A stretch of 64,000 nt of DNA from Kazachstania africana CBS 2517 (taxonomy: Eukaryota; Ascomycota; Saccharomycetes; Saccharomycetales; Saccharomycetaceae): contig NC_018944.1 in assembly GCF_000304475.1 (NCBI RefSeq), positions 1 to 64,000 on the forward strand, read 5' to 3'. Position numbers and translations under genes: made by a program. The notes under the pieces are model-generated. The model was given only the letters and a program-made list of their open reading frames with translations. It did no database searches and was not told where the DNA came from. This document shows, in pieces, positions 1 to 64,000 of this stretch (positions are counted from its first letter, which is position 1; the number at the start of each line of letters is the position of its first letter).

Positions 1-759
1 AGAATACCGTACAGACAACACTTGAAAGATCTCGTGCGACCATTTCTCAGGAAACTTCTTTAATACTAATCTTTCAACCTTCTCACCTCAATACAATAAT
101 CAACACACACACTTTCTATCCAAAATACATTTAATTATTCCTGAACTACTCACCCGCTCCCTTTTCAATATCACTTACCTCTACATATTACACTTCCCTC
201 TGCCATTCTTCTCTTCGCATTTTTCTCTTTCGAGTATTTCCTCGCGCAAACAGACCTCTCGAAATCTGCGCTCGATCTCAGAAGAAAAAATCTCAAATCT
301 TCCCCGCTCTGCGAGATCGTCTCGGCCAACTTTCCCCTGCGTAACTGTCTGACACAACAAGACTGAAAATGATCATTTTGACATGACACTTTCCATTCCA
401 CGTACATCTGAACCCACAAAATACAATGAAATCTACCTCATTTCATCACACTACATATATCTATGAACCATGATCATAAAACACTCCGCTATACACCATC
501 TTTTCTATCTTATCATCGTCAAGACGCCTCACTCTGACCACCTCGCTCCCCCACCCATTTTATACCTCTGCTATCCCTTCTTTCACTGTCACAGTCTCTA
601 CAATTATCATTTTAATCCACCTTCTTAAATACACAAATGAATCAACTATATCAATCATTACTGAAACAGGAATAACTTTACTTGACTTATATACAATTGA
701 TAAATGAACTCAAATGTCATTCATAATCATCTCTGACACTTCCTAAACTAACCCATTCG

Positions 760-3700
760 ATAATCATGACCCTCACCGATGAATATCAACTGACCACTAT
801 TTCTACTTCCGAACATCCCTGTATCAATAAATATCAATTACGGAATCATCCAAACTTCCCCTTCATTGGAGAACCCTGATTACGATTAAATGGGAATTTC
901 AGAGGAACCACACTCATCAAATATTATATGCGTAACTTTATTCCGTGACATATTCTACTGAACCCGCTTCCTTCTCATATTCCATTTGATATATCCTCTG
1001 TCATTCTCTCTATAACCTCCAACACTTACTTCTCCATCAACAATCTCTTCATTATCATAACTCTCTGTCATTCTAAACATTTCAACAATTTCTTCCACGT
1101 CCTCTGTCTGATTCTATAAACTGATTTTACTCACCCATAAATGAATGACGTCCTTCGGAAACTTTGAACAGACCAACCATCAACTCAGAAGCTTCTAATT
1201 ATAAAGCGATTCACCTTCCAGAATTTGACTCTGCCATTCTTGACATTCCTCTCAAGCTCCCCCTTTCAATTTAACGGTATACATCGATCTCTACTATTCC
1301 CAACAATAGAAGACACCTCCCAATTAATCTATCTGATCCGCTCAAAGAATGATATAGCTTTACTCAACTGAGAGCCAATTCCCCTAATACATTCTCTAAT
1401 ATCATTCAATGACAAGAAGATTGACGTCTCTTCATTACGACACATGCTCACTCTTGCCACAATGCCTGGACGTATCCTTCTTTAACATAACACTAATATC
1501 ATTTCAAATGAATATAATTTAAAAACTATGAGACTAACAGCGAATACATCAACTCATTCTAATGGAATTTATCTCGCTAATTAACCACCTATTTGGGATA
1601 ACATTATCATTGATCAATATGAACATAATCACTTAACGTCACTTTACCTACATAACTTCTGAAATAATACTTTCATAATTTGGAGACATGAATCGTAAAT
1701 CTTCACCATTTTATTAATAAACCTTCGTTTAACGTACTTATCCCGCCACAGGGAAGGTCACTTCACTACCGTGTGATTCTCCACATCACATCATCATTGG
1801 ATAAGATATAATAAACATCCTTACTGAGAGATATTAATTGATCGTTATTTCTACTTCTAAAACTCTTTCTATCAATGAATATCAATCACGGAATCATCAA
1901 AACGTTACCTTCATTTAAGAACCTTGATTCTGATTGACTGAGAACTCTAGAGGAAACAATGCACCAAATATCTATCCGTGACATCGTTCCGTGAAACGTT
2001 CTATTGAACTTGTACCTTCTCATATTCTACATGATATACACTCTGTCGTTCTGCCTGGAATCTATCAAAAAATATCCTCTTTGTCAACATCCTATATCAT
2101 GCTAAACTTTCACTTATCTCTTCATGATCAACATCATCCGTATGATTTTTGGGGGCTAATTTTATACCCGTAAATGATTGAATTCTTTCAACAGCTTTGG
2201 ACAGAGCGAGCATGAGCCCAGAATATTTCTATCATAACAGAAAACATCTGCCAAACCCTCACTCTGTCATACCTGAATTTACTCTCAAATGACCAATTTC
2301 AATTTAACCGGATATAATAATAGACCACTAATATTCATAACAGAAGAAGACATCTTCGTAATAGATCTATCTCATCCATCAAAAATTATAGAATCTCAAT
2401 TCCATTGACAGCCAATTCCTCGGATACATTCTACTCAAAACATTCAATACAACTATTGTCTTGAACATCTTCTCGTTATGACATCAACTCCACCTTGACA
2501 TAGTGCCTGGACATACCACCCTTTAACACAACACTAACTTCGTTTCAAATTAATACTTTACTTTCTAATTTAGAGATATGACATTAACACAAATATGCTA
2601 CCGCACTTTAAATCGAATATATCTAACTAATTGACCACCGATCTATAATAACTTTGTCATTAATTAATTTGGACATAATTACTCAGGGAGTCCAATCATT
2701 AACAACTTCTAAAATAACACTTTCATAATTTGGAAGGACGAATCGTAAATATTCCGCATCTTATCAATAAAATCTTCGTTCAAGGTACTTTCCCTCCCAC
2801 AGATGAAGGCCAGCATATTCCGCGTGACACTCCACGCCACAACATCATTGGAGAATTTCCATTTGATGACAAGGGACTAATGCCAGTCACAATAACAATC
2901 ATCACCGCTCCACACATAGGAAAATGCTTACGAATTCATAGATCATTTCTACTGACATAATTATCCAATATTCGAATACTTTGTTGTCTACAATTGGGAC
3001 GCCATTTATGCCAGTTTAACCACTTACTGTACTCCATCCGTCGACATAACATACCATGATCAAATTTCCAATTTTCATAAACAACATTACTTCCAAAGAA
3101 CAACACACAACTTGGAACATTGGAACCACATACTCAATTACTGTGACCTTGATATAATAATTATGCCAGAGCCTTCCTCTGTCATTCCCGTCAAATAAAC
3201 CATTCTTGTCTAACTGGATAGAATAAGATGCTATTACTATTCGTAACCTGAGGAAACACCTTCGTACTTGACCCGTTTTACTCATCTCAAAGAATAATCA
3301 ATATAAATTCTATTCAGTGCCCTCTGAGACAGTCTGTCTAATTTCTTTCAATAACAATCACGATATCATCATCTAATTATGACATACACAACGTTCAAGC
3401 GTCTCATCATCTAATTATGACATACACAACGTTCAAGCGTCTCATTCTTAAAACTAACAGGGATATCACTTTCAAATGAATCTGAGACTTAACCCCATTA
3501 TTGAACGCACCATCGCATTCCACTGAATTATAATTTATTGATTTACCATCTATTTGGAATAACCTCATTATTGATTGTCAGGGAACATAGCTACTCGGAG
3601 AATTCAATTATTTTTCTAACAGCATGATAACTTCTTAAATGACAGTCTTGAGCCTGGAAAGATGAATCTTAAACATATTTTTTATCACTAACGTCATTTA

Positions 3701-3760
3701 TAAGAGGCGTTCTGAACACTCCACCAGCAGGTGTCATTCATTCCATCATCTCTTTGTTTG
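760..3760. repeat. Diverged tandem repeat, about 1 kb unit, at least three copies
   Basis: Anchors recur in the same order. The block around AATCGTAAAT lies at 1691-1700 and 2741-2750, with a diverged form at 3664-3673, giving spacings of 1050 and 923. The block ending in TGCCTGGACRTA precedes it at about 1464 and 2506. The block GAGCCAATTCC / CAGCCAATTCC lies at about 1372 and 2412. The text around 780-1000 also matches 1820-2040. Copies are clearly diverged, so the array is old. Boundaries are approximate. Confidence 0.75.
3366..3441. repeat. Exact 38-bp tandem duplication
   Basis: Positions 3366-3403 and 3404-3441 are identical 38-mers starting TCATCATCTAATTATGAC and ending CAAGCGTC. This is a recent slippage or duplication event inside an otherwise diverged repeat copy. 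Confidence 0.9.
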
Positions 3761-4360
3761 TAATAATAGGAATAGACGCGTCATATTGTCATCTTCATTC
3801 TTCCACATACAGATATTATCCATTTTAATGATCACAAACCAGTATTAACCCTATCGTTGAGAATAAATACAACCAGTGTATTCTAACCTGTACTTTACAA
3901 AATAGGATCGGAAACCAGTCGGGAAATACGCAACCCCAAATTCTCATCAAACCAAATACGCCGATCACTTACCAGTGAGCCTTCATTAACACTGACTGTC
4001 AAAGTCTGATCACTATTTCTACACCATTATTCATTGCCTGAAGACCTTCCTTGAACATAACTTACCAGATGACTAAATAACTTCATTTCGATACCACCAG
4101 ATCTGATGATTTTGTGAATTACATCACCTAACAGTAACGTTCTAGATCTATACGTACTTATTTTACTATTACTGGCTTATCTTACTTTGAAATATCTTTA
4201 AGATCTCTGACATTGTCTTCTCCTTTTATCAATTCCAAAGGCTACCGTTATATAGGGGTAATTGAAATCAGGGCAGTCCAATGTAATCACTTGCTAGTAA
4301 TACAACTCCTCTCTTTTAAAAAACCATCGATGATCTATTTAAGCCTGTATCAGCAATTCT

Positions 4361-4765
4361 TCTTCCCCTTATCAAATTGATTGTACATCTCAGATCTATT
4401 GAATTGACGTCAAATCATTGTAAACCGACTATATGACCATCACTACTATCAAAGAATATGAATCCTCAACTTTTTAACACGCAATCGTCTCTATCAGCAC
4501 TTGAACATCTATTTCATAGCTTCTTCCATTTTTCAGATCTCGAGGAAATCTACCTGAATAAACGTACTAATCTCGTTCTTCAGACGTCATTTTAATAACA
4601 ATTGACCATAATTGTCTTAATCCTAGCCTAACAGGCATTCATATCTGCTATACTCATCACTTCTCTCTTTTCATCGATCTTCCTTGTTTCTTCAACTAGG
4701 AATGAATTAACTTTTTTTTTCAAATTTCGATCCTCGAGAAAAAAAGATTTAGTATAATTAGTACA
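4361..4765 (+). repeat. Subtelomeric segment with a second copy near 29.5 kb
   Basis: This segment aligns co-linearly with 29478-29890 in the same orientation. Shared blocks include ATCAAATTGATTG (4371 and 29488), GCGTCAAATC / ACGTCAAATC, GTTATACTCATC / GCTATACTCATC, and TTTCTTCAAC (4687 and 29814). The offset stays near 25.12 kb along the alignment, so this is homology and not chance. Confidence 0.8.
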
Positions 4766-4929
4766 AAGGGAGAACCATATTAATCATGTGAGAAATACAG
4801 CCATGTACACTTCCACCCAACGATTGGGACACTGACTGTCGTAGCCACCCCAGTCCAACAGTCACACAGCTCCAAACTACCGTCATCAACTTCAATTACA
4901 CATATAATATACACATCAAAACTAAACAT

Positions 4930-5136
4930 CTAACTCTCAAGAATACCCCTCCACTTATGAAAAAACACATCTAACACCACCACATAGACTGGACATTTCC
5001 CCTTCCTGTACGGAACTATCTCCATCATGTCCCTAATAAACAAAGGAAATATTTTGTAAGGGCTCACACCCTCCACCTCAATGACCTTGTTTACAATGTC
5101 CACATCTAACTCTGCTTCAAATGCCGCCCACAACAT
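4930..5136 (-). pseudogene. Truncated copy of the neighbouring hypothetical ORF
   Basis: Product not recognised. The readable frame resembles the ORF at 5171-5488: both carry a VL-LW-(A/C)-x-FE core, a short variable stretch, then Y(K/R)IFPLF(I/V) followed by a hydrophobic segment. This copy lacks the N-terminal third of its neighbour, and its frame upstream of the first ATG is open only to a GTG. I read it as a tandem-duplicated, truncated relic downstream of the helicase, transcribed towards the telomere. Confidence 0.4.
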
Positions 5137-5170
5137 CAAAACCAGCACTCTTTAATAACCCTAAACTATA

Positions 5171-5488
5171 TCAACGTCTATTTTCAAGAACAAATCGCCT
5201 CAGCTCTACATACTCACATAGGTAACAACCTAAAACTACCAAAAACAACGGACGAGCTTCATCATTGTAATTGACCTTACTCATGAATTTTTTCACAAAC
5301 AGAGGAAATATCCTGTAGTTCGAAACATTGTCAATCCTAAGGTCCTGTTCAATTATCTTCCTGTCAGCTTCGATCTCGAATATACACCAAAGTAACACCA
5401 TCAACTGCTCTACTTCCTTCCTTTCAATATATTTAAAAACATAATTGACCGTGTCACTCCCATAATAGTACTCCGCCAGTTCCTTCAT
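5171..5488 (-). CDS. Hypothetical protein of the telomere-linked helicase cassette
   Basis: Unrecognised protein of about 105 residues starting at the ATG at 5488. That ATG overlaps the stop of the upstream frame in the string TGATG. It has a charged N-terminal part, the core LLWCIFEIEAD, then YRIFPLFVKKFM and a hydrophobic stretch with two cysteines. A partial paralogue lies directly downstream at 4930-5136. The position, immediately behind the helicase and on the same strand, suggests it belongs to the same subtelomeric element. Expression is uncertain because overlapping cistrons are not usual in yeast; the frames may be pieces of a decayed longer gene. Confidence 0.4.
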   Translation of the reverse strand: MKELAEYYYGSDTVNYVFKYIERKEVEQLMVLLWCIFEIEADRKIIEQDLRIDNVSNYRIFPLFVKKFMSKVNYNDEARPLFLVVLGCYLCEYVELRRFVLENRR

Positions 5489-5775
5489 CACAACCCTCTT
5501 GGGATGCTCCAGATTTCTGGGTCTGTTATTGTTATGGCCTGTTCACCAAGAAGAGCGTCCCGGAACCCAGTATCGATAAATGATCTGTGACCCTCATACC
5601 AGCTTTCAGCTGTTGTAATTCTCCCTCGAATAACCAGGTCCATAATATTCAGCTTTTTTCCTATTATTTCTTTCCACAGAAATCTAAACACAACAATCAA
5701 ATCAACATCCACAGGCATCAAATTCTCCACCAATGTAACCGGCCAACTGCAAAATCTGCAAAATTTGACGTACAT
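5488..5775 (-). CDS. Hypothetical frame, probable part of the helicase C-terminal region
   Basis: A 95-residue frame starting with ATG directly after the TAA of the preceding frame (5776-6042), in the same reading frame. The two are therefore one open stretch (5488-6042) broken by a single TAA. The N-terminus has a CxxC pair (KFCRFCSWP) and a hydrophobic FRFLW segment. Fungal telomere-linked RecQ proteins often carry a cysteine-rich region behind the helicase, so I infer this is the decayed or separately encoded equivalent. It ends in TGATG, overlapping the next frame. Confidence 0.35.
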   Translation of the reverse strand: MYVKFCRFCSWPVTLVENLMPVDVDLIVVFRFLWKEIIGKKLNIMDLVIRGRITTAESWYEGHRSFIDTGFRDALLGEQAITITDPEIWSIPRGL

Positions 5776-6042
5776 TTACTTCAATTTATTCATATTTCTC
5801 AGATGACGGACGACAAATGGATGGCCTTCTTCTATATTCAATTCTGCTTGCTGAGAGATAAAGTATCTGGTGTCGACAGTAGCAAACAGTAAGAGAAGCT
5901 CAGATACTAACGCACCGACAAATTTTTCCTTCACTGTTTGACATCTACAGTTGTACTTCGAGTAAAAACACTCCCCACACAGCGTCTCTAGCTTTTTCAT
6001 TATCCATCTCAAAGCTTTTGGTGGATAAATTCCAGAGGGCAT
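5776..6042 (-). CDS. Hypothetical cysteine-rich frame behind the helicase
   Basis: An 88-residue frame with Cys at 22, 25, 32 and 34 (CGEC then CRC), consistent with a small metal-binding knuckle. It begins 30 nt downstream of the helicase stop. Its frame is open upstream to 6093, overlapping the helicase end by 22 nt in a different frame, so one frame change would join the two. It ends with TAA followed at once by the ATG of the next frame. Either it is a small protein of the element or a decayed C-terminal domain of the helicase. Confidence 0.35.
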   Translation of the reverse strand: MPSGIYPPKALRWIMKKLETLCGECFYSKYNCRCQTVKEKFVGALVSELLLLFATVDTRYFISQQAELNIEEGHPFVVRHLRNMNKLK

Positions 6043-6071
6043 TTTTTTTATTTCGTCATTCCAGCCAAATC

Positions 6072-8471
6072 CTAAGACGGCCCCAGCGATCTTCTACTGT
6101 CTGGCAATGCCCTCAATATTCTCATTAGGGGGTCATCCTCGTCAATCTCCCTTCTCATTGAAGCTGCCCTGGTCACCATCACTTTCACATATCCTTCACC
6201 TCTTATTCTACCTATCATTTGGAGATACTCGATAATTGTCATGTTACAATCAATAACACAAACACAATTCACACTCGCACAATCTAAGCCATTCGAAATA
6301 AGCTTGGTTCCCAGAATAACTCTAGCGGGGGAATCAGGATTCTCAAAATCATCAAAGATAGATCTCTTCGTTTCACTGTCCAAATCCGCATGAACCATGC
6401 CTACTTCGTGGTTATTCACCCTTCTTCTCACAGCATCCATCGTCGCCTTGGCACCAAAGAAAAACACCGCCTTGCTAGCAGTGCTGTTCCCCAAGTAATT
6501 CAAAATCATGGCGGCAGTCCTCTCGACAATTTGTATTTTTCTTACGTTTTCTACGTCCACAGGTATATTTTGATTAGGTGCCTTTTTTACAGCATCTACA
6601 TACAATCTCTTCTCCCACACTTCATTTTCTATTCTCCTTTCCTGGCATATTCTTTCCAACAACCACTCAGGCAGCTTAGCAAAAACAAACGCCACCTTCA
6701 AAAATGATTTCCAGTTGAGACCTTTCACTGAATGGAAAATGTCTCGAAATGATTTCTCTAGCCACAAGACATGGGCTTCATCAAAAACAAAAATGCCACG
6801 ACTACGTCTTGTGCTGAACACCTTCTCACACCTTTTCATTGCATCAGCAACACCAGCATCTCCATAGCTATCAAAACAACCGACGAGTACATCCACGCCT
6901 GAAAGATTAGCTTCAGCATGCAGGTCTGTCAACATACCTGTTTCTCCAACCACCAAACCTGCGTTTTCCAACTTCGTACGTGTGGCCATCTTCAACGATT
7001 CGTAAGGAACAGCTACAAAATGGACATATTTCCCACGTTGCTTTCTCTTGAGAGCCAACATAGGCAGAATAAATGTTAAAGATCTCCCAAAGGCGGTGAT
7101 TGCTTGAAGAGCCAGCAACCGTTCATTAGAATTCAGAACAGCACTAGTGAATCTTTCTTGAGCTGAGCTTTTAAACTCAAAGTTCTCAAACAGTTCACCG
7201 CCTGCTTTCAACAGATCATATATTCCTGCCTCGGCCTCATGACACTGACGTTCCTGTGGTTCTACAACAAGCGCCTCAAAAGTACGTTTTGTCTGTACAA
7301 GGGTGTACTGTGTTAATGATTGAAATTCTTGCGCTAGTTTTTTGTAAGCATAGTAATCATCGAAACTGCCGTTTGTTGGAAAGTCTCTACTTGGATTTAC
7401 ACCATAAACAACCTCGTGGGTTTGCTTGCTGTGTCCAAATAATGCTGGCGTACGTACCGGCACGACGTCACCTTCTAAAGAGGGCCTTATTATATCCTTC
7501 CACAAACCAGCAAGGCATTGTCTCAAGCCACTAATTTTCATATTCTCCCTTGCACTTCTTTTCTTTGGGTACTTCAACAAAATACCATTAAAAGTAGAAA
7601 GAGTCACCAACTTGAACCTCTCAACATCCACAAAAATACACGTGCACATAACAGCCAACCCAGCAGCCTGTTTTGTCCTGAGTTCCTCGATCAATGCTTC
7701 ACTCGTTTCGACCAACTGGTTGGTCTCCTCATTGAATTCGTCACCATCAGTAGCTAACAGCTCTTCAGCTTCATGCTCAATTTCTTGACGAACGGCATTT
7801 GTGAAATGGCCAATAAGCATGCTACTGTCCGTCACGTCCAACATCTGGCTCAGCAATTCGATCTCAAACGGACGTAAAATGTACACAAACCAGAATAAGT
7901 TCCTTGTCACTGGTAGGTCCATCATGAATATTCTGTTATCGAACTTTCTGTTTTTGTTATACGTCACTCTGAAGTAGAAGAGACGAGTATCTGAGTCGAC
8001 ATACAGGTTTCTGGACGTACCGCCCACAGATAGTATACTCAACTCTGTATATCTCATTGGAAATCCCGTTGAGATCCATACGCTAGCCATGAGGAGTTTT
8101 GTCATCTTATTGATAAGTTTGATGACTTTTGTTCGAATCTCAGACACAGAGGCATCTTTCGGCCTCCTCCATTTGAAATAATGTGGGGCAGCATGGCATT
8201 GCGGTAATATTTTGAATATGCCATTTGTCATGGGATCTTCCTGCATAAGCTCAATGTTTTTATTACCTAGAACGATCATATAAGCAGTTGCAGGGCTGCC
8301 AAAAGTAAACCACTCTCTCAAAGCTGTTTGACACGTATCGTATTCTATGTGAAGATCATTCTTAATCCGTGAAATAAAATTTAGCGACAGAGTCTTGGTA
8401 CCTAAACTCACAGAACCCTTTTCCAGGTCGGTTGTGACAAAGTTACGGGCTGCTATGTCCTCCTCGTTCAT
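6072..8471 (-). CDS. Telomere-linked RecQ-like helicase with recombinase-like N-terminus
   Basis: This 799-residue protein resembles subtelomeric RecQ-type helicases of fungi (TLH and Y' families). Helicase landmarks: a motif I region at residues 458-470 reading AFGRS in place of GxGKS, so the Walker lysine is Arg463; DEAH at 564-567; a motif III position reading VFAK at about 596-599; motif V near 719-730 (GTKLISNGLD); and motif VI QMIGRIRG at 751-758. Residues about 130-360 have a layout like tyrosine recombinases: MRYTEL with Arg140, then GHSxxT with Tyr356. The ATG at 8471 is the first in frame. Transcription runs towards the telomere, as for Y' ORFs on left arms. The altered motifs I and III suggest weak or no ATPase activity, or a decaying copy. 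Confidence 0.75.
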   Translation of the reverse strand: MNEEDIAARNFVTTDLEKGSVSLGTKTLSLNFISRIKNDLHIEYDTCQTALREWFTFGSPATAYMIVLGNKNIELMQEDPMTNGIFKILPQCHAAPHYFKWRRPKDASVSEIRTKVIKLINKMTKLLMASVWISTGFPMRYTELSILSVGGTSRNLYVDSDTRLFYFRVTYNKNRKFDNRIFMMDLPVTRNLFWFVYILRPFEIELLSQMLDVTDSSMLIGHFTNAVRQEIEHEAEELLATDGDEFNEETNQLVETSEALIEELRTKQAAGLAVMCTCIFVDVERFKLVTLSTFNGILLKYPKKRSARENMKISGLRQCLAGLWKDIIRPSLEGDVVPVRTPALFGHSKQTHEVVYGVNPSRDFPTNGSFDDYYAYKKLAQEFQSLTQYTLVQTKRTFEALVVEPQERQCHEAEAGIYDLLKAGGELFENFEFKSSAQERFTSAVLNSNERLLALQAITAFGRSLTFILPMLALKRKQRGKYVHFVAVPYESLKMATRTKLENAGLVVGETGMLTDLHAEANLSGVDVLVGCFDSYGDAGVADAMKRCEKVFSTRRSRGIFVFDEAHVLWLEKSFRDIFHSVKGLNWKSFLKVAFVFAKLPEWLLERICQERRIENEVWEKRLYVDAVKKAPNQNIPVDVENVRKIQIVERTAAMILNYLGNSTASKAVFFFGAKATMDAVRRRVNNHEVGMVHADLDSETKRSIFDDFENPDSPARVILGTKLISNGLDCASVNCVCVIDCNMTIIEYLQMIGRIRGEGYVKVMVTRAASMRREIDEDDPLMRILRALPDSRRSLGPS

Positions 8472-9903
8472 GACTTTCGAGTATAACGTTTTGAAATATC
8501 CATAAAAGTGTCATCCAAGGGAATGGCATGATACAACTATAGATGGCCTTATTTCAGAACGGTCGGTGGTTTCTTTAGGTTGAGTAGCTCTATAATTGTC
8601 GATGTAATGAAAAATAACATTTTTACTGTCCTAGTAGATGCAAGATCTCCTAAAGAAGAATAAGTTATACTAAATGCTCAAATACAAATAATAGCTCCCC
8701 CTATTGGGAGAAAGAATAACAGATCTTCAAAAAAAATCAATGATCGTATATACCAGCCATAAAATGGCGCGTATTTCAGACCATACCACGAGGTATCCTT
8801 ACATAAGAATTTAGAACGGCACTATTTTATTTACATACAATTCATATAGTCTATAAACTGTCAAGTCTCTTCGATATAATAAAACATATAAATAGACATC
8901 AAATATTACTAAAAGTACATCTGTTTATAGCCTTCTTTGTATAAGAAGTTATTTGAGTAAGATCATTCTATTGGTTCATACTTACATCCAATTATTAAGT
9001 TATTTCTGATTCTAAGGATACTTTATCCAACTTCGATGTTCATTAACGTTTTCAGGTTTGGCTTGACATTCAAAGTTGCATATTTAGGAATTTTATCTTC
9101 AAATTGCATAGAAAAGTTTCCCAAGTATAAATATTTTTTAGATGACGTCGGAAAATATAGAAAGCCATTTCTATTAAGTCGATTTCAAGCTTGAACCAAG
9201 TTCAACAGCCTAATCAAAGCATTACTAAGAGATCAGTAATGGCGGCTCATTGGAAAAAGTTAATTGTAAAATACTTACTGTTAGTACTAGCGTCTGAATC
9301 ATCAAAGGTTTTATCGAGATCGGATCCTTTCTGCTGTCATTCGGAAGGACTAGATCTGTCACTGTAATGGGGTGGTGACTGGACAGCTGACATAGAGGTA
9401 GTATTAGTATGTGAAAATCCAAAGTGAGGAAATATGTGTTAGTAGTATCATTGTATCTGTATAAATATCTACAGATAGCGGTTTATCTATTAGCGATCTA
9501 AGACTCATAAGGTATAACCTGCATGGCTCTGGACACAACGAAAAACTGTCCTACAGTGGATGATAGCATGAGCCAATAAGCGTCCGAATGTATGGTTTAA
9601 CCGAATTGAAAATTCCTTTAAAAAGTCTTCTCAACAACAATATATGCGAAAGGTCAGATTCATGGAACTCATCTTAGAATTCTCTCCAATCTAGTGTATT
9701 TTTCCCGTGATATAGGTCTACTACAGCGATAGCAACGACAATGATACTATTTATTAAGAATGCTTGCTGTTAGTCAAAAAAATCGGTTGATAGAACAAAT
9801 GTAATTGTAGCTTGTTCGTAATTTCATTCTTATCTGAACTTCAACAGGCTCAGGAAAAGATCTTCTCTATTATATAAATGGTGAAAGCGTATATATTATA
9901 TTT
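8472..9903. other. Intergenic, no gene seen; LTR-like relic inside
   Basis: No protein-like frame was found over 1.4 kb. The only structure I can support is a block at 8777-8816 that recurs at 21576-21615. The part nearest 9.9 kb lies downstream of the truncated toxin-like ORF and probably holds its decayed continuation, but I could not follow a frame there. Confidence 0.5.
8777..8816 (+). repeat. Dispersed repeat, possible solo-LTR remnant (copy A)
   Basis: Starts AGACCATACCACGAGG and runs through a TATA-like CTTACATAAGAA to TAGAAC. It matches 21576-21615 at about 32 of 40 positions, with a further AATTCATA match beyond. A conserved block around a TATA-like element in two otherwise unrelated intergenic regions fits an old LTR, but LTR ends were not identified. 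Confidence 0.4.
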
Positions 9904-10290
9904 TCAATTAGTGAAGCACTCTATTCCCAATGATATAGCTACGGAACTTGTCGCTGCCATGAAAACATACGCTCCGAAGCACTTCTTAGCACTTCCAGGC
10001 TGTCCTCTTGATATGGCTTCCAGCACTTCATTGGTACAAGCGACCCTTTTAATGTCTCTTGCAGCAATTGCAATCTCTTCAAAGAAAACGGCGCCAGATG
10101 TACGCCATACAGGTGGCCAAAGAGATGGTACCAAAACAGCTGGATCTAAGGATCTAGCAAGTACTGCCCTGAATAGAAGTGGCCCAAAAAAAAGGAAGAC
10201 AGTTATCAATAAAATTCTGAATATTACTTTCACACCGATTCTTCTTCCATGCTGTAGCGGATACTTGTCTCCTCCGTCTCTCATTGACAT
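9904..10290 (-). pseudogene. Truncated K1-like killer preprotoxin paralogue
   Basis: A 128-residue frame from the ATG at 10290. It has a charged N-terminus, one strongly hydrophobic segment (about residues 22-45), then residues 66-124 that align without gaps to residues 49-107 of the toxin-like protein at 11642-12613. About 21 of 59 positions are identical, including GxVFFxEIA, two aligned cysteines and a CxGAYV block. It stops after this alpha-like region; the gamma- and beta-like parts are missing. The frame is divergent from the intact gene, with 1.35 kb between their starts. Most likely a decayed copy; a short expressed protein cannot be excluded. Confidence 0.6.
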
Positions 10291-11641
10291 TTATGGATAT
10301 ATATGACAAAATTGATAAAGTATTGTGGTTTATTCTTGAAATCTTCACCTTCTATATGCTCGGAAAAACAGAGCAGTAGCCTGAACCTCTGCTTAAAATG
10401 GAGGTCTTCTCAAAACTGATCAAGCCCTATTTATTTGTTTTTGGATTTGAGAGAACATTTTACTCTGCCGAAAATAGTATTGAACATTTTACTGTAGAGG
10501 TTTCATTAGCATACACCAAGCCTACGTTGAGATAAGAGCTTTACAAGTGAATATATTTAGTGATATATACGAGGAAATCAGAAAGGATAAATTAGCGCGG
10601 AATAACAACAGCTCAAAAAAACAGGAACACCATTTTGCTGCTGCATGGAACATACAACAAAGCAAATCGTTCGATAAAAATTCTCTAAGATTGTTTATGC
10701 AGCCACTCAGAAGAGGGACTACTTTTGACACTTTCGAGATATGATTCTATGAGTACAGTAAATTCGAAGTTCTTCCATATTCCCTTTCTGGTACCTGAAT
10801 TTGGGAATAAGAAGTTTGTTCATACATATGAATTTTTTCAAGAGCCAAAACATATTTTCAAAAACTTGATCATAGAAGTGCCTTGAATAGTAGTGTTTGC
10901 TCCTAATGTATTGCGGTTCTTTGTATCAACTACGTTTTCTTCTGAAAGAATTGATCAACTAGATAGAAACAACATGAATGAAAATTATATAACTATAAAG
11001 TAAATAGCTCTATATAAAACTCGAATATAGTATTGAAAATTGTTCGGTTTTTCATTAGTAATTAGTGAAATTTGCCTGCAGCAATCCTAAGCGGGCCATA
11101 GCTTATGATGTCATGACGTTCTCCGCCAAGCTACTGAATACACCCGGAGGAAATATAGTGTGTCCAAAAAAGAAAATTATATGAGCACCCGTATGGAGAG
11201 ACCCTCAAGATGAAAAGATCTGAAACGTTTAATTGTTGGGACGTTACCGAGCTCGTTACTAGGAAGATTTCACAGAAGTTCCATTTCTACCGAACAAATT
11301 GACATTTACATATTCTTCAAAAACAAAGTTAAACTTTAATTACAAGCTCAAAAGCTCAGTTTTATATACAACATTTACATAATCTTTCAGTATTATGAAT
11401 ACCCTCAAAATAAGCTGTACTACGCCAGGCATGCATATAGATATATATGCCTATGTGCATACAAGAAAATGCTGTCGTGAAAATTTTTGGAGTGTGCTTT
11501 CTATAATATATAAAGAGGGCAAATTGCTAAGACTTTTATTCAAAAATCGAGTTCTTCTGATATATATCTTCCTTGCTGTCATTTTTTTATATTACTAAAG
11601 AATCTGTATAGTGACAATTCAGGCTGAAAAACACTGATACA
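10291..11641. other. Intergenic region between divergent toxin-like genes
   Basis: A stretch of 1.35 kb between the starts of the truncated and intact K1-like genes. Short frames here lack convincing composition. The right part is the promoter of the intact gene and holds its TATA box. Confidence 0.5.
11507..11515 (+). promoter_or_regulatory. TATA box of the toxin-like gene
   Basis: TATATAAAG lies 127 bp upstream of the ATG at 11642, a normal yeast distance. No other strong TATA element lies closer. Confidence 0.5.
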
Positions 11642-12613
11642 ATGTCTTTACTTTTCTTAAAAAAAATGTTAAGAACAGGCGCATTATTGGGTTTATGCAG
11701 TTTAATGCTTTGCGCAATGCCCGGTTTTGGAACCCATGCTGTCGCTTTGGTTAAGAGAGGTTGGAAGAGCTTTCTTCTTAATGCAGGTACTGTATTTTTT
11801 GGTGAGATTGCAACAGGTGCGTATTATGTGAAAGCCCTTACATGTAATGAGGCTGCTATGGTGGCAATTATTGGCGCGAACGTTGAAGGTGCAGTGGCTT
11901 GTATTGGTGCTTATGTTGTCGGTGCTGCTGCTGCGGCTATATTTGCTGGACTCGCTGCAGAAGGTGGTAGCGCTGGTTGGGTTTGGTGGAAGGGATCAGG
12001 GATTGCCAAAAGGGATACGGTTATCACTCAAGAGTTACCGCTCGCTAATATGACACTGTACGGTGGCCCAGCAGTTACAAGCTATCATATTGACTACCTT
12101 AATCAAACTCTAGGAAAGTATTTTGAGAATGTAGGTTTTGTTTCAAAAGCCGGTAATGGACTGGAAGATGGCATTACAAAACGTAGCATCTTGCCTGAAA
12201 TGGTAGTTTGGAGAATCGAAGAATCTACCCATAATGTGACAGTATTGGTCGCTGACGAGCATTTTGAAAAATCTGTCACTGCTTACAGGTCATATATTGA
12301 TAGCAATTACACCTACTTTGGCAAACGTGATGACGGCGAATGGTTAAGTTATAATACATATGGCTTTAATGTTGCTGCTTCTGAGTTTTGGGCTTTGGAT
12401 ATGAAAGAAGACGCCAATGCAGCAGCGAACGACATCGGAAATATGGTTGTTTCTCAAATTCAGCCATGCACGGAAACAGATTGTTATGGGGTAGAAAATA
12501 AATTCTGTGCTTCTTGGGGAGATAGTGAAACAATGGGAGACCGGTCTATTATCGTCGGAGAAGTTTATATTGCCGCATACGGGGGAATTGATACTGAATG
12601 TCAAAGTGGTTAG
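11642..12613 (+). CDS. K1-like killer preprotoxin (secreted, Kex2-processed)
   Basis: A 323-residue protein, close in length to the K1 killer preprotoxin (316). It has a hydrophobic signal region (about 10-30) and Lys-Arg Kex2-type sites at 38-39, 123-124, 180-181 and 228-229, close to the known K1 processing layout. The alpha-like segment (40-122) is Ala/Gly-rich with hydrophobic stretches at about 70-107 and Cys68/Cys87. The segment 125-227 carries four N-glycosylation sequons (Asn136, 154, 198, 222), as expected of the glycosylated gamma peptide. The beta-like segment (230-323) has Cys276, 281, 289 and 320. K1 acts as a disulphide-linked alpha/beta toxin on the membrane of sensitive yeast, with the precursor giving immunity. 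Family assignment rests on architecture, not on a search. A truncated paralogue lies upstream on the other strand. Confidence 0.7.
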   Translation: MSLLFLKKMLRTGALLGLCSLMLCAMPGFGTHAVALVKRGWKSFLLNAGTVFFGEIATGAYYVKALTCNEAAMVAIIGANVEGAVACIGAYVVGAAAAAIFAGLAAEGGSAGWVWWKGSGIAKRDTVITQELPLANMTLYGGPAVTSYHIDYLNQTLGKYFENVGFVSKAGNGLEDGITKRSILPEMVVWRIEESTHNVTVLVADEHFEKSVTAYRSYIDSNYTYFGKRDDGEWLSYNTYGFNVAASEFWALDMKEDANAAANDIGNMVVSQIQPCTETDCYGVENKFCASWGDSETMGDRSIIVGEVYIAAYGGIDTECQSG

Positions 12614-14506
12614 AAATAATCACGTTACAACTTACTGTGATAGTGATCCATTTTTGTATCTTATTTCTGTCGGGTGTAGTATTAGCAATTTATGTAAGAT
12701 AGTTCTTTTATATATGTCATCCTTCATGGTACTAGATGTGTATTACAACCATTAGAAATTTCGCTTACGTTCAAAAGTATTAAAAAAATATAGATCTTGT
12801 AAGTCTGGCTATAATACTTTGAAGCTATAGCATTGGATTTCAAGCCACTCTTGTGTAAAATGTAATTGAAATAAATAAGCAAGACAATCCAAAAATAGGC
12901 TTATAACACCCGTAAATCTTCAGAAGTAGAATTTTTCAGATTTCACCCCAATGTAGCCATCGTTTTTGAAATGACAAGGCATCTTTACCATGAAGTAGAG
13001 GTCGCGAGGTTTTATTGGCATACTTCCCAACTAACAGTTAATCAAAGTTTCAATTGCCGAGAGGGAGTTAGAACACTTGAAAAATGTAAAAACACAGAAC
13101 GTTGACTAATTTCCTTCTCAGAATGGATACTATAACTTTACGAGGGTAAATTATCTTCAATAGTAACAAATCTCTCTTTAACAATCACAGACAAACCAAT
13201 AGGGAACAGTTCGTTGCTTCGGGCAACCGCAAAATCCTAAATTGTACCTTATCTCTTTTTCAACTTCATCAGTTGAGAATGATTGATATATTTTGCCATT
13301 AGTTCCTAACCCTATATGTTGAAATAACAATAGCAGGGCGAATGATACTAGACGGTAAATGGGAGGTAAAACAACATGGTTTTTCGTCTTCGTCGCAATC
13401 AAAATAACCAAAGAGTTTGATAAAGACTTTTAGAGCATCTAATATATTCCTATATGATCTCATCTAAACAACAGGTATGGACCCATGCTGTAAAATATTG
13501 GTGCAAACTGTTTTCCATCAACAAATTGTATGCAGCACCACACAAATATTTATAACATCATTAAGCACAACAAAACTGTTTACCTTTTCAACGTCAATCA
13601 CTGATAGAAAGCCCAGATCTGACTGAGAATATTTAGACCTCGCGACGCTGCCGACAAGCGGGCGATAAATTGATAGATACTATTATCATGATCTCTGAAA
13701 AAAACAGCCGGAAGAGTGAGACGTTTGGCAAAAGTTGGTCTATCCTAAGATCATAAATGATCAACTAGGCTATGGTTTCTAATTCCAATATATAATAAGA
13801 CGCTGAATTTTGGGAGCATTTCATTATCGACCAGCTGTGACTTATGTTCATTCCTTCTAGCCATCGAGACAGACAGTAATTGTAGCGAGTACTTACGATA
13901 GGAGTTCTTCACAAAGTATTGCGTTAAAACCTTATTTATTACTACATAAACTAAGCAATAGAAAAATCAAAATTGAAAGACGAAGAAGAAAAAGAGAGTA
14001 CATGTCTAGCAATCCATTGCTCTACTGGGGTTTTGACCTTTTTGTCCGGCAGCAATATACTGGTAAACTGGAAAAAAGTATTTACGCTGTTCAGCTTGTA
14101 TATACCTTACTTCGCGGGAAATTATATCGGCATGTTCCATTGCAAGAGTCGGTTTTCAAACCTGGACTAGTACGTTAAAGACATGCTACCGGTGAAGCTG
14201 CAACAGTTTGGTAAGATAGTTGTAGTTGTTGTGTCACTTCGACTCATCTTAGGAGAATCATTGATACGTACAGATCCCATGATACTAAGAGCTATATAGG
14301 GAGACCAAAATTTAAGTTGGCGCTTGAGGATTGTTGAGCCAACTGTAATTTTATTGAGCTTCTGACTTTTATTCGTAGTAAAAATATAAATTAAAAGTTC
14401 AAACCTCTAACTTTCCTTTCGTAAAGAAAAAAAATTCTTACAACATATTTTGGTACAGAATGCATGGCAATAACCTCAACTAGTTCAACTGGCCAAAATG
14501 CTTGAT
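12614..14506. other. Intergenic, no supported gene
   Basis: About 1.9 kb without a convincing gene. A minus-strand frame at 13178-13411 has a hydrophobic stretch and a cysteine-rich end but contains no ATG, so I do not call it. Confidence 0.5.
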
Positions 14507-14630
14507 GAACCTCATTATACTTGAATGTAATAAACAGACTCAATTTCGATAATGGGGCATTTTCGGACCCCGCCTCTGGAAAAAAATGACGTCGACGACG
14601 GATGTCACTGGAAAATACAACGTTAGGTAT
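14507..14630 (+). promoter_or_regulatory. Conserved upstream block of the secreted family (copy 1)
   Basis: Contains GAACCTCATTA (14507), TTGAATGTAA (14521-14530), CCCCGC (14568-14573), TGACGTC (14587-14593) and TAGGTATGTT (14624-14633). The same ordered elements occur upstream of the two related genes. TGACGTC is the core of a CRE/ATF-type site and CCCCGC resembles a zinc-finger site; the factors are inferred. It lies about 420-500 bp upstream of the ATG. Confidence 0.6.
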
Positions 14631-14851
14631 GTTGTGAAAATAGCGTCGCATCACTTCGAGTTAGTACACCGAAGGTCAAGAAATATCATAAGAGTTGACA
14701 AACCCAGAACTATGACGGTTGGGTAATAAACTAGCATGAAGATAACGATGCAAGTCTGAAAAGCGGGGGAGGTAGTCAAAGGCTTGTAATGAGGTTCGTG
14801 AGGCCTACAAAAAATCGTTCGAGTGAATGGGATCGAATATAAATGATGAAA

Positions 14852-14860
14852 TATAAATAG
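14852..14860 (+). promoter_or_regulatory. TATA box of family copy 1
   Basis: TATAAATAG lies 158 bp upstream of the start at 15010. The same 9-mer lies 188-190 bp upstream of the two intact relatives. Confidence 0.6.
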
Positions 14861-15009
14861 TTGAGTAAATACTATTTGCATCTGATAAATTCATTCCATT
14901 CTCCCTATTTGCTAGATATTAAAAGAACAACTTACTGCCAAACATTTATCGACACGTTGTTAGATTGGGCATTAAAAAGTTACATCATTTATCCTAAACC
15001 AGTTAGAAC

Positions 15010-15746
15010 ATGTTTATACTGGTATTTTTATTTTTGGTAAAAGTTGCGTTTTGTCAAGTTACTATTCCACATCTCACAAATTCGTTCCCAACTTCCGTAG
15101 ATGGATGTAAGACAGGGAGCTTCATAACGTCCCGTGAACTTTCTGCTTATTGGGATGGTGACTTACCTTATACTAATACCGAGGTCAACATTGGAAGTGC
15201 AGTTCAAACCCCTTACACAGTTCTCGTTGCCGCTCAGGGCAATATTCAGGCCATCAAGGTAACCGACACAGACTCTGGTTACTAGGTTTCTACGGAGGTA
15301 TGCAGCTCGATGAAGTCACAAGCTTAGCGGCCACGCTTTGTAGTGGTCTGCTCCTGGAGTTTGACGGTATTAACAATTACTTCTACGTGGAATCTATTAA
15401 TGGTGATCCAAAGACTACGTTTTGATTTATCATTGCTAAAGAAGGTTATAAGGAGTATGTCAATGAAGGGGTCAAGATGTGGAGTATGGGTAGAAGCTAT
15501 TACTTTTACACAAGTGGCCAATCTATTGGAGAAGTGAATTTCTGTGAACGTTTTGCAGACGAAGCATATACCCCGGTAAACTCTGATGGTTTCGGTGAGT
15601 GTATCTCAGTCTTCTATGATTCCTCAAAAAGTTTCGAAGAGCAGACTGGCTTGACAGATGATCTTCTTTATATCTACAATAATGGCACTGTTTCATTCAA
15701 CGACGGTGACAAAGTTTGTATGACTATCGGTACTGCTACAGCATGA
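15010..15746 (+). pseudogene. Secreted four-cysteine family member, broken (copy 1)
   Basis: A relative of the proteins at 17067 and 24030 with the same signal peptide, AYWDGDLP motif, NNYFYVES-GDPKTT block and C-terminal EEQTGLTDDLLY motif. Two breaks are visible: a frameshift close to 15281, where the first frame runs into TAG at 15283-15285, and an in-frame TGA at 15423-15425 in place of a Tyr-Gly stretch found in the relatives. The downstream part (15426-15746) stays open to a normal stop, so inactivation looks fairly recent. Function of the family is unknown. Confidence 0.8.
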
Positions 15747-16620
15747 GCCACACTTTTTGCTATCAATTCAAGATTTTGGCCATTTCATTATTACCACTAC
15801 TTGAAAGTTCGTATACGCAAATTTATTTATCTATTTTTATGTTTTATGTATGACAATAGCACAATAGCCACCTTCTAAAGTTGCATAGCTCATTTTGTGG
15901 TATCTCTACTTAAAAATACAGCTCTTTATATGATATCGTACACAGGATAAACAGGTCAGAATGGCCGCGTTAGACGTTCGAGTATTGAAAAGCAGTAAAA
16001 AGAGCATGTCAAGGTACGTATCTTGTATCTTCTTAGGTCTTATCCCCAATATTTTGCAAGCTTCTCAAATCCTAAAGGTAGATAGATGCAGGGATTTCTC
16101 TGCCCCATAGTAATGACACTATTACAAATATTTAATTCAGTTAGTGCCAATCATAGACGCTAAAGTCAGCTTTCCACTTGAACCTCGGTACATCCATATT
16201 GCGACAGCCGGTTTTTTATTATAGTTAATAGGGAAGGATATTGTTACTCAGCTGAGACTTTTCAGCTACAGATGCGAGCAGCCATGATGATCACAGTACA
16301 AAGATAAAGAGCTGCAAACTACATATCTCTAAGCGCACTTTCTAGATGGAATAATGTAGAAAGTTTCGAAAAGCTTCAAAACTCATTAATCGGTGAAAGT
16401 ATTTATTTTGGATTAACCAACACTCCGGTAAACAAAAACTTTTTACAGCAGTTACGAATACAGCGCAATTGAAACATTTACTGAAACTCCGACGAATGTG
16501 GACGGCCTCAACCTAGCTTCCGCGACTGTTAAATGACCCCCATTACAATCATTGCATGTAATTACCTTTTCTGGCATTGAGATAAACGGAGAACTTTAAA
16601 GCGACAGAGCGATTTACATA
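15747..16620. other. Intergenic, nothing recognised
   Basis: About 0.9 kb between family copies 1 and 2. No protein-like frame and no RNA gene was seen. Confidence 0.5.
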
Positions 16621-16680
16621 CCCCGCACATGAAAAATGACGTCAAAGAATGATTTCAGACGGAGATCCAATTTAGGTATG
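16621..16680 (+). promoter_or_regulatory. Conserved upstream block of the secreted family (copy 2)
   Basis: CCCCGC (16621-16626), TGACGTCA (16637-16644, a full palindromic CRE) and TAGGTATG (16673-16680), in the same order as in copy 1 and about 390-450 bp upstream of the ATG at 17067. Confidence 0.6.
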
Positions 16681-16878
16681 TTTCAGTCATACCTCTAACT
16701 GAATCAGTACGATAATGACAAGTTGAGGTTCAAACGTTAGAATTAGTCCTGGAAAGATGTGGAAATAGAAGAAAGTATATTCGAAAGATTTACGCACGAG
16801 ACAGCAATTGGCGTTCTTGCAGCTATAGTGTGAAACTCCCAAGGGTGAATTAATCGGACAAATAGAACAAAATAAACG

Positions 16879-16887
16879 TATAAATAG
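16879..16887 (+). promoter_or_regulatory. TATA box of family copy 2
   Basis: TATAAATAG lies 188 bp upstream of the ATG at 17067, matching the position in copy 3. Confidence 0.6.
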
Positions 16888-17066
16888 GCCATTGTATTAT
16901 CATTTATCTCTAAAAAATTCAACAATCTTATATTTTACTAAATTCAAAAAAAAAAACAACAACAATCCACTGTTAATGAATTTATATAATTGATTTTCCA
17001 GCTACCATTAATTTATCGCACTTTACAAGCTCGTCTAAACTAACATTAAAATCAACAAACGACGAA

Positions 17067-17810
17067 ATGTTCCTATTAATCCTGTATTTTTTACTTCCTC
17101 TAGCCCTCTGTGAAATAACTATACCAGATGTGGGCGATGGATGGTTTCCCACTTCATCAAGCGATTGCGGCACTAATCTAATTTCCGCTCACAGTTTTTA
17201 TGCTTATTGGGATGGCGACTTGCCAAATTCTAATGATGTCAACTTTGCAGGTGCTCTAGACGATATTGTGCTGGTTCGAGATAATGCAGGGGGAAATATT
17301 CAAGCAATCAGAGTAAGTCAGGATGATTACATGATAGGCACATTTGGAGGTAATCAGCTTGACTCTATATCTAGCGACCTTCTCGATACTTATGCTGCTG
17401 TTCTAATAGTCGAAAATGGAATAAATGATTACTTTTATATTGAATCTATTACCGGTGACCCAAAAACTACCTATGGGTTTATCGCCGCAACAGGAGATCT
17501 AAGTTTTGAGTATGTCACTGAGGCAATAAAGTTTTGGAGTAGGGGTGAAAGCTACAATTTTGCCACCAGCAGACAATTTATTAATGAATATAATTTATGC
17601 GAGCACTCAGCCGACGACGCATATACCTTGATCAACTCGTCATATTTTGGTGACTGCATTTCGATTACTTATAACTCTTCACAAACTTTAGAGGAGCAGA
17701 CTGGCTTAGCAACTGATCTTCTCTATGTTTACAATGGTGGTACAACTTCTTTTAATGACGGCGATAAGGTCTGTGTTTCTATTGGTGCTGTCCCCGACAA
17801 TACTCAATAG
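17067..17810 (+). CDS. Secreted four-cysteine protein, subtelomeric family (copy 2)
   Basis: A 247-residue protein I do not recognise from any named family. The signal peptide is residues 1-15, with cleavage likely before EITIP. The mature part has four cysteines (34, 178, 197, 236) shared with copy 3, suggesting two disulphides, plus sequons at Asn190 and Asn203. Conserved blocks are AYWDGDLPN (about 46-54), DYFYIES-GDPKTTYGFI (about 121-139) and LEEQTGLATDLLYVYN (208-223). No transmembrane segment, GPI signal or dibasic site is evident, so a soluble secreted protein is expected. It is one of three tandem, same-strand family members with shared promoter elements, close to a K1-like toxin gene. 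Role unknown. Confidence 0.75.
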   Translation: MFLLILYFLLPLALCEITIPDVGDGWFPTSSSDCGTNLISAHSFYAYWDGDLPNSNDVNFAGALDDIVLVRDNAGGNIQAIRVSQDDYMIGTFGGNQLDSISSDLLDTYAAVLIVENGINDYFYIESITGDPKTTYGFIAATGDLSFEYVTEAIKFWSRGESYNFATSRQFINEYNLCEHSADDAYTLINSSYFGDCISITYNSSQTLEEQTGLATDLLYVYNGGTTSFNDGDKVCVSIGAVPDNTQ

Positions 17811-19031
17811 CTTTTACTAAGCCGCAACTGAACATATTATATTATTTGTTTCAATTAAACACGTTCTCCTGCTGGCTATTTTTCTCTCTGCTTGGTATTT
17901 AAACATATGCTAAGTTTTATTTTTATATTTAAGTATTGGTGTAATTCAACAAAAAAGTTATATATATGAGTGGTGGTGTCGCCTCTCATATTCAACCCTT
18001 AAGCTCTTCTTTGGTCTAGTATATTATTTTAGTGGCTATGTCGTAGTTAAACTTGCGCTGCCTGTGTTAAAACACCATTAAGCAAAGGTCCAAGGTGTCT
18101 CCGTAACATTCGATAAAGGGCAGCTTACAATATAATCAATATCGACAGTTTACCGTGAAAATTTGCACAGTGAGACTATGTAATGAGTACGTCTGGTTTA
18201 CTATCGGTCCTTGTTATCTCTGGTACAGTAGCCTCTTGTATTGATAACAAAGGAACGTATGTGACTAAACAAAAAGTTGTTATCTCAGGGACGTTCAAAA
18301 TGCGGTAATCACCATGACCTTGCAAAAAGTCACCAATGACCTTATATTAATTTTCTCACATTAATAGGGCGTACTGGTTTGCATATTTTAATCTTAGTCC
18401 ACACGTAAACTCTGAAATTCGTCAAGTTCTTCTTGAAAATTTGTCTTGAAAATTTCTTGGTAGCGCCTTCGATTTCAGGAGAGGGAACTGAAAGTAGATA
18501 ATATTTCCTACCCGTCACTTTCAAAAAAGGCTTATTTCTCTCGTTTGATTCATTATACAGACTGTAGATTCAGAACTGAGAATTGCTAGTATCTTAGATT
18601 GTCTTACCGCAGGATACACTGTATGTACGATTATATTAAGAAACCATATCAATGTTTAAAGATGGTGTCACAGCGACGTGAAACCAAAAAAATGTCTCTC
18701 AGGCAATTTTGTCACCTTCAGATGTATAACAATCAGACACTTCCAGAATATGAAATTTGGATCGTTTTCATACTATATAGATGTGCACAGCTCTCTTTAT
18801 TGCATAAAAATCAAAACTACCTTCAGCAACGGTTGCTGTTTCACCTACCCAATTCATATATATTTCCCTTTGAGAGGCAGGAACAATCCCTTATTTGTTC
18901 TGTATATTATTATTAGTAAGTCTTGACAGCTCGTAACATTAAAAATTCGGAAGTTTCTCTTTTACAGTCATTTCTTCTTGCTACAAAGGATCTCAATTCT
19001 AAGTCGCTGATGGTTCGAGGCGGCGGGGTAT
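17811..19031. other. Intergenic, nothing recognised
   Basis: About 1.2 kb between family copy 2 and the old yellow enzyme promoter. Short frames (for example around 18.6-18.9 kb) lack protein-like composition and known motifs. Confidence 0.5.
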
Positions 19032-19134
19032 CTTTCCGTTCCTCGACGGAAAGGTGGAAGTACGGAACACTTTACGCGGCGTGGTGAGAAAGAACGCAGA
19101 CATTTATACGGATACGCGGATACGCGGTACACGG
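19032..19134 (+). promoter_or_regulatory. CGG-rich upstream sites of the old yellow enzyme gene
   Basis: Two structures sit 206-308 bp before the ATG. The first is a perfect inverted repeat, CTTTCCGT (19032-19039) and ACGGAAAG (19046-19053), with a 6-nt loop. The second is a run of four CGG triplets in direct orientation at 19109, 19117, 19125 and 19132, embedded in CGGATACG repeats. CGG half-sites are bound by Zn2Cys6 regulators, which control oxidative- and drug-stress genes in yeasts. Which regulator binds is not known. Confidence 0.5.
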
Positions 19135-19321
19135 AAAAGATGGTACATTGACTTATTATACAATTAATATTTTCCAAGTAACTGGTAACATAAGCACTTT
19201 ATTTTTATGACATATTACTTTACCTTCAACATTGGAAAGTGTATAAAAGCAGCTCATTTTTCTAAATATATTTCAATTATGTTATTTTCCACTCTCTTAT
19301 AACAAAGATAATTACTACTAG

Positions 19322-20542
<1,221 letters not shown>

Positions 20543-23473
20543 TCTTTCTTAGATTAATCTTTTTTTTTTTTTTGTGAAAGTTGAATTTATTTCAGAAACC
20601 TTATATACTTATAACGTATTAATTCTATATATGATAAGTTCCACAATTTTCTCATTCCTAGTCTGTCACAATACTTGGCAATATTTTGTCATTTCTACGC
20701 TTTACTTCTTTCACTTCATTTTTTTTATGGGATTTTCGATATAAAGGAAATAAGAAAACTGAAGCGACTAGTACAAAGAGAAAAGGAAAAAAGAAGCATT
20801 ATTACCCCATAAACTAGTCCGTTGCTTATAGGAATCAATTAGCTTTTCTGAACAACAGCTGAAAAACGTCTATGGCAGCCATTACTTATTCTTTTTAGGT
20901 TCTGTGATAGAAAAGGTATCTGACTATAATGTTGGTACTTTTGCAGCTGTGTTGATTGTTAATTCATATACTATTAGCGCCTCTTCTTCGAAAAACGTAC
21001 AAGAAATTCAGTTATACTTAGGGGTGTGTATATATGTACTTTGTACCTGTTCCACGATATGAGTCCATGTAGTCGGAAGTTTTGCGAAATTAGCCGTGAC
21101 GATGGCGTGGAACCATTGAAAATAGAATATACTACGAATATAAGAATAGTGTGAAAAAGTGAATCGGTTATCTTCCGGACCTCTTGGGAGTCAGTTATTC
21201 CTAAATTTAATGACAAGTGGCAATGTTTTGGTTAAGCTTAATAACTTTTATTGATTGAATCTAATGTTTATGTATGCTGATTGTTTACTTCTCAGTGAAG
21301 TTGATCAATGGAGCAACTTCTTCAAGATCAGATCTTCGCTTTTATCTCGTTCGAGGAAAAAGGAAAATTTTGCAATGAAGTATTAGCAAGAGTTAATGTA
21401 TGACATAAAGATGGTAAAATTCCGTCCCATTGATAAGTACAATGTGTGTTAGGAACAGTAGGAGAAGATGAATTAGAACATGCCCAGTGAGTTCGCAGCA
21501 GAACAGACGTCAATGCCAATCACTCTCAATCAAAGAGATGGGATGCGAGAGTCTGGTGCAGCTTCATCTATTAAAGACCATATTACGGGATATTCTTATA
21601 TAAGAAGGTAGAACTCTATTTGTTCGCCTTATATGTAATTCATAAACGTCTAATCCGTAGCTTTATTTCAGTAAATTAACGAGTATAAACCACCAACTAT
21701 CTCGTTTTCCTGCATCTCTCCGATTCGTCTCACCCAACCGTAAAAGTGACAAAATTTTCATTTTCTTGAAGTGCAGGTTCGGAGAGTTTTGATTACAAGC
21801 TAAATGTTTGAAGTGCTTCTTCGCACTATAAATCTTTGAATTACATATTCTATGTATGGGGTGAAATGCTACAGTCTGTATAACTCGAACTAATTATATT
21901 CCTATTATGTCTGCCAAACCTACCTACCCAGAATCAACAGTACTCCAGCGGGTTAGGCTTCCTGGAGGTTCCTGACTGGCAACAGCGTGAATTTGTGAGC
22001 TTTTTTTCCAATGCCGAAAGTCAAGTCGCTAGCGTCTGCTTCGTAAGCAAATGCACCGTTATTACGGTAAGGCAGTGGATATGAAACGGCGGGCACTAAG
22101 CTGTAACAGCATCACCGACAAGCAGAACTGAGCTCTAGTTTGATAGCTATATTAAATTAGTAATAGTAGTCCAAGCAAACGTATTTCCACCTTCAGTTGA
22201 AAGGCATTTCATGCAACACACTTATGACAAGATGAACTTCAGCTGGGCCAACATCAACAAGTTGACAAGCTCAACTTTTTGGCTCCCTCTAAACAAAACG
22301 GCTTTTGTAAAGTTATCGGAGTTCCCTTAGCCATTCTATTCTAAACGGAATTGAATGCAGTTGCACCTAGAAATCACTAGATATTAGCCGGTTTATATAG
22401 GAAATGGCTTAATGGTTACAGTGCTCCAAGTTGAGCATGTAGTCCGCAGCGTTCCAATATATACAGAGTAAATATGTCACTCTTGAACTGAATGGTGATG
22501 GTGGAACTGTTGTACGTCACAGCGATTTATCCGGGACTCTGGGCCTTAGTTACAATGTAAGTTAGCGGCATTTTTCAACTTTACACTCCAGATATAATTC
22601 GACCGTCTTCTTGAGTTAACAGAACAAACTAATAGAAAAATAAATTTCCATTGGATATATATCTCACTAGTTCGGAGAACGTTACTATATCTTATCATCT
22701 GGATCCACATTATTACAAAAAAAAATCAGTACTTGAGAGCATGCTGAGCACCATATATCACGGTTCTACATTATGATATTTTTACATCACAAATTTTCTT
22801 TTCTATGTAGGATACGCTATTTGGTATTATGTCCAAATTAAAGAAATATCAAGTAACTATTTAGTATTCCCTTTGTAACTTGGGAATAACTTTATGCGTT
22901 TTTGAGTTCAACTTAATTTATAATGGTATAATAGTATGAATACAGAGTGTATGACTTTATATGTATATTTTTTTCTCTTCCTATTTGAAAATGGTATCAA
23001 TTGACTCTTATGCAATGTATTTGACGTTCCGCCACACCTTGATGAGAATAGAAAATTCAAAATGAGAGACTTTATTCACTGAATAATTTATGTTTCAACT
23101 GTAATATAGTAACACTTTATTAATTTGAATTCTAAGGTTCAACTGGTAGCTGCTACCATTTCTATTGTCAAGAAAATTGAAACATTTGTCAAAGTACAAC
23201 CGGAGATCAGAACACTGGATAGTATGTTATACTTATCCACGTTAAAGGTAATAATGCGGAAAATCTAACTCCCGGCATGTCGATGCCAGTACTACTTATT
23301 CTGCTGCAATGGCTTCTTCGATATTCAAGTTCACAATCCTGGTATAATTAACAAGTGACTCCAAATATGAACAGATCACAAGATATGGCTTCGATAATTT
23401 TTAGTCTATACTGTATTTTGAAGCTGCGAGAAAAGTTGCCTCAAATAGCACTTCTATGTACGCACTGCACCAA
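20543..23473. other. Gene-poor subtelomeric stretch with possible coding relics
   Basis: No intact gene. A minus-strand stretch near 21328-21519 encodes YQWDGILP, similar to the YWDGxLP motif of the secreted family, and may be a decayed fourth member. A short + frame around 22470-22560 reads as plausible protein (ELNGDGGTVVRHSDLSG) without a start. Both are weak. An LTR-like block lies at 21576-21615. Confidence 0.4.
21576..21615 (+). repeat. Dispersed repeat, possible solo-LTR remnant (copy B)
   Basis: Starts AGACCATATTACGGG and includes CTTATATAAGAA, then TAGAAC. It matches 8777-8816 at about 32 of 40 positions. Confidence 0.4.
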
Positions 23474-23611
23474 GAACCTCATTAGAATTGAATGTAAAGA
23501 GCCATTTTGGGAGATATCTCTCATGGTGGTAATCGTATTAACTCTAAAATCGCATGGCGCTATAAGGACCACCCCGCTTTGAAAAACAATCTTACTAGTA
23601 GATATGACGTC
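23474..23611 (+). promoter_or_regulatory. Conserved upstream block of the secreted family (copy 3)
   Basis: GAACCTCATTA (23474-23484), TTGAATGTAA (23488-23497), CCCCGC (23572-23577) and TGACGTC (23605-23611), in the same order as upstream of copy 1 and 420-556 bp before the ATG at 24030. Confidence 0.6.
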
Positions 23612-23839
23612 TTCAAAAACAGTTCGATGTAGCTCCGAATTAGAAGGTACATATTCTAGTGTGGCCAACTGTAGAGGCTTAGTTGAGGTACAGTTTTTCG
23701 AGAGTTGAGGTTCGAACAGTGAGAAATCAGAACTGTGGAAAAAAGCTAATAAATCAGAGACGATCTTCTAAAGTTTCTAGAACTTGCGGTTCACATGCTA
23801 ATGAAGAGGAGATTATCTAGCAGACTCTTTTTTTAAACA

Positions 23840-23848
23840 TATAAATAG
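23840..23848 (+). promoter_or_regulatory. TATA box of family copy 3
   Basis: TATAAATAG lies 190 bp upstream of the ATG at 24030. Confidence 0.6.
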
Positions 23849-24029
23849 ATGGCTTTATTCCCAGTTCTCACTGATATTTCCATTCCATTTTATCTATGCG
23901 CTAGTTTGTAAAAGAAACATACAATTCCAAATCCATAATCGATAACGGTTTATTGATTTCTGAATAGGTATTAACATTTACATTTTACAAAGTCCTTTAT
24001 TTCATAATTTAACACAATATATTCACCTG

Positions 24030-24770
24030 ATGTTGTTTTGTTTAGCGTTATTCTTCCTCATCCAAACCGTCTTTTCTGAACTTACTCTTCCAGATACCAT
24101 AGCAGATGTATTTCCATCCTCTCAAGCTAACTGCTCAGAAGGAACTTTCATGATGACGCATGAATGGTTCGCTTACTGGGATGGAGTTTTGCCCAATGAT
24201 ACTGTAGCGGATGCGGCAGAGTTTGTAGCCCAGTTGACCCGGAATCCTTACGGAGATGCCGGAAACAACCAATTGTATAAACTAACTGACACTGGATATA
24301 CTGTCGCTGTTTTTGGAGGAATTCAAGTTAATGATTATATGGAGTTCTTGTTGACTGCCTTGGGCACCTACATCACCAATGCTAATGGTGTTAACAACTA
24401 TTTCTATCTTGAATCTCATACAGGTGACCCAAAAACTACTTATGGTTTTATTGTTGCTAAGGAAGAATATGAATCTTATGTTGATGAGGCTGTCAAGACA
24501 TGGAGTATGGGTAAGAGTTATGATCTCTACAATAGTACTACCCAATCTATTGGTAACATTAACATCTGCCAACAACTAGCGGAAGAAGCTTATGCCCCGG
24601 TTAACTCGGCTGATTTTGGTGAATGCATCTCAATTTTCTATGATTCGTCAAAGACTATTGAGGAACAGACTGGTTTGACAGATGATCTATTGTACGTCTA
24701 CAATAATGGCACTGTTTCCTTTAATGATGGTGACAGAGTTTGTATCTCTCTTGGTACAGCAAGCGAATAA
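24030..24770 (+). CDS. Secreted four-cysteine protein, subtelomeric family (copy 3)
   Basis: A 246-residue protein of unknown function, a paralogue of the product at 17067. The signal peptide is residues 1-16 (before ELTLP). Cysteines are at 35, 180, 199 and 238, equivalent to those of copy 2. Sequons are at Asn56, Asn168 and Asn226. Conserved blocks are AYWDGVLPND (48-57), NNYFYLES-GDPKTTYGFIVA (122-143), TWSMGKSY (157-164) and EEQTGLTDDLLYVYNNGT (211-228). The broken copy 1 is closer to this protein than to copy 2 in the C-terminal half. No membrane anchor is seen. Lineage-specific expansion near a chromosome end fits a secreted effector, toxin or surface-interaction role, but nothing in the sequence proves one. 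Confidence 0.75.
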   Translation: MLFCLALFFLIQTVFSELTLPDTIADVFPSSQANCSEGTFMMTHEWFAYWDGVLPNDTVADAAEFVAQLTRNPYGDAGNNQLYKLTDTGYTVAVFGGIQVNDYMEFLLTALGTYITNANGVNNYFYLESHTGDPKTTYGFIVAKEEYESYVDEAVKTWSMGKSYDLYNSTTQSIGNINICQQLAEEAYAPVNSADFGECISIFYDSSKTIEEQTGLTDDLLYVYNNGTVSFNDGDRVCISLGTASE

Positions 24771-25874
24771 TGGTCGCGTCAATATTTGATCTATGATTAT
24801 GAACACATTTCTTTTTCTTTCTCTGAGTTCAGTAACATGTTGTTATTGACAGTTTTGTTCTTTTATATTCGTGTATAATCACAATTACTTATCTTATTCT
24901 CTTTTTTATGTATTGAAACAGTTAATCTAAAATAGTACGGGGTGATGATGTTCGAGCTCTATATATATCCATTGCTTTACTTTTCTTGCTTATGTCAAGT
25001 TGTGCGCCATTTTTGAATTAGTCTTATTTAAGGCTCCTTTGTATGCGAGCGAACTATTTTTTTTAGCACTATTACGCTTGTGGCGGTCAATGACAGTAAA
25101 TTTGTCGACTTTTTAAAAATTCTATGACTAAAACCAACAAATGACACTATATAAAGAGGACCATGGTATGCGCCACAAAAGACGTTGCTCTTGAAGATTG
25201 ACCCAAATCATTGACAGTATAAATCCGACATCAAACAGTATATAGATCTGCATAAAGTAAAAGCAATAAATATTATGGTAATTATATCTAAAAGCAATTT
25301 GCTGAAATGCGTTAATAAGAAAGACAGTATTTAACAGCAAGCATGAAACTGTCAGAAAGTTTGTCCTTTAACCTTTAATGCTTACATAAATCTAATCGCT
25401 CTTAAAATTTTGTTGTTGCCATGTCCTATATTTGCAGAGTTCTCAAGATACGCTCAAAAGTCAATAAACTGATCCAGCCCTTTATATATCAAGATATGTG
25501 GGAGCCGACGACAATAGCTGCAAAGCCAGTCAAAAATAGAGATGAGGTGTATCCCATTCTTTTGTTAACACGGAAAAATTCTTAGAATTTCTCACTAGCT
25601 CCAATCTATATTCTTCTCTTCTTTTTAAGAAAGGTGTCCCTAAAGAGTAGAGATAGCTTATACACGAGTTTCCATGGAAAGCAAGAGGACTATGGTAAAA
25701 CTAAGCAAATGAGACACATACAAACTGATAACAGTTTTTAGGAACTAGTTAGTGCTTGGAATAACGAAATATTTTGTAAAGGAGATATTAAATAATAGAA
25801 AGTAATATAAATTATAATACTCCTTGAAGTTCAACTTTATTAGTTTTTTTCAGTTACAGTGATTTTTAGCAACT
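24771..25874. other. Intergenic, nothing recognised
   Basis: About 1.1 kb between the ends of convergent genes (family copy 3 and the FLR1-like gene). No supported feature beyond AT-rich 3' regions. Confidence 0.5.
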
Positions 25875-27467
25875 TTAGCGTGTGAAAGATGATTTTGAAC
25901 GTAAATATTCACCATATCTGTACAAAACAAATGGAATAAAAGCTAGTGCTAGTGCTACCAATCCAATAATAGATGAGCCCCAACCCACAGGATAACCATC
26001 GATCGCTAAATTATTGTACATTGCCCTACCAAATAGTGGAAAAGCACAGGCAAATACAGAACGACAGAATCCATTACCTGCGTAGACCGAGGCAATGTAT
26101 TTAGGATAACACATTGCTAAGTATGAAAAAGCAGTTTGAAATAGGTTGAAGACACATAAAACAAAGAAAATTTCTGCTATTATCGGAACTATCCAGTGTG
26201 TCATTGCAGCCCATCCAAACAGAAACAATGCACATGGTAGGCCCCAACTCACTGACATAGCGAGCAGTAGAAATGTTTCAGGGACAAATGTGCCTTCTTT
26301 ACGTCTAGGTTTTACGACTTTGTGTACAAATAATAGCAGAACCGAAAATGCAATACAACATCCAACACAAAATCCAAAATAAGAAAGTCCTAATTCGATT
26401 AAAGTGAAGCCCCAATTTTCAACAAATACAATAGGAAAGGCTTCGAAGAAAAGATAGAAGGTACCATAACAAAGGGCTAAGTATATATCGAATGCCAGGA
26501 CGATAGGTTCTTTAACAATGATTTCAATCGGTCTATAAAGCGTATTGATCAAGAACTCTTTAGAAGTTATACCAGCATCAAGGATTTCTTGTTCCGTGAA
26601 ATATCTATTGTCATCTGTTTGTGCTCTAACTCTAGAAGCTCTTCTTGACAGAATATTCGATGCTGACGTTTCAGGGAAAAAGAAGATACAACAGACCAGG
26701 CATGGAATAGAGAGCCAAAATAATAACCAAAAAGTCCATCTCCAATCTTTAGCAACTACCATAGATGCACCCAATAGTGGACCAACGATCGGTGCAGCTA
26801 CAGTACCAACAGCCCATAACGCTATATAGATGGTCAGTTTCTCGGGGTGAATCACATCAGCAATTGAGGCACCGCCGGTCGATAAGGAAGGTGAACATAG
26901 GATGCCTGTTATGAATCTCAAAATGACGAGTCCTGCAATATTCTGGACTGTAGCACACCCTATTTGCAAAAGCATAAATATAAAGAAAGTAATAATATAA
27001 ATTTGCTGTCTGCCAATTTTGGCCACTTCGGAAAGTGGTGAAAAGAATATTTGACCTAACCCATAACCAAGGACGTACAATGATAAATTTAGTGTGGCAG
27101 TAACGTGACCTACGTGAAAATCATCTTGGATCCCTCCTTGCCCCGGTGTATAAATTGATGATCCCATATAATTGATACATGTCAGCATCATTATTTCGAA
27201 AATGATCAGATTCTTCTTTAAAGTGCTCCAATTTTGCGGATTATCAGGATCATCGTCTCCATTCCAATCCACTAAAAATGGAGCTAAATTATCAATTATT
27301 TCTTCTTCAGTAGCCTTACTTTCTATGTCAGTTAATGATGAATCCCCATTTATTGAATTGTCTCTTCATTCTGTGTATTTGTTCGTTATATTTTCATGTA
27401 TCTGGACAAGACGAAAATACTCAAGAAAATCAACGAAGAAAGTATTCTTGAATGCCTGTAAATACAT
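25875..27467 (-). pseudogene. FLR1: FLR1-like DHA1 multidrug transporter with in-frame TGA
   Basis: A major facilitator drug:H+ antiporter of the 12-TM DHA1 type, best matched in my reading to Flr1 (548 residues in S. cerevisiae). The body has the typical DDPDNPQNWS entry to TM1, the motif-A-like FFSPLSEVAKIGR and about 12 hydrophobic segments. The N-terminus starts at the ATG at 27467 and reads VDFLEYFRLVQ, as in Flr1-type proteins. Codon 34 is TGA (27366-27368), after which the same frame continues without ATG through PFLVDWNGDDD. Restarting at the next in-frame ATG (27191) would cut into TM1. It is therefore a nonsense-mutated gene, a readthrough case or a sequence error; TGA followed by A is not a classic readthrough context. 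Confidence 0.75.
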
Positions 27468-28347
27468 GGACAAATTTCTGTAGTTGTATCTTTCTCTTTT
27501 TGAATAAATTTGGCATTAAGAGAGCATAAATCGAGAGAAAAAAAGTCTGTTGCCTAGCATGTTATATATACATAACTTATCATATATAATACATCATTTA
27601 TTTCAGCTTCGCCGAGATTATATTGTCATTTGAATGCGTCTTGTATCACATTTTAAGATTCACTAATTGTTTGTCAGCAAAAAAAAAAGATGCAAATTTA
27701 TATAGTGGAGAAACCTCGATAATTAGTCTGAAAGATGCCAAAAGAAGAGATAAGACTTCGAAAGAAGTTTTCTTGACGGACTATGCGGAAGTGAGACTCA
27801 GAAACCACGTATAGTCTTTGTAGGGACATAATTTTTCTACAGCTGCGTCGCATTCAGCAATGAAAATATTTGTAAGCAATTGTCGTTCGGTCCGCCACAT
27901 TCGCGTCTTCCAGTTAAATCTTCCGTTAACTGAAAAAGGCAATTTGACATCTAAAATTGAGGTATAGGATGGTACTCGAAAAGGGCCGCCATAGTTCAAA
28001 ACAGCAATATAAACGCCACACGTTATGTTATCAAATGTCACAGCCTCTACAAATATTAATTTAATCATCTCAGCTAGGACAATCCCATATTTGAAGTCCA
28101 TAAAACTAGTGTCAGAAAACGGTAGGCAGAGAGAGGCACCATAGTATTTTTAGATATAGCAGGAGTTCTGTTCACCAAATACACAGCGAAGAAACAAGTT
28201 CAGGTCATAGGAAGGGACGAACCCGACTCCTGATTAATAAACATCCAGTCTTTTCCTCAATATCCATGCGCACGCCTAACAGCCCCATTTTGGAAACTAG
28301 AATAAGGTACAATTAACTGTTGAATTATTCCCTTCCTTTTAGAGAAT
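27468..28347. other. Transition region, mostly nothing recognised
   Basis: Upstream of the FLR1-like gene. It contains one ATG-started minus-strand frame (27781-28101), listed separately, and otherwise no supported feature. Confidence 0.4.
27781..28101 (-). CDS. Hypothetical 106-residue ORF next to retrotransposon relics
   Basis: Not recognised. It has an ATG start, a mixed composition with four cysteines, and no obvious signal peptide or domain. It lies downstream of the copia-type integrase relic on the same strand, so it may be unrecognisable retroelement sequence or a chance frame. Confidence 0.2.
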   Translation of the reverse strand: MDFKYGIVLAEMIKLIFVEAVTFDNITCGVYIAVLNYGGPFRVPSYTSILDVKLPFSVNGRFNWKTRMWRTERQLLTNIFIAECDAAVEKLCPYKDYTWFLSLTSA

Positions 28348-29222
28348 TCATGCAGAGTTGAGTTTAAATCCGCCAGCGTCATCCGTACGAACCGTACGGA
28401 TAGCACCAACACGATAACTGCCTCTTGAGGAGAAGTAGTTTTCAGTAGCGGTAATCCATTCGATAAATTTTTCAGCAGCTTCTCCCTTGGTCTTTAGATG
28501 GATTAGTGAATAGTAGCGGGAGTAGGCATCACGGATGGTCAAGAAAAATTTGTCAGAGGTGAATAGCCTTGCAGCGGAAACCACCGCATGAATCAGTTTG
28601 CATAATTGCAGTGGTTGAGTATAAGCAGTGTTAGATAGCTCACCCTTTTTAATAATATTCCTGGATAAAGTGCAAGTGGGAAAGAGGGGTATTTTGCCAG
28701 TTTTCAGGGTTGGAGATCCGAGTTGGTGGGCACTCTTATTGAAAAAGTCAAGTCCTGGATGGCCTAGACGAGTGTGGATAGTAACTCTGATTGCGACACT
28801 AGAAACGGGTGTAGGGAGGAACTTGTCAATTGGTTCCGTTTCATGAAGCGCAAAGTCGTATTCGTGCATTTTAGTAGCAGCTATTGGTAAATCAAGAACA
28901 TAGAGTTTATCCTTCAAGGAACCGACCTGAGTGACCCGAAGCCTGTCTTAGGAAAATATGATCAGACATGAAGAAAATCATACCTTGATTCTGTGAGATG
29001 GCTTTCCTAATGCAAATTAAATTGGCGACATACCACGGACATAAGCAACATCTGTTGAAGTGATAGTACCTAATTGTACAGTGCCGCGTATTTTAATAAA
29101 AACGGAATCAGAGACACCACAGACCTTCCCCTCTTTCTTCAAAGCTGGTTGGGAGAAAGATTCCTTTCTATAGACTACATTGTTGGTAGCACCGCTATCA
29201 AACAGCCGGTCATCTAAACTTG
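28348..29222 (-). mobile_element. Copia-type (Ty) retrotransposon pol relic
   Basis: Reading from 29222 downwards: the retropepsin motif LFDSGATNN, a protease-like continuation to a stop at 29017-29019, then a shifted frame. Next comes the integrase zinc region (HTRLGHPGLDFF with a damaged CxxC reading FPTC), then the integrase core with DAYSRYY, KTKGEAAEKFIEWI and RTDDAGGF, the last replacing the usual DNGGEF. The order protease, integrase is that of Ty1/copia elements. Gag, reverse transcriptase and RNase H were not found and at least one frameshift is present, so this is a dead fragment. Confidence 0.8.
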
Positions 29223-29285
29223 ATCAAGGTTCAAGTTCATCAGTTAACTTCAAGTGACTGGATTTTCGATAGCGGTGCTACCAAC
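29182..29285. repeat. 18-bp perfect inverted repeat from two opposed protease motifs
   Basis: GTTGGTAGCACCGCTATC at 29182-29199 is the exact reverse complement of GATAGCGGTGCTACCAAC at 29268-29285. Both encode the DSGATN retropepsin active site, one on each strand, with 68 nt between. This marks a head-to-head junction of two element fragments. Confidence 0.85.
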
Positions 29286-29303
29286 CATATATATAGCCTG
29301 TAA
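29226..29303 (+). mobile_element. Second copia-type protease fragment, opposite strand
   Basis: A + frame reads WIFDSGATNHIYSL before a TAA at 29301-29303. WIFDSGATNH is the classic copia-type protease start. It is similar but not identical to the minus-strand FDSGATNN and points the other way. Confidence 0.65.
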
Positions 29304-29477
29304 AAAGAAATATCCTTCCGACGGATCTAGGTCCGGCTAATAAATTTTTAGGCATGTCGTAAATTCAAACTGTATAACAATATGGAAGATGAAACTGTGT
29401 CTCAGCCTGTACCACTCTTTTTTAATTTAGACTAGAGGATATAAAGATGGCTCATCTTCCAACATATCATCCTCCCT

Positions 29478-29890
29478 TCTTCAGGTCATCAAATTGATTG
29501 TGCATTTTTGATAGATTGGAACTGGCGTCAAATCGGTGTAGACTAACTCAATAGCCATGACTAAAATCAATTGACCATAAATAAATATGAATACCCGATC
29601 CTGTAGCACACAATCATGTAGACTAACACCTGGACATTCCAGTTCATAGCATCCTCTGGTTTTCACATCTTCAGTAAATCTAGCGAAGGAAACTTATTGT
29701 CCATATTTTGGAGCTCTGTGTAAACACAATGAATAAACATATCGCGGTTCTTGGCTAACTCTCGCTGTTATCCGTTATACTCATCTACCCTCTGTTCACA
29801 TTAATTGTTCCTATTTCTTCAACTTTAGCTTTCAGTCTTCAATTATTTTTTATCAAGTTTTTCGAGGCTCGAAAATACTAGATTTGATAT
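29478..29890 (+). repeat. Internal copy of a telomere-proximal repeat segment
   Basis: Aligns in the same orientation with 4361-4765 over about 400 bp, with shared blocks from ATCAAATTGATTG (29488) to TTTCTTCAAC (29814) and CTCGA near the end. It sits between the retrotransposon relics and the first core gene (OXP1). Confidence 0.8.
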
Positions 29891-30714
29891 TAATCATCCG
29901 AAGGGTAGATAGAATACTTTACTGAACAAGTGAGAACTAGGATCATTAATAAAGGACGCAATTTCTTGCGGCTATGTGTACAGATGCCACTGGCAATATC
30001 AAGCACAATATCTAACTACGTAGTGTTAATGGCAAAGAAGGTCTTACAACATCTCACTTTACGCAAGGCGATGTCTAAAGCTTCAGGACTAATTACCTGA
30101 ATAAATATTTCGTGTAAGAACATATGCACATGCATTGGTTCTCTCTTAAAATAAGATTATGTCATCCCATCTAGTGTGTAAAGTGTTAGCACCATTATAA
30201 TAAGTATATATCATTAGTGAGTTACTGAATTGCTCCGTTCATCTTCGGCAAACATAGGCAAGTTGCTTCAGAATCGCCCCAGAATTGAGGTACAAAATAA
30301 TCCACTTGATAGAGCTGTTCAAGACAGATTTGGAGCGAGTTTTTCCATCTTTGGGAAGTTGTACATTATATTTTATCAACATGAACAGGGTCTGGTGGTT
30401 ATGCATTGGTTGCCATTCTTGGTAAATTGAGCCTTTTTTAGGGTGTATGATGAATCATACTTCAAGGACTGTTCCATAATAACATAAGACCAAATATTTA
30501 CTCCTCGTGCATACAACCTTACTCAGAATATTCCCCATTATCATTCGCAAAAGTGCATTCAGTACAATCAAATCACGATTGGCCTTCCTTATTAAAGGTC
30601 AGCTCGACCAACACCAGTTTCGATTATCTGCGCATTGAAAGCCATCGATGTGACAAATGGCAAGTGGCTATTCAAAATTGATCCAACGAAGAATAGTTTT
30701 GACAGACGTCATCC
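29891..30714. other. Intergenic, nothing recognised
   Basis: About 0.8 kb downstream of OXP1. A short frame near 30230 has no recognisable content. Confidence 0.5.
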
Positions 30715-33700
30715 TTAAATGGCTGAGCCACATCCTCCACCACCGGGTGTTTTTATAATTATCCTATCGCCTGACTGAGCTTGGAAAGTATTCTTGCCTC
30801 CAATATTTATGATGGTGCCTGTGTCTTTTTTTATCCATAAATTTTCACCCTTCTGGCCATCAGCACCTTTGTGTAGCCCATGAGGCGCAATAACACGTCT
30901 TTCAGAGAGTATTGAAACTGATACTGGGATTCTGAATTCGATATCTCTTATTACGCCTTGTCCACCGTTATAAATACCCTTGCCCCCAGAACCTCTCCTT
31001 ACAGAAAATTCTCTAAGGATCACAGGATACCTTCTTTCAAAAACTTCAGTATCTGTCATTCTTGTATTTGTCATATTAGTATGCACAGCATCACTTCCAT
31101 GCCACCCATCTCCTCTCCATGAATTACTCCCTGCACCAGAACCTCCACAAATTGTTTCATAATATCCAAAACCCTGCGAAACTTCACTTCCATGTCCAGT
31201 TTTACTACTACTTGTACCAAAAGTTAGATTATTGCAATCACCTTGAGAATCGGCCATAATATTTAAAGTTTTAAATATCACATCAGTCACCCTTTGCGAC
31301 GTTAAAACGTTGCCTCCTACGACAGCAGCACTTGAATTTGGGCTCAAAATCGAACCTTCAGGTATTACAACAGTTATAGGATCTAGGCAACCTTGATTTA
31401 GAGGAATATCCTCTCCTACCAAACATCTCAAGCAGTACAAAATTGCAGAATAAGTTATTGCTTTAGGGGCATTAATATTCGCATATACTTGATGTGTTGT
31501 TCCTGTGAAATCAAAAATATATTCGTCTGTTAAAACGTTGAACCTCACTTTTAATTTGATTATTGATCCATCATCCATAGAATCTTGGCCAAAAAATTCT
31601 GACATTCCGCAATACTCGACCAGTTTGTTTAGCATTACCTTTATCGTCTCTGAAGCATTCAATTGAATTGCATTCATATATTTTAGTATTATTGGATAGG
31701 TGTATTCTTTGACCAGGGCTTCGATAATTTGAATACCTTTTGTATTAGCTGCAACCTGAGCTCTAAGATCGCTCATATTGTCATGAATTCTTCTTGCGCC
31801 AGAGCATCCAGGATATTTAGAAGGCTCCTCTATCAGTAATCTATAAACCAAATCTTCCTGAAAAATACCCTTCTGAACTAGGAGCTCTGAGTAAATTGCA
31901 GCACCTTCTTCATATAATTCTTTAGAGTTAGGCGGGATGGAGCCAGGTAAAATTCCACCAATATCGGCATGATGTGCTCTTGACGCCACATAGAAGAGCA
32001 ATTCGTCAGTCTCAGAGAAAGCCGGAGAAATTACAGTAATATCAGGAAGATGGGTTCCCCCTATATCTGGGTGATTTGTAATAAGAACGTCCCCAGGTTT
32101 TAATTTGTTTTCCCACAACTTGGCTTGAGCTGCTATGCAAGTTGACATTGATCCCAGATGTACAGGTACATGAGGTGCGTTAGCAACTAGGTTACCTAAC
32201 GGGTCAAAAAGTGCACATGAAAAATCAAGTCTTTCTTTCACATTAGTAGAAACTGACGTCTTTCTGAGTTGATTACCCATTTGCTCAGCAATGTCCATGA
32301 AACGGTGGCTAAAAATCGATAATAAGATGGGGTCAATTATATCCCCTTGAGTAGTCTCTTTTACATCAGTCTTCCTAATGATTTTCACATATATGTGAGA
32401 TTCCAAGACAATAGCTTCCGCATTTGGCGGGATCACATTAGTTTGCGTACCGTCTGCCAAAATTGCGGGTCCGCTAACTTTTGACCCAACAGGCATATCC
32501 TCTATCCTATAAATAGGTGTTTTCATGAATCTGTCCTCAAAAAATACATCTTTGATGTAAGAGGCCTGTTTTGTCGGGTCTGACAGTGAATATTTTCCAT
32601 TTAGTTTCTGCAATTGCGAATCCACAGATTCATTAACCTTCACAGATGATTTTCCAGCAGCTCTTACACGTATATCATCTACTACAATTTTTCTATCAGG
32701 AAAGGAAAACCCAAACTCCCTTTTATAATTATCAGAAAATTTTTTTTCAAAATTCCAATCATCCTCTTCCTGAAGTACCATTAATGGAGTTTCTGTACCT
32801 TCATATCTTAAGTTGACATATTTTTCAATATTAATATCTTTTAACGCAAATCCTTGTTCAACAAGATCATTGTTTGCCAATCTAGATAATTCGTCGAATC
32901 TAGCTTTTACTTGTGAAATTGTGCCTAAATCGTTAATGATTAAGGAGCATGGCTCCTGCTTCTCTTGAACAACATTTGCCAGGAATATACCATAAGCAGA
33001 TAATACTGAAGAATATCTATGGATGATAACCGTGTCAATGCCTAGAGATTCTGCAACAGATACAGCATGTTGACCACCAGCGCCACCAAAGGCCACCAAT
33101 CTATGTTGGGAGACCATATGCCCTTTGGCCTCGGTAATAGCTCTTATTGGCCTTGCCATTGCCTCATTTGCAACTTTAACGAACCCATGAGCAATTTCTG
33201 CGACTGACAAATTCAAAGAAGAATCTTCGTTGATTTTCTTGGCTAATTCGTTGAATTTGTTAGTAGTTGTAACCACATCTAAGGATTCATCACAGTTGAG
33301 TCCAAATATATTGGGAAAGAACTCTGGGACCAAGCGACCTAGTATTAGATTTGCATCAGTAATTGTTAGTGGACCACCTTTCCTATATGCTGCAGGGCCG
33401 GGCTCTGCAGTTGCTGAATCTGGTCCCACCTTGAAGAGACCATTCTCCCAACTCAAAATGGAGCTTCCACCGGCAGCTACTGTGTGTATGTCTAGTTGTG
33501 GAGATTGAATAATTATTCCCGCAGTTTTTGTTTCAAAAACGTGATCTAGTTTGTTATTTCCAAATCTACTGACATCGGTGGAAGTACCTCCCATATCAAA
33601 TCCAATCAATGGGATATTATTACAGGCATCAAAACACGTTTTAGAATACCCTACAACACCTCCTGCAGGACCAGACAGGATTGATTTGAGTCCAGTAAAT

Positions 33701-34569
33701 CGGTCACCATCGACCAAGCCACCGTCGGACTGCATGAACTGGATGCTGGTATTTTCGGAATTAGCCAGTCCTCTAGAAATGCTCGCTAGGTAGTCTTTAA
33801 TTACAGGAGTAAGATATGCATCAGCGACAGCACTATGTGCTCTTGGTAAAAATTTAATCATAGGAGAAACTTGATGGGATAGAGATACATGTTTGAATCC
33901 CATTTCTTGAGCAATTTTTCCCACCAAAATTTCATGAGCTGGGTATGTATAAGAATACAGAAATGCTATAGCAAGTGCTCTTATACCACTATCAAAAATG
34001 TTCTTCAACACCTCTTTGACCTCTTGTTCATTCGGTTTCTTGAGAACTCTGATAATTTCACCGCTGGTTCCTTCGAAAGTGTTATCTATTGATGATGATA
34101 TAGATTTTTTGAAAGGATATTGTTCAGAGAAATCTTCGAGGGTTACTCTCTCGTCAATTTCAGCAACAATTTGGTACAATGGCTCAGGTTTTTCAATTTT
34201 TAAATTAAAGATCTTTGGTCTTGTTTGATCGCCTATTAACAATGAATCCTTAAACCCCTTAGTAGTGATGAAGGCACATCGTTCACCATTTCTTTCTAAT
34301 GCACAATTGGTAGCTAATGTAGTGCCTATTCTAATACTTGCAACATTAGATATGTCCAAGGGAATTCCTCTTGGGATCTCTCTATTTTCATATATTTCAA
34401 GTACCCTTCTAATGCCCTCCAATGGGGCATCGGAGTAGTTATTTGGATCCACTGAAAGAAGTTTGATTATTATATCGCCATTTGAATCTTCAACTCCTCT
34501 ATTAGCAACCACATCAGTAAACGTTCCACCGCGATCAATGGCAATTCTTATATTCCCACGTTTGGCCAT
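30715..34569 (-). CDS. OXP1: ATP-dependent 5-oxoprolinase
   Basis: A 1284-residue protein (S. cerevisiae Oxp1 has 1286) that opens 5-oxo-L-proline to L-glutamate with ATP in glutathione turnover; cytosolic. The N-terminal half is the hydantoinase A fold, with the phosphate-binding IAIDRGGTFTDVVA at about residues 8-21, GFDMGGTSTDVSR at about 325 and GGAGGQHA at about 500. The C-terminal half, from about residue 740, is the hydantoinase B fold, with RAHHADIGG and a C-terminal TPGGGGCG. One uninterrupted frame, full length, ATG at 34569. It is the most telomere-proximal of the conserved core genes, equivalent to YKL215C. Confidence 0.95.
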   Translation of the reverse strand: MAKRGNIRIAIDRGGTFTDVVANRGVEDSNGDIIIKLLSVDPNNYSDAPLEGIRRVLEIYENREIPRGIPLDISNVASIRIGTTLATNCALERNGERCAFITTKGFKDSLLIGDQTRPKIFNLKIEKPEPLYQIVAEIDERVTLEDFSEQYPFKKSISSSIDNTFEGTSGEIIRVLKKPNEQEVKEVLKNIFDSGIRALAIAFLYSYTYPAHEILVGKIAQEMGFKHVSLSHQVSPMIKFLPRAHSAVADAYLTPVIKDYLASISRGLANSENTSIQFMQSDGGLVDGDRFTGLKSILSGPAGGVVGYSKTCFDACNNIPLIGFDMGGTSTDVSRFGNNKLDHVFETKTAGIIIQSPQLDIHTVAAGGSSILSWENGLFKVGPDSATAEPGPAAYRKGGPLTITDANLILGRLVPEFFPNIFGLNCDESLDVVTTTNKFNELAKKINEDSSLNLSVAEIAHGFVKVANEAMARPIRAITEAKGHMVSQHRLVAFGGAGGQHAVSVAESLGIDTVIIHRYSSVLSAYGIFLANVVQEKQEPCSLIINDLGTISQVKARFDELSRLANNDLVEQGFALKDINIEKYVNLRYEGTETPLMVLQEEDDWNFEKKFSDNYKREFGFSFPDRKIVVDDIRVRAAGKSSVKVNESVDSQLQKLNGKYSLSDPTKQASYIKDVFFEDRFMKTPIYRIEDMPVGSKVSGPAILADGTQTNVIPPNAEAIVLESHIYVKIIRKTDVKETTQGDIIDPILLSIFSHRFMDIAEQMGNQLRKTSVSTNVKERLDFSCALFDPLGNLVANAPHVPVHLGSMSTCIAAQAKLWENKLKPGDVLITNHPDIGGTHLPDITVISPAFSETDELLFYVASRAHHADIGGILPGSIPPNSKELYEEGAAIYSELLVQKGIFQEDLVYRLLIEEPSKYPGCSGARRIHDNMSDLRAQVAANTKGIQIIEALVKEYTYPIILKYMNAIQLNASETIKVMLNKLVEYCGMSEFFGQDSMDDGSIIKLKVRFNVLTDEYIFDFTGTTHQVYANINAPKAITYSAILYCLRCLVGEDIPLNQGCLDPITVVIPEGSILSPNSSAAVVGGNVLTSQRVTDVIFKTLNIMADSQGDCNNLTFGTSSSKTGHGSEVSQGFGYYETICGGSGAGSNSWRGDGWHGSDAVHTNMTNTRMTDTEVFERRYPVILREFSVRRGSGGKGIYNGGQGVIRDIEFRIPVSVSILSERRVIAPHGLHKGADGQKGENLWIKKDTGTIINIGGKNTFQAQSGDRIIIKTPGGGGCGSAI

Positions 34570-34818
34570 CCCAAAATAGTAGTAATTAGACTAGATGATA
34601 TGGTTATGATAGAAAATAGGAACAGTTCTACTTTGCCAATATAAGAAAATATATCAATATACTATTAAAGGTATAACATAAATGAATCAAGTCAACTTTT
34701 ATATGCAGCATTAATTAAGAAATATATTAATTCGCTCGGTTAGCATATAGTATCCGGGACATTTACAGATGACAGTATTAATCAGTCCATACTTATATAA
34801 CATAATTACAAAATACTA

Positions 34819-35379
34819 TTAACTCTTCATGTATGCATCCAATTCAGCATCAAGATCTTCGATACTTTTCGGTTTTTCTTTGGTTTTATTAGCCACTCCT
34901 CTCCTACCACTATTGCTAGGACGACCATGTTGACTGCGATTGTAGTGACTACCGTATGAGCCATGCGACTTCGGTCTATTTGGTTTCCTATGTTGCTCAA
35001 AGATTTCCACCTGTAGCAGTGCATCGTCCAGCTGATGGTTATTATAGTGCTGTACAAAGCTTTCCATTTTGCCTTTATCAGTCAGTTCAAAGATACATGT
35101 TCTTGACTCCTTATTGTCATAAAATTTTATATAAACGGGGTCAGTATCATCATTTGATGCCTTGATTAGGTCTTCTATTGTGAAATCAGATACAGACAAT
35201 GGGATGTCCTTTATTTTGACTCTTTTCTTTGGTGGTTCTGTTGGTACATTTCTACGATCTCTTTCCATTCCCAGCCTAGATTCGAGAGAGTTTCTTAAAT
35301 CTCTACGACGGTAACTTGTGACATGATGTCTGCTACCTTGAGTCTCCATATCGGTGTTCCCTTGCAATTGATCACTCAT
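34819..35379 (-). CDS. YRA2: RNA-binding mRNA export factor, REF family
   Basis: A 186-residue protein (S. cerevisiae Yra2 has 203). The N-terminus is basic and arginine-rich, the centre has an RRM-like region (about 60-130, KDIPLSVSDFTIEDLIKA), and the C-terminus is basic and Gly/Ser/Arg-rich, ending in the short acidic box SIEDLDAELDAYMKS typical of REF proteins. Yra2 binds RNA and Mex67 in nuclear mRNA export. The RRM is diverged, so identity leans partly on its place between OXP1 and DOA1, exactly as in S. cerevisiae. Confidence 0.85.
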   Translation of the reverse strand: MSDQLQGNTDMETQGSRHHVTSYRRRDLRNSLESRLGMERDRRNVPTEPPKKRVKIKDIPLSVSDFTIEDLIKASNDDTDPVYIKFYDNKESRTCIFELTDKGKMESFVQHYNNHQLDDALLQVEIFEQHRKPNRPKSHGSYGSHYNRSQHGRPSNSGRRGVANKTKEKPKSIEDLDAELDAYMKS

Positions 35380-35534
35380 TGTTGTGTGTGGTCGCTACCT
35401 GTATTTCCTTCATTGGGTATCAAACTTTCTGGCTCTTTTTAAATTTATCTTTTTTCACATATTAAATCCAAGATACTCCGTTTTAAACAAAATAAGTATA
35501 ATGATTATTTGTATATGAAAACATACTATATAAA

Positions 35535-37721
35535 CTAGTTCAAATCATCGAAAAGGTCGTGAAACCTTTTATTACCACTGTAGAGATTTCTTATTTTCAC
35601 TAACCAGGATATCGACTTGGAAAATTGTCTGAGACTTGGCTCTAGAGTTGCAAGGTTACCATAGGCCACAAGTAATCTATATGCGGCTTCTTCTGATTCT
35701 TGGTACTCTTCAAGCACACCAAATTTGTTATTGATTGCGTCGGCAACAACAGGAATGGCGTCTAATAGTGATTTATTGGATTGGCTCTCTGATAAGATTA
35801 AAACACTGTAGTTGAAGGCTAGAGTGGCAACAGAAATTGCCAAATTTTGAGATTGACGTTTCACAGCTTCAGGAAATATTGTATCAATAGTTTCAAAGAT
35901 AGAAGTGTAAACTTTTGAGGATGACATAAGTGCCATCCCCCAATTTTTATTCTTGAAGCAATTGACCAATATCCGAATAGTTAGCATGGTAGTTGTTATG
36001 TTTCTAGTTCCTAGACCCTCATCGATAAATTCATGAATATCATCTGATTTTGATAATTTATCCACTATAAGTCGTATGATGTCGTAGGCAGGCACTTTAT
36101 TAGACCATTTTTGCTTAATTGTCATGGCATAATTATATAATACGTCCCAGCTATTTTCTAGATCATTCAAAGCGGCGCCAATGGTGGCTAAATCATCATC
36201 ATTGAATGTATTTTCATTAGCATTGAATTTTACTATACCATTAAAGATTGAATCAGGAGTGAAGCTCTTCATCGACAAGTATTTCTTAACAGGTAAAACT
36301 TTCATATTTGAAATATCAACAGCTGGAGCAGCAGGAGGTACTTTTTTCTCAGCATTATTAGTGTCAAGAGATACCCCACTTGTATTCTTTATGATGAAAT
36401 TGACAATTTGATCTTTGTATTCAGCAGGTAAATTATAACGAAGAATGAACTTATCTGCCACATCATACACATTATCGTTAGTATTTACTGGTAACTTTAA
36501 TGGAGGCTTCCCCTCTTCTATGTCAACGTCAAATACGAAATCATATAATTTACCTTCATATTCAACTTTCTTATCGCTACTAGTTGCGGTTGATCCAACG
36601 ACATCACCGACTTTAATCCATTTACCATTAGAGAACTGATGCGCTTCGATGACTCCAGAGGGGGCTTTTACAACTACAATTTTGCCTTCTTTACCATTAT
36701 TTGTTTGCAAGATCTCGTATGGGGACAATTTTGACTCGTCAAAACCCATTTCTTGAGGGTTTAAAGTTGAACTTTCTAACTGTTGCTCAAATTCTTTAAG
36801 TTCTTCCTGAGATGACACTCTAGAGTGATCTGTAGTAAATATTCTTACAGTGTTGTCACTTGATCCGACAATAATATCGTTATTTGGTAAGAAATCCACA
36901 CACCAGATGGAGATAGCTGGAAATCTCAAAACTTGTTTGACATTCCCGTTATCATTTAGGTCCCAGATTCTTACAGATCTGTCTTCTCCGCAACTTACAA
37001 GTTGATATGTATTTGGATTATATTTGATTTGGTAAACAAAACTTTCGTGACCTTCCAGGGTCATAATGATTTTACCATCTTTATTGAAAATTTTGACGGA
37101 ACCATCATTTGAACAAGTAACAAATCTGTCGTTATCTAGGACGTGGACGTATCTAATAACATCGCTATGAATATTCGACAAAGTTTTCAATAGTTTGTTG
37201 TTTTGCCACAATTTAATGGTCTTGTCAGCAGAAACTGTGATGAAGGAGTCGTTGTCAATAAATTTAGCATTCCAAACGGAGGCATTGTGGCCTTGAAGAT
37301 TACATTTCAATTGTGCATTAGACCAAACTTTCGAAGTTTTATCCCAACTTCCACTGATTACGTCACCATTTGAAACGTTAACTTCTAATGAACAAACATT
37401 GCTTTCATGGCCTATGAGAGTAAAATCGGGTTCAATAAGATGATCGGTCGTGTTAGAGATATCTTCCATGGATATACCATGGATCAAAGATTCTTGGCCA
37501 CCAAAGTATATTATCTGATGGATTGGATCGAAGCAAATTGAATTCAAGAATTTTGTAGAATGGAACATGATTCTGTTATCCCAAGAGGACTCAGTACCAT
37601 TGTATGTCCAAACGCGCATGGTACCATCTCTGGACACAGTGGCGAACTTATCATTTGCAATTGCTACAATATCCTTAACGTCTTGGTCGTGGCCTTTCAA
37701 AGATGCGCTTAATTGAAACAT
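35535..37721 (-). CDS. DOA1: WD-repeat Cdc48 cofactor Doa1/Ufd3
   Basis: 728 residues (S. cerevisiae 715). WD40 repeats fill about residues 1-300 (GHDQDVKDI...TMRVW, GHESNVCSL...TSKVW, GHNASVWNA...TIKLW, GHESFVYQI...SVRIWD). A PFU ubiquitin-binding domain lies at about 360-450 (NGKWIKVGDVVGS, LYDFVFDVDI) and a PUL domain at about 480-728, which binds the Cdc48 C-terminus. Doa1 helps keep free ubiquitin levels up and sorts ubiquitinated cargo. Upstream, TTTTCCACC (about 37775) differs by one base from the reverse complement of the Rpn4 site; this is weak. Confidence 0.95.
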   Translation of the reverse strand: MFQLSASLKGHDQDVKDIVAIANDKFATVSRDGTMRVWTYNGTESSWDNRIMFHSTKFLNSICFDPIHQIIYFGGQESLIHGISMEDISNTTDHLIEPDFTLIGHESNVCSLEVNVSNGDVISGSWDKTSKVWSNAQLKCNLQGHNASVWNAKFIDNDSFITVSADKTIKLWQNNKLLKTLSNIHSDVIRYVHVLDNDRFVTCSNDGSVKIFNKDGKIIMTLEGHESFVYQIKYNPNTYQLVSCGEDRSVRIWDLNDNGNVKQVLRFPAISIWCVDFLPNNDIIVGSSDNTVRIFTTDHSRVSSQEELKEFEQQLESSTLNPQEMGFDESKLSPYEILQTNNGKEGKIVVVKAPSGVIEAHQFSNGKWIKVGDVVGSTATSSDKKVEYEGKLYDFVFDVDIEEGKPPLKLPVNTNDNVYDVADKFILRYNLPAEYKDQIVNFIIKNTSGVSLDTNNAEKKVPPAAPAVDISNMKVLPVKKYLSMKSFTPDSIFNGIVKFNANENTFNDDDLATIGAALNDLENSWDVLYNYAMTIKQKWSNKVPAYDIIRLIVDKLSKSDDIHEFIDEGLGTRNITTTMLTIRILVNCFKNKNWGMALMSSSKVYTSIFETIDTIFPEAVKRQSQNLAISVATLAFNYSVLILSESQSNKSLLDAIPVVADAINNKFGVLEEYQESEEAAYRLLVAYGNLATLEPSLRQFSKSISWLVKIRNLYSGNKRFHDLFDDLN

Positions 37722-38481
37722 ATTCTCAGTGTTGCGGTTGGTACTTTCTGCTATTTTCTTGCAGTGTGTTAATTTTTTCCACCTTAATAAGCTTGAATAT
37801 CTCCTGCTGTAATAAGAAGAAATCGAAAAACACAGAAAGAATACGGTAATTTAGCTTGTACACTGGAAGTAGCGACCTTGATATATGGCTCTTACGCCCA
37901 AGATTGTGGAATTATACAATTATTAATTTTGCTCTTTCACACTCGCATCTAAAAAATTAAAACTTTAAATGCTTTCCTATCCACACTAATTATTAAAATA
38001 GAATATTTCGAAAATTCTGAAAAAAAGCCAAGAAAGCAAACATTATACACTTAGAACAATAGTATACCGTGAATCATACATAGCAAACCATAATAACCAT
38101 TTTTAACCACCATTAGAAATGCAAATTTCATCTTTAAAATTCACTCGAGGAGCATCAATTTTTTTGTTATTTTTCAAAGTTCGCGGTGTCCCTCGGCTTC
38201 GTTTGTTTTCGTTCCCTGGAAAAACGTAACAAATTTTGTGCTGTCCTGAAGATCCGGCCTCGAAAAACCTTTAAGCTGTTGATTATTGTTATTTATATAA
38301 GCACATTCATTATTCGAAACAGTAATACCTTGTGTTGTGACGTTAACCTTTTAATTGTTTTCGTTAAGTTTTCAATTGCCAAGCTCTGGAGGAAGTTCCA
38401 ATTTTTTTTCTGTAAAACTGGTTTTTCACTGTAAACTTTACACGTTTTCTCCTATTTTCACTGCTGTTTCTGTTCTAAACC
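37722..38481. other. Divergent promoter region DOA1/SAC1
   Basis: 760 bp between the starts of DOA1 and SAC1. Short frames within are not protein-like. No distinct element beyond A/T tracts was recognised with confidence. Confidence 0.5.
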
Positions 38482-40380
38482 ATGTCCTGCCCTCTTTTAT
38501 TTGCTCAGACACCCGAAGGTTTATACTTCAAACCAGCTACTTCTGCTGAGAAGACAGAAGAAGATGCTGTTATCTTCCTTTCATCCCATGATCATTCAGT
38601 TAGATCTGTTGACGTGGAAAATTTCCCAATTCAATCTAACAATATGAGAAAAATCTCTGCTCTATTAGGTTTCATTAGATTGAAATTGAACACTTATGCT
38701 ATTATTGCTGATACCGTGGATGAAGTCGGTAAATTTAATGATTTACATGCAATTTATAAAGTTTTAAACTATTCAGTCATCGCATCAAATTTAAACGCTA
38801 GAGTCGACTCTGATGAATCCGAATATTTGAAACTATTGAATTTACAATTGAAAAATGCTGACTTATTCTTTTCTTATACTTACGATTTAACTAATTCACT
38901 ACAAAGAAATGAATCCATTGGTAATAACACATTTTACAATTGGTCTAAATGTGACGAAAGATTCTTTTGGAACTATTACATTACTAAGGACTTAAGAAAA
39001 TTATCTGAGACTGATTCGCGTGTCAGCAAATTCGTCCAACCAGTCATTTATGGTAATGCTAACTGCACTAATACTGTTTTCAATTCCGTTCCAATTCAAA
39101 TCAGCCTGATTACAAGACGTAGTATTTTCAGAGCAGGAACGAGATATTTCCGTCGTGGCATTGATGAAAATGGTAACGTAGCAAACTTTAATGAAACTGA
39201 ACAAATTTTAATTATTAGAAACGATGCCAACGAAAAAAACATTTTCTCATTTTTACAAACTAGAGGTTCCGTTCCAGTCTATTGGGCTGAGATTAACAAT
39301 TTGAAATACAAACCAAATTTAGTTTTAGGCGAAGAAAACTCTTTTGCGGCCACAAAGGCTCATTTTGATCAACAAGTTTCGTTGTACGGTGACAACTACT
39401 TAGTTAATCTTGTTAATCAAAAGGGTCATGAATTACCAATTAAAAACTCATATGAAACTGTTGTTGAAGAATTACAAAATCCAAAAGTTCATTACACGTA
39501 CTTTGACTTCCATCATGAATGTCGTAACATGAAATGGCACAGAGTCAAATTATTATTGGATCAATTATCCAAAATGGGCTTAAGTAACGCTGATTTCTTC
39601 CACAAGAGAGTTATCAATAACTCGCAATCTGAGGTCTTGAATCTTCAAACTTCTGTCGTAAGAACTAACTGTATGGATTGCTTAGATAGAACTAACGTTG
39701 TTCAATCCGTTCTAGCACACTGGGTCCTACAAAAAATGTTTGAAACTTCACACGTCGCAATCGAGAACCAACCATGGGAATTAGACTCCAATTTGTTAAC
39801 CATTTTCCAAAATCTATGGGCTGACAATGCCGATGCAGTTAGTATATCTTACTCTGGTACAGGTGCTTTGAAGACTGATTTTACAAGAACGGGGAAGCGT
39901 ACATATATGGGTGCCTTCAATGATCTTGTCAACTCCATTTCCCGTTATTATCAAAACAATTTAACAGATGGTCCAAGACAAGATTCTTATGACTTATTCT
40001 TGGGAGGTTTCCAGCCATATTTGGGCCACATGTCTTCTCCTTTTGCTGACAGAAGACCAATAGTTATACAATTCTTGCCAACTATTTTAGTTGCATCTTT
40101 GACTGTGTTCGGTGCGACAATCTTTTTCCCAAAGAACCATTTCACAAGCTCCAAAAATTTACTCTTCTTCCTTATTTCATCGCTCATTTTAGCGGTTTCT
40201 TCTACACTTATTGTCAATAACGGTCTGCAGTTTGTCAACTGGCCCAAGTTAGTTGATTTAGGATTCCTAATTGTTGAACATACACATAATGAGGAAAAGC
40301 AATTTAAAGGTTTGAAATACTTACAAAATCCAAAATATATCAAACCTAATAAGTCTACGAATAATAAGCGTCTGGATTAG
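38482..40380 (+). CDS. SAC1: Phosphoinositide phosphatase Sac1
   Basis: 632 residues (S. cerevisiae 623). It dephosphorylates PI4P at the ER and Golgi. The Sac domain covers about residues 40-500, with the CX5R catalytic motif NCMDCLDRTN and nucleophile Cys397. Two C-terminal membrane segments lie at about 530-553 and 561-585, followed by a basic tail, giving the ER anchor. Strong, A-ending yeast codon use suggests good expression. It is adjacent to DOA1 as in S. cerevisiae. Confidence 0.97.
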   Translation: MSCPLLFAQTPEGLYFKPATSAEKTEEDAVIFLSSHDHSVRSVDVENFPIQSNNMRKISALLGFIRLKLNTYAIIADTVDEVGKFNDLHAIYKVLNYSVIASNLNARVDSDESEYLKLLNLQLKNADLFFSYTYDLTNSLQRNESIGNNTFYNWSKCDERFFWNYYITKDLRKLSETDSRVSKFVQPVIYGNANCTNTVFNSVPIQISLITRRSIFRAGTRYFRRGIDENGNVANFNETEQILIIRNDANEKNIFSFLQTRGSVPVYWAEINNLKYKPNLVLGEENSFAATKAHFDQQVSLYGDNYLVNLVNQKGHELPIKNSYETVVEELQNPKVHYTYFDFHHECRNMKWHRVKLLLDQLSKMGLSNADFFHKRVINNSQSEVLNLQTSVVRTNCMDCLDRTNVVQSVLAHWVLQKMFETSHVAIENQPWELDSNLLTIFQNLWADNADAVSISYSGTGALKTDFTRTGKRTYMGAFNDLVNSISRYYQNNLTDGPRQDSYDLFLGGFQPYLGHMSSPFADRRPIVIQFLPTILVASLTVFGATIFFPKNHFTSSKNLLFFLISSLILAVSSTLIVNNGLQFVNWPKLVDLGFLIVEHTHNEEKQFKGLKYLQNPKYIKPNKSTNNKRLD

Positions 40381-40473
40381 TTTCTGTTTATATTTTCCTA
40401 ATTCTATACAACTTTAAATATGTATTTGTAATAAAAAAAGATAATAAGAAAATGCTTAAAATTTTTCTATCGT

Positions 40474-41922
40474 CTATTCACATAAGTCATGAATAAATTG
40501 TTTAACATTACTTGATTTCATTAAAGCTTCTCCAACAAGAAATCCATGAACTCCTTCTTCCTTATAGTTAGAAGCGTCACTGGCACTAGTAATACCAGAT
40601 AAAGCAATCAACAATGTACCTTCAGGAGCTGAATCGATAAGTTTACTCGTTGTATTTAGATCAACATTGAATGAATGTAAATCTCTGTTATTTACACCAA
40701 TAACCTTTGCACCAACTTCTAAAGCACGATGCAACTCTTCTTTAGAGTTAACTTCAACTAATGGCACCATTCCCATTACATTAATAGTATAATTGTATAA
40801 TTCAATTAATTGTTCCTGACTTAACATCTTAACAATCAATAATACAGTATCAGCTCCTGCTAATCTTGCCTCTAAGATTTGATATTTGCAGAAAATAAAC
40901 TCTTTTCTTAGTACACATGGCCTTTCAGATGGATTTGATTGATATTCTAGGTCCAGTATTTTTCTGACATTAATTAAATCTTGTAAAGTACCTTTAAACC
41001 AATGTGGTTCGGTTAAGACAGAGATAGCAGATGCACCTGCTTTAGCATATTTCAGAGCTTGTTCTGCTGCAATAGCATCTATACAAATATCACCCTTTGA
41101 AGGCGACGCACGTTTGACTTCAGCAAGAACAGCAGCCCTCTTTGAACCTTTATTTAGCTGTAATCTTTCATAAAAGTTTTGAATCTTTGGTGCCAAGCCT
41201 AATTTAAAATTTGCTTCGAGGTCAGAGGCAGTAAAACCTGGAATTTCCATTTGCTTAGAGACATCAGTTTTTCTTTGAGCGTAGATACGATCTAATATGG
41301 ATTCTTTAGTTTTTTTACTGACATTTTCAGCCCAAGTACCACCGGTAATATTTAAAATATTTTTTATCATTAGATGACCTTCCTCAGTTAATATAGACTC
41401 TGGATGGAATTGTACACCTTCAATAGTGTAAACCTTGTGTCTAATACCCATGATGATACCATTCTCAGTTCTTGCTGAAACTTCTAATTCATCAGGAAGA
41501 GATTCTTCAGTACCTGCCAAGGAATGGTACCTCGTGACTGCGACACCTTGAGGCACACCTTTAAAGAAGCCCTTGTTGTCATGGAATATAGGAGAAGTTT
41601 TACCATGGACGATTTCGCCGGCGTAAGAGACTTCACCTCCAAACACTTCGAACATACATTGCTGACCCATACAAATACCGAAGATTGGGATCTTACCGGC
41701 AAAGAACCTGATTGCATCTCTTGAAACACCTGAATCAGTGGTTGGATGGCCTGGCCCTGGAGAAATAACGAGGACATCCGGGTTTAAATCGTTAATTTCT
41801 TCTACTGTAATCTTGTCATTGCGGAAAACTTTAACGTTTGCACCTTCTTGGCAGATATATTCGTATACGTTCCAAGTAAAGGAATCGTAGTTATCAATCA
41901 ACACAACGTTCTTACCAGACAT
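40474..41922 (-). CDS. TRP3: Anthranilate synthase glutaminase / indole-3-glycerol-phosphate synthase
   Basis: 482 residues (S. cerevisiae 484). A fused bifunctional enzyme of tryptophan synthesis. Residues 1-195 are the glutamine amidotransferase, with nucleophile Cys84 in GICMGQQC and the FHPES His-Glu pair; this part supplies ammonia to Trp2. Residues about 215-482 are indole-glycerol-phosphate synthase with [26 protein letters not shown] and GVNNRDL. A near-consensus Gcn4 site, ATGAGTAA on the minus strand at about 42016, lies upstream; this is a weak call. Confidence 0.97.
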
Positions 41923-42490
41923 AGCTTGCTAACCGTTTAACACTTGTTGTAATGGTTCCTTATAGAGAGAAGTTTTGTATCGAAATAGCTGACGAGCTTT
42001 TTTCTCACCATAAAATTACTCATCGCATGTCGAGAAAATATCGACTGAAAAAAGTTGAGATCAAAATATGGAGACCACTGACAACGCTGCAGCCTAACAC
42101 ATGTACTATAGCATCATCCATACCTCCTACAAGAATACTGTATAGTGTAATGTATATATATATATATATATAATCTTATTTTGCAATAACATGCATTTAT
42201 AAGCACAAGTAGTTGTAAAAAGGCGCAAGAACTTGCCACGAGGCACAAACGAGGGATCAACGATAGTTTTCGCTTCTGATGAAAGCTGGATCATCCAACA
42301 ATCATAGATCAATCAGATAATAGAGGACTCTTCACCTCTATCTTCGAGTGTTGGACTGATACAATGTATATTGCGATTGCGATCAAAATTTTTGTAGCGA
42401 TTTTTTTGAACACGAAAACAGCAATAAACAAGAAGAAGTTAAGAATATTCCAATAGAACTCTAAAACAGTGCCATCAACAGAAACAAGGC
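41923..42490. other. Divergent promoter region TRP3/CDC11 with TA microsatellite
   Basis: 568 bp between the TRP3 and CDC11 starts. It contains a TA dinucleotide run at about 42153-42172. No gene. Confidence 0.6.
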
Positions 42491-43663
42491 ATGTCTGGTA
42501 TAATTGAAGCGTCCTCCGCATTGAGAAAGAGAAAACATTTGAAAAGAGGGATTAATTTTACTCTTATGGTTGTTGGACAATCAGGATGTGGTAGATCAAC
42601 TTTTATTAACACACTATGTGGACAACAAGTTGTTGACACTTCCACCACTGTATTACTGCCCACCGACACTTCCACAGAGATTGCTTTGCAGCTGAGAGAA
42701 GAAACTGTCGAGTTAGAGGACGACGAGGGAGTTAAGATCCAATTGAACATCGTCGATACGCCGGGATTTGGTGATTCTCTGGATAATACATCTTCATTTG
42801 ACATTATTTGTGATTATATTCGTCACCAATACGATGAGATTCTGTTGGAGGAAAGTAGAGTGAGGAGAAACCCAAGATTCAAAGACAGGAGGGTTCACAT
42901 TTGTCTGTACATGATTACACCCACGGGACATGGTTTGAAAGAGATGGACGTTGAGTTCATTTCAAAGTTGGGTAACCTGGTAAATATTATTCCTGTGATT
43001 AGTAAAGCTGATTCCTTAACCGTTGAAGAATTGAAATTGAATAAGAAATTGATTATGGAAGATATTGATAGATTTAATTTACCAATTTATAATTTCCCTT
43101 ATGATGAAGAGGATATTTCGCAAGAGGATTATGATACAAACACCTATTTACGTTCTACCTTACCATTTTCTATCGTTGGTTCCAATGAAGTTTACAATAT
43201 GGATGACGATCTAATGATACGTGGTAGAAAATATCCATGGGGGATGCTTGACGTTGAAGATTCATCAATCAGTGATTTTGTCATATTGAGAAATGCGCTA
43301 TTGATCTCTCATTTACACGACTTGAAAGATTATACTCACGAAATATTATATGAACGTTATAGAACAGATGCGCTATCAGGAGGAAATCCAAATAAGAATG
43401 AACCAATCCATGATTCTCCTATTGCTCAACCAGTATCACCAAACCTTTCTGAAGGCAATGTGACGTCAAACAACGGGACTTATATAGCCCGTGAAGAACA
43501 AATAAGACTGGAAGAAGAAAGATTAAGACAATTCGAAGAAAGAGTTCAACAGGAATTGCTTCTCAAGAGAAAAGAGCTACTGCAAAGAGAACAGGAATTG
43601 AAAGAAATTGAGGAACGTCTAGAAAAGGAGGCCCGTATGAAACAAGAACCACTTGAGAACTAG
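42491..43663 (+). CDS. CDC11: Septin Cdc11
   Basis: 390 residues (S. cerevisiae 415). Septin GTPase-like fold: P-loop GQSGCGRS with Arg instead of Lys (usual for Cdc11), the G3 region VDTPGFGDS, the G4-like SKAD and the septin-unique element ending near KDYTHEILYERYR. A C-terminal coiled coil runs from about 330 to 385 (QIRLEEERLRQFEERVQQELL). Cdc11 caps septin rods at the bud neck. It sits between TRP3 and UBA1; in S. cerevisiae it lies on the sister region (YJR076C). Confidence 0.95.
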   Translation: MSGIIEASSALRKRKHLKRGINFTLMVVGQSGCGRSTFINTLCGQQVVDTSTTVLLPTDTSTEIALQLREETVELEDDEGVKIQLNIVDTPGFGDSLDNTSSFDIICDYIRHQYDEILLEESRVRRNPRFKDRRVHICLYMITPTGHGLKEMDVEFISKLGNLVNIIPVISKADSLTVEELKLNKKLIMEDIDRFNLPIYNFPYDEEDISQEDYDTNTYLRSTLPFSIVGSNEVYNMDDDLMIRGRKYPWGMLDVEDSSISDFVILRNALLISHLHDLKDYTHEILYERYRTDALSGGNPNKNEPIHDSPIAQPVSPNLSEGNVTSNNGTYIAREEQIRLEEERLRQFEERVQQELLLKRKELLQREQELKEIEERLEKEARMKQEPLEN

Positions 43664-44341
43664 CAGCCTTAAAACAACATCCGTATAACCTATATACATA
43701 TTTATATATGTTTTCTAGCCCTACATTAAATTTGAATTACACTGGAAGATACCTTGCGGGTAACCCCTTTACGTCCAAATTTTGCGAGTATAAAAAGGCG
43801 AAAGTGTTGAAAGTCATGTGCTTTTGAAACTTCAATCACTCTTCCTCGGTGAGACCAGTAAACAAGGTGGCAATCCAGTTGGATTCCATGCACGGTGCAC
43901 ATAAACGGGATGTATACACACAGTGCAGGCGCCTGTTGAATTTTTCATATGATGAGGAACCAGATAGGGACAACAGATAATTAAAATTAATTGCTGAGAA
44001 AAGTCTTTTTTAAGTCCAGTTTTAGTAGAGCTTAGGACGCTTTCCCTGATCGAAATTCAAACAGGTAACTTCTTGCAAGAGTAGTCGACGCTGTAATATC
44101 TTGATGCATTAATTCTCGATTTTAGTGATGAGCTCCATATTTCTTTCAAACACTGGAGGAGAGATGGTTACCCGGTACATTACTAACAAAATCAGCTTCC
44201 ACTGCTTTCTTTTTTCCCTCGAACATAGCGAAATGAGGATTAATAACAAGCTTGAAATTTGTTAAAGGTGGCAAATCAATACTTATTATACACTACCCAC
44301 CATAGATATTCATTAAGGACCGTAGTCTGTACTATAGAAAG
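43664..44341. other. CDC11-UBA1 intergenic region
   Basis: 678 bp holding the CDC11 3' end and the UBA1 promoter, including a perfect PACE site and a one-mismatch site GGTGGCAAT at 43866-43874. No gene. Confidence 0.6.
44267..44275 (+). promoter_or_regulatory. PACE element (Rpn4 site) upstream of UBA1
   Basis: GGTGGCAAA is an exact match to the proteasome-associated control element bound by Rpn4, 67 bp before the UBA1 start. It suggests control together with proteasome genes. Confidence 0.65.
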
Positions 44342-47300
44342 ATGAGTAAACTAAACGAAGAAATTGATGAGGGTCTGTACTCTCGTCAATTGTATGTTCT
44401 AGGTAAAGAAGCCATGTTAAAGATGCAACTTTCAAACGTTTTGATCGTTGGTTTGAAAGGTTTAGGTATTGAAATCGCTAAAAATGTTGCCCTGGCTGGT
44501 GTCAAATCTTTGACTCTATTTGACCCAGAACCTGTTACTCTTCAGGACCTTTCTACACAATTTTTTCTTAATGAAAATGATATTGGTAAGAAAAGGGACC
44601 TTGCTTCTCAGTCAAAATTAGAAGAGCTAAATGCTTACGTGCCAATTAAAGTCCTGGACCATTTGAATGACGAATCTGAATTAGGTTCCTTTCAAGTAGT
44701 AGTGGCTACTGAAACTGTATCCTTAGAAGACAAAATTAAGATCAATTCTTACTGTCATGCCAACGATATCAAATTTGTTTCCACAGAGACGAGAGGTCTT
44801 TTTGGTAACGTGTTTGTAGATTTTGGTGACGATTTTACAATTATCGATCCTACAGGTGAAGAACCACGTACCGGTATGGTTTCTGATATTGAGGCAGATG
44901 GTACTGTAACAATGTTAGACGACAATAGACACGGATTAGAAGATGGAAATTACGTGAAATTTTCTGAAGTGGAAGGCCTAGAAAAATTAAATGATGGAAC
45001 TCTTTATAAAGTGGAAGTTCTAGGTCCATTTGCATTTAGAATTGGTTCAATCGAACACTTCGGTACTTACAAGAAAGGTGGTGTATTCACCGAAGTTAAA
45101 GTTCCTCAAAAGATGTCTTTCAAATCTCTAAAGGACTCCATTCAGAATCCCGAATTAATATTTTCAGATTTTGCTAAATTTGAGAGATCTGCTCAATTAC
45201 ATTTAGGTTTCCAAGCTCTACACCATTTCAAGATAAGACATCAAGATCAACTTCCAAGACCAATGAATAATGAAGATGCAAATGAACTCGTCAAACTGGT
45301 CACAGATTTAGCTGCACAACAACCAAATGTATTATCTGGTGCTGATGTCAACGAAAAATTAATTAGAGAGTTATCGTACCAAGCAAGAGGTGATATTCCT
45401 GGTGTTGTAGCCCTTTTTGGTGGGTTAGTTGCCCAAGAAGTACTCAAAGCATGTTCTGGTAAATTTACTCCCTTGAAACAATACATGTACTTCGATTCAT
45501 TAGAATCATTACCAGATGTCAAAAATTTCCCAAGAAATGAAGAAACAACACAAGCAATCAATTGTCGTTATGACAACCAAATTGCTGTCTATGGTATTGA
45601 CTTCCAAAAGAAAGTTGCTAACTCTAAAGTTTTTTTGGTTGGTTCCGGTGCTATTGGTTGTGAAATGTTAAAGAATTGGGCATTAATGGGTCTCGGTTCT
45701 GGCAGCGATGGTTATGTTGTTGTCACTGATAATGATACAATTGAGAAATCCAACTTGAACCGTCAATTCTTATTCAGATCAAAGGATGTTGGAAGAAATA
45801 AATCAGAAGTTGCGGCTGAGGCAGTTGTTGCCATGAATTCCGATTTAAAGGGCAAGATTGAACCAAAAATTGATAAAGTCGGTACTGAAAGTGAAGAAAT
45901 TTTTAATGACGCCTTTTGGCAAGATTTGGACTTTGTTACGAATGCCTTAGATAATGTCGATGCGCGTACTTACGTCGATCGTCGTTGCGTCTTCTACAGA
46001 AAACCATTATTAGAGTCTGGTACTTTGGGTACTAAAGGTAACACCCAAGTAGTTGTCCCAAGATTAACGGAATCATATTCTTCTTCAAGAGATCCACCAG
46101 AAAAATCCATTCCTTTATGTACTTTACGTTCTTTCCCAAGTAAAATCGATCATACTATTGCTTGGGCAAAGTCTCTTTTCCAAGGTTACTTCTTTGACGT
46201 ACCTGAAAACGTCAATATGTTCATAAGTCAACCAGATTTTATTGAGCAAACATTAAAGCAAAGTGGTGACGTGAAAGGTATCATTGAGTCAATCTTAGAT
46301 TCTATCAATAATAAACCAAAAAATTTCGAAGAATGTATCCAATGGGCTCGTCTAGAATTTGAAAAGAAGTTCAACCATGATATCAAACAATTATTATACA
46401 ACTTCCCTGCAGATGCGAAAACATCTAGTGGTGAACCTTTCTGGTCAGGTGCAAAGCGTGCACCTACCCCATTGATTTTCAATATCAATGAAGAGAACCA
46501 TTATGACTTCGTTGTAGGGGGGGCTAATTTACGTGCTTTCAACTTTGGGCTAAATATAGATGGCTCTAGTCAATCAAAAGATTTCTATGAATCAGTTATA
46601 GAGAATATGGATATTCCAGTATTCAAGCCAAATGTGAATTTGAAAATTCAAGTCAATGACGAGGATCCAGATCCAAATGCCGGCACTCAATCTGGTGATG
46701 AAGTTGATACCTTGATCAAGTCCTTGCCAGCCCCTTCTTCTCTATCTCACTTTGCTTTACAACCTGCGGAATTTGAAAAGGATGATGACAGTAATCATCA
46801 TATTGAATTTATTACAGCCTGTTCAAACTGTAGGGCCGAAAACTACTCTATTGAATTGGCTGATCGTCAGAAAACTAAATTTATCGCTGGTCGTATCATT
46901 CCTGCAATCGCGACCACGACTGGTTTAGTTACTGGTTTAGTTAATTTGGAACTGTACAAGATCGTAGATGGTAAGGATGATATTGAACAATATAAAAATG
47001 GATTTGTAAACCTGGCATTACCTTTCTTCGGTTTCTCCGAACCAATTGCTTCACCAAAGGGCAAATATAACGAGAAGACGTACGATAAAATATGGGATAG
47101 ATTTGACATTCAAGGTGATATTAAGCTGCAGGAGTTGATCGACAATTTCGAAAAGAATGAAGGTTTAGAAATAACAATGCTTTCATACGGAGTTTCACTA
47201 TTATACGCCTCCTTCTTCCCACCAAAGAAGTTGAAAGATAGATTAAATCTACCTATTACTGAACTAGTAAAGGTTGTAACCAAAAATGAAGTTCCATCAC

Positions 47301-47386
47301 ATGTTCGTACCATGATTCTAGAAATCTGTACAGATGACAAGGATGGTGAGGATGCCGAAGTCCCTTATATTACAATTCATTTATAA
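44342..47386 (+). CDS. UBA1: Ubiquitin-activating enzyme E1
   Basis: 1014 residues (S. cerevisiae 1024). It adenylates ubiquitin and forms an E1 thioester, feeding all ubiquitin conjugation. Two ThiF-like repeats: the inactive one at about 10-165 and the active one from about 420, with [17 protein letters not shown] and the [20 protein letters not shown]-binding region. The catalytic cysteine is Cys593 in [12 protein letters not shown]-terminal ubiquitin-fold domain ends in VPYITIHL. Complete and intron-free. Confidence 0.97.
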
Positions 47387-47472
47387 ATTAATGATAACAT
47401 GTCAAACCTTTTTTTATATAGGGATATGTAATTTTGAATGCAAAGGTAAATTTTACAAATTGTACATTAATT

Positions 47473-50400
47473 TTATGCATGAGCTATAACGATTCGATGT
47501 AGCTCGTTACCAGGCTTATATAGTTCGTCAAAAGTACCTTGTTGAGCAGTCTCTCCATCTTGTAGGACGATAACATTCCCACATGCTCTCATCATTGGCT
47601 CACTATGTGTGATGGCAATGGTTAAGACACCAGGCAATCCGCTTTTCACTAAATTCTGAATGACAAATGCGCTCTCTGCATCTAATGCAGATGTGCACTC
47701 GTCAAGAATTAAAATCTTGCTTTTACGTAGAAGAGCTCTGGCTATGCATATTCTCTGAGCTTGACCCCCTGATAATAAACTCGTATCAACATTTGTATCA
47801 ATCCCATTAGGCAGTGAAGTCACAAAATCAAATATCCCAACTTGTTTAAGCACATCATAAATGTCCATGTCCATAATCTCAAGCTTGTTTCCATAAATGA
47901 GATTTTTTCTGATAGATCCTTCAAATAGAGTAGGCTTTTGTTCAACTATAGCAATTAGATTTCTCAAAGAGGTTAGTTGCCATTCATTTATATCTGTCCC
48001 ATCAATAAATATCGAATTAAAATCCACTTTGTACAGCCTAGTTAGTAGATATAACAAAGTTGATTTCCCGGAACCAGACTCAGCAACAACTGCTACTGTT
48101 TGATTGTCTGCTATTTGCAAGTTGAGGCGGTTGAATACGTTAGAGCTTTCAGCGGAAGGGTAGTGAAACTGAAGGTTGTTTATTGTAATAATTGATTTTA
48201 TCGAATTATTTTTTGGAATGCCTCTCGTTCTACCGTGTTCATCACTGTCCTCCAAGAAGCGATCCGATTCATCAAGTATTCTGAAGATTCTACTAGCTGC
48301 TCTTTGTCCCCTCGTAACGTCCGGGATTTGGTTTATCAAACTTGTACATGTCATAATAGTAAATAAAAGAAGAGTAAATGTTTTAAACATTTTCATTGTG
48401 GTATATTCACCAATGAATACTAGTTTCAGACCATAGTAAAATAGAATTGCCTCAATACACATCACCAATGCGGTGGTGATAGCGATACCAAATCCTGTTG
48501 CAATTGCCCTTTTACGGCCAATATGTTTCATTCTAGCCTCTAGCACCGAATAGCGCTGAATGAAATGTTGTTCTAGTTGTAGACATCTAATAGTTTTTAT
48601 GCCCAGCATGATTTCATATACGCAATTTTCCAAATCAGCTACTGTTGTCTTATAAGTGGTTTCATACCTTTGCAATATACTACCATATATGGCAGAGAAT
48701 AGTATAATTAAAGGAAACATAGCTATGCATACTAAACTCAATTTCCAGCCGGTCGTTAGGGCCCAAATCAAACCAGCTAGTGAAACAACAATAAATGTGC
48801 TCATTGCAGATATAAATTCTGAAATCAATGACCTTAAATCTCTTAAATCATTAAGAACAAGAGCAGCTAGTTCTGATGACTTATTTTCATCTTTATAAAA
48901 CCATTCCAGCTCTTTATTGGTTATAGACTCCATGGCCTTATTTCTCAAATCCATAATCCAGTTTTCACTCACAAAACCCAAACTAAAGCTTTTCAAAAAG
49001 GTGGAGATACCATCTGTAAAGGCAACACATAGGACAATGACTGACCATTTTAGCAAATAATGCGAAGAACCCACTCCATCCACTTTAGGAACAATACCAT
49101 CCAATAAATAACTGAATGTAAATGAAAATACTGGATTCGCTATACCTGCTATTATTGCACTAATGACACCAAGTAATAGAGTTTTTCTATATCTCACCGT
49201 TCTAAGCATGCGGCATATGATTGTCTTTAACGGGGTGATTTCTATAGGCTCTGCATCCTCATTTCCTGTTGATTTTAGATGGGTTTCAATGTCAGATCCA
49301 AGAGTTTCATTGCTTTTTACAGTGCCTACCGTTTCTTCGGCTGTATAGCTACCTGACGATGACGACTCCAGATCTTTGGATAGTTTTTCTTGTACTTCAG
49401 TAGCATCTTTCCTGCATTGGGTTTGAATAAATTTTTCTGATGAACTTCTCTCAGTAGTCGATGAGATAGTAGTAAGGCTTTCAGATTCCCTGTTGCTATT
49501 TTGTAAGTGAAAGAACTTACAAAAAGTACTTTCCACATTTTCTATGAGTTCATTTTGATACCCTTCCTCCTTTATTTGTCCATTCTCCATGAGGTATAAG
49601 AAGTCGCTAGGCAAAATCTGATTCAATTCATGTGTAAGTATTATTGCAGTTTTGGACCTCGTCCAGATTCTAATGTTTTCCATTAATTGGCGGCGATTCC
49701 TTGCATCTAAAGCAGAAATCGCTTCATCTAGTATGACCACAGGTGTATCTCTCAAATAGGCACGTGCTAAAGCAACTCTTTGCTGTTGGCCACCGCTGAG
49801 CGATACTCCTCCACTACCAACTTTTGTATCTAACCCACTGGGCAGTTTTTCGATGACGTTATCTAATAACGCAAATCTACAAGCCTCCTGAAGGCGGCTA
49901 TCAACATCCTCAGCAGCAGATATATGAGAAAGCCCAATAAGAAGATTATTTCTGAGTGTGTCATTAAACAATGTACATTTTTGTTCAACTAGTGTAACAT
50001 TTTTAGTAATCCAATGTCGGTCAATAGATTGGACATTCACGCCATTTACTTTGATACATCCATTGTACCCATTATAAAATTTCAGTAGAAGGTTCGACAT
50101 TGTTGATTTTCCAGAGCCTGATTTACCAACTATAAAAGTAGTCTTATTTGGGTCAAAATTCATGGATATATTTTTCAAAACCATATCATCGGGCCTACTT
50201 GGATAACAAAAGCTGATAGCATCAAAGCTGATGGAAATAGGTACGTTGTCAAGATTGATTGAGGTTTGCCTGTCTCTGTCGGTAGCCATTTCTGACTTAT
50301 CCTCCAAAAAATCTTGAACTCTATTTAAGCCTACGTGAGCCTTTTGTAATAACACAATTTGTGGTAAAGTTGTATTTAATATTGAGCCTAACATTAAACA

Positions 50401-51285
50401 TGAACTAAAGCAAGTAATAACCTGATCAACAGACATCTTGTTTTTCTTAATCATGGTAGAACCAAACCAAAAGCCTTGCACAAACATAGCCAATGATAAA
50501 AACCTCAAAATTGAGGTGTTTGCAGACACATAAAACCAGGCATTGATAAAATAATCGTTACAACGAATTACAATTTCCTTAAATTTTTTAATTTCAAAAT
50601 CCTGAGTGCAATATAATTTTACTAATTGGGCTGCATTCATGGACCACGTAAGTGACTGGGCAGCGATACCAGTTTCATCATTCTCCAACTTAGTAAAGTT
50701 CTCTATCATTCTAGAAAAGAAAGCAGCTAACACGATAAGAAGAGGGGAGGAGCATAAAATAATCAAAGTTAAGGACCAAGAATAATAAAATGACGTACAT
50801 ACTAGTGCAATAATTGCAACAAAATTTTGAAAGGTGATAGCGGAGGCCTCTGCTGAGCCGGATCTTACCTCTTCAACACATCTATGCATTTGGACAAAAT
50901 CACCTAACAACTGATCATTTTCGTCAAACCATTCCATGGGCTTTTTTAGATACGATAGTAATATCGTTCTTCTTATTCTAAAACTTTGTGTTTCACCGAT
51001 CGACATCCATGCAGAGATCGAGAGCCACATAACAGGGATAGTTGCAGCACCCAGTGCCATTAGAGACATCGACTTGACAGTTAATTGTGATAACAGTTCA
51101 TCTTTTTCCATTGTCAAAATATTTGCCAATAAATCAAACACTTTACCAGTAAGGATTGAAGATATAGATGGAATTAGCCCACTTGCTATTGTAAAGATGA
51201 AAACAAAAAGTGACAATATAGCGTCTGATTTTACATCTACATTCATGAATATGTGCCTCCTGTGCTTCATTAGAATTTTCACCAT
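47473..51285 (-). CDS. STE6: a-factor pheromone exporter (ABC transporter Ste6)
   Basis: 1270 residues (S. cerevisiae 1290). A full ABC-B transporter exporting farnesylated a-factor in MATa cells. Layout: six membrane segments, then NBD1 with Walker A GKSGSGKS at about 385, signature LSGGQQQR and VILDEAISALD. A charged, Ser-rich linker (about 580-670) follows, then the second membrane half and NBD2 with AESGSGKS at about 1066, signature LSGGQAQR and LILDECTSALD. The linker is where S. cerevisiae Ste6 carries its ubiquitination signal. A clear Mcm1/alpha2 operator was not recognised upstream. Confidence 0.95.
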   Translation of the reverse strand: MVKILMKHRRHIFMNVDVKSDAILSLFVFIFTIASGLIPSISSILTGKVFDLLANILTMEKDELLSQLTVKSMSLMALGAATIPVMWLSISAWMSIGETQSFRIRRTILLSYLKKPMEWFDENDQLLGDFVQMHRCVEEVRSGSAEASAITFQNFVAIIALVCTSFYYSWSLTLIILCSSPLLIVLAAFFSRMIENFTKLENDETGIAAQSLTWSMNAAQLVKLYCTQDFEIKKFKEIVIRCNDYFINAWFYVSANTSILRFLSLAMFVQGFWFGSTMIKKNKMSVDQVITCFSSCLMLGSILNTTLPQIVLLQKAHVGLNRVQDFLEDKSEMATDRDRQTSINLDNVPISISFDAISFCYPSRPDDMVLKNISMNFDPNKTTFIVGKSGSGKSTMSNLLLKFYNGYNGCIKVNGVNVQSIDRHWITKNVTLVEQKCTLFNDTLRNNLLIGLSHISAAEDVDSRLQEACRFALLDNVIEKLPSGLDTKVGSGGVSLSGGQQQRVALARAYLRDTPVVILDEAISALDARNRRQLMENIRIWTRSKTAIILTHELNQILPSDFLYLMENGQIKEEGYQNELIENVESTFCKFFHLQNSNRESESLTTISSTTERSSSEKFIQTQCRKDATEVQEKLSKDLESSSSGSYTAEETVGTVKSNETLGSDIETHLKSTGNEDAEPIEITPLKTIICRMLRTVRYRKTLLLGVISAIIAGIANPVFSFTFSYLLDGIVPKVDGVGSSHYLLKWSVIVLCVAFTDGISTFLKSFSLGFVSENWIMDLRNKAMESITNKELEWFYKDENKSSELAALVLNDLRDLRSLISEFISAMSTFIVVSLAGLIWALTTGWKLSLVCIAMFPLIILFSAIYGSILQRYETTYKTTVADLENCVYEIMLGIKTIRCLQLEQHFIQRYSVLEARMKHIGRKRAIATGFGIAITTALVMCIEAILFYYGLKLVFIGEYTTMKMFKTFTLLLFTIMTCTSLINQIPDVTRGQRAASRIFRILDESDRFLEDSDEHGRTRGIPKNNSIKSIITINNLQFHYPSAESSNVFNRLNLQIADNQTVAVVAESGSGKSTLLYLLTRLYKVDFNSIFIDGTDINEWQLTSLRNLIAIVEQKPTLFEGSIRKNLIYGNKLEIMDMDIYDVLKQVGIFDFVTSLPNGIDTNVDTSLLSGGQAQRICIARALLRKSKILILDECTSALDAESAFVIQNLVKSGLPGVLTIAITHSEPMMRACGNVIVLQDGETAQQGTFDELYKPGNELHRIVIAHA

Positions 51286-52228
51286 TTCTCACTTTTGTCG
51301 ACTTTGGTTGCGGAAGTCATATCTGTTATCTTAAAAACTAAGCGGCTTCATTATATATATTGAATCAGCCATATTATTAAGAGCAAACCTCATTTGTAGC
51401 ACATACAACTAAAGCAAATGGCATAAGTATCTGCTGTATTTGAAACGTTTCATTCAGTAATGTATACTTCCTATTTCGGTAATTACGCGATGAGGTCGCC
51501 GAATACAGAAAATTTTTATCAATGATATACTTCTTTGGGAAGCCGATGTACCTCTGAACTATCAAGGTTTTCAAAGTCAGTATTGAGTTAGCCTCAACTC
51601 AAATTGAATTAGTTGAGTGTGATATTACAATTTGCTCGAAGCTGATAGTAGTAGCTGAGAGAACAAACTCCGCTTAGAAGCGGCAGTCGTCTTGCAAAAA
51701 GACACGAATATGCTCCGATTTTTGATAATATGCCTGTTCTTGTTAATCTCGCAGTGTTAACAAGCCATTCCAAAAGATGTAGATTGGTGATGACTCTCTT
51801 CTTTGGGATTCCCAAACTCAAATGGAGACTAATGACCACACATAAATACCTCCTCTAACATTCTATACCTTCTTTAATATGGTGACTAGTATATTCTGGT
51901 ATGCTTTTTATGTTATTGCAAATGTCTTATTATGATATCAAGCTCTCCTTTTCTTTCAACCCCTCTTCCTTCATTCGCTTCATTGATCAGGATACCGCTT
52001 ACTTCATTGGCCAGCTACCTTACCCAGTTCACTAACTCCTTGTATGCACTATCGTGAGAACGAATCCCCCCATCCCGTTCAATCGCTTGTAGCTACATTG
52101 ACCAGAACTAGTATCTTAACTTGCGCAATAGGACTTTGTTCTTAGACGCGTGCTTGCAACAAACGTGATATTCAAAATCAAGCAATGCTTTGAAGACAGA
52201 CACACGTACTGTCCATCACAAACAGCTC
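51286..52228. other. STE6/CBT1 divergent intergenic region
   Basis: About 0.9 kb between the STE6 and CBT1 starts. Small minus-strand frames inside (51377-51839) are not protein-like. I looked for an a-specific gene operator (Mcm1 box flanked by alpha2 sites) and did not find a convincing one by eye. Confidence 0.5.
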
Positions 52229-52984
52229 ATGCACATTCAACTGACAATGTCAAGTGTCTTCAAGGATTTGTTAAAGACACCGCAGTTTGTTTATAAGTAT
52301 CCCTCAAAGATAAATGAGAGACAGTTGAAAAGCCTCGAGCGCAACATAGCCAAGAAATACGTAAGAGAGAAATATTCCAGGAACCTATCTGAGCACAACG
52401 CTTTCTGTTTATTTCAGTGGGAGAAGCCAATAACAAAGGATGAATGGTTCAATAAAGAATATTTTTGGAATGAATTTGTCAAAAACAAGTATAATGCATC
52501 GATCAGATCCTTTTTCGACGAAACTGCTGTAAGTAAGTCAATGTTCGCTGCAAGCCTGAAATTGAATTTATTTTCTCGACGAAATGGAGTAAAACAGGCC
52601 AGTTTAATGTGTGTTTTCCAAACTATAAGGAATCTGGATACAGTTCAATCGATAATTGAAGGCACTACTTCCACCAACTGCTCTTACAACTTAAACCTAC
52701 ACAGTCTAGGTCTAAGGATCAACATGCAAGGTTCATCAGGTGCTAATGTAACCGAGTATTTGGGTGCTCTAGTGGAAGAGTCGGCTAATATGTATAAAAA
52801 TCTCAACTATGAGAAGTTCTTAGAAATTGCCAAAATCAATAAGGAAAATCGAACAAATTCGAAGCGATTAGTTGCACAGAACCTATTAGCCCAAATTGCA
52901 GAGTGTCAATTGACAAACCCGCTGATTTCAAGGGATAAAAAGTGGTTGGTCTTCACTAAAGATATTGTATCTAAAGATAGCTAG
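52229..52984 (+). CDS. CBT1: Mitochondrial cytochrome b mRNA 3'-end processing protein
   Basis: 251 residues from the first in-frame ATG (52229); an ATG at 52247 with better context would give 245. S. cerevisiae Cbt1 has 271. Cbt1 acts in the mitochondrion in maturation or stabilisation of COB (and ATP) transcripts. There is no strong catalytic motif to read. The protein is basic with an amphipathic N-terminus fitting import. The assignment rests mainly on position between STE6 and EMC3, same strand and length as YKL208W. Confidence 0.8.
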   Translation: MHIQLTMSSVFKDLLKTPQFVYKYPSKINERQLKSLERNIAKKYVREKYSRNLSEHNAFCLFQWEKPITKDEWFNKEYFWNEFVKNKYNASIRSFFDETAVSKSMFAASLKLNLFSRRNGVKQASLMCVFQTIRNLDTVQSIIEGTTSTNCSYNLNLHSLGLRINMQGSSGANVTEYLGALVEESANMYKNLNYEKFLEIAKINKENRTNSKRLVAQNLLAQIAECQLTNPLISRDKKWLVFTKDIVSKDS

Positions 52985-53108
52985 GTTGGCCGGGTCATGG
53001 CATGTTTTTTTCAATATCACATTTTGCTAGTAAATGATGTAGGAAAGGAATCGATAAAAAAGAAGAATCTTCAATCGCTTGAGTTGACAGACACAAGTTC
53101 AACCATCA

Positions 53109-53921
53109 ATGCTATCTGTTTTGAGCCTTCTAGCTACGGGAACAGCCGGGTCGATTGCAGAGCTGACCTTGGACCCTAGGTTGAAATACTGGGTCCTCCT
53201 ACCGATTTCACTTGTAATGGTGTTAACGGGTATTTTACGTCAATACATCATGGTATTGATAGGCCCCAAATTGAGAGGCCAGCCAAGAGTAAAACAGACA
53301 GAATCTCAATATTTATTGAAAGGACAAGCATTATTGGCAAATGGATCTAATTTAGACAGTGATTCATTCGAGATAAGGAAAATGAAACTGTCTCAAATTC
53401 TAAGTGAAGGTAGATATGTCGCTAAAACAAATAATGGCAGCGCTGCTACAGGCAAAGAAGAAATGCCAAACCCATTTACTGATCCAAACTTTTCAGATTC
53501 GATGATGTCCATGGCAAAGAGTAATTTGGCCAATTTTATCCCACAAACACTAATCATGTGGTGGGTTAATCACTTCTTTGCTGGCTTCGTTCTGATGAAA
53601 CTACCTTTTCCATTAACAGTCCGTTTCAAAGAAATGCTACAAAGTGGTATCATGACTGCCGACTTAGACGTGCGTTGGGTTAGTGCTATTTCGTGGTATT
53701 TTATCTCAGTGTTAGGTTTGAACCCAGTATATAACCTTCTTTTAGCGGACTCAAATGGTGATCAGTTTGGACTAATGCAACAACAGGATATGATGATGGG
53801 TGGTCCTGGCCAACCACAGCCAGCTGACTTGATGAGAGGGTTGGCAAACGATCTGATGATTGTGCAACATGAAAGTTGCTTAGATAATGTTGAAGAAAGG
53901 GTCCTCAAACTATATAGTTAA
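53109..53921 (+). CDS. EMC3: ER membrane complex subunit 3
   Basis: 270 residues (S. cerevisiae 253). Emc3 is the YidC/Oxa1-related insertase subunit of the EMC, which places tail-anchored and multi-pass proteins in the ER membrane. Three hydrophobic segments are seen at about 27-51, 143-162 and 188-210, with the conserved FIPQTLIMWWVNHFF stretch. The start at 53109 is the only usable ATG. It adds about 18 residues (MLSVLSLLATGTAGSIAE) before the point where the S. cerevisiae protein begins (LDPRLKYW). Confidence 0.93.
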   Translation: MLSVLSLLATGTAGSIAELTLDPRLKYWVLLPISLVMVLTGILRQYIMVLIGPKLRGQPRVKQTESQYLLKGQALLANGSNLDSDSFEIRKMKLSQILSEGRYVAKTNNGSAATGKEEMPNPFTDPNFSDSMMSMAKSNLANFIPQTLIMWWVNHFFAGFVLMKLPFPLTVRFKEMLQSGIMTADLDVRWVSAISWYFISVLGLNPVYNLLLADSNGDQFGLMQQQDMMMGGPGQPQPADLMRGLANDLMIVQHESCLDNVEERVLKLYS

Positions 53922-54296
53922 TTTTGTAAATAAATTTTATTATGCCTAAAGCGAATGACATACATCTCTTCAAGTGATGCAATCGATGGGGCCGCTACAG
54001 CCGATGATTAAAAATGTCAACATCCTAAGTAGAATACAATCAGTTTTTTCCACAGAAAATTAAGAAAGACTAGGACATTAGTTGCTAGCTTTTACGTCCA
54101 AAATTACGAGACTTGTAAAGTGTAGTACAACAACTAACTGTTCTGTAATTAATTATAGTACTATTGCTATAAAACATTCATTTACCCGCACACGCCGCTT
54201 AAAAAATTTTGTATACATTACATAAGAAATAGTATCGATGAGCTTGAATAGCAAGCATAGAATAGAGCAAAGACGGTAGAACATTATAGACAAAAT
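53922..54296. other. EMC3-NPA3 intergenic region
   Basis: 375 bp; terminator and promoter sequence only, no gene recognised. Confidence 0.5.
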
Positions 54297-55460
54297 ATGG
54301 GTTTGAGCACAGTTATTTGTATTGGTATGGCTGGATCTGGTAAGACCACGTTTATGCAGAGATTAAACTCTCATTTACGTGCTTCGCCAGACCATAAGAA
54401 CCCTTATGTCATCAATCTAGATCCTGCCGTTTTGAAAGTTCCTTACGGTGCCAATATTGATATTCGTGACTCAATCAAATACAAAAAAGTTATGGAAAAC
54501 TATCGTTTAGGCCCCAACGGGGCTATTGTGACCAGTCTTAACTTATTTGCCACTAAGATAGACCAAGTTATTGGTTTGGTGGAAAAGAAAAACGATGCGT
54601 ATGATCATTGCATCGTCGATACACCTGGCCAAATTGAATGTTTTGTCTGGTCTGCATCTGGTTCTATCATTACAGAATCATTTGCTTCCACATTCCCAAC
54701 TGTGATAGCATACATTGTTGATACTCCAAGAAACTCCTCACCAACCACATTCATGAGCAATATGTTATATGCATGTTCCATTCTGTATAAAACCAAGTTA
54801 CCTATGATTATCGTTTTCAATAAGACTGATGTAAAGAAGGCAGATTTTGCATTTGAATGGATGAAGGATTTCGAGTCGTTCCAAGAAGCTATAAGAAATG
54901 ATCAAGAATTGAATGGCGATTTGGGTATGGGTTCGGGTTACATGAGTTCACTAATCAATTCTATGTCATTAATGTTAGAAGAATTTTATTCGCAACTTGA
55001 TATGTGTGGTGTTTCTAGTTTTACAGGTGATGGGTTTGACGAATTCTTAGACATTATTGACAAGAAAGTTGATGAATACAATGACTTTTATAAGATTGAA
55101 AGAGAAAGAATAATCAAAGAAAAAGAATTAAAGGAGCAAGCAAGGAAGGACCAATCATTGAATGGCTTAATGAAGGATTTGGGCTTGGAAGATAAGAAGG
55201 CTAATAATGGAAACACTGACGACAGTGCCGATGTCGTTAGTGATTTAGAAGAAGGCGAAAATGACGGTTTAGTTGATAGAGACGAAGACGAAGGAATTGA
55301 AAGAGAATACACGTTTCCTGGCGAAGATAGGTTGGAAGGAGAGGTCAATGATAGAACTGCACCAGATTTACAGAAGAAATATCAAGAAGCTTTCGAGCAA
55401 ACAAGCAAGCAAGCTAGTAGTGAAACTGCAGAGAATATTGCACGTTATATAAGGCAGTAA
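54297..55460 (+). CDS. NPA3: GPN-loop GTPase Npa3 (Gpn1)
   Basis: 387 residues (S. cerevisiae 385). An essential GTPase needed for assembly and nuclear import of RNA polymerase II. P-loop GMAGSGKTT at residues 10-18, the GPN tripeptide at 72-74, VDTPGQIE as the G3 region and FNKTD as G4. The C-terminal 100 residues are acidic and coiled, as usual for Gpn1 but not Gpn2/Gpn3, which decides the paralogue. In S. cerevisiae this gene (YJR072C) is on the sister region and next to LIA1, as here. Confidence 0.95.
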   Translation: MGLSTVICIGMAGSGKTTFMQRLNSHLRASPDHKNPYVINLDPAVLKVPYGANIDIRDSIKYKKVMENYRLGPNGAIVTSLNLFATKIDQVIGLVEKKNDAYDHCIVDTPGQIECFVWSASGSIITESFASTFPTVIAYIVDTPRNSSPTTFMSNMLYACSILYKTKLPMIIVFNKTDVKKADFAFEWMKDFESFQEAIRNDQELNGDLGMGSGYMSSLINSMSLMLEEFYSQLDMCGVSSFTGDGFDEFLDIIDKKVDEYNDFYKIERERIIKEKELKEQARKDQSLNGLMKDLGLEDKKANNGNTDDSADVVSDLEEGENDGLVDRDEDEGIEREYTFPGEDRLEGEVNDRTAPDLQKKYQEAFEQTSKQASSETAENIARYIRQ

Positions 55461-56257
55461 ACTCATCTCAATAACTAGATATGTATATGAACGATAACAG
55501 GGTTCCTATAATTCAATATTTCTACGTTTAACTTTGGGTGTTCAAAATGTTTCAAGTGGCGGTCTTTAGAATCGAGAGGGTGGCATGGAATCTAAGTCAT
55601 TCCTACATTATTAATTGAAATGAAGTGCCCTATACTTGAAGTTACCGTTTAGAACAGATAAAGAAACACGCAATAGCAATGTTACCACCACGAAAACAAT
55701 TCCTGCAATAACAGGAAAAACGAAAACGTTCATTCAAAAAACGCTTGCCTAGGGTTGCTAGTAGCAAAAACCAAGTTGCTAAGGAAATGGAAACACATCC
55801 TGCCAGCATCACTAATCTTACAGGCCATACTCATCAGTTCCTTACTAAACAATTACCTGATTAGGAAACCGCTTTTGCTAGACACTTTGACGGCAGGTAA
55901 TTCAGTATTTACATTGCAAGTAATGCCTTCAGAGGCTCTCGCAGCAAAATCCCACCATTCACGGTTAAGTCTGCAATGGCATTCTCCTGGTTATCCCAGT
56001 CCCATTATTAGCTTCGAAATTTCAGATTTTCTGCGTCGTTTTCTGAGGGCATTTGAAAAATTTTTCACTTTTTTTTTTCCAGTGGGTGATGAGCTATGCT
56101 TCAATTTCTGCTTTTGTCAGCAAATGCATAAGCAAAAAATTTTCAGTTCAAGAAAAGCTATATAAGGAGATGTTAATTGATTCAGCTTCTAGCTTCATTC
56201 GAATATATAGTTCATTTTATATTTTATAGTGAATCGCCAACTTATATAACCCAAATC
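55461..56257. other. NPA3-LIA1 intergenic region
   Basis: About 0.8 kb. A long frame from 55755 starts only at TTG and has an odd composition, so it is rejected. The region serves as the promoter of LIA1. Confidence 0.5.
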
Positions 56258-57220
56258 ATGTCCACCAACTTTGAAAAGCACTACCAAAAAATTGTCGAAG
56301 AAAACAACCTAGAACAATTAAGAGACATCTTAGTTAGCAAGGACTCTATTTTATCTAACAGATTCAGAGCTTTATTCAACTTGAAGTGTGTTGCTGAAGA
56401 TTTAACCAAAAGGGAGGACGCCGACAAGGCCGTTAAGTACATTGCTGAATGTTTCATTGATGACAGTGAATTACTAAAGCACGAGCTTGCCTACGTCTTA
56501 GGTCAAACCAAGAACATGTCTGCTTGTCCATTATTAAGAGAAGTCATGCTAGATGCCAACCAGCAACCAATGGTCAGACACGAAGCTGCAGAAGCTTTAG
56601 GTGCTTTAGGTGACAAAGAATCTTTGCCACACTTAACTCAATGTTTAGAAAACGACCCACATCCAGCTGTTGTCCAAACTGCCGAATTAGCCATTGCCAG
56701 AATCCACTGGGAACACAGTGCTGCTGCTGAATCCGAAAAGCTACAAGAATCATTATACGAAAGTACCGATCCAGCTCCACCATTAGCCTTGAACAAAGAC
56801 TACAAGATCAAGGAATTACAAGAATTATTATGTAACCAAGACAAGCCATTATTCGAAAGATACAGAGCTATGTTCAGATTAAGAGACATTGGTACCACTG
56901 AAGCTGTTTCTGCTTTAGCCACTGGTTTCGATGATCCATCTGCCTTATTCAAGCACGAAATTGCTTACGTCTTTGGTCAAATGGGTAACCCAGCTGCTGT
57001 CCCAAGATTAGTCGAAGTCTTAGCCCGTATGGAAGAAGCCCCAATGGTTAGACACGAAGCTGCCGAAGCGTTAGGTGCCATTGCTACTCCAGACGTCGTT
57101 CCAGTCTTGAAGGCTTACTTAAACGATCCAGTTGATGTCGTCAGAGAATCCGCTATCGTTGCCTTAGACATGTACGAATATGAAAACAGTAACGAATTAG
57201 AATACGCTCCAACTGCTTAA
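56258..57220 (+). CDS. LIA1: Deoxyhypusine hydroxylase
   Basis: 320 residues (S. cerevisiae 325). A HEAT-repeat di-iron oxygenase making hypusine on eIF5A. Four His-Glu iron-binding pairs are present at 75-76, 108-109, 233-234 and 266-267, in two symmetric halves. The start at 56258 ([10 protein letters not shown]) is chosen because it matches the S. cerevisiae N-terminus. An ORF open to 56177 would add 27 hydrophobic residues with no family counterpart. Codon use is strongly biased, suggesting high expression. Confidence 0.97.
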
Positions 57221-57444
57221 TGTAATCGCATGGAAATAATTTTTCTCATTTTTGTATATTAGACACACTCATCTGTTCTGAATAATTTTCAAATAAAATT
57301 ATCTCTCTATATATTTATTTATTTATTATAAGAATGCCGCTAGCATAATTAATAGTATATCATCCTCATCACATCTTCATTTGCCATTACTGTCATTTCT
57401 TGCTGTGAAACCACTTGGGAAAAAATCCAAGAAAAAATAAAGAG

Positions 57445-57456
57445 ATGAGGAATTAG
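57445..57456 (+). other. Short upstream ORF before HAM1
   Basis: ATGAGGAATTAG, a three-codon upstream ORF ending 10 nt before the HAM1 ATG at 57467. Relevant only if transcripts start upstream of it. Confidence 0.25.
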
Positions 57457-57466
57457 AGAGACTGCG

Positions 57467-58096
57467 ATGACTCAAAGAACTCAGTTACTATTTGCAAGAG
57501 AGAGGCACGGAGAGATGACTGGGATCAGGGATATTATATTTGTTACTGGTAACTTGAACAAGTTGAAAGAAGTTCAGATGATTCTGGCCAAGAATGAATC
57601 CGACGATGACATCAATTTAATCAATAAAGAGTTAGATCTAGAAGAAATACAGGAGTTAGATTTGAAGGAAATAGCACTGGCAAAGTGTAAGCAAGCTGTC
57701 TCGATGCTGGGGCCAGGTCATGCAGTGTTTGTGGAGGACACTGCATTGACTTTCGACGAGCTCAATGGTCTACCGGGAGCCTTTATTAAATGGTTTGTGA
57801 AAAGTCTTGGATTGAACAAGATAGTCAAGTTATTGGACCCATTCGAAAACAAGGGTGCCACAGCTATCACTACCATCGCATATGCTGACGAAAATGGTGA
57901 GTACCACGTCTTCCAGGGCTTCACAAAGGGCAGGATTGTCGAGAGTCGTGGTCCAACCAACTTCGGCTGGGATTCCATCTTCGAGCCCTTCGAAAGCAAC
58001 GGTAAGACCTACGCTGAAATGGAAAAGCTCGAGAAGAACAGCATCTCGCACAGAGGAAGAGCGTTCGATGAGTTCAAGCAATTCCTATTCAAATAG
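57467..58096 (+). CDS. HAM1: Inosine/xanthosine triphosphate pyrophosphatase
   Basis: 209 residues from the first ATG. The ATG at 57515 would give 193 residues, closer to S. cerevisiae Ham1 (197) and starting just before IIFVTGNLNKLKEV, so it may be the true start. The enzyme hydrolyses non-canonical purine triphosphates (ITP, XTP, HAP-TP) to protect nucleic acids. Motifs: the substrate-binding TGNxxKLKEV, the catalytic FVEDTALTFDELNGLPG, and SHRGRAF near the C-terminus. Neighbour of LIA1 as in S. cerevisiae. Confidence 0.95.
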   Translation: MTQRTQLLFARERHGEMTGIRDIIFVTGNLNKLKEVQMILAKNESDDDINLINKELDLEEIQELDLKEIALAKCKQAVSMLGPGHAVFVEDTALTFDELNGLPGAFIKWFVKSLGLNKIVKLLDPFENKGATAITTIAYADENGEYHVFQGFTKGRIVESRGPTNFGWDSIFEPFESNGKTYAEMEKLEKNSISHRGRAFDEFKQFLFK

Positions 58097-58227
58097 AATC
58101 AAATATATGTAAGTTTAACTGTCAATGTACGTATTATTCATCCTTACACCGCATAGTATAATGCGACCGAAAATTTTTCTTTTTTTCATAGCGATTTGGC
58201 TTCAGTAGCGAATTTTACTTGAGAAGA

Positions 58228-58542
58228 TCAAGAGAAAAATTTGCCATATATTATCCCACTATCTATTGTAGTTCTTGTGGTTGGCAGATCAAAGACATTT
58301 ACGTTTAGAATTAAAACTACTGTTGTTGCACCTGATATTTTGCTGTTTTCCATCTGGTTCATCAAATCTTCCTGTTTAAATTGAGCCTCTTTTTTCCCTC
58401 CTTTTGTGAGATAGTCGATTGAAAGATAGTGCCAGCTCATCCGGTAAGAATAATACCATTTCCAATTTTTATTCATATCAAACGTTATCATCTCGAAATA
58501 TAGTATAGTCCTTATAGAAACAAACGTAACGAAGCTCTGCAT
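58228..58542 (-). CDS. Hypothetical 104-residue ORF between HAM1 and LOS1
   Basis: An ATG-started minus-strand frame filling the HAM1-LOS1 gap, with its start only 11 bp from the LOS1 ATG on the opposite strand. I recognise no motif. It does not resemble ADD66 or YAE1, the ancestral genes one might expect nearby. It could be a young gene, a decayed gene or a chance frame in the LOS1 promoter. Confidence 0.2.
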
Positions 58543-58553
58543 CTCTTTGTCTG

Positions 58554-61500
58554 ATGTTACAAAGAATTCGTGAAGTCATCGCTGTTGCGAACAGCGCCAC
58601 CTCAGACATCAATACTAAGAAACAAGCTCTAGAATATTTGAATGAAGTTAAATCTAACCAGAATTCTGCTCAGATATTTGCATCTTTATTGACGGATGCT
58701 CAATCAGATGATCTTACAAAATTTGTTTCATTACAAGTACTCAGTGATATTGCATCACAGTACAATACTGGCGATATCACAACACAGGCCTTCATAAAAA
58801 ATGCCATACTAGATTCTCTTCGAGATAAAATCTCTAATAATGTGAGAGATCCAGAGTATGTTAGAAATAAGATTGCTGAATTGATAACAAGATTGTTTTA
58901 CTCCATGTACGGAGAGGTTAATTCCAATCAGTGGAGCGATTTTTTTGATGATATTATTACCATACTCTCCATTGAACAATTGACAAAGTCACCTTCAACT
59001 TTGAATGAATTTTCATTACTTGGTATAGATTACTTTAATAGAATTTGTGGTTTCATAAATTCAGAAATTGCCGATCAAACTTTTGTAAGATCAAAGGATA
59101 TTCAAATGAGAAACAATAATTTAAAAGATACAATGAGAATCAGTGCTACGAATATTCTGGTCACTATCTGGTTAAATACTTTAAAGAGCTTGATACCGCA
59201 CCAAGAAAATCAATTTTGTAATGAAGTCTCCATCCTGACTCTCTCATGTATTGGTTCATTCATATCTTGGATTGATGTTAATTTAATCATAACTGAGGAT
59301 TATATCTCTGTAGTTTACAACTATTTGGACTTTCCACAAACTAAAATGGCATGTGCTCAATGTTTATGTGAAATTATATCTAAAAAAATGAAACCAATCG
59401 ATAAATTGACTCTATTGGGTATGCTCAACTTAACAGACAAAGTAGCATCAATTGATCACGACAACATTGAAGTCCAAGAACAATTAGCAAAGTTAGCTTC
59501 GTCAGTTGGTTTAGAATTATCTATTATCCTCGAACAATGTAATGAACAAAATGGTGATAGTAGTATAGAGGTCCAGCAAGTAGCGAATGCTGCTGATCAG
59601 CAAATCATAGGTCAGGTAGCCCCATTGGTATTAAGATTCATGTCTCATGAATATGATTCTGTGACCCAACAATGCTTTCCATTCATTACACAATATTTGA
59701 GTATTTTAAAGAAGTTATTTGCTCTTGGTGGCAAACCAGGTTCCGCAGTAGCACTCAATTCCAAAAGACAACCTTTGGATAACTTGCATTCCGAATTTTT
59801 AACGTCATTGTTGAATGTTTGTTTCAAGAAAATGAGAGTTGATGAATCATGTGATGATAGTAGCGATTCACAGGACGATATCGATGAATTCAATGATACC
59901 ATAAGATCAAAGTTAAAGACATTTCAGGACAGTATTGCCGTTATTAATCCCCAACTTTATCTAGAGAATCTTTCTAATCAAATTCAAACCTTATTAAGCA
60001 CTTCTACTGATTGGAGAGATCTTGAACTAGCCATTTACCAAATGCATGGTCTCTGTGAAAGTATCAGAAACAATTTATTCGGTCTAAACAAAACTGAAAT
60101 TGCACATTCTCAACCAACCATGGTTGCTAACAAATTTATGAACACTTTATTATCAAATACCTCAATTCTAGACATGGATAATTCTTTAATCCAAATATCT
60201 TTTTTCGAATTAATTGTCAGGCACTATAAATTCTTACAAAATAACGAAAAAAATGAGTTTGCCATATTGAATATTTTTTGCAGCCAAGCAGGGATATTCA
60301 ACAAGAAGGAGAAAGCACGGTTGAGAACATGGTATTTATTCACAAGATTTATCAAGACTTTGAAGCCTAAGTTTACCATTCCAATTCTAAAACAGATAAT
60401 ATCGAAGATTGCACCCTTATTAGTAGTCAAAGTTGGAGCTATAAATCCAAATGGTTCTGAGATTGATACAACTTTTGATAATCAAATGTATATTTTTGAA
60501 GGCGTTGGTTATTTAATCGGAGCCAATTCCGACTCTAATTATGATATCTTGGAAGATATATTAAATCCTCTATTCACTGATTTGGAGCAATGTATTTCTT
60601 CCCAAGTTCAGACACCGGAAGTTGTCCTTCAGTGCCACCACATTTTAATGTCAATTGGTACATTGGCAAGAGGTATTCATGGAGGGTTGGTACCAGAAAA
60701 CCAAGTCAATAATGCTCTCGTTAGTGAGAAACTAATCCAACCATCTTTAATCAAGAAATTTTCAAATATTGCAGAAGTAGTTCTTGTAACTTTCTCGTAT
60801 TTTAATAAATTTGAAAGCATAAGAGATGCCTCGAGATTTACATTTTCGAGGTTGATTCCAATTTTAAATAACTCAATCGTCCCATTTGCCAACAAATTGA
60901 TCGCTTTGTTCCTCGAATCAGATTTATCCATGCTCGAGATGAATGATTTCCTGGGTTTCCTCGGACAAATGGTTCATACTTTCCATAAGGATGAAGGCTG
61001 CTACCAGTTATTTAATACTCTAATAACACCCGTGATAAACAAAGTTCATTCGGTACTGGATATGATAGATCAAGAGGAAATGGCCAGTCATGCCAATGGT
61101 ATTACAAATAAGGATCATCAAGCTACTAACAGAAACATTATAGTTACGGATACATTTAGAGACAAGGTATTACTCAAAAAGGCATATTTCGCATTTTTGC
61201 AGGCATTTGTTACAAATTCAGTGACGTCACTGTTGCTAAATGAAAGTAATGGCAGTGCTTTGCAAATAGTTTTGTCTGACTTACTGAATTTTACACCTGA
61301 AGAAGTGCAGGAAACATCTACTATGAAAATAGCATTGAATGTACTTGTAAATTTCGTTAGATACTTTGGTTCTGGTTTATGTACAGATCCAAACGATGCA
61401 TATGCAGGTAGCATACAAAAAGTTGAGGGATTAAACGAGTTTTTCATCAGCAAGATAGTTTCATTAGCATTCGAAATTCCCTTCAAGCCTGAATATAAAT

Positions 61501-61754
61501 TTAACATAAAAGAAGGTACATATAGAGTTGTAGCGTGTGATTTGTCTAGATTGTTGAAGGAAATATATATTCAAAGCGGTGCGGGCTCAGATCCCAATAC
61601 TAATCCAGCATTAAAGTATTTGTCCGAGATTTATTTGCCTCAGATCCAATTCCCAAATCAACTAACCATGGAGTTATTAGAAGCATTAGTAACTGCTGAT
61701 CAAAAGCAATTTGAAAAGTATTATGTTGCCCTGATTGATAGACTTATGTCATAA
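58554..61754 (+). CDS. LOS1: Exportin-t, tRNA nuclear export receptor
   Basis: 1066 residues (S. cerevisiae Los1 has 1100). A karyopherin-beta family protein that carries tRNA out of the nucleus with Ran-GTP. The whole chain is alpha-helical repeat sequence. The N-terminal region (1-150) with [21 protein letters not shown] and [10 protein letters not shown] is the importin-beta/Xpo1-like Ran-binding part. An acidic insertion lies near 443-457. No enzyme motif is expected. The first ATG is used; position upstream of RFC2 supports the call. Confidence 0.93.
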
Positions 61755-62002
61755 TAGAAAAGTAAAGATTTGAACACTTCGGTAGAAAGTCAAAGTTTTT
61801 CAACCTACTAATTAATAATATTTATTTAAATAAGGTATATACCTTTTTTGTATTCAAGTAAGCATCTACAATTCATTTATGTATGGAACTTTTTTTGCAG
61901 GGGGAGTTTTTATTTCTTCTAATATAGTTTAATGTTGTTATTTATTTAAAAATATCATACTTTTACTATGTATTTCTTCGATAATGATTACTGATTATTT
62001 AG

Positions 62003-63055
62003 CTAAACTTGAGAAATCTTGACCAATAAGTTTAGCAACTGAATATGCTCATTCGTACCATTTGTCAACTTAGCATCAGTGTCAAATAGGATCCATGAAA
62101 CTTTATTTTTGAAATCTGTATCATAGTCGTCATTTGTAATATAGTAGTCATGCAATTGATTTAACACAGATACACCCGACCACCCACTTATTATAAAGGT
62201 ATCCACGTAATCTGCAATGATTTTTATATCTTTTGTGGCCACTTTTTCCGCTATTTCATGCAATATCTTGGTAGGGACAACCCCAGCCAGTTCTTCTACT
62301 TGTAATATACGTATTTTTTCCACTTTAAGGTAACTTATACGCTTAGATGCAGATTGTAATAAGGTAATTGCCCTTCTCAAATCGCCTTGAGAAATCTCGA
62401 GAATCTTCTCAAGTGTTCCTTCTTCATATTGTACAGACTCTTTTTCGGAAATATATTTTAAACGATCTAACGCATTCGTGGCCTCCAATGACTTGAATCT
62501 AAATTTTGAACATCTCGAAGCTAATGGATCAATAATTCTTGTAATGTAGTTACAAATCAAACAGAATCTGGTAACACCAGAATACGTTTCCATAGTTCTA
62601 CGCAAAGCACTTTGAGCATCTGCCGTCATAGAATCTGCTTCATCCAAGATGATAATTTTATAAGGAGGACATGGATATTTCTCCAGATCTTCTTTGGATG
62701 ATTTTGAAACAGTTAATCTGGCGAAATTTTTCACTTTTTCCCTAACGATTGAAATACCACGCTCATCAGAAGCATTTAGCTCGAGGACTCTAGTCTTTGC
62801 TAATTCAGGCCCAAACAATTCTTTCGTCAACGCTAAGATTGTGGATGTTTTACCCGTACCTGGTGGGCCGTAAAACAGCATATGTGGTAGGTTCGCAGAT
62901 TCTAAAGTCTTTTTAAGAACAGTGACAGCATGGTCTTGCGCAGTCACTTCTTCTAATTTCTTAGGTCTATACTTTTCAACCCACGGTTTTGATTGCTCAT
63001 TCTCCCCCTCTGTATCAATTCTGCGCTTCTTAGCATTTCCAAATCTCTCAAACAT
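62003..63055 (-). CDS. RFC2: Replication factor C subunit 2
   Basis: 350 residues (S. cerevisiae 353). A clamp-loader AAA+ subunit that loads PCNA. Walker A GPPGTGKT at 63-70, Walker B ILDEADSM, the arginine finger motif SRC and the RFC box region PWVEKYRPKKLEEV. The start at 63055 (MFERFGNAKKRR) matches the family; the frame is open to 63115 but those 20 residues have no counterpart. Upstream, CGCGAAA (minus strand, 63145-63151) fits an SBF/MBF-type G1/S site. Confidence 0.97.
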   Translation of the reverse strand: MFERFGNAKKRRIDTEGENEQSKPWVEKYRPKKLEEVTAQDHAVTVLKKTLESANLPHMLFYGPPGTGKTSTILALTKELFGPELAKTRVLELNASDERGISIVREKVKNFARLTVSKSSKEDLEKYPCPPYKIIILDEADSMTADAQSALRRTMETYSGVTRFCLICNYITRIIDPLASRCSKFRFKSLEATNALDRLKYISEKESVQYEEGTLEKILEISQGDLRRAITLLQSASKRISYLKVEKIRILQVEELAGVVPTKILHEIAEKVATKDIKIIADYVDTFIISGWSGVSVLNQLHDYYITNDDYDTDFKNKVSWILFDTDAKLTNGTNEHIQLLNLLVKISQV

Positions 63056-63144
63056 GATTGAAGCCCAATATATTACTATATGGATGTAATGTCTACTAAG
63101 TCTTCTCTTCATCATTAATTATCAAAGATTATTCAAATTTATAG

Positions 63145-63151
63145 TTTCGCG
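63145..63151 (-). promoter_or_regulatory. SBF/MBF-like site upstream of RFC2
   Basis: CGCGAAA on the minus strand, 90-96 bp before the RFC2 start, matches the CRCGAAA consensus of G1/S factors. A single short site, so modest weight. Confidence 0.35.
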
Positions 63152-63265
63152 TAGCATGGAAAATAAGCCTTACCCGTATCTTGAACACTCAATATGGGCT
63201 CTACATAATACAAACGTTTATATCAAATAATACATGGGCCAGATTGCTTGAGTTGCTCTTTTGCT

Positions 63266-64000
63266 TCACCAGAATGGACACCAGCCAATATAGTGTTGAC
63301 AAAGATTTTTCACAGAGACTGCTTGCTGGATAAGCTTATCAACTTGTTCAGGAACGTCTAATTCTCTTGCATTCCCGAAGTCATTGCCTGTTAACTTTTC
63401 TGTAATACGCGTCAATACCAACAATGCTCTTGCATTTCTAATATCATCTCTTTGATCTGATTCTAATTTTACTGCTTCTTCGTCTGTGATGGCACCCCGC
63501 CTTAGTAAATTGTGAGGATTATCTATTGACAGATCGATACCAGTGATTTCTTCGATAGTTTCGATTGATATATCAAATCCCCAATGAATCAACGGATCAA
63601 ATGCAAATGCCTCCAGAATAGCCATTACAGATTCTTTATTATCCCTCAGAACTCTCATGACATTTTCACAACTAATACGGAAACTGCCCTCGACACCCCC
63701 AACTTCCATTGCATTCGTTAACATTCTCGTTAATCTAAACGGTACTCTTTCAGGAAATTTTTCCCTCAGCAATGCTGCTTCAAAACAGTCACCAAAATCG
63801 ATATGGACTACTTTACCAGTATATTTGTTCAACAAAAAATTACTAGGATGTCTATCCCCCAAACCAAGAATATAGCCGGTCATCGACATTACAGCCAGAG
63901 ATTTGGTGTAAATGGTTCTACGTTCTAACCAAGTTTCAGAAGATTTACTCTTTAACCATAAAACATTAGCCAAATCTTGGCCTTTTGTGTTTTCCATGGC
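63266..64000 (-). CDS. TOR2: TOR kinase, C-terminal part (cut by window edge)
   Basis: The last 244 codons of a Target of Rapamycin kinase; the gene continues beyond position 64000. Visible are the PI3K-like catalytic loop GLGDRHPSN, the metal-binding DFGD, the activation segment with PFRLTRM, and the C-terminal FATC domain ending [15 protein letters not shown] controls growth in complexes TORC1/TORC2. TOR1 and TOR2 are duplicates flanking this same ancestral region (YJR066W, YKL203C), so the symbol is provisional. Confidence 0.93.

Follow-up and report, generated by a model that had tools for sequence, protein, structure and literature searches.

To which family of killer toxins does the 323-residue open reading frame close to the start of contig C5 of Kazachstania africana CBS 2517 belong, and how did such a gene come to stand on a chromosome? 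The sequence-only reading of this locus had proposed a chromosomal K1-like killer preprotoxin gene. A chromosomal gene of the killer preprotoxin type was indeed found, but the likeness to K1 was not upheld, since the lengths of the precursor pieces, the cysteines, the residues of the beta part and the Pfam domain all favour K2.

Location and layout of the precursor

The window, i.e. the whole stretch of 64,000 bases analysed (C5:1-64000), is the start of a contig of 925,516 bases in a genome of 11,130,140 bases on 12 contigs, and the gene is accordingly subtelomeric, as had been proposed. The letter E in the locus tags suggests that contig C5 is chromosome 5 of K. africana. The frame opens with the ATG at 11642, closes with the stop codon ending at 12613 and includes no internal stop (Table 1), while in-frame stops are located 10-11 codons 5' of the ATG. 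That this is an intact gene of the preprotoxin type is borne out by the uninterrupted frame and by paralogue matches across most of its length, one of which, at C5:916706 in the protein search of the genome, showed 42% identity across residues 35-322 (E 1e-67). Besides the TATA-box-like sequence listed in Table 1, a second match to TATAWAWR is located 200 bases upstream of the ATG, the expected number being 0.27 matches per 400 bases. By DNA search, positions 11000-13300 gave no match elsewhere in the K. africana genome, and duplicated flanks were not detected.

Table 1. Features of the preprotoxin locus (window coordinates; residues are those of the 323-residue product)
Feature	Position	Strand	Remarks
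ORF of 128 residues; remnant of a related prepro-alpha segment	9904..10290	-	diverges about like its flank
TATA-box-like TATATAAA	11507..11514	+	135 bases upstream of ATG; match to TATAWAWR
GAAAAA	11626..11631	+	16 bases upstream of ATG; meaning uncertain
Putative K2-type killer preprotoxin gene	11642..12613	+	323 residues plus stop; based on frame, paralogues, Pfam, K2 piece lengths and positions
Prepro part, residues 1-39	11642..11758	+	hydrophobic putative signal region; ends with KR 38-39
Alpha part, residues 40-124	11759..12013	+	Cys 68 and 87; ends with KR 123-124
Hydrophobic central stretch, residues 83-106	11888..11959	+	hydropathy; placed like the K2 central helix
Gamma part, residues 125-229	12014..12328	+	internal KR 180-181; four sequons
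PF17276 (DUF5341) match, residues 210-321	12269..12604	+	25.8 bits, cut-off 25
Beta part, residues 230-323	12329..12610	+	Cys 276, 281, 289 and 320; K2 positions

Translation confirmed the four Lys-Arg sites at residues 38-39, 123-124, 180-181 and 228-229 that had been read earlier, and the pieces that follow the first site are 85, 57, 48 and 94 residues in length. The four Lys-Arg pairs in 323 residues compare with 0.90 expected (Poisson P 0.013), as calculated from 30 such pairs in 10,803 residues, which were taken from 19 of the 22 further ORFs in the window that reach at least 150 residues. Since this count says little by itself, the case is carried by the spacing of the sites and by the homologues. 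The signal region holds Cys 19 and 24. The description of the alpha-like segment as hydrophobic agrees with its mean Kyte-Doolittle value of 0.82 and with 19-residue windows reaching 2.16 (residues 84-102), and the N-glycosylation sequons, at residues 136, 154, 198 and 222, are all four located within the gamma-like part, as had been noticed together with the cysteines of the beta-like C-terminus.

Assignment to the K2 family

Based on the sites printed in PMC13211469, the corresponding pieces are 86, 56, 47 and 94 residues long in K2 and 105, 39, 45 and 83 residues in K1, giving a summed length difference from the gene product of 3 for K2 versus 52 for K1. The K1 sites on which the sequence-only reading relied (44, 149, 188 and 233) agree with those in that source, but the layout of the gene product turned out to fit them poorly. 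The comparison with K2 was made through published sites and residue positions (PMC13211469, PMC13404059), not through the whole K2 sequence, and the positions compared, without gaps, were the alpha and beta positions that PMC13404059 names as conserved, as critical or as part of a disulfide bond, leaving the gain-of-function P289 and Y301 outside the count. At offset 39, 13 of the 16 K2 beta positions are occupied by the identical residue, and at offset 41, seven of the 11 alpha positions; among 20,000 shuffles, each scored at the best of 41 offsets, the maximum was 7/16 for beta and 6/11 for alpha. At the remaining three beta positions the exchanges are conservative (L-I, I-V, V-I), and the remaining four alpha positions include one aromatic-for-aromatic exchange (W-F) and three different residues. 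As judged from positions only, the K2 disulfide pairs 109-128, 315-320 and 328-359 correspond to residues 68-87, 276-281 and 289-320 of the gene product. The alpha pair of K2 is printed in PMC13404059 both as C109-C129 and as C109-C128; the latter was chosen because its spacing equals that of 68-87, and reading C109-C129 instead lowers the alpha count to 6/11, which was equalled by 6 of the 20,000 shuffles. The K2 central helix to which the hydrophobic stretch in Table 1 was compared comprises residues 125-148 (PMC13404059). With respect to the critical aromatics of K2 gamma, which are outside the count, W230 coincides with a Trp at offset 40, while Y211 and Y242 found no match at offsets 38 to 42.

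DUF5341, the sole Pfam match of the gene product with a score narrowly above the cut-off, marks K2, K21/K66 and KHS in the literature (PMC13211469, PMC13404059, PMC6213463). Among the relatives described below, KAFR_0E04500 (19.3) and P0002 (23.9) scored under the cut-off of 25 for this domain, and the Pfam search gave no DUF5341 match for P0003. In K1, three plus three cysteines are present, with an interchain bond C92-C239 (PMC13211469), whereas the gene product carries two in alpha and four in beta, and the comparison of positions detected no cysteine at the beta place that corresponds to the interchain bond of K1. Taken with an estimated probability of about 0.86, the gene would encode the precursor of a K2-type toxin of the K2 (DUF5341) family, predicted from the sequence to be a secreted and Kex2-processed membrane toxin.

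An affiliation with the K1 family (K1, K1L and KKT), as originally proposed, has in its favour the same four-part layout, the presence of KKT genes in K. africana and the GAAAAA element shortly upstream of the ATG. According to Fredericks et al. 2021 (PMC7888664), K1-like KKT genes of K. africana are mostly subtelomeric, their start codons are preceded by GAAAAA, and KaKKT2, when expressed in S. cerevisiae, produced zones of growth inhibition. The flanks of the KKT genes are, however, 83-94% alike over about 2 kb (PMC7888664), and the present gene was placed outside the KKT set because its surroundings of 2.3 kb are without DNA match elsewhere in the genome. The homologues of K1 and of K2 are also handled as separate families in PMC13211469. 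The K1 assignment, rejected on piece lengths, cysteine plan and the DUF5341 domain, is considered very improbable.

Comparison with known killer systems extends this picture. The S. cerevisiae toxin K2, encoded by the M2 satellite, is matched within one residue in the length of every piece, in the cysteines of the three disulfide pairs and in a sequon located 12 residues into gamma; it differs in being encoded on dsRNA while the present gene is chromosomal, in a prepro part of 79 residues, about 40 longer than that of the gene product, and in its free C300, at the place of which the gene product has no cysteine. KHS1, on an S. cerevisiae chromosome like the present gene on its own, and K21/K66 share the DUF5341 family and the four-part precursor, but the alpha (70 and 69 residues) and beta (106 and 113 residues) parts of K21 and KHS differ from the 85 and 94 residues found here, and K21 has only four cysteines. 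With K1, K1L and KKT, the order of the parts and the general plan are shared; K1 and K1L differ in piece lengths and in the three-plus-three cysteines, which in K1 include the interchain bond. An extended N-terminus before the signal region is described as shared in the K2 family, although the grouping itself rests on sequence homology (PMC13211469); the gene product, with 39 instead of 79 prepro residues, is without this extension.

Structure models and searches outside the genome added little. Two AlphaFold models, with a mean pLDDT of 37.4 and 45.2, are too poor to show whether the gene product has the fold of the K2 family, a single alpha/beta layer built around a central helix, and with such a low-pLDDT query Foldseek matched 257 viral models at E <= 10 and none at E <= 0.001. 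Sequence searches of PDB gave no convincing hit, the lowest E values being 0.2 and 1.6. Apart from proteins of K. africana itself, homologue searches identified P0002 (46% identical to the gene product) and P0003 (39%); the two profile searches scored the 7,999 and 8,000 candidates with the largest number of shared words, and relatives may therefore have escaped them. A full-text literature search for KAFR_0E00 returned no mention; the gene may be listed in supplementary tables.

Relatives in the K. africana genome

At least 14 related loci, including this gene, were identified in the genome. Of these, 13 are located no more than 40 kb from the end of a contig, and the remaining one is at C2:673 kb. 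The number combines nine places from the protein search and 12 from the DUF5341 search, the gene being included in both, and these are lower bounds, although some of the hits in the DUF5341 genome search are weak, with E values as high as 0.09. Several of the relatives are shortened or contain stops. The nearest relatives in K. africana are KAFR_0E04500, 40% identical to the gene product, and the N-terminally truncated KAFR_0B00117 (229 residues), 42% identical; KAFR_0C06580 of strain CBS 2517 was also named by the homologue search.

KAFR_0E04500, for which an identity of 32% to K2 was published in 2017 (PMC5618225), is identical to a 374-residue ORF at C5:916.7-917.8 kb, near the opposite end of the chromosome that carries the present gene. 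It resembles the gene product in the corresponding Lys-Arg sites and in the C-terminal cysteine pattern but has a longer N-terminus, and no DNA match was found between the flanks of the two genes. Between KAFR_0E04500 and KAFR_0B00117, dN/dS was 0.13 over 229 codons, and this branch is therefore considered to be kept under purifying selection. For the present gene and its paralogue, selection is poorly measurable because synonymous sites are saturated (dS 3.0). The chromosomal K2-like gene is an additional intact member of the killer-type set already known from K. africana. The surprise attached earlier to a chromosomal location is also smaller: the gene is chromosomal as stated, but chromosomal KHS1, the KKT genes and KAFR_0E04500 have all been published, the latter two from K. 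africana.

Two further loci were observed. At C7:9973-10944, an intact DUF5341 preprotoxin-like protein of 323 residues is encoded, 26% identical and with four Lys-Arg sites by eye. The region C2:668001-678000 forms a deep-internal island in which helicase-like fragments occur together with a DUF5341 gene and a broken relic of prepro-alpha, and looks like a piece of subtelomere.

Genes neighbouring the preprotoxin gene

The 128-residue ORF on the minus strand (Table 1) belongs to a duplicated segment that is also present at C2:671 kb and C1:1,750 kb (70% and 79% alike over 1,271 and 588 bases, respectively). The window copy of the ORF has no interruption, while the copies on C2 and C1 were matched in pieces or with stops; the relics related to it, at 671.7 kb of C2 and 1,750.6 kb of C1, are both broken. 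At the three codon positions, the ORF differs by 0.26/0.22/0.20 from the C2 copy and by 0.24/0.24/0.31 from the C1 copy, as compared with 0.27 (C2) and 0.21 (C1) in the downstream flank and 0.28 (C2) in the upstream flank, where the C1 copy is poorly aligned (0.52). The contrast is given by the toxin pair KAFR_0E04500 and KAFR_0B00117, with differences of 0.14/0.08/0.38. A role of this ORF as an immunity gene is not supported, since its three codon positions differ about equally and at nearly the rate of the flank, which makes it a poor candidate.

Among other genes in the window, a helicase-like gene of 799 residues is located at 6072-8471 on the minus strand, with fragmentary relatives in six of the 13 genome stretches examined. 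A family of proteins of 246-247 residues, with signal-like N-termini by eye, is encoded on the plus strand at 15010-15737, 17067-17810 and 24030-24770; one search of the genome gave 20 matching stretches (itself included), several with stops, and one copy at C7:793629-794369 is 99% identical. The Pfam search gave no match for the two intact members among these three.

Origin of the gene

Capture of the gene from a dsRNA satellite is possible. K2 is satellite-encoded, and a recent integration of cDNA from a dsRNA killer satellite would be compatible with membership in the K2 family. Within 20 bases upstream, GAAAAA is present in two of the 12 distinct ORFs of the family, against about 0.2 expected as estimated from the 60-base rate; the second ORF is that of the DUF5341 locus at C2:673 kb, with the element 14 bases upstream. 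As a mark of satellite origin, GAAAAA is suggestive but not conclusive. The element is nevertheless common, being present in 5-6% of 60-base stretches and within 60 bases upstream of three of the 21 ORFs of at least 200 residues, this gene among the 21, although within 25 bases it precedes this gene alone; in addition, it is uncertain for several relatives which codon is the start. Against a recent event there is also the divergence of the nearest full-length paralogue, which at about 40% identity and with saturated synonymous sites indicates that the group is old in the K. africana genome, and such a diverse and old group argues against a recent single capture. Duplicated flanks are missing, and among viral contigs, in a collection that may hold few dsRNA satellites, 52 pattern matches yielded no confirmed relative. 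Recent integration is on these grounds regarded as improbable.

Tentatively, and with rather low likelihood, the K2-type toxins of budding yeasts may be considered an old chromosomal gene family; this gene would be one of its intact survivors, and the M2 satellite would have acquired its toxin from such a gene. If this is true, the N-terminal immunity peptide would not be universal in the K2 family, and the self-protection of this gene would lie elsewhere.

Proposed mechanism and immunity

As a K2-type precursor, the product would enter the secretory pathway, where Kex2 is predicted from the motifs to cut after residues 39, 124, 181 and 229 and, by analogy with K2, Kex1 may also take part in processing. 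Gamma would then be removed, and the alpha chain of 85 residues and the beta chain of 94 residues would remain associated without an interchain disulfide. By the same analogy, this non-covalent alpha/beta toxin might dock on glucan of the cell wall and the alpha helix might then damage the membrane.

The gene could instead be a member of the K2 family that is no longer a toxin, being silenced, losing its function or serving another job such as immunity or the cell wall. Such a state, unlikely on balance but to be taken seriously, would be in line with the truncated or interrupted relatives in the genome and with the DUF5341 entries, many of which are uncharacterised proteins and some of which are associated with the wall; the intact frame and the retention of four processing motifs and of all six K2 disulfide cysteines speak against it.

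The immunity to K2 resides in its long prepro region (PMC13404059). For a toxin precursor with the short prepro part found here, either this short part is enough, or another part of the precursor protects, or another gene does so. With its assignment corrected from K1 to K2, the gene would provide a natural case for asking whether a K2-type toxin without the N-terminal extension of K2 still protects the producing cell, and would bear on whether toxins passed from chromosomes to satellites or in the opposite direction.
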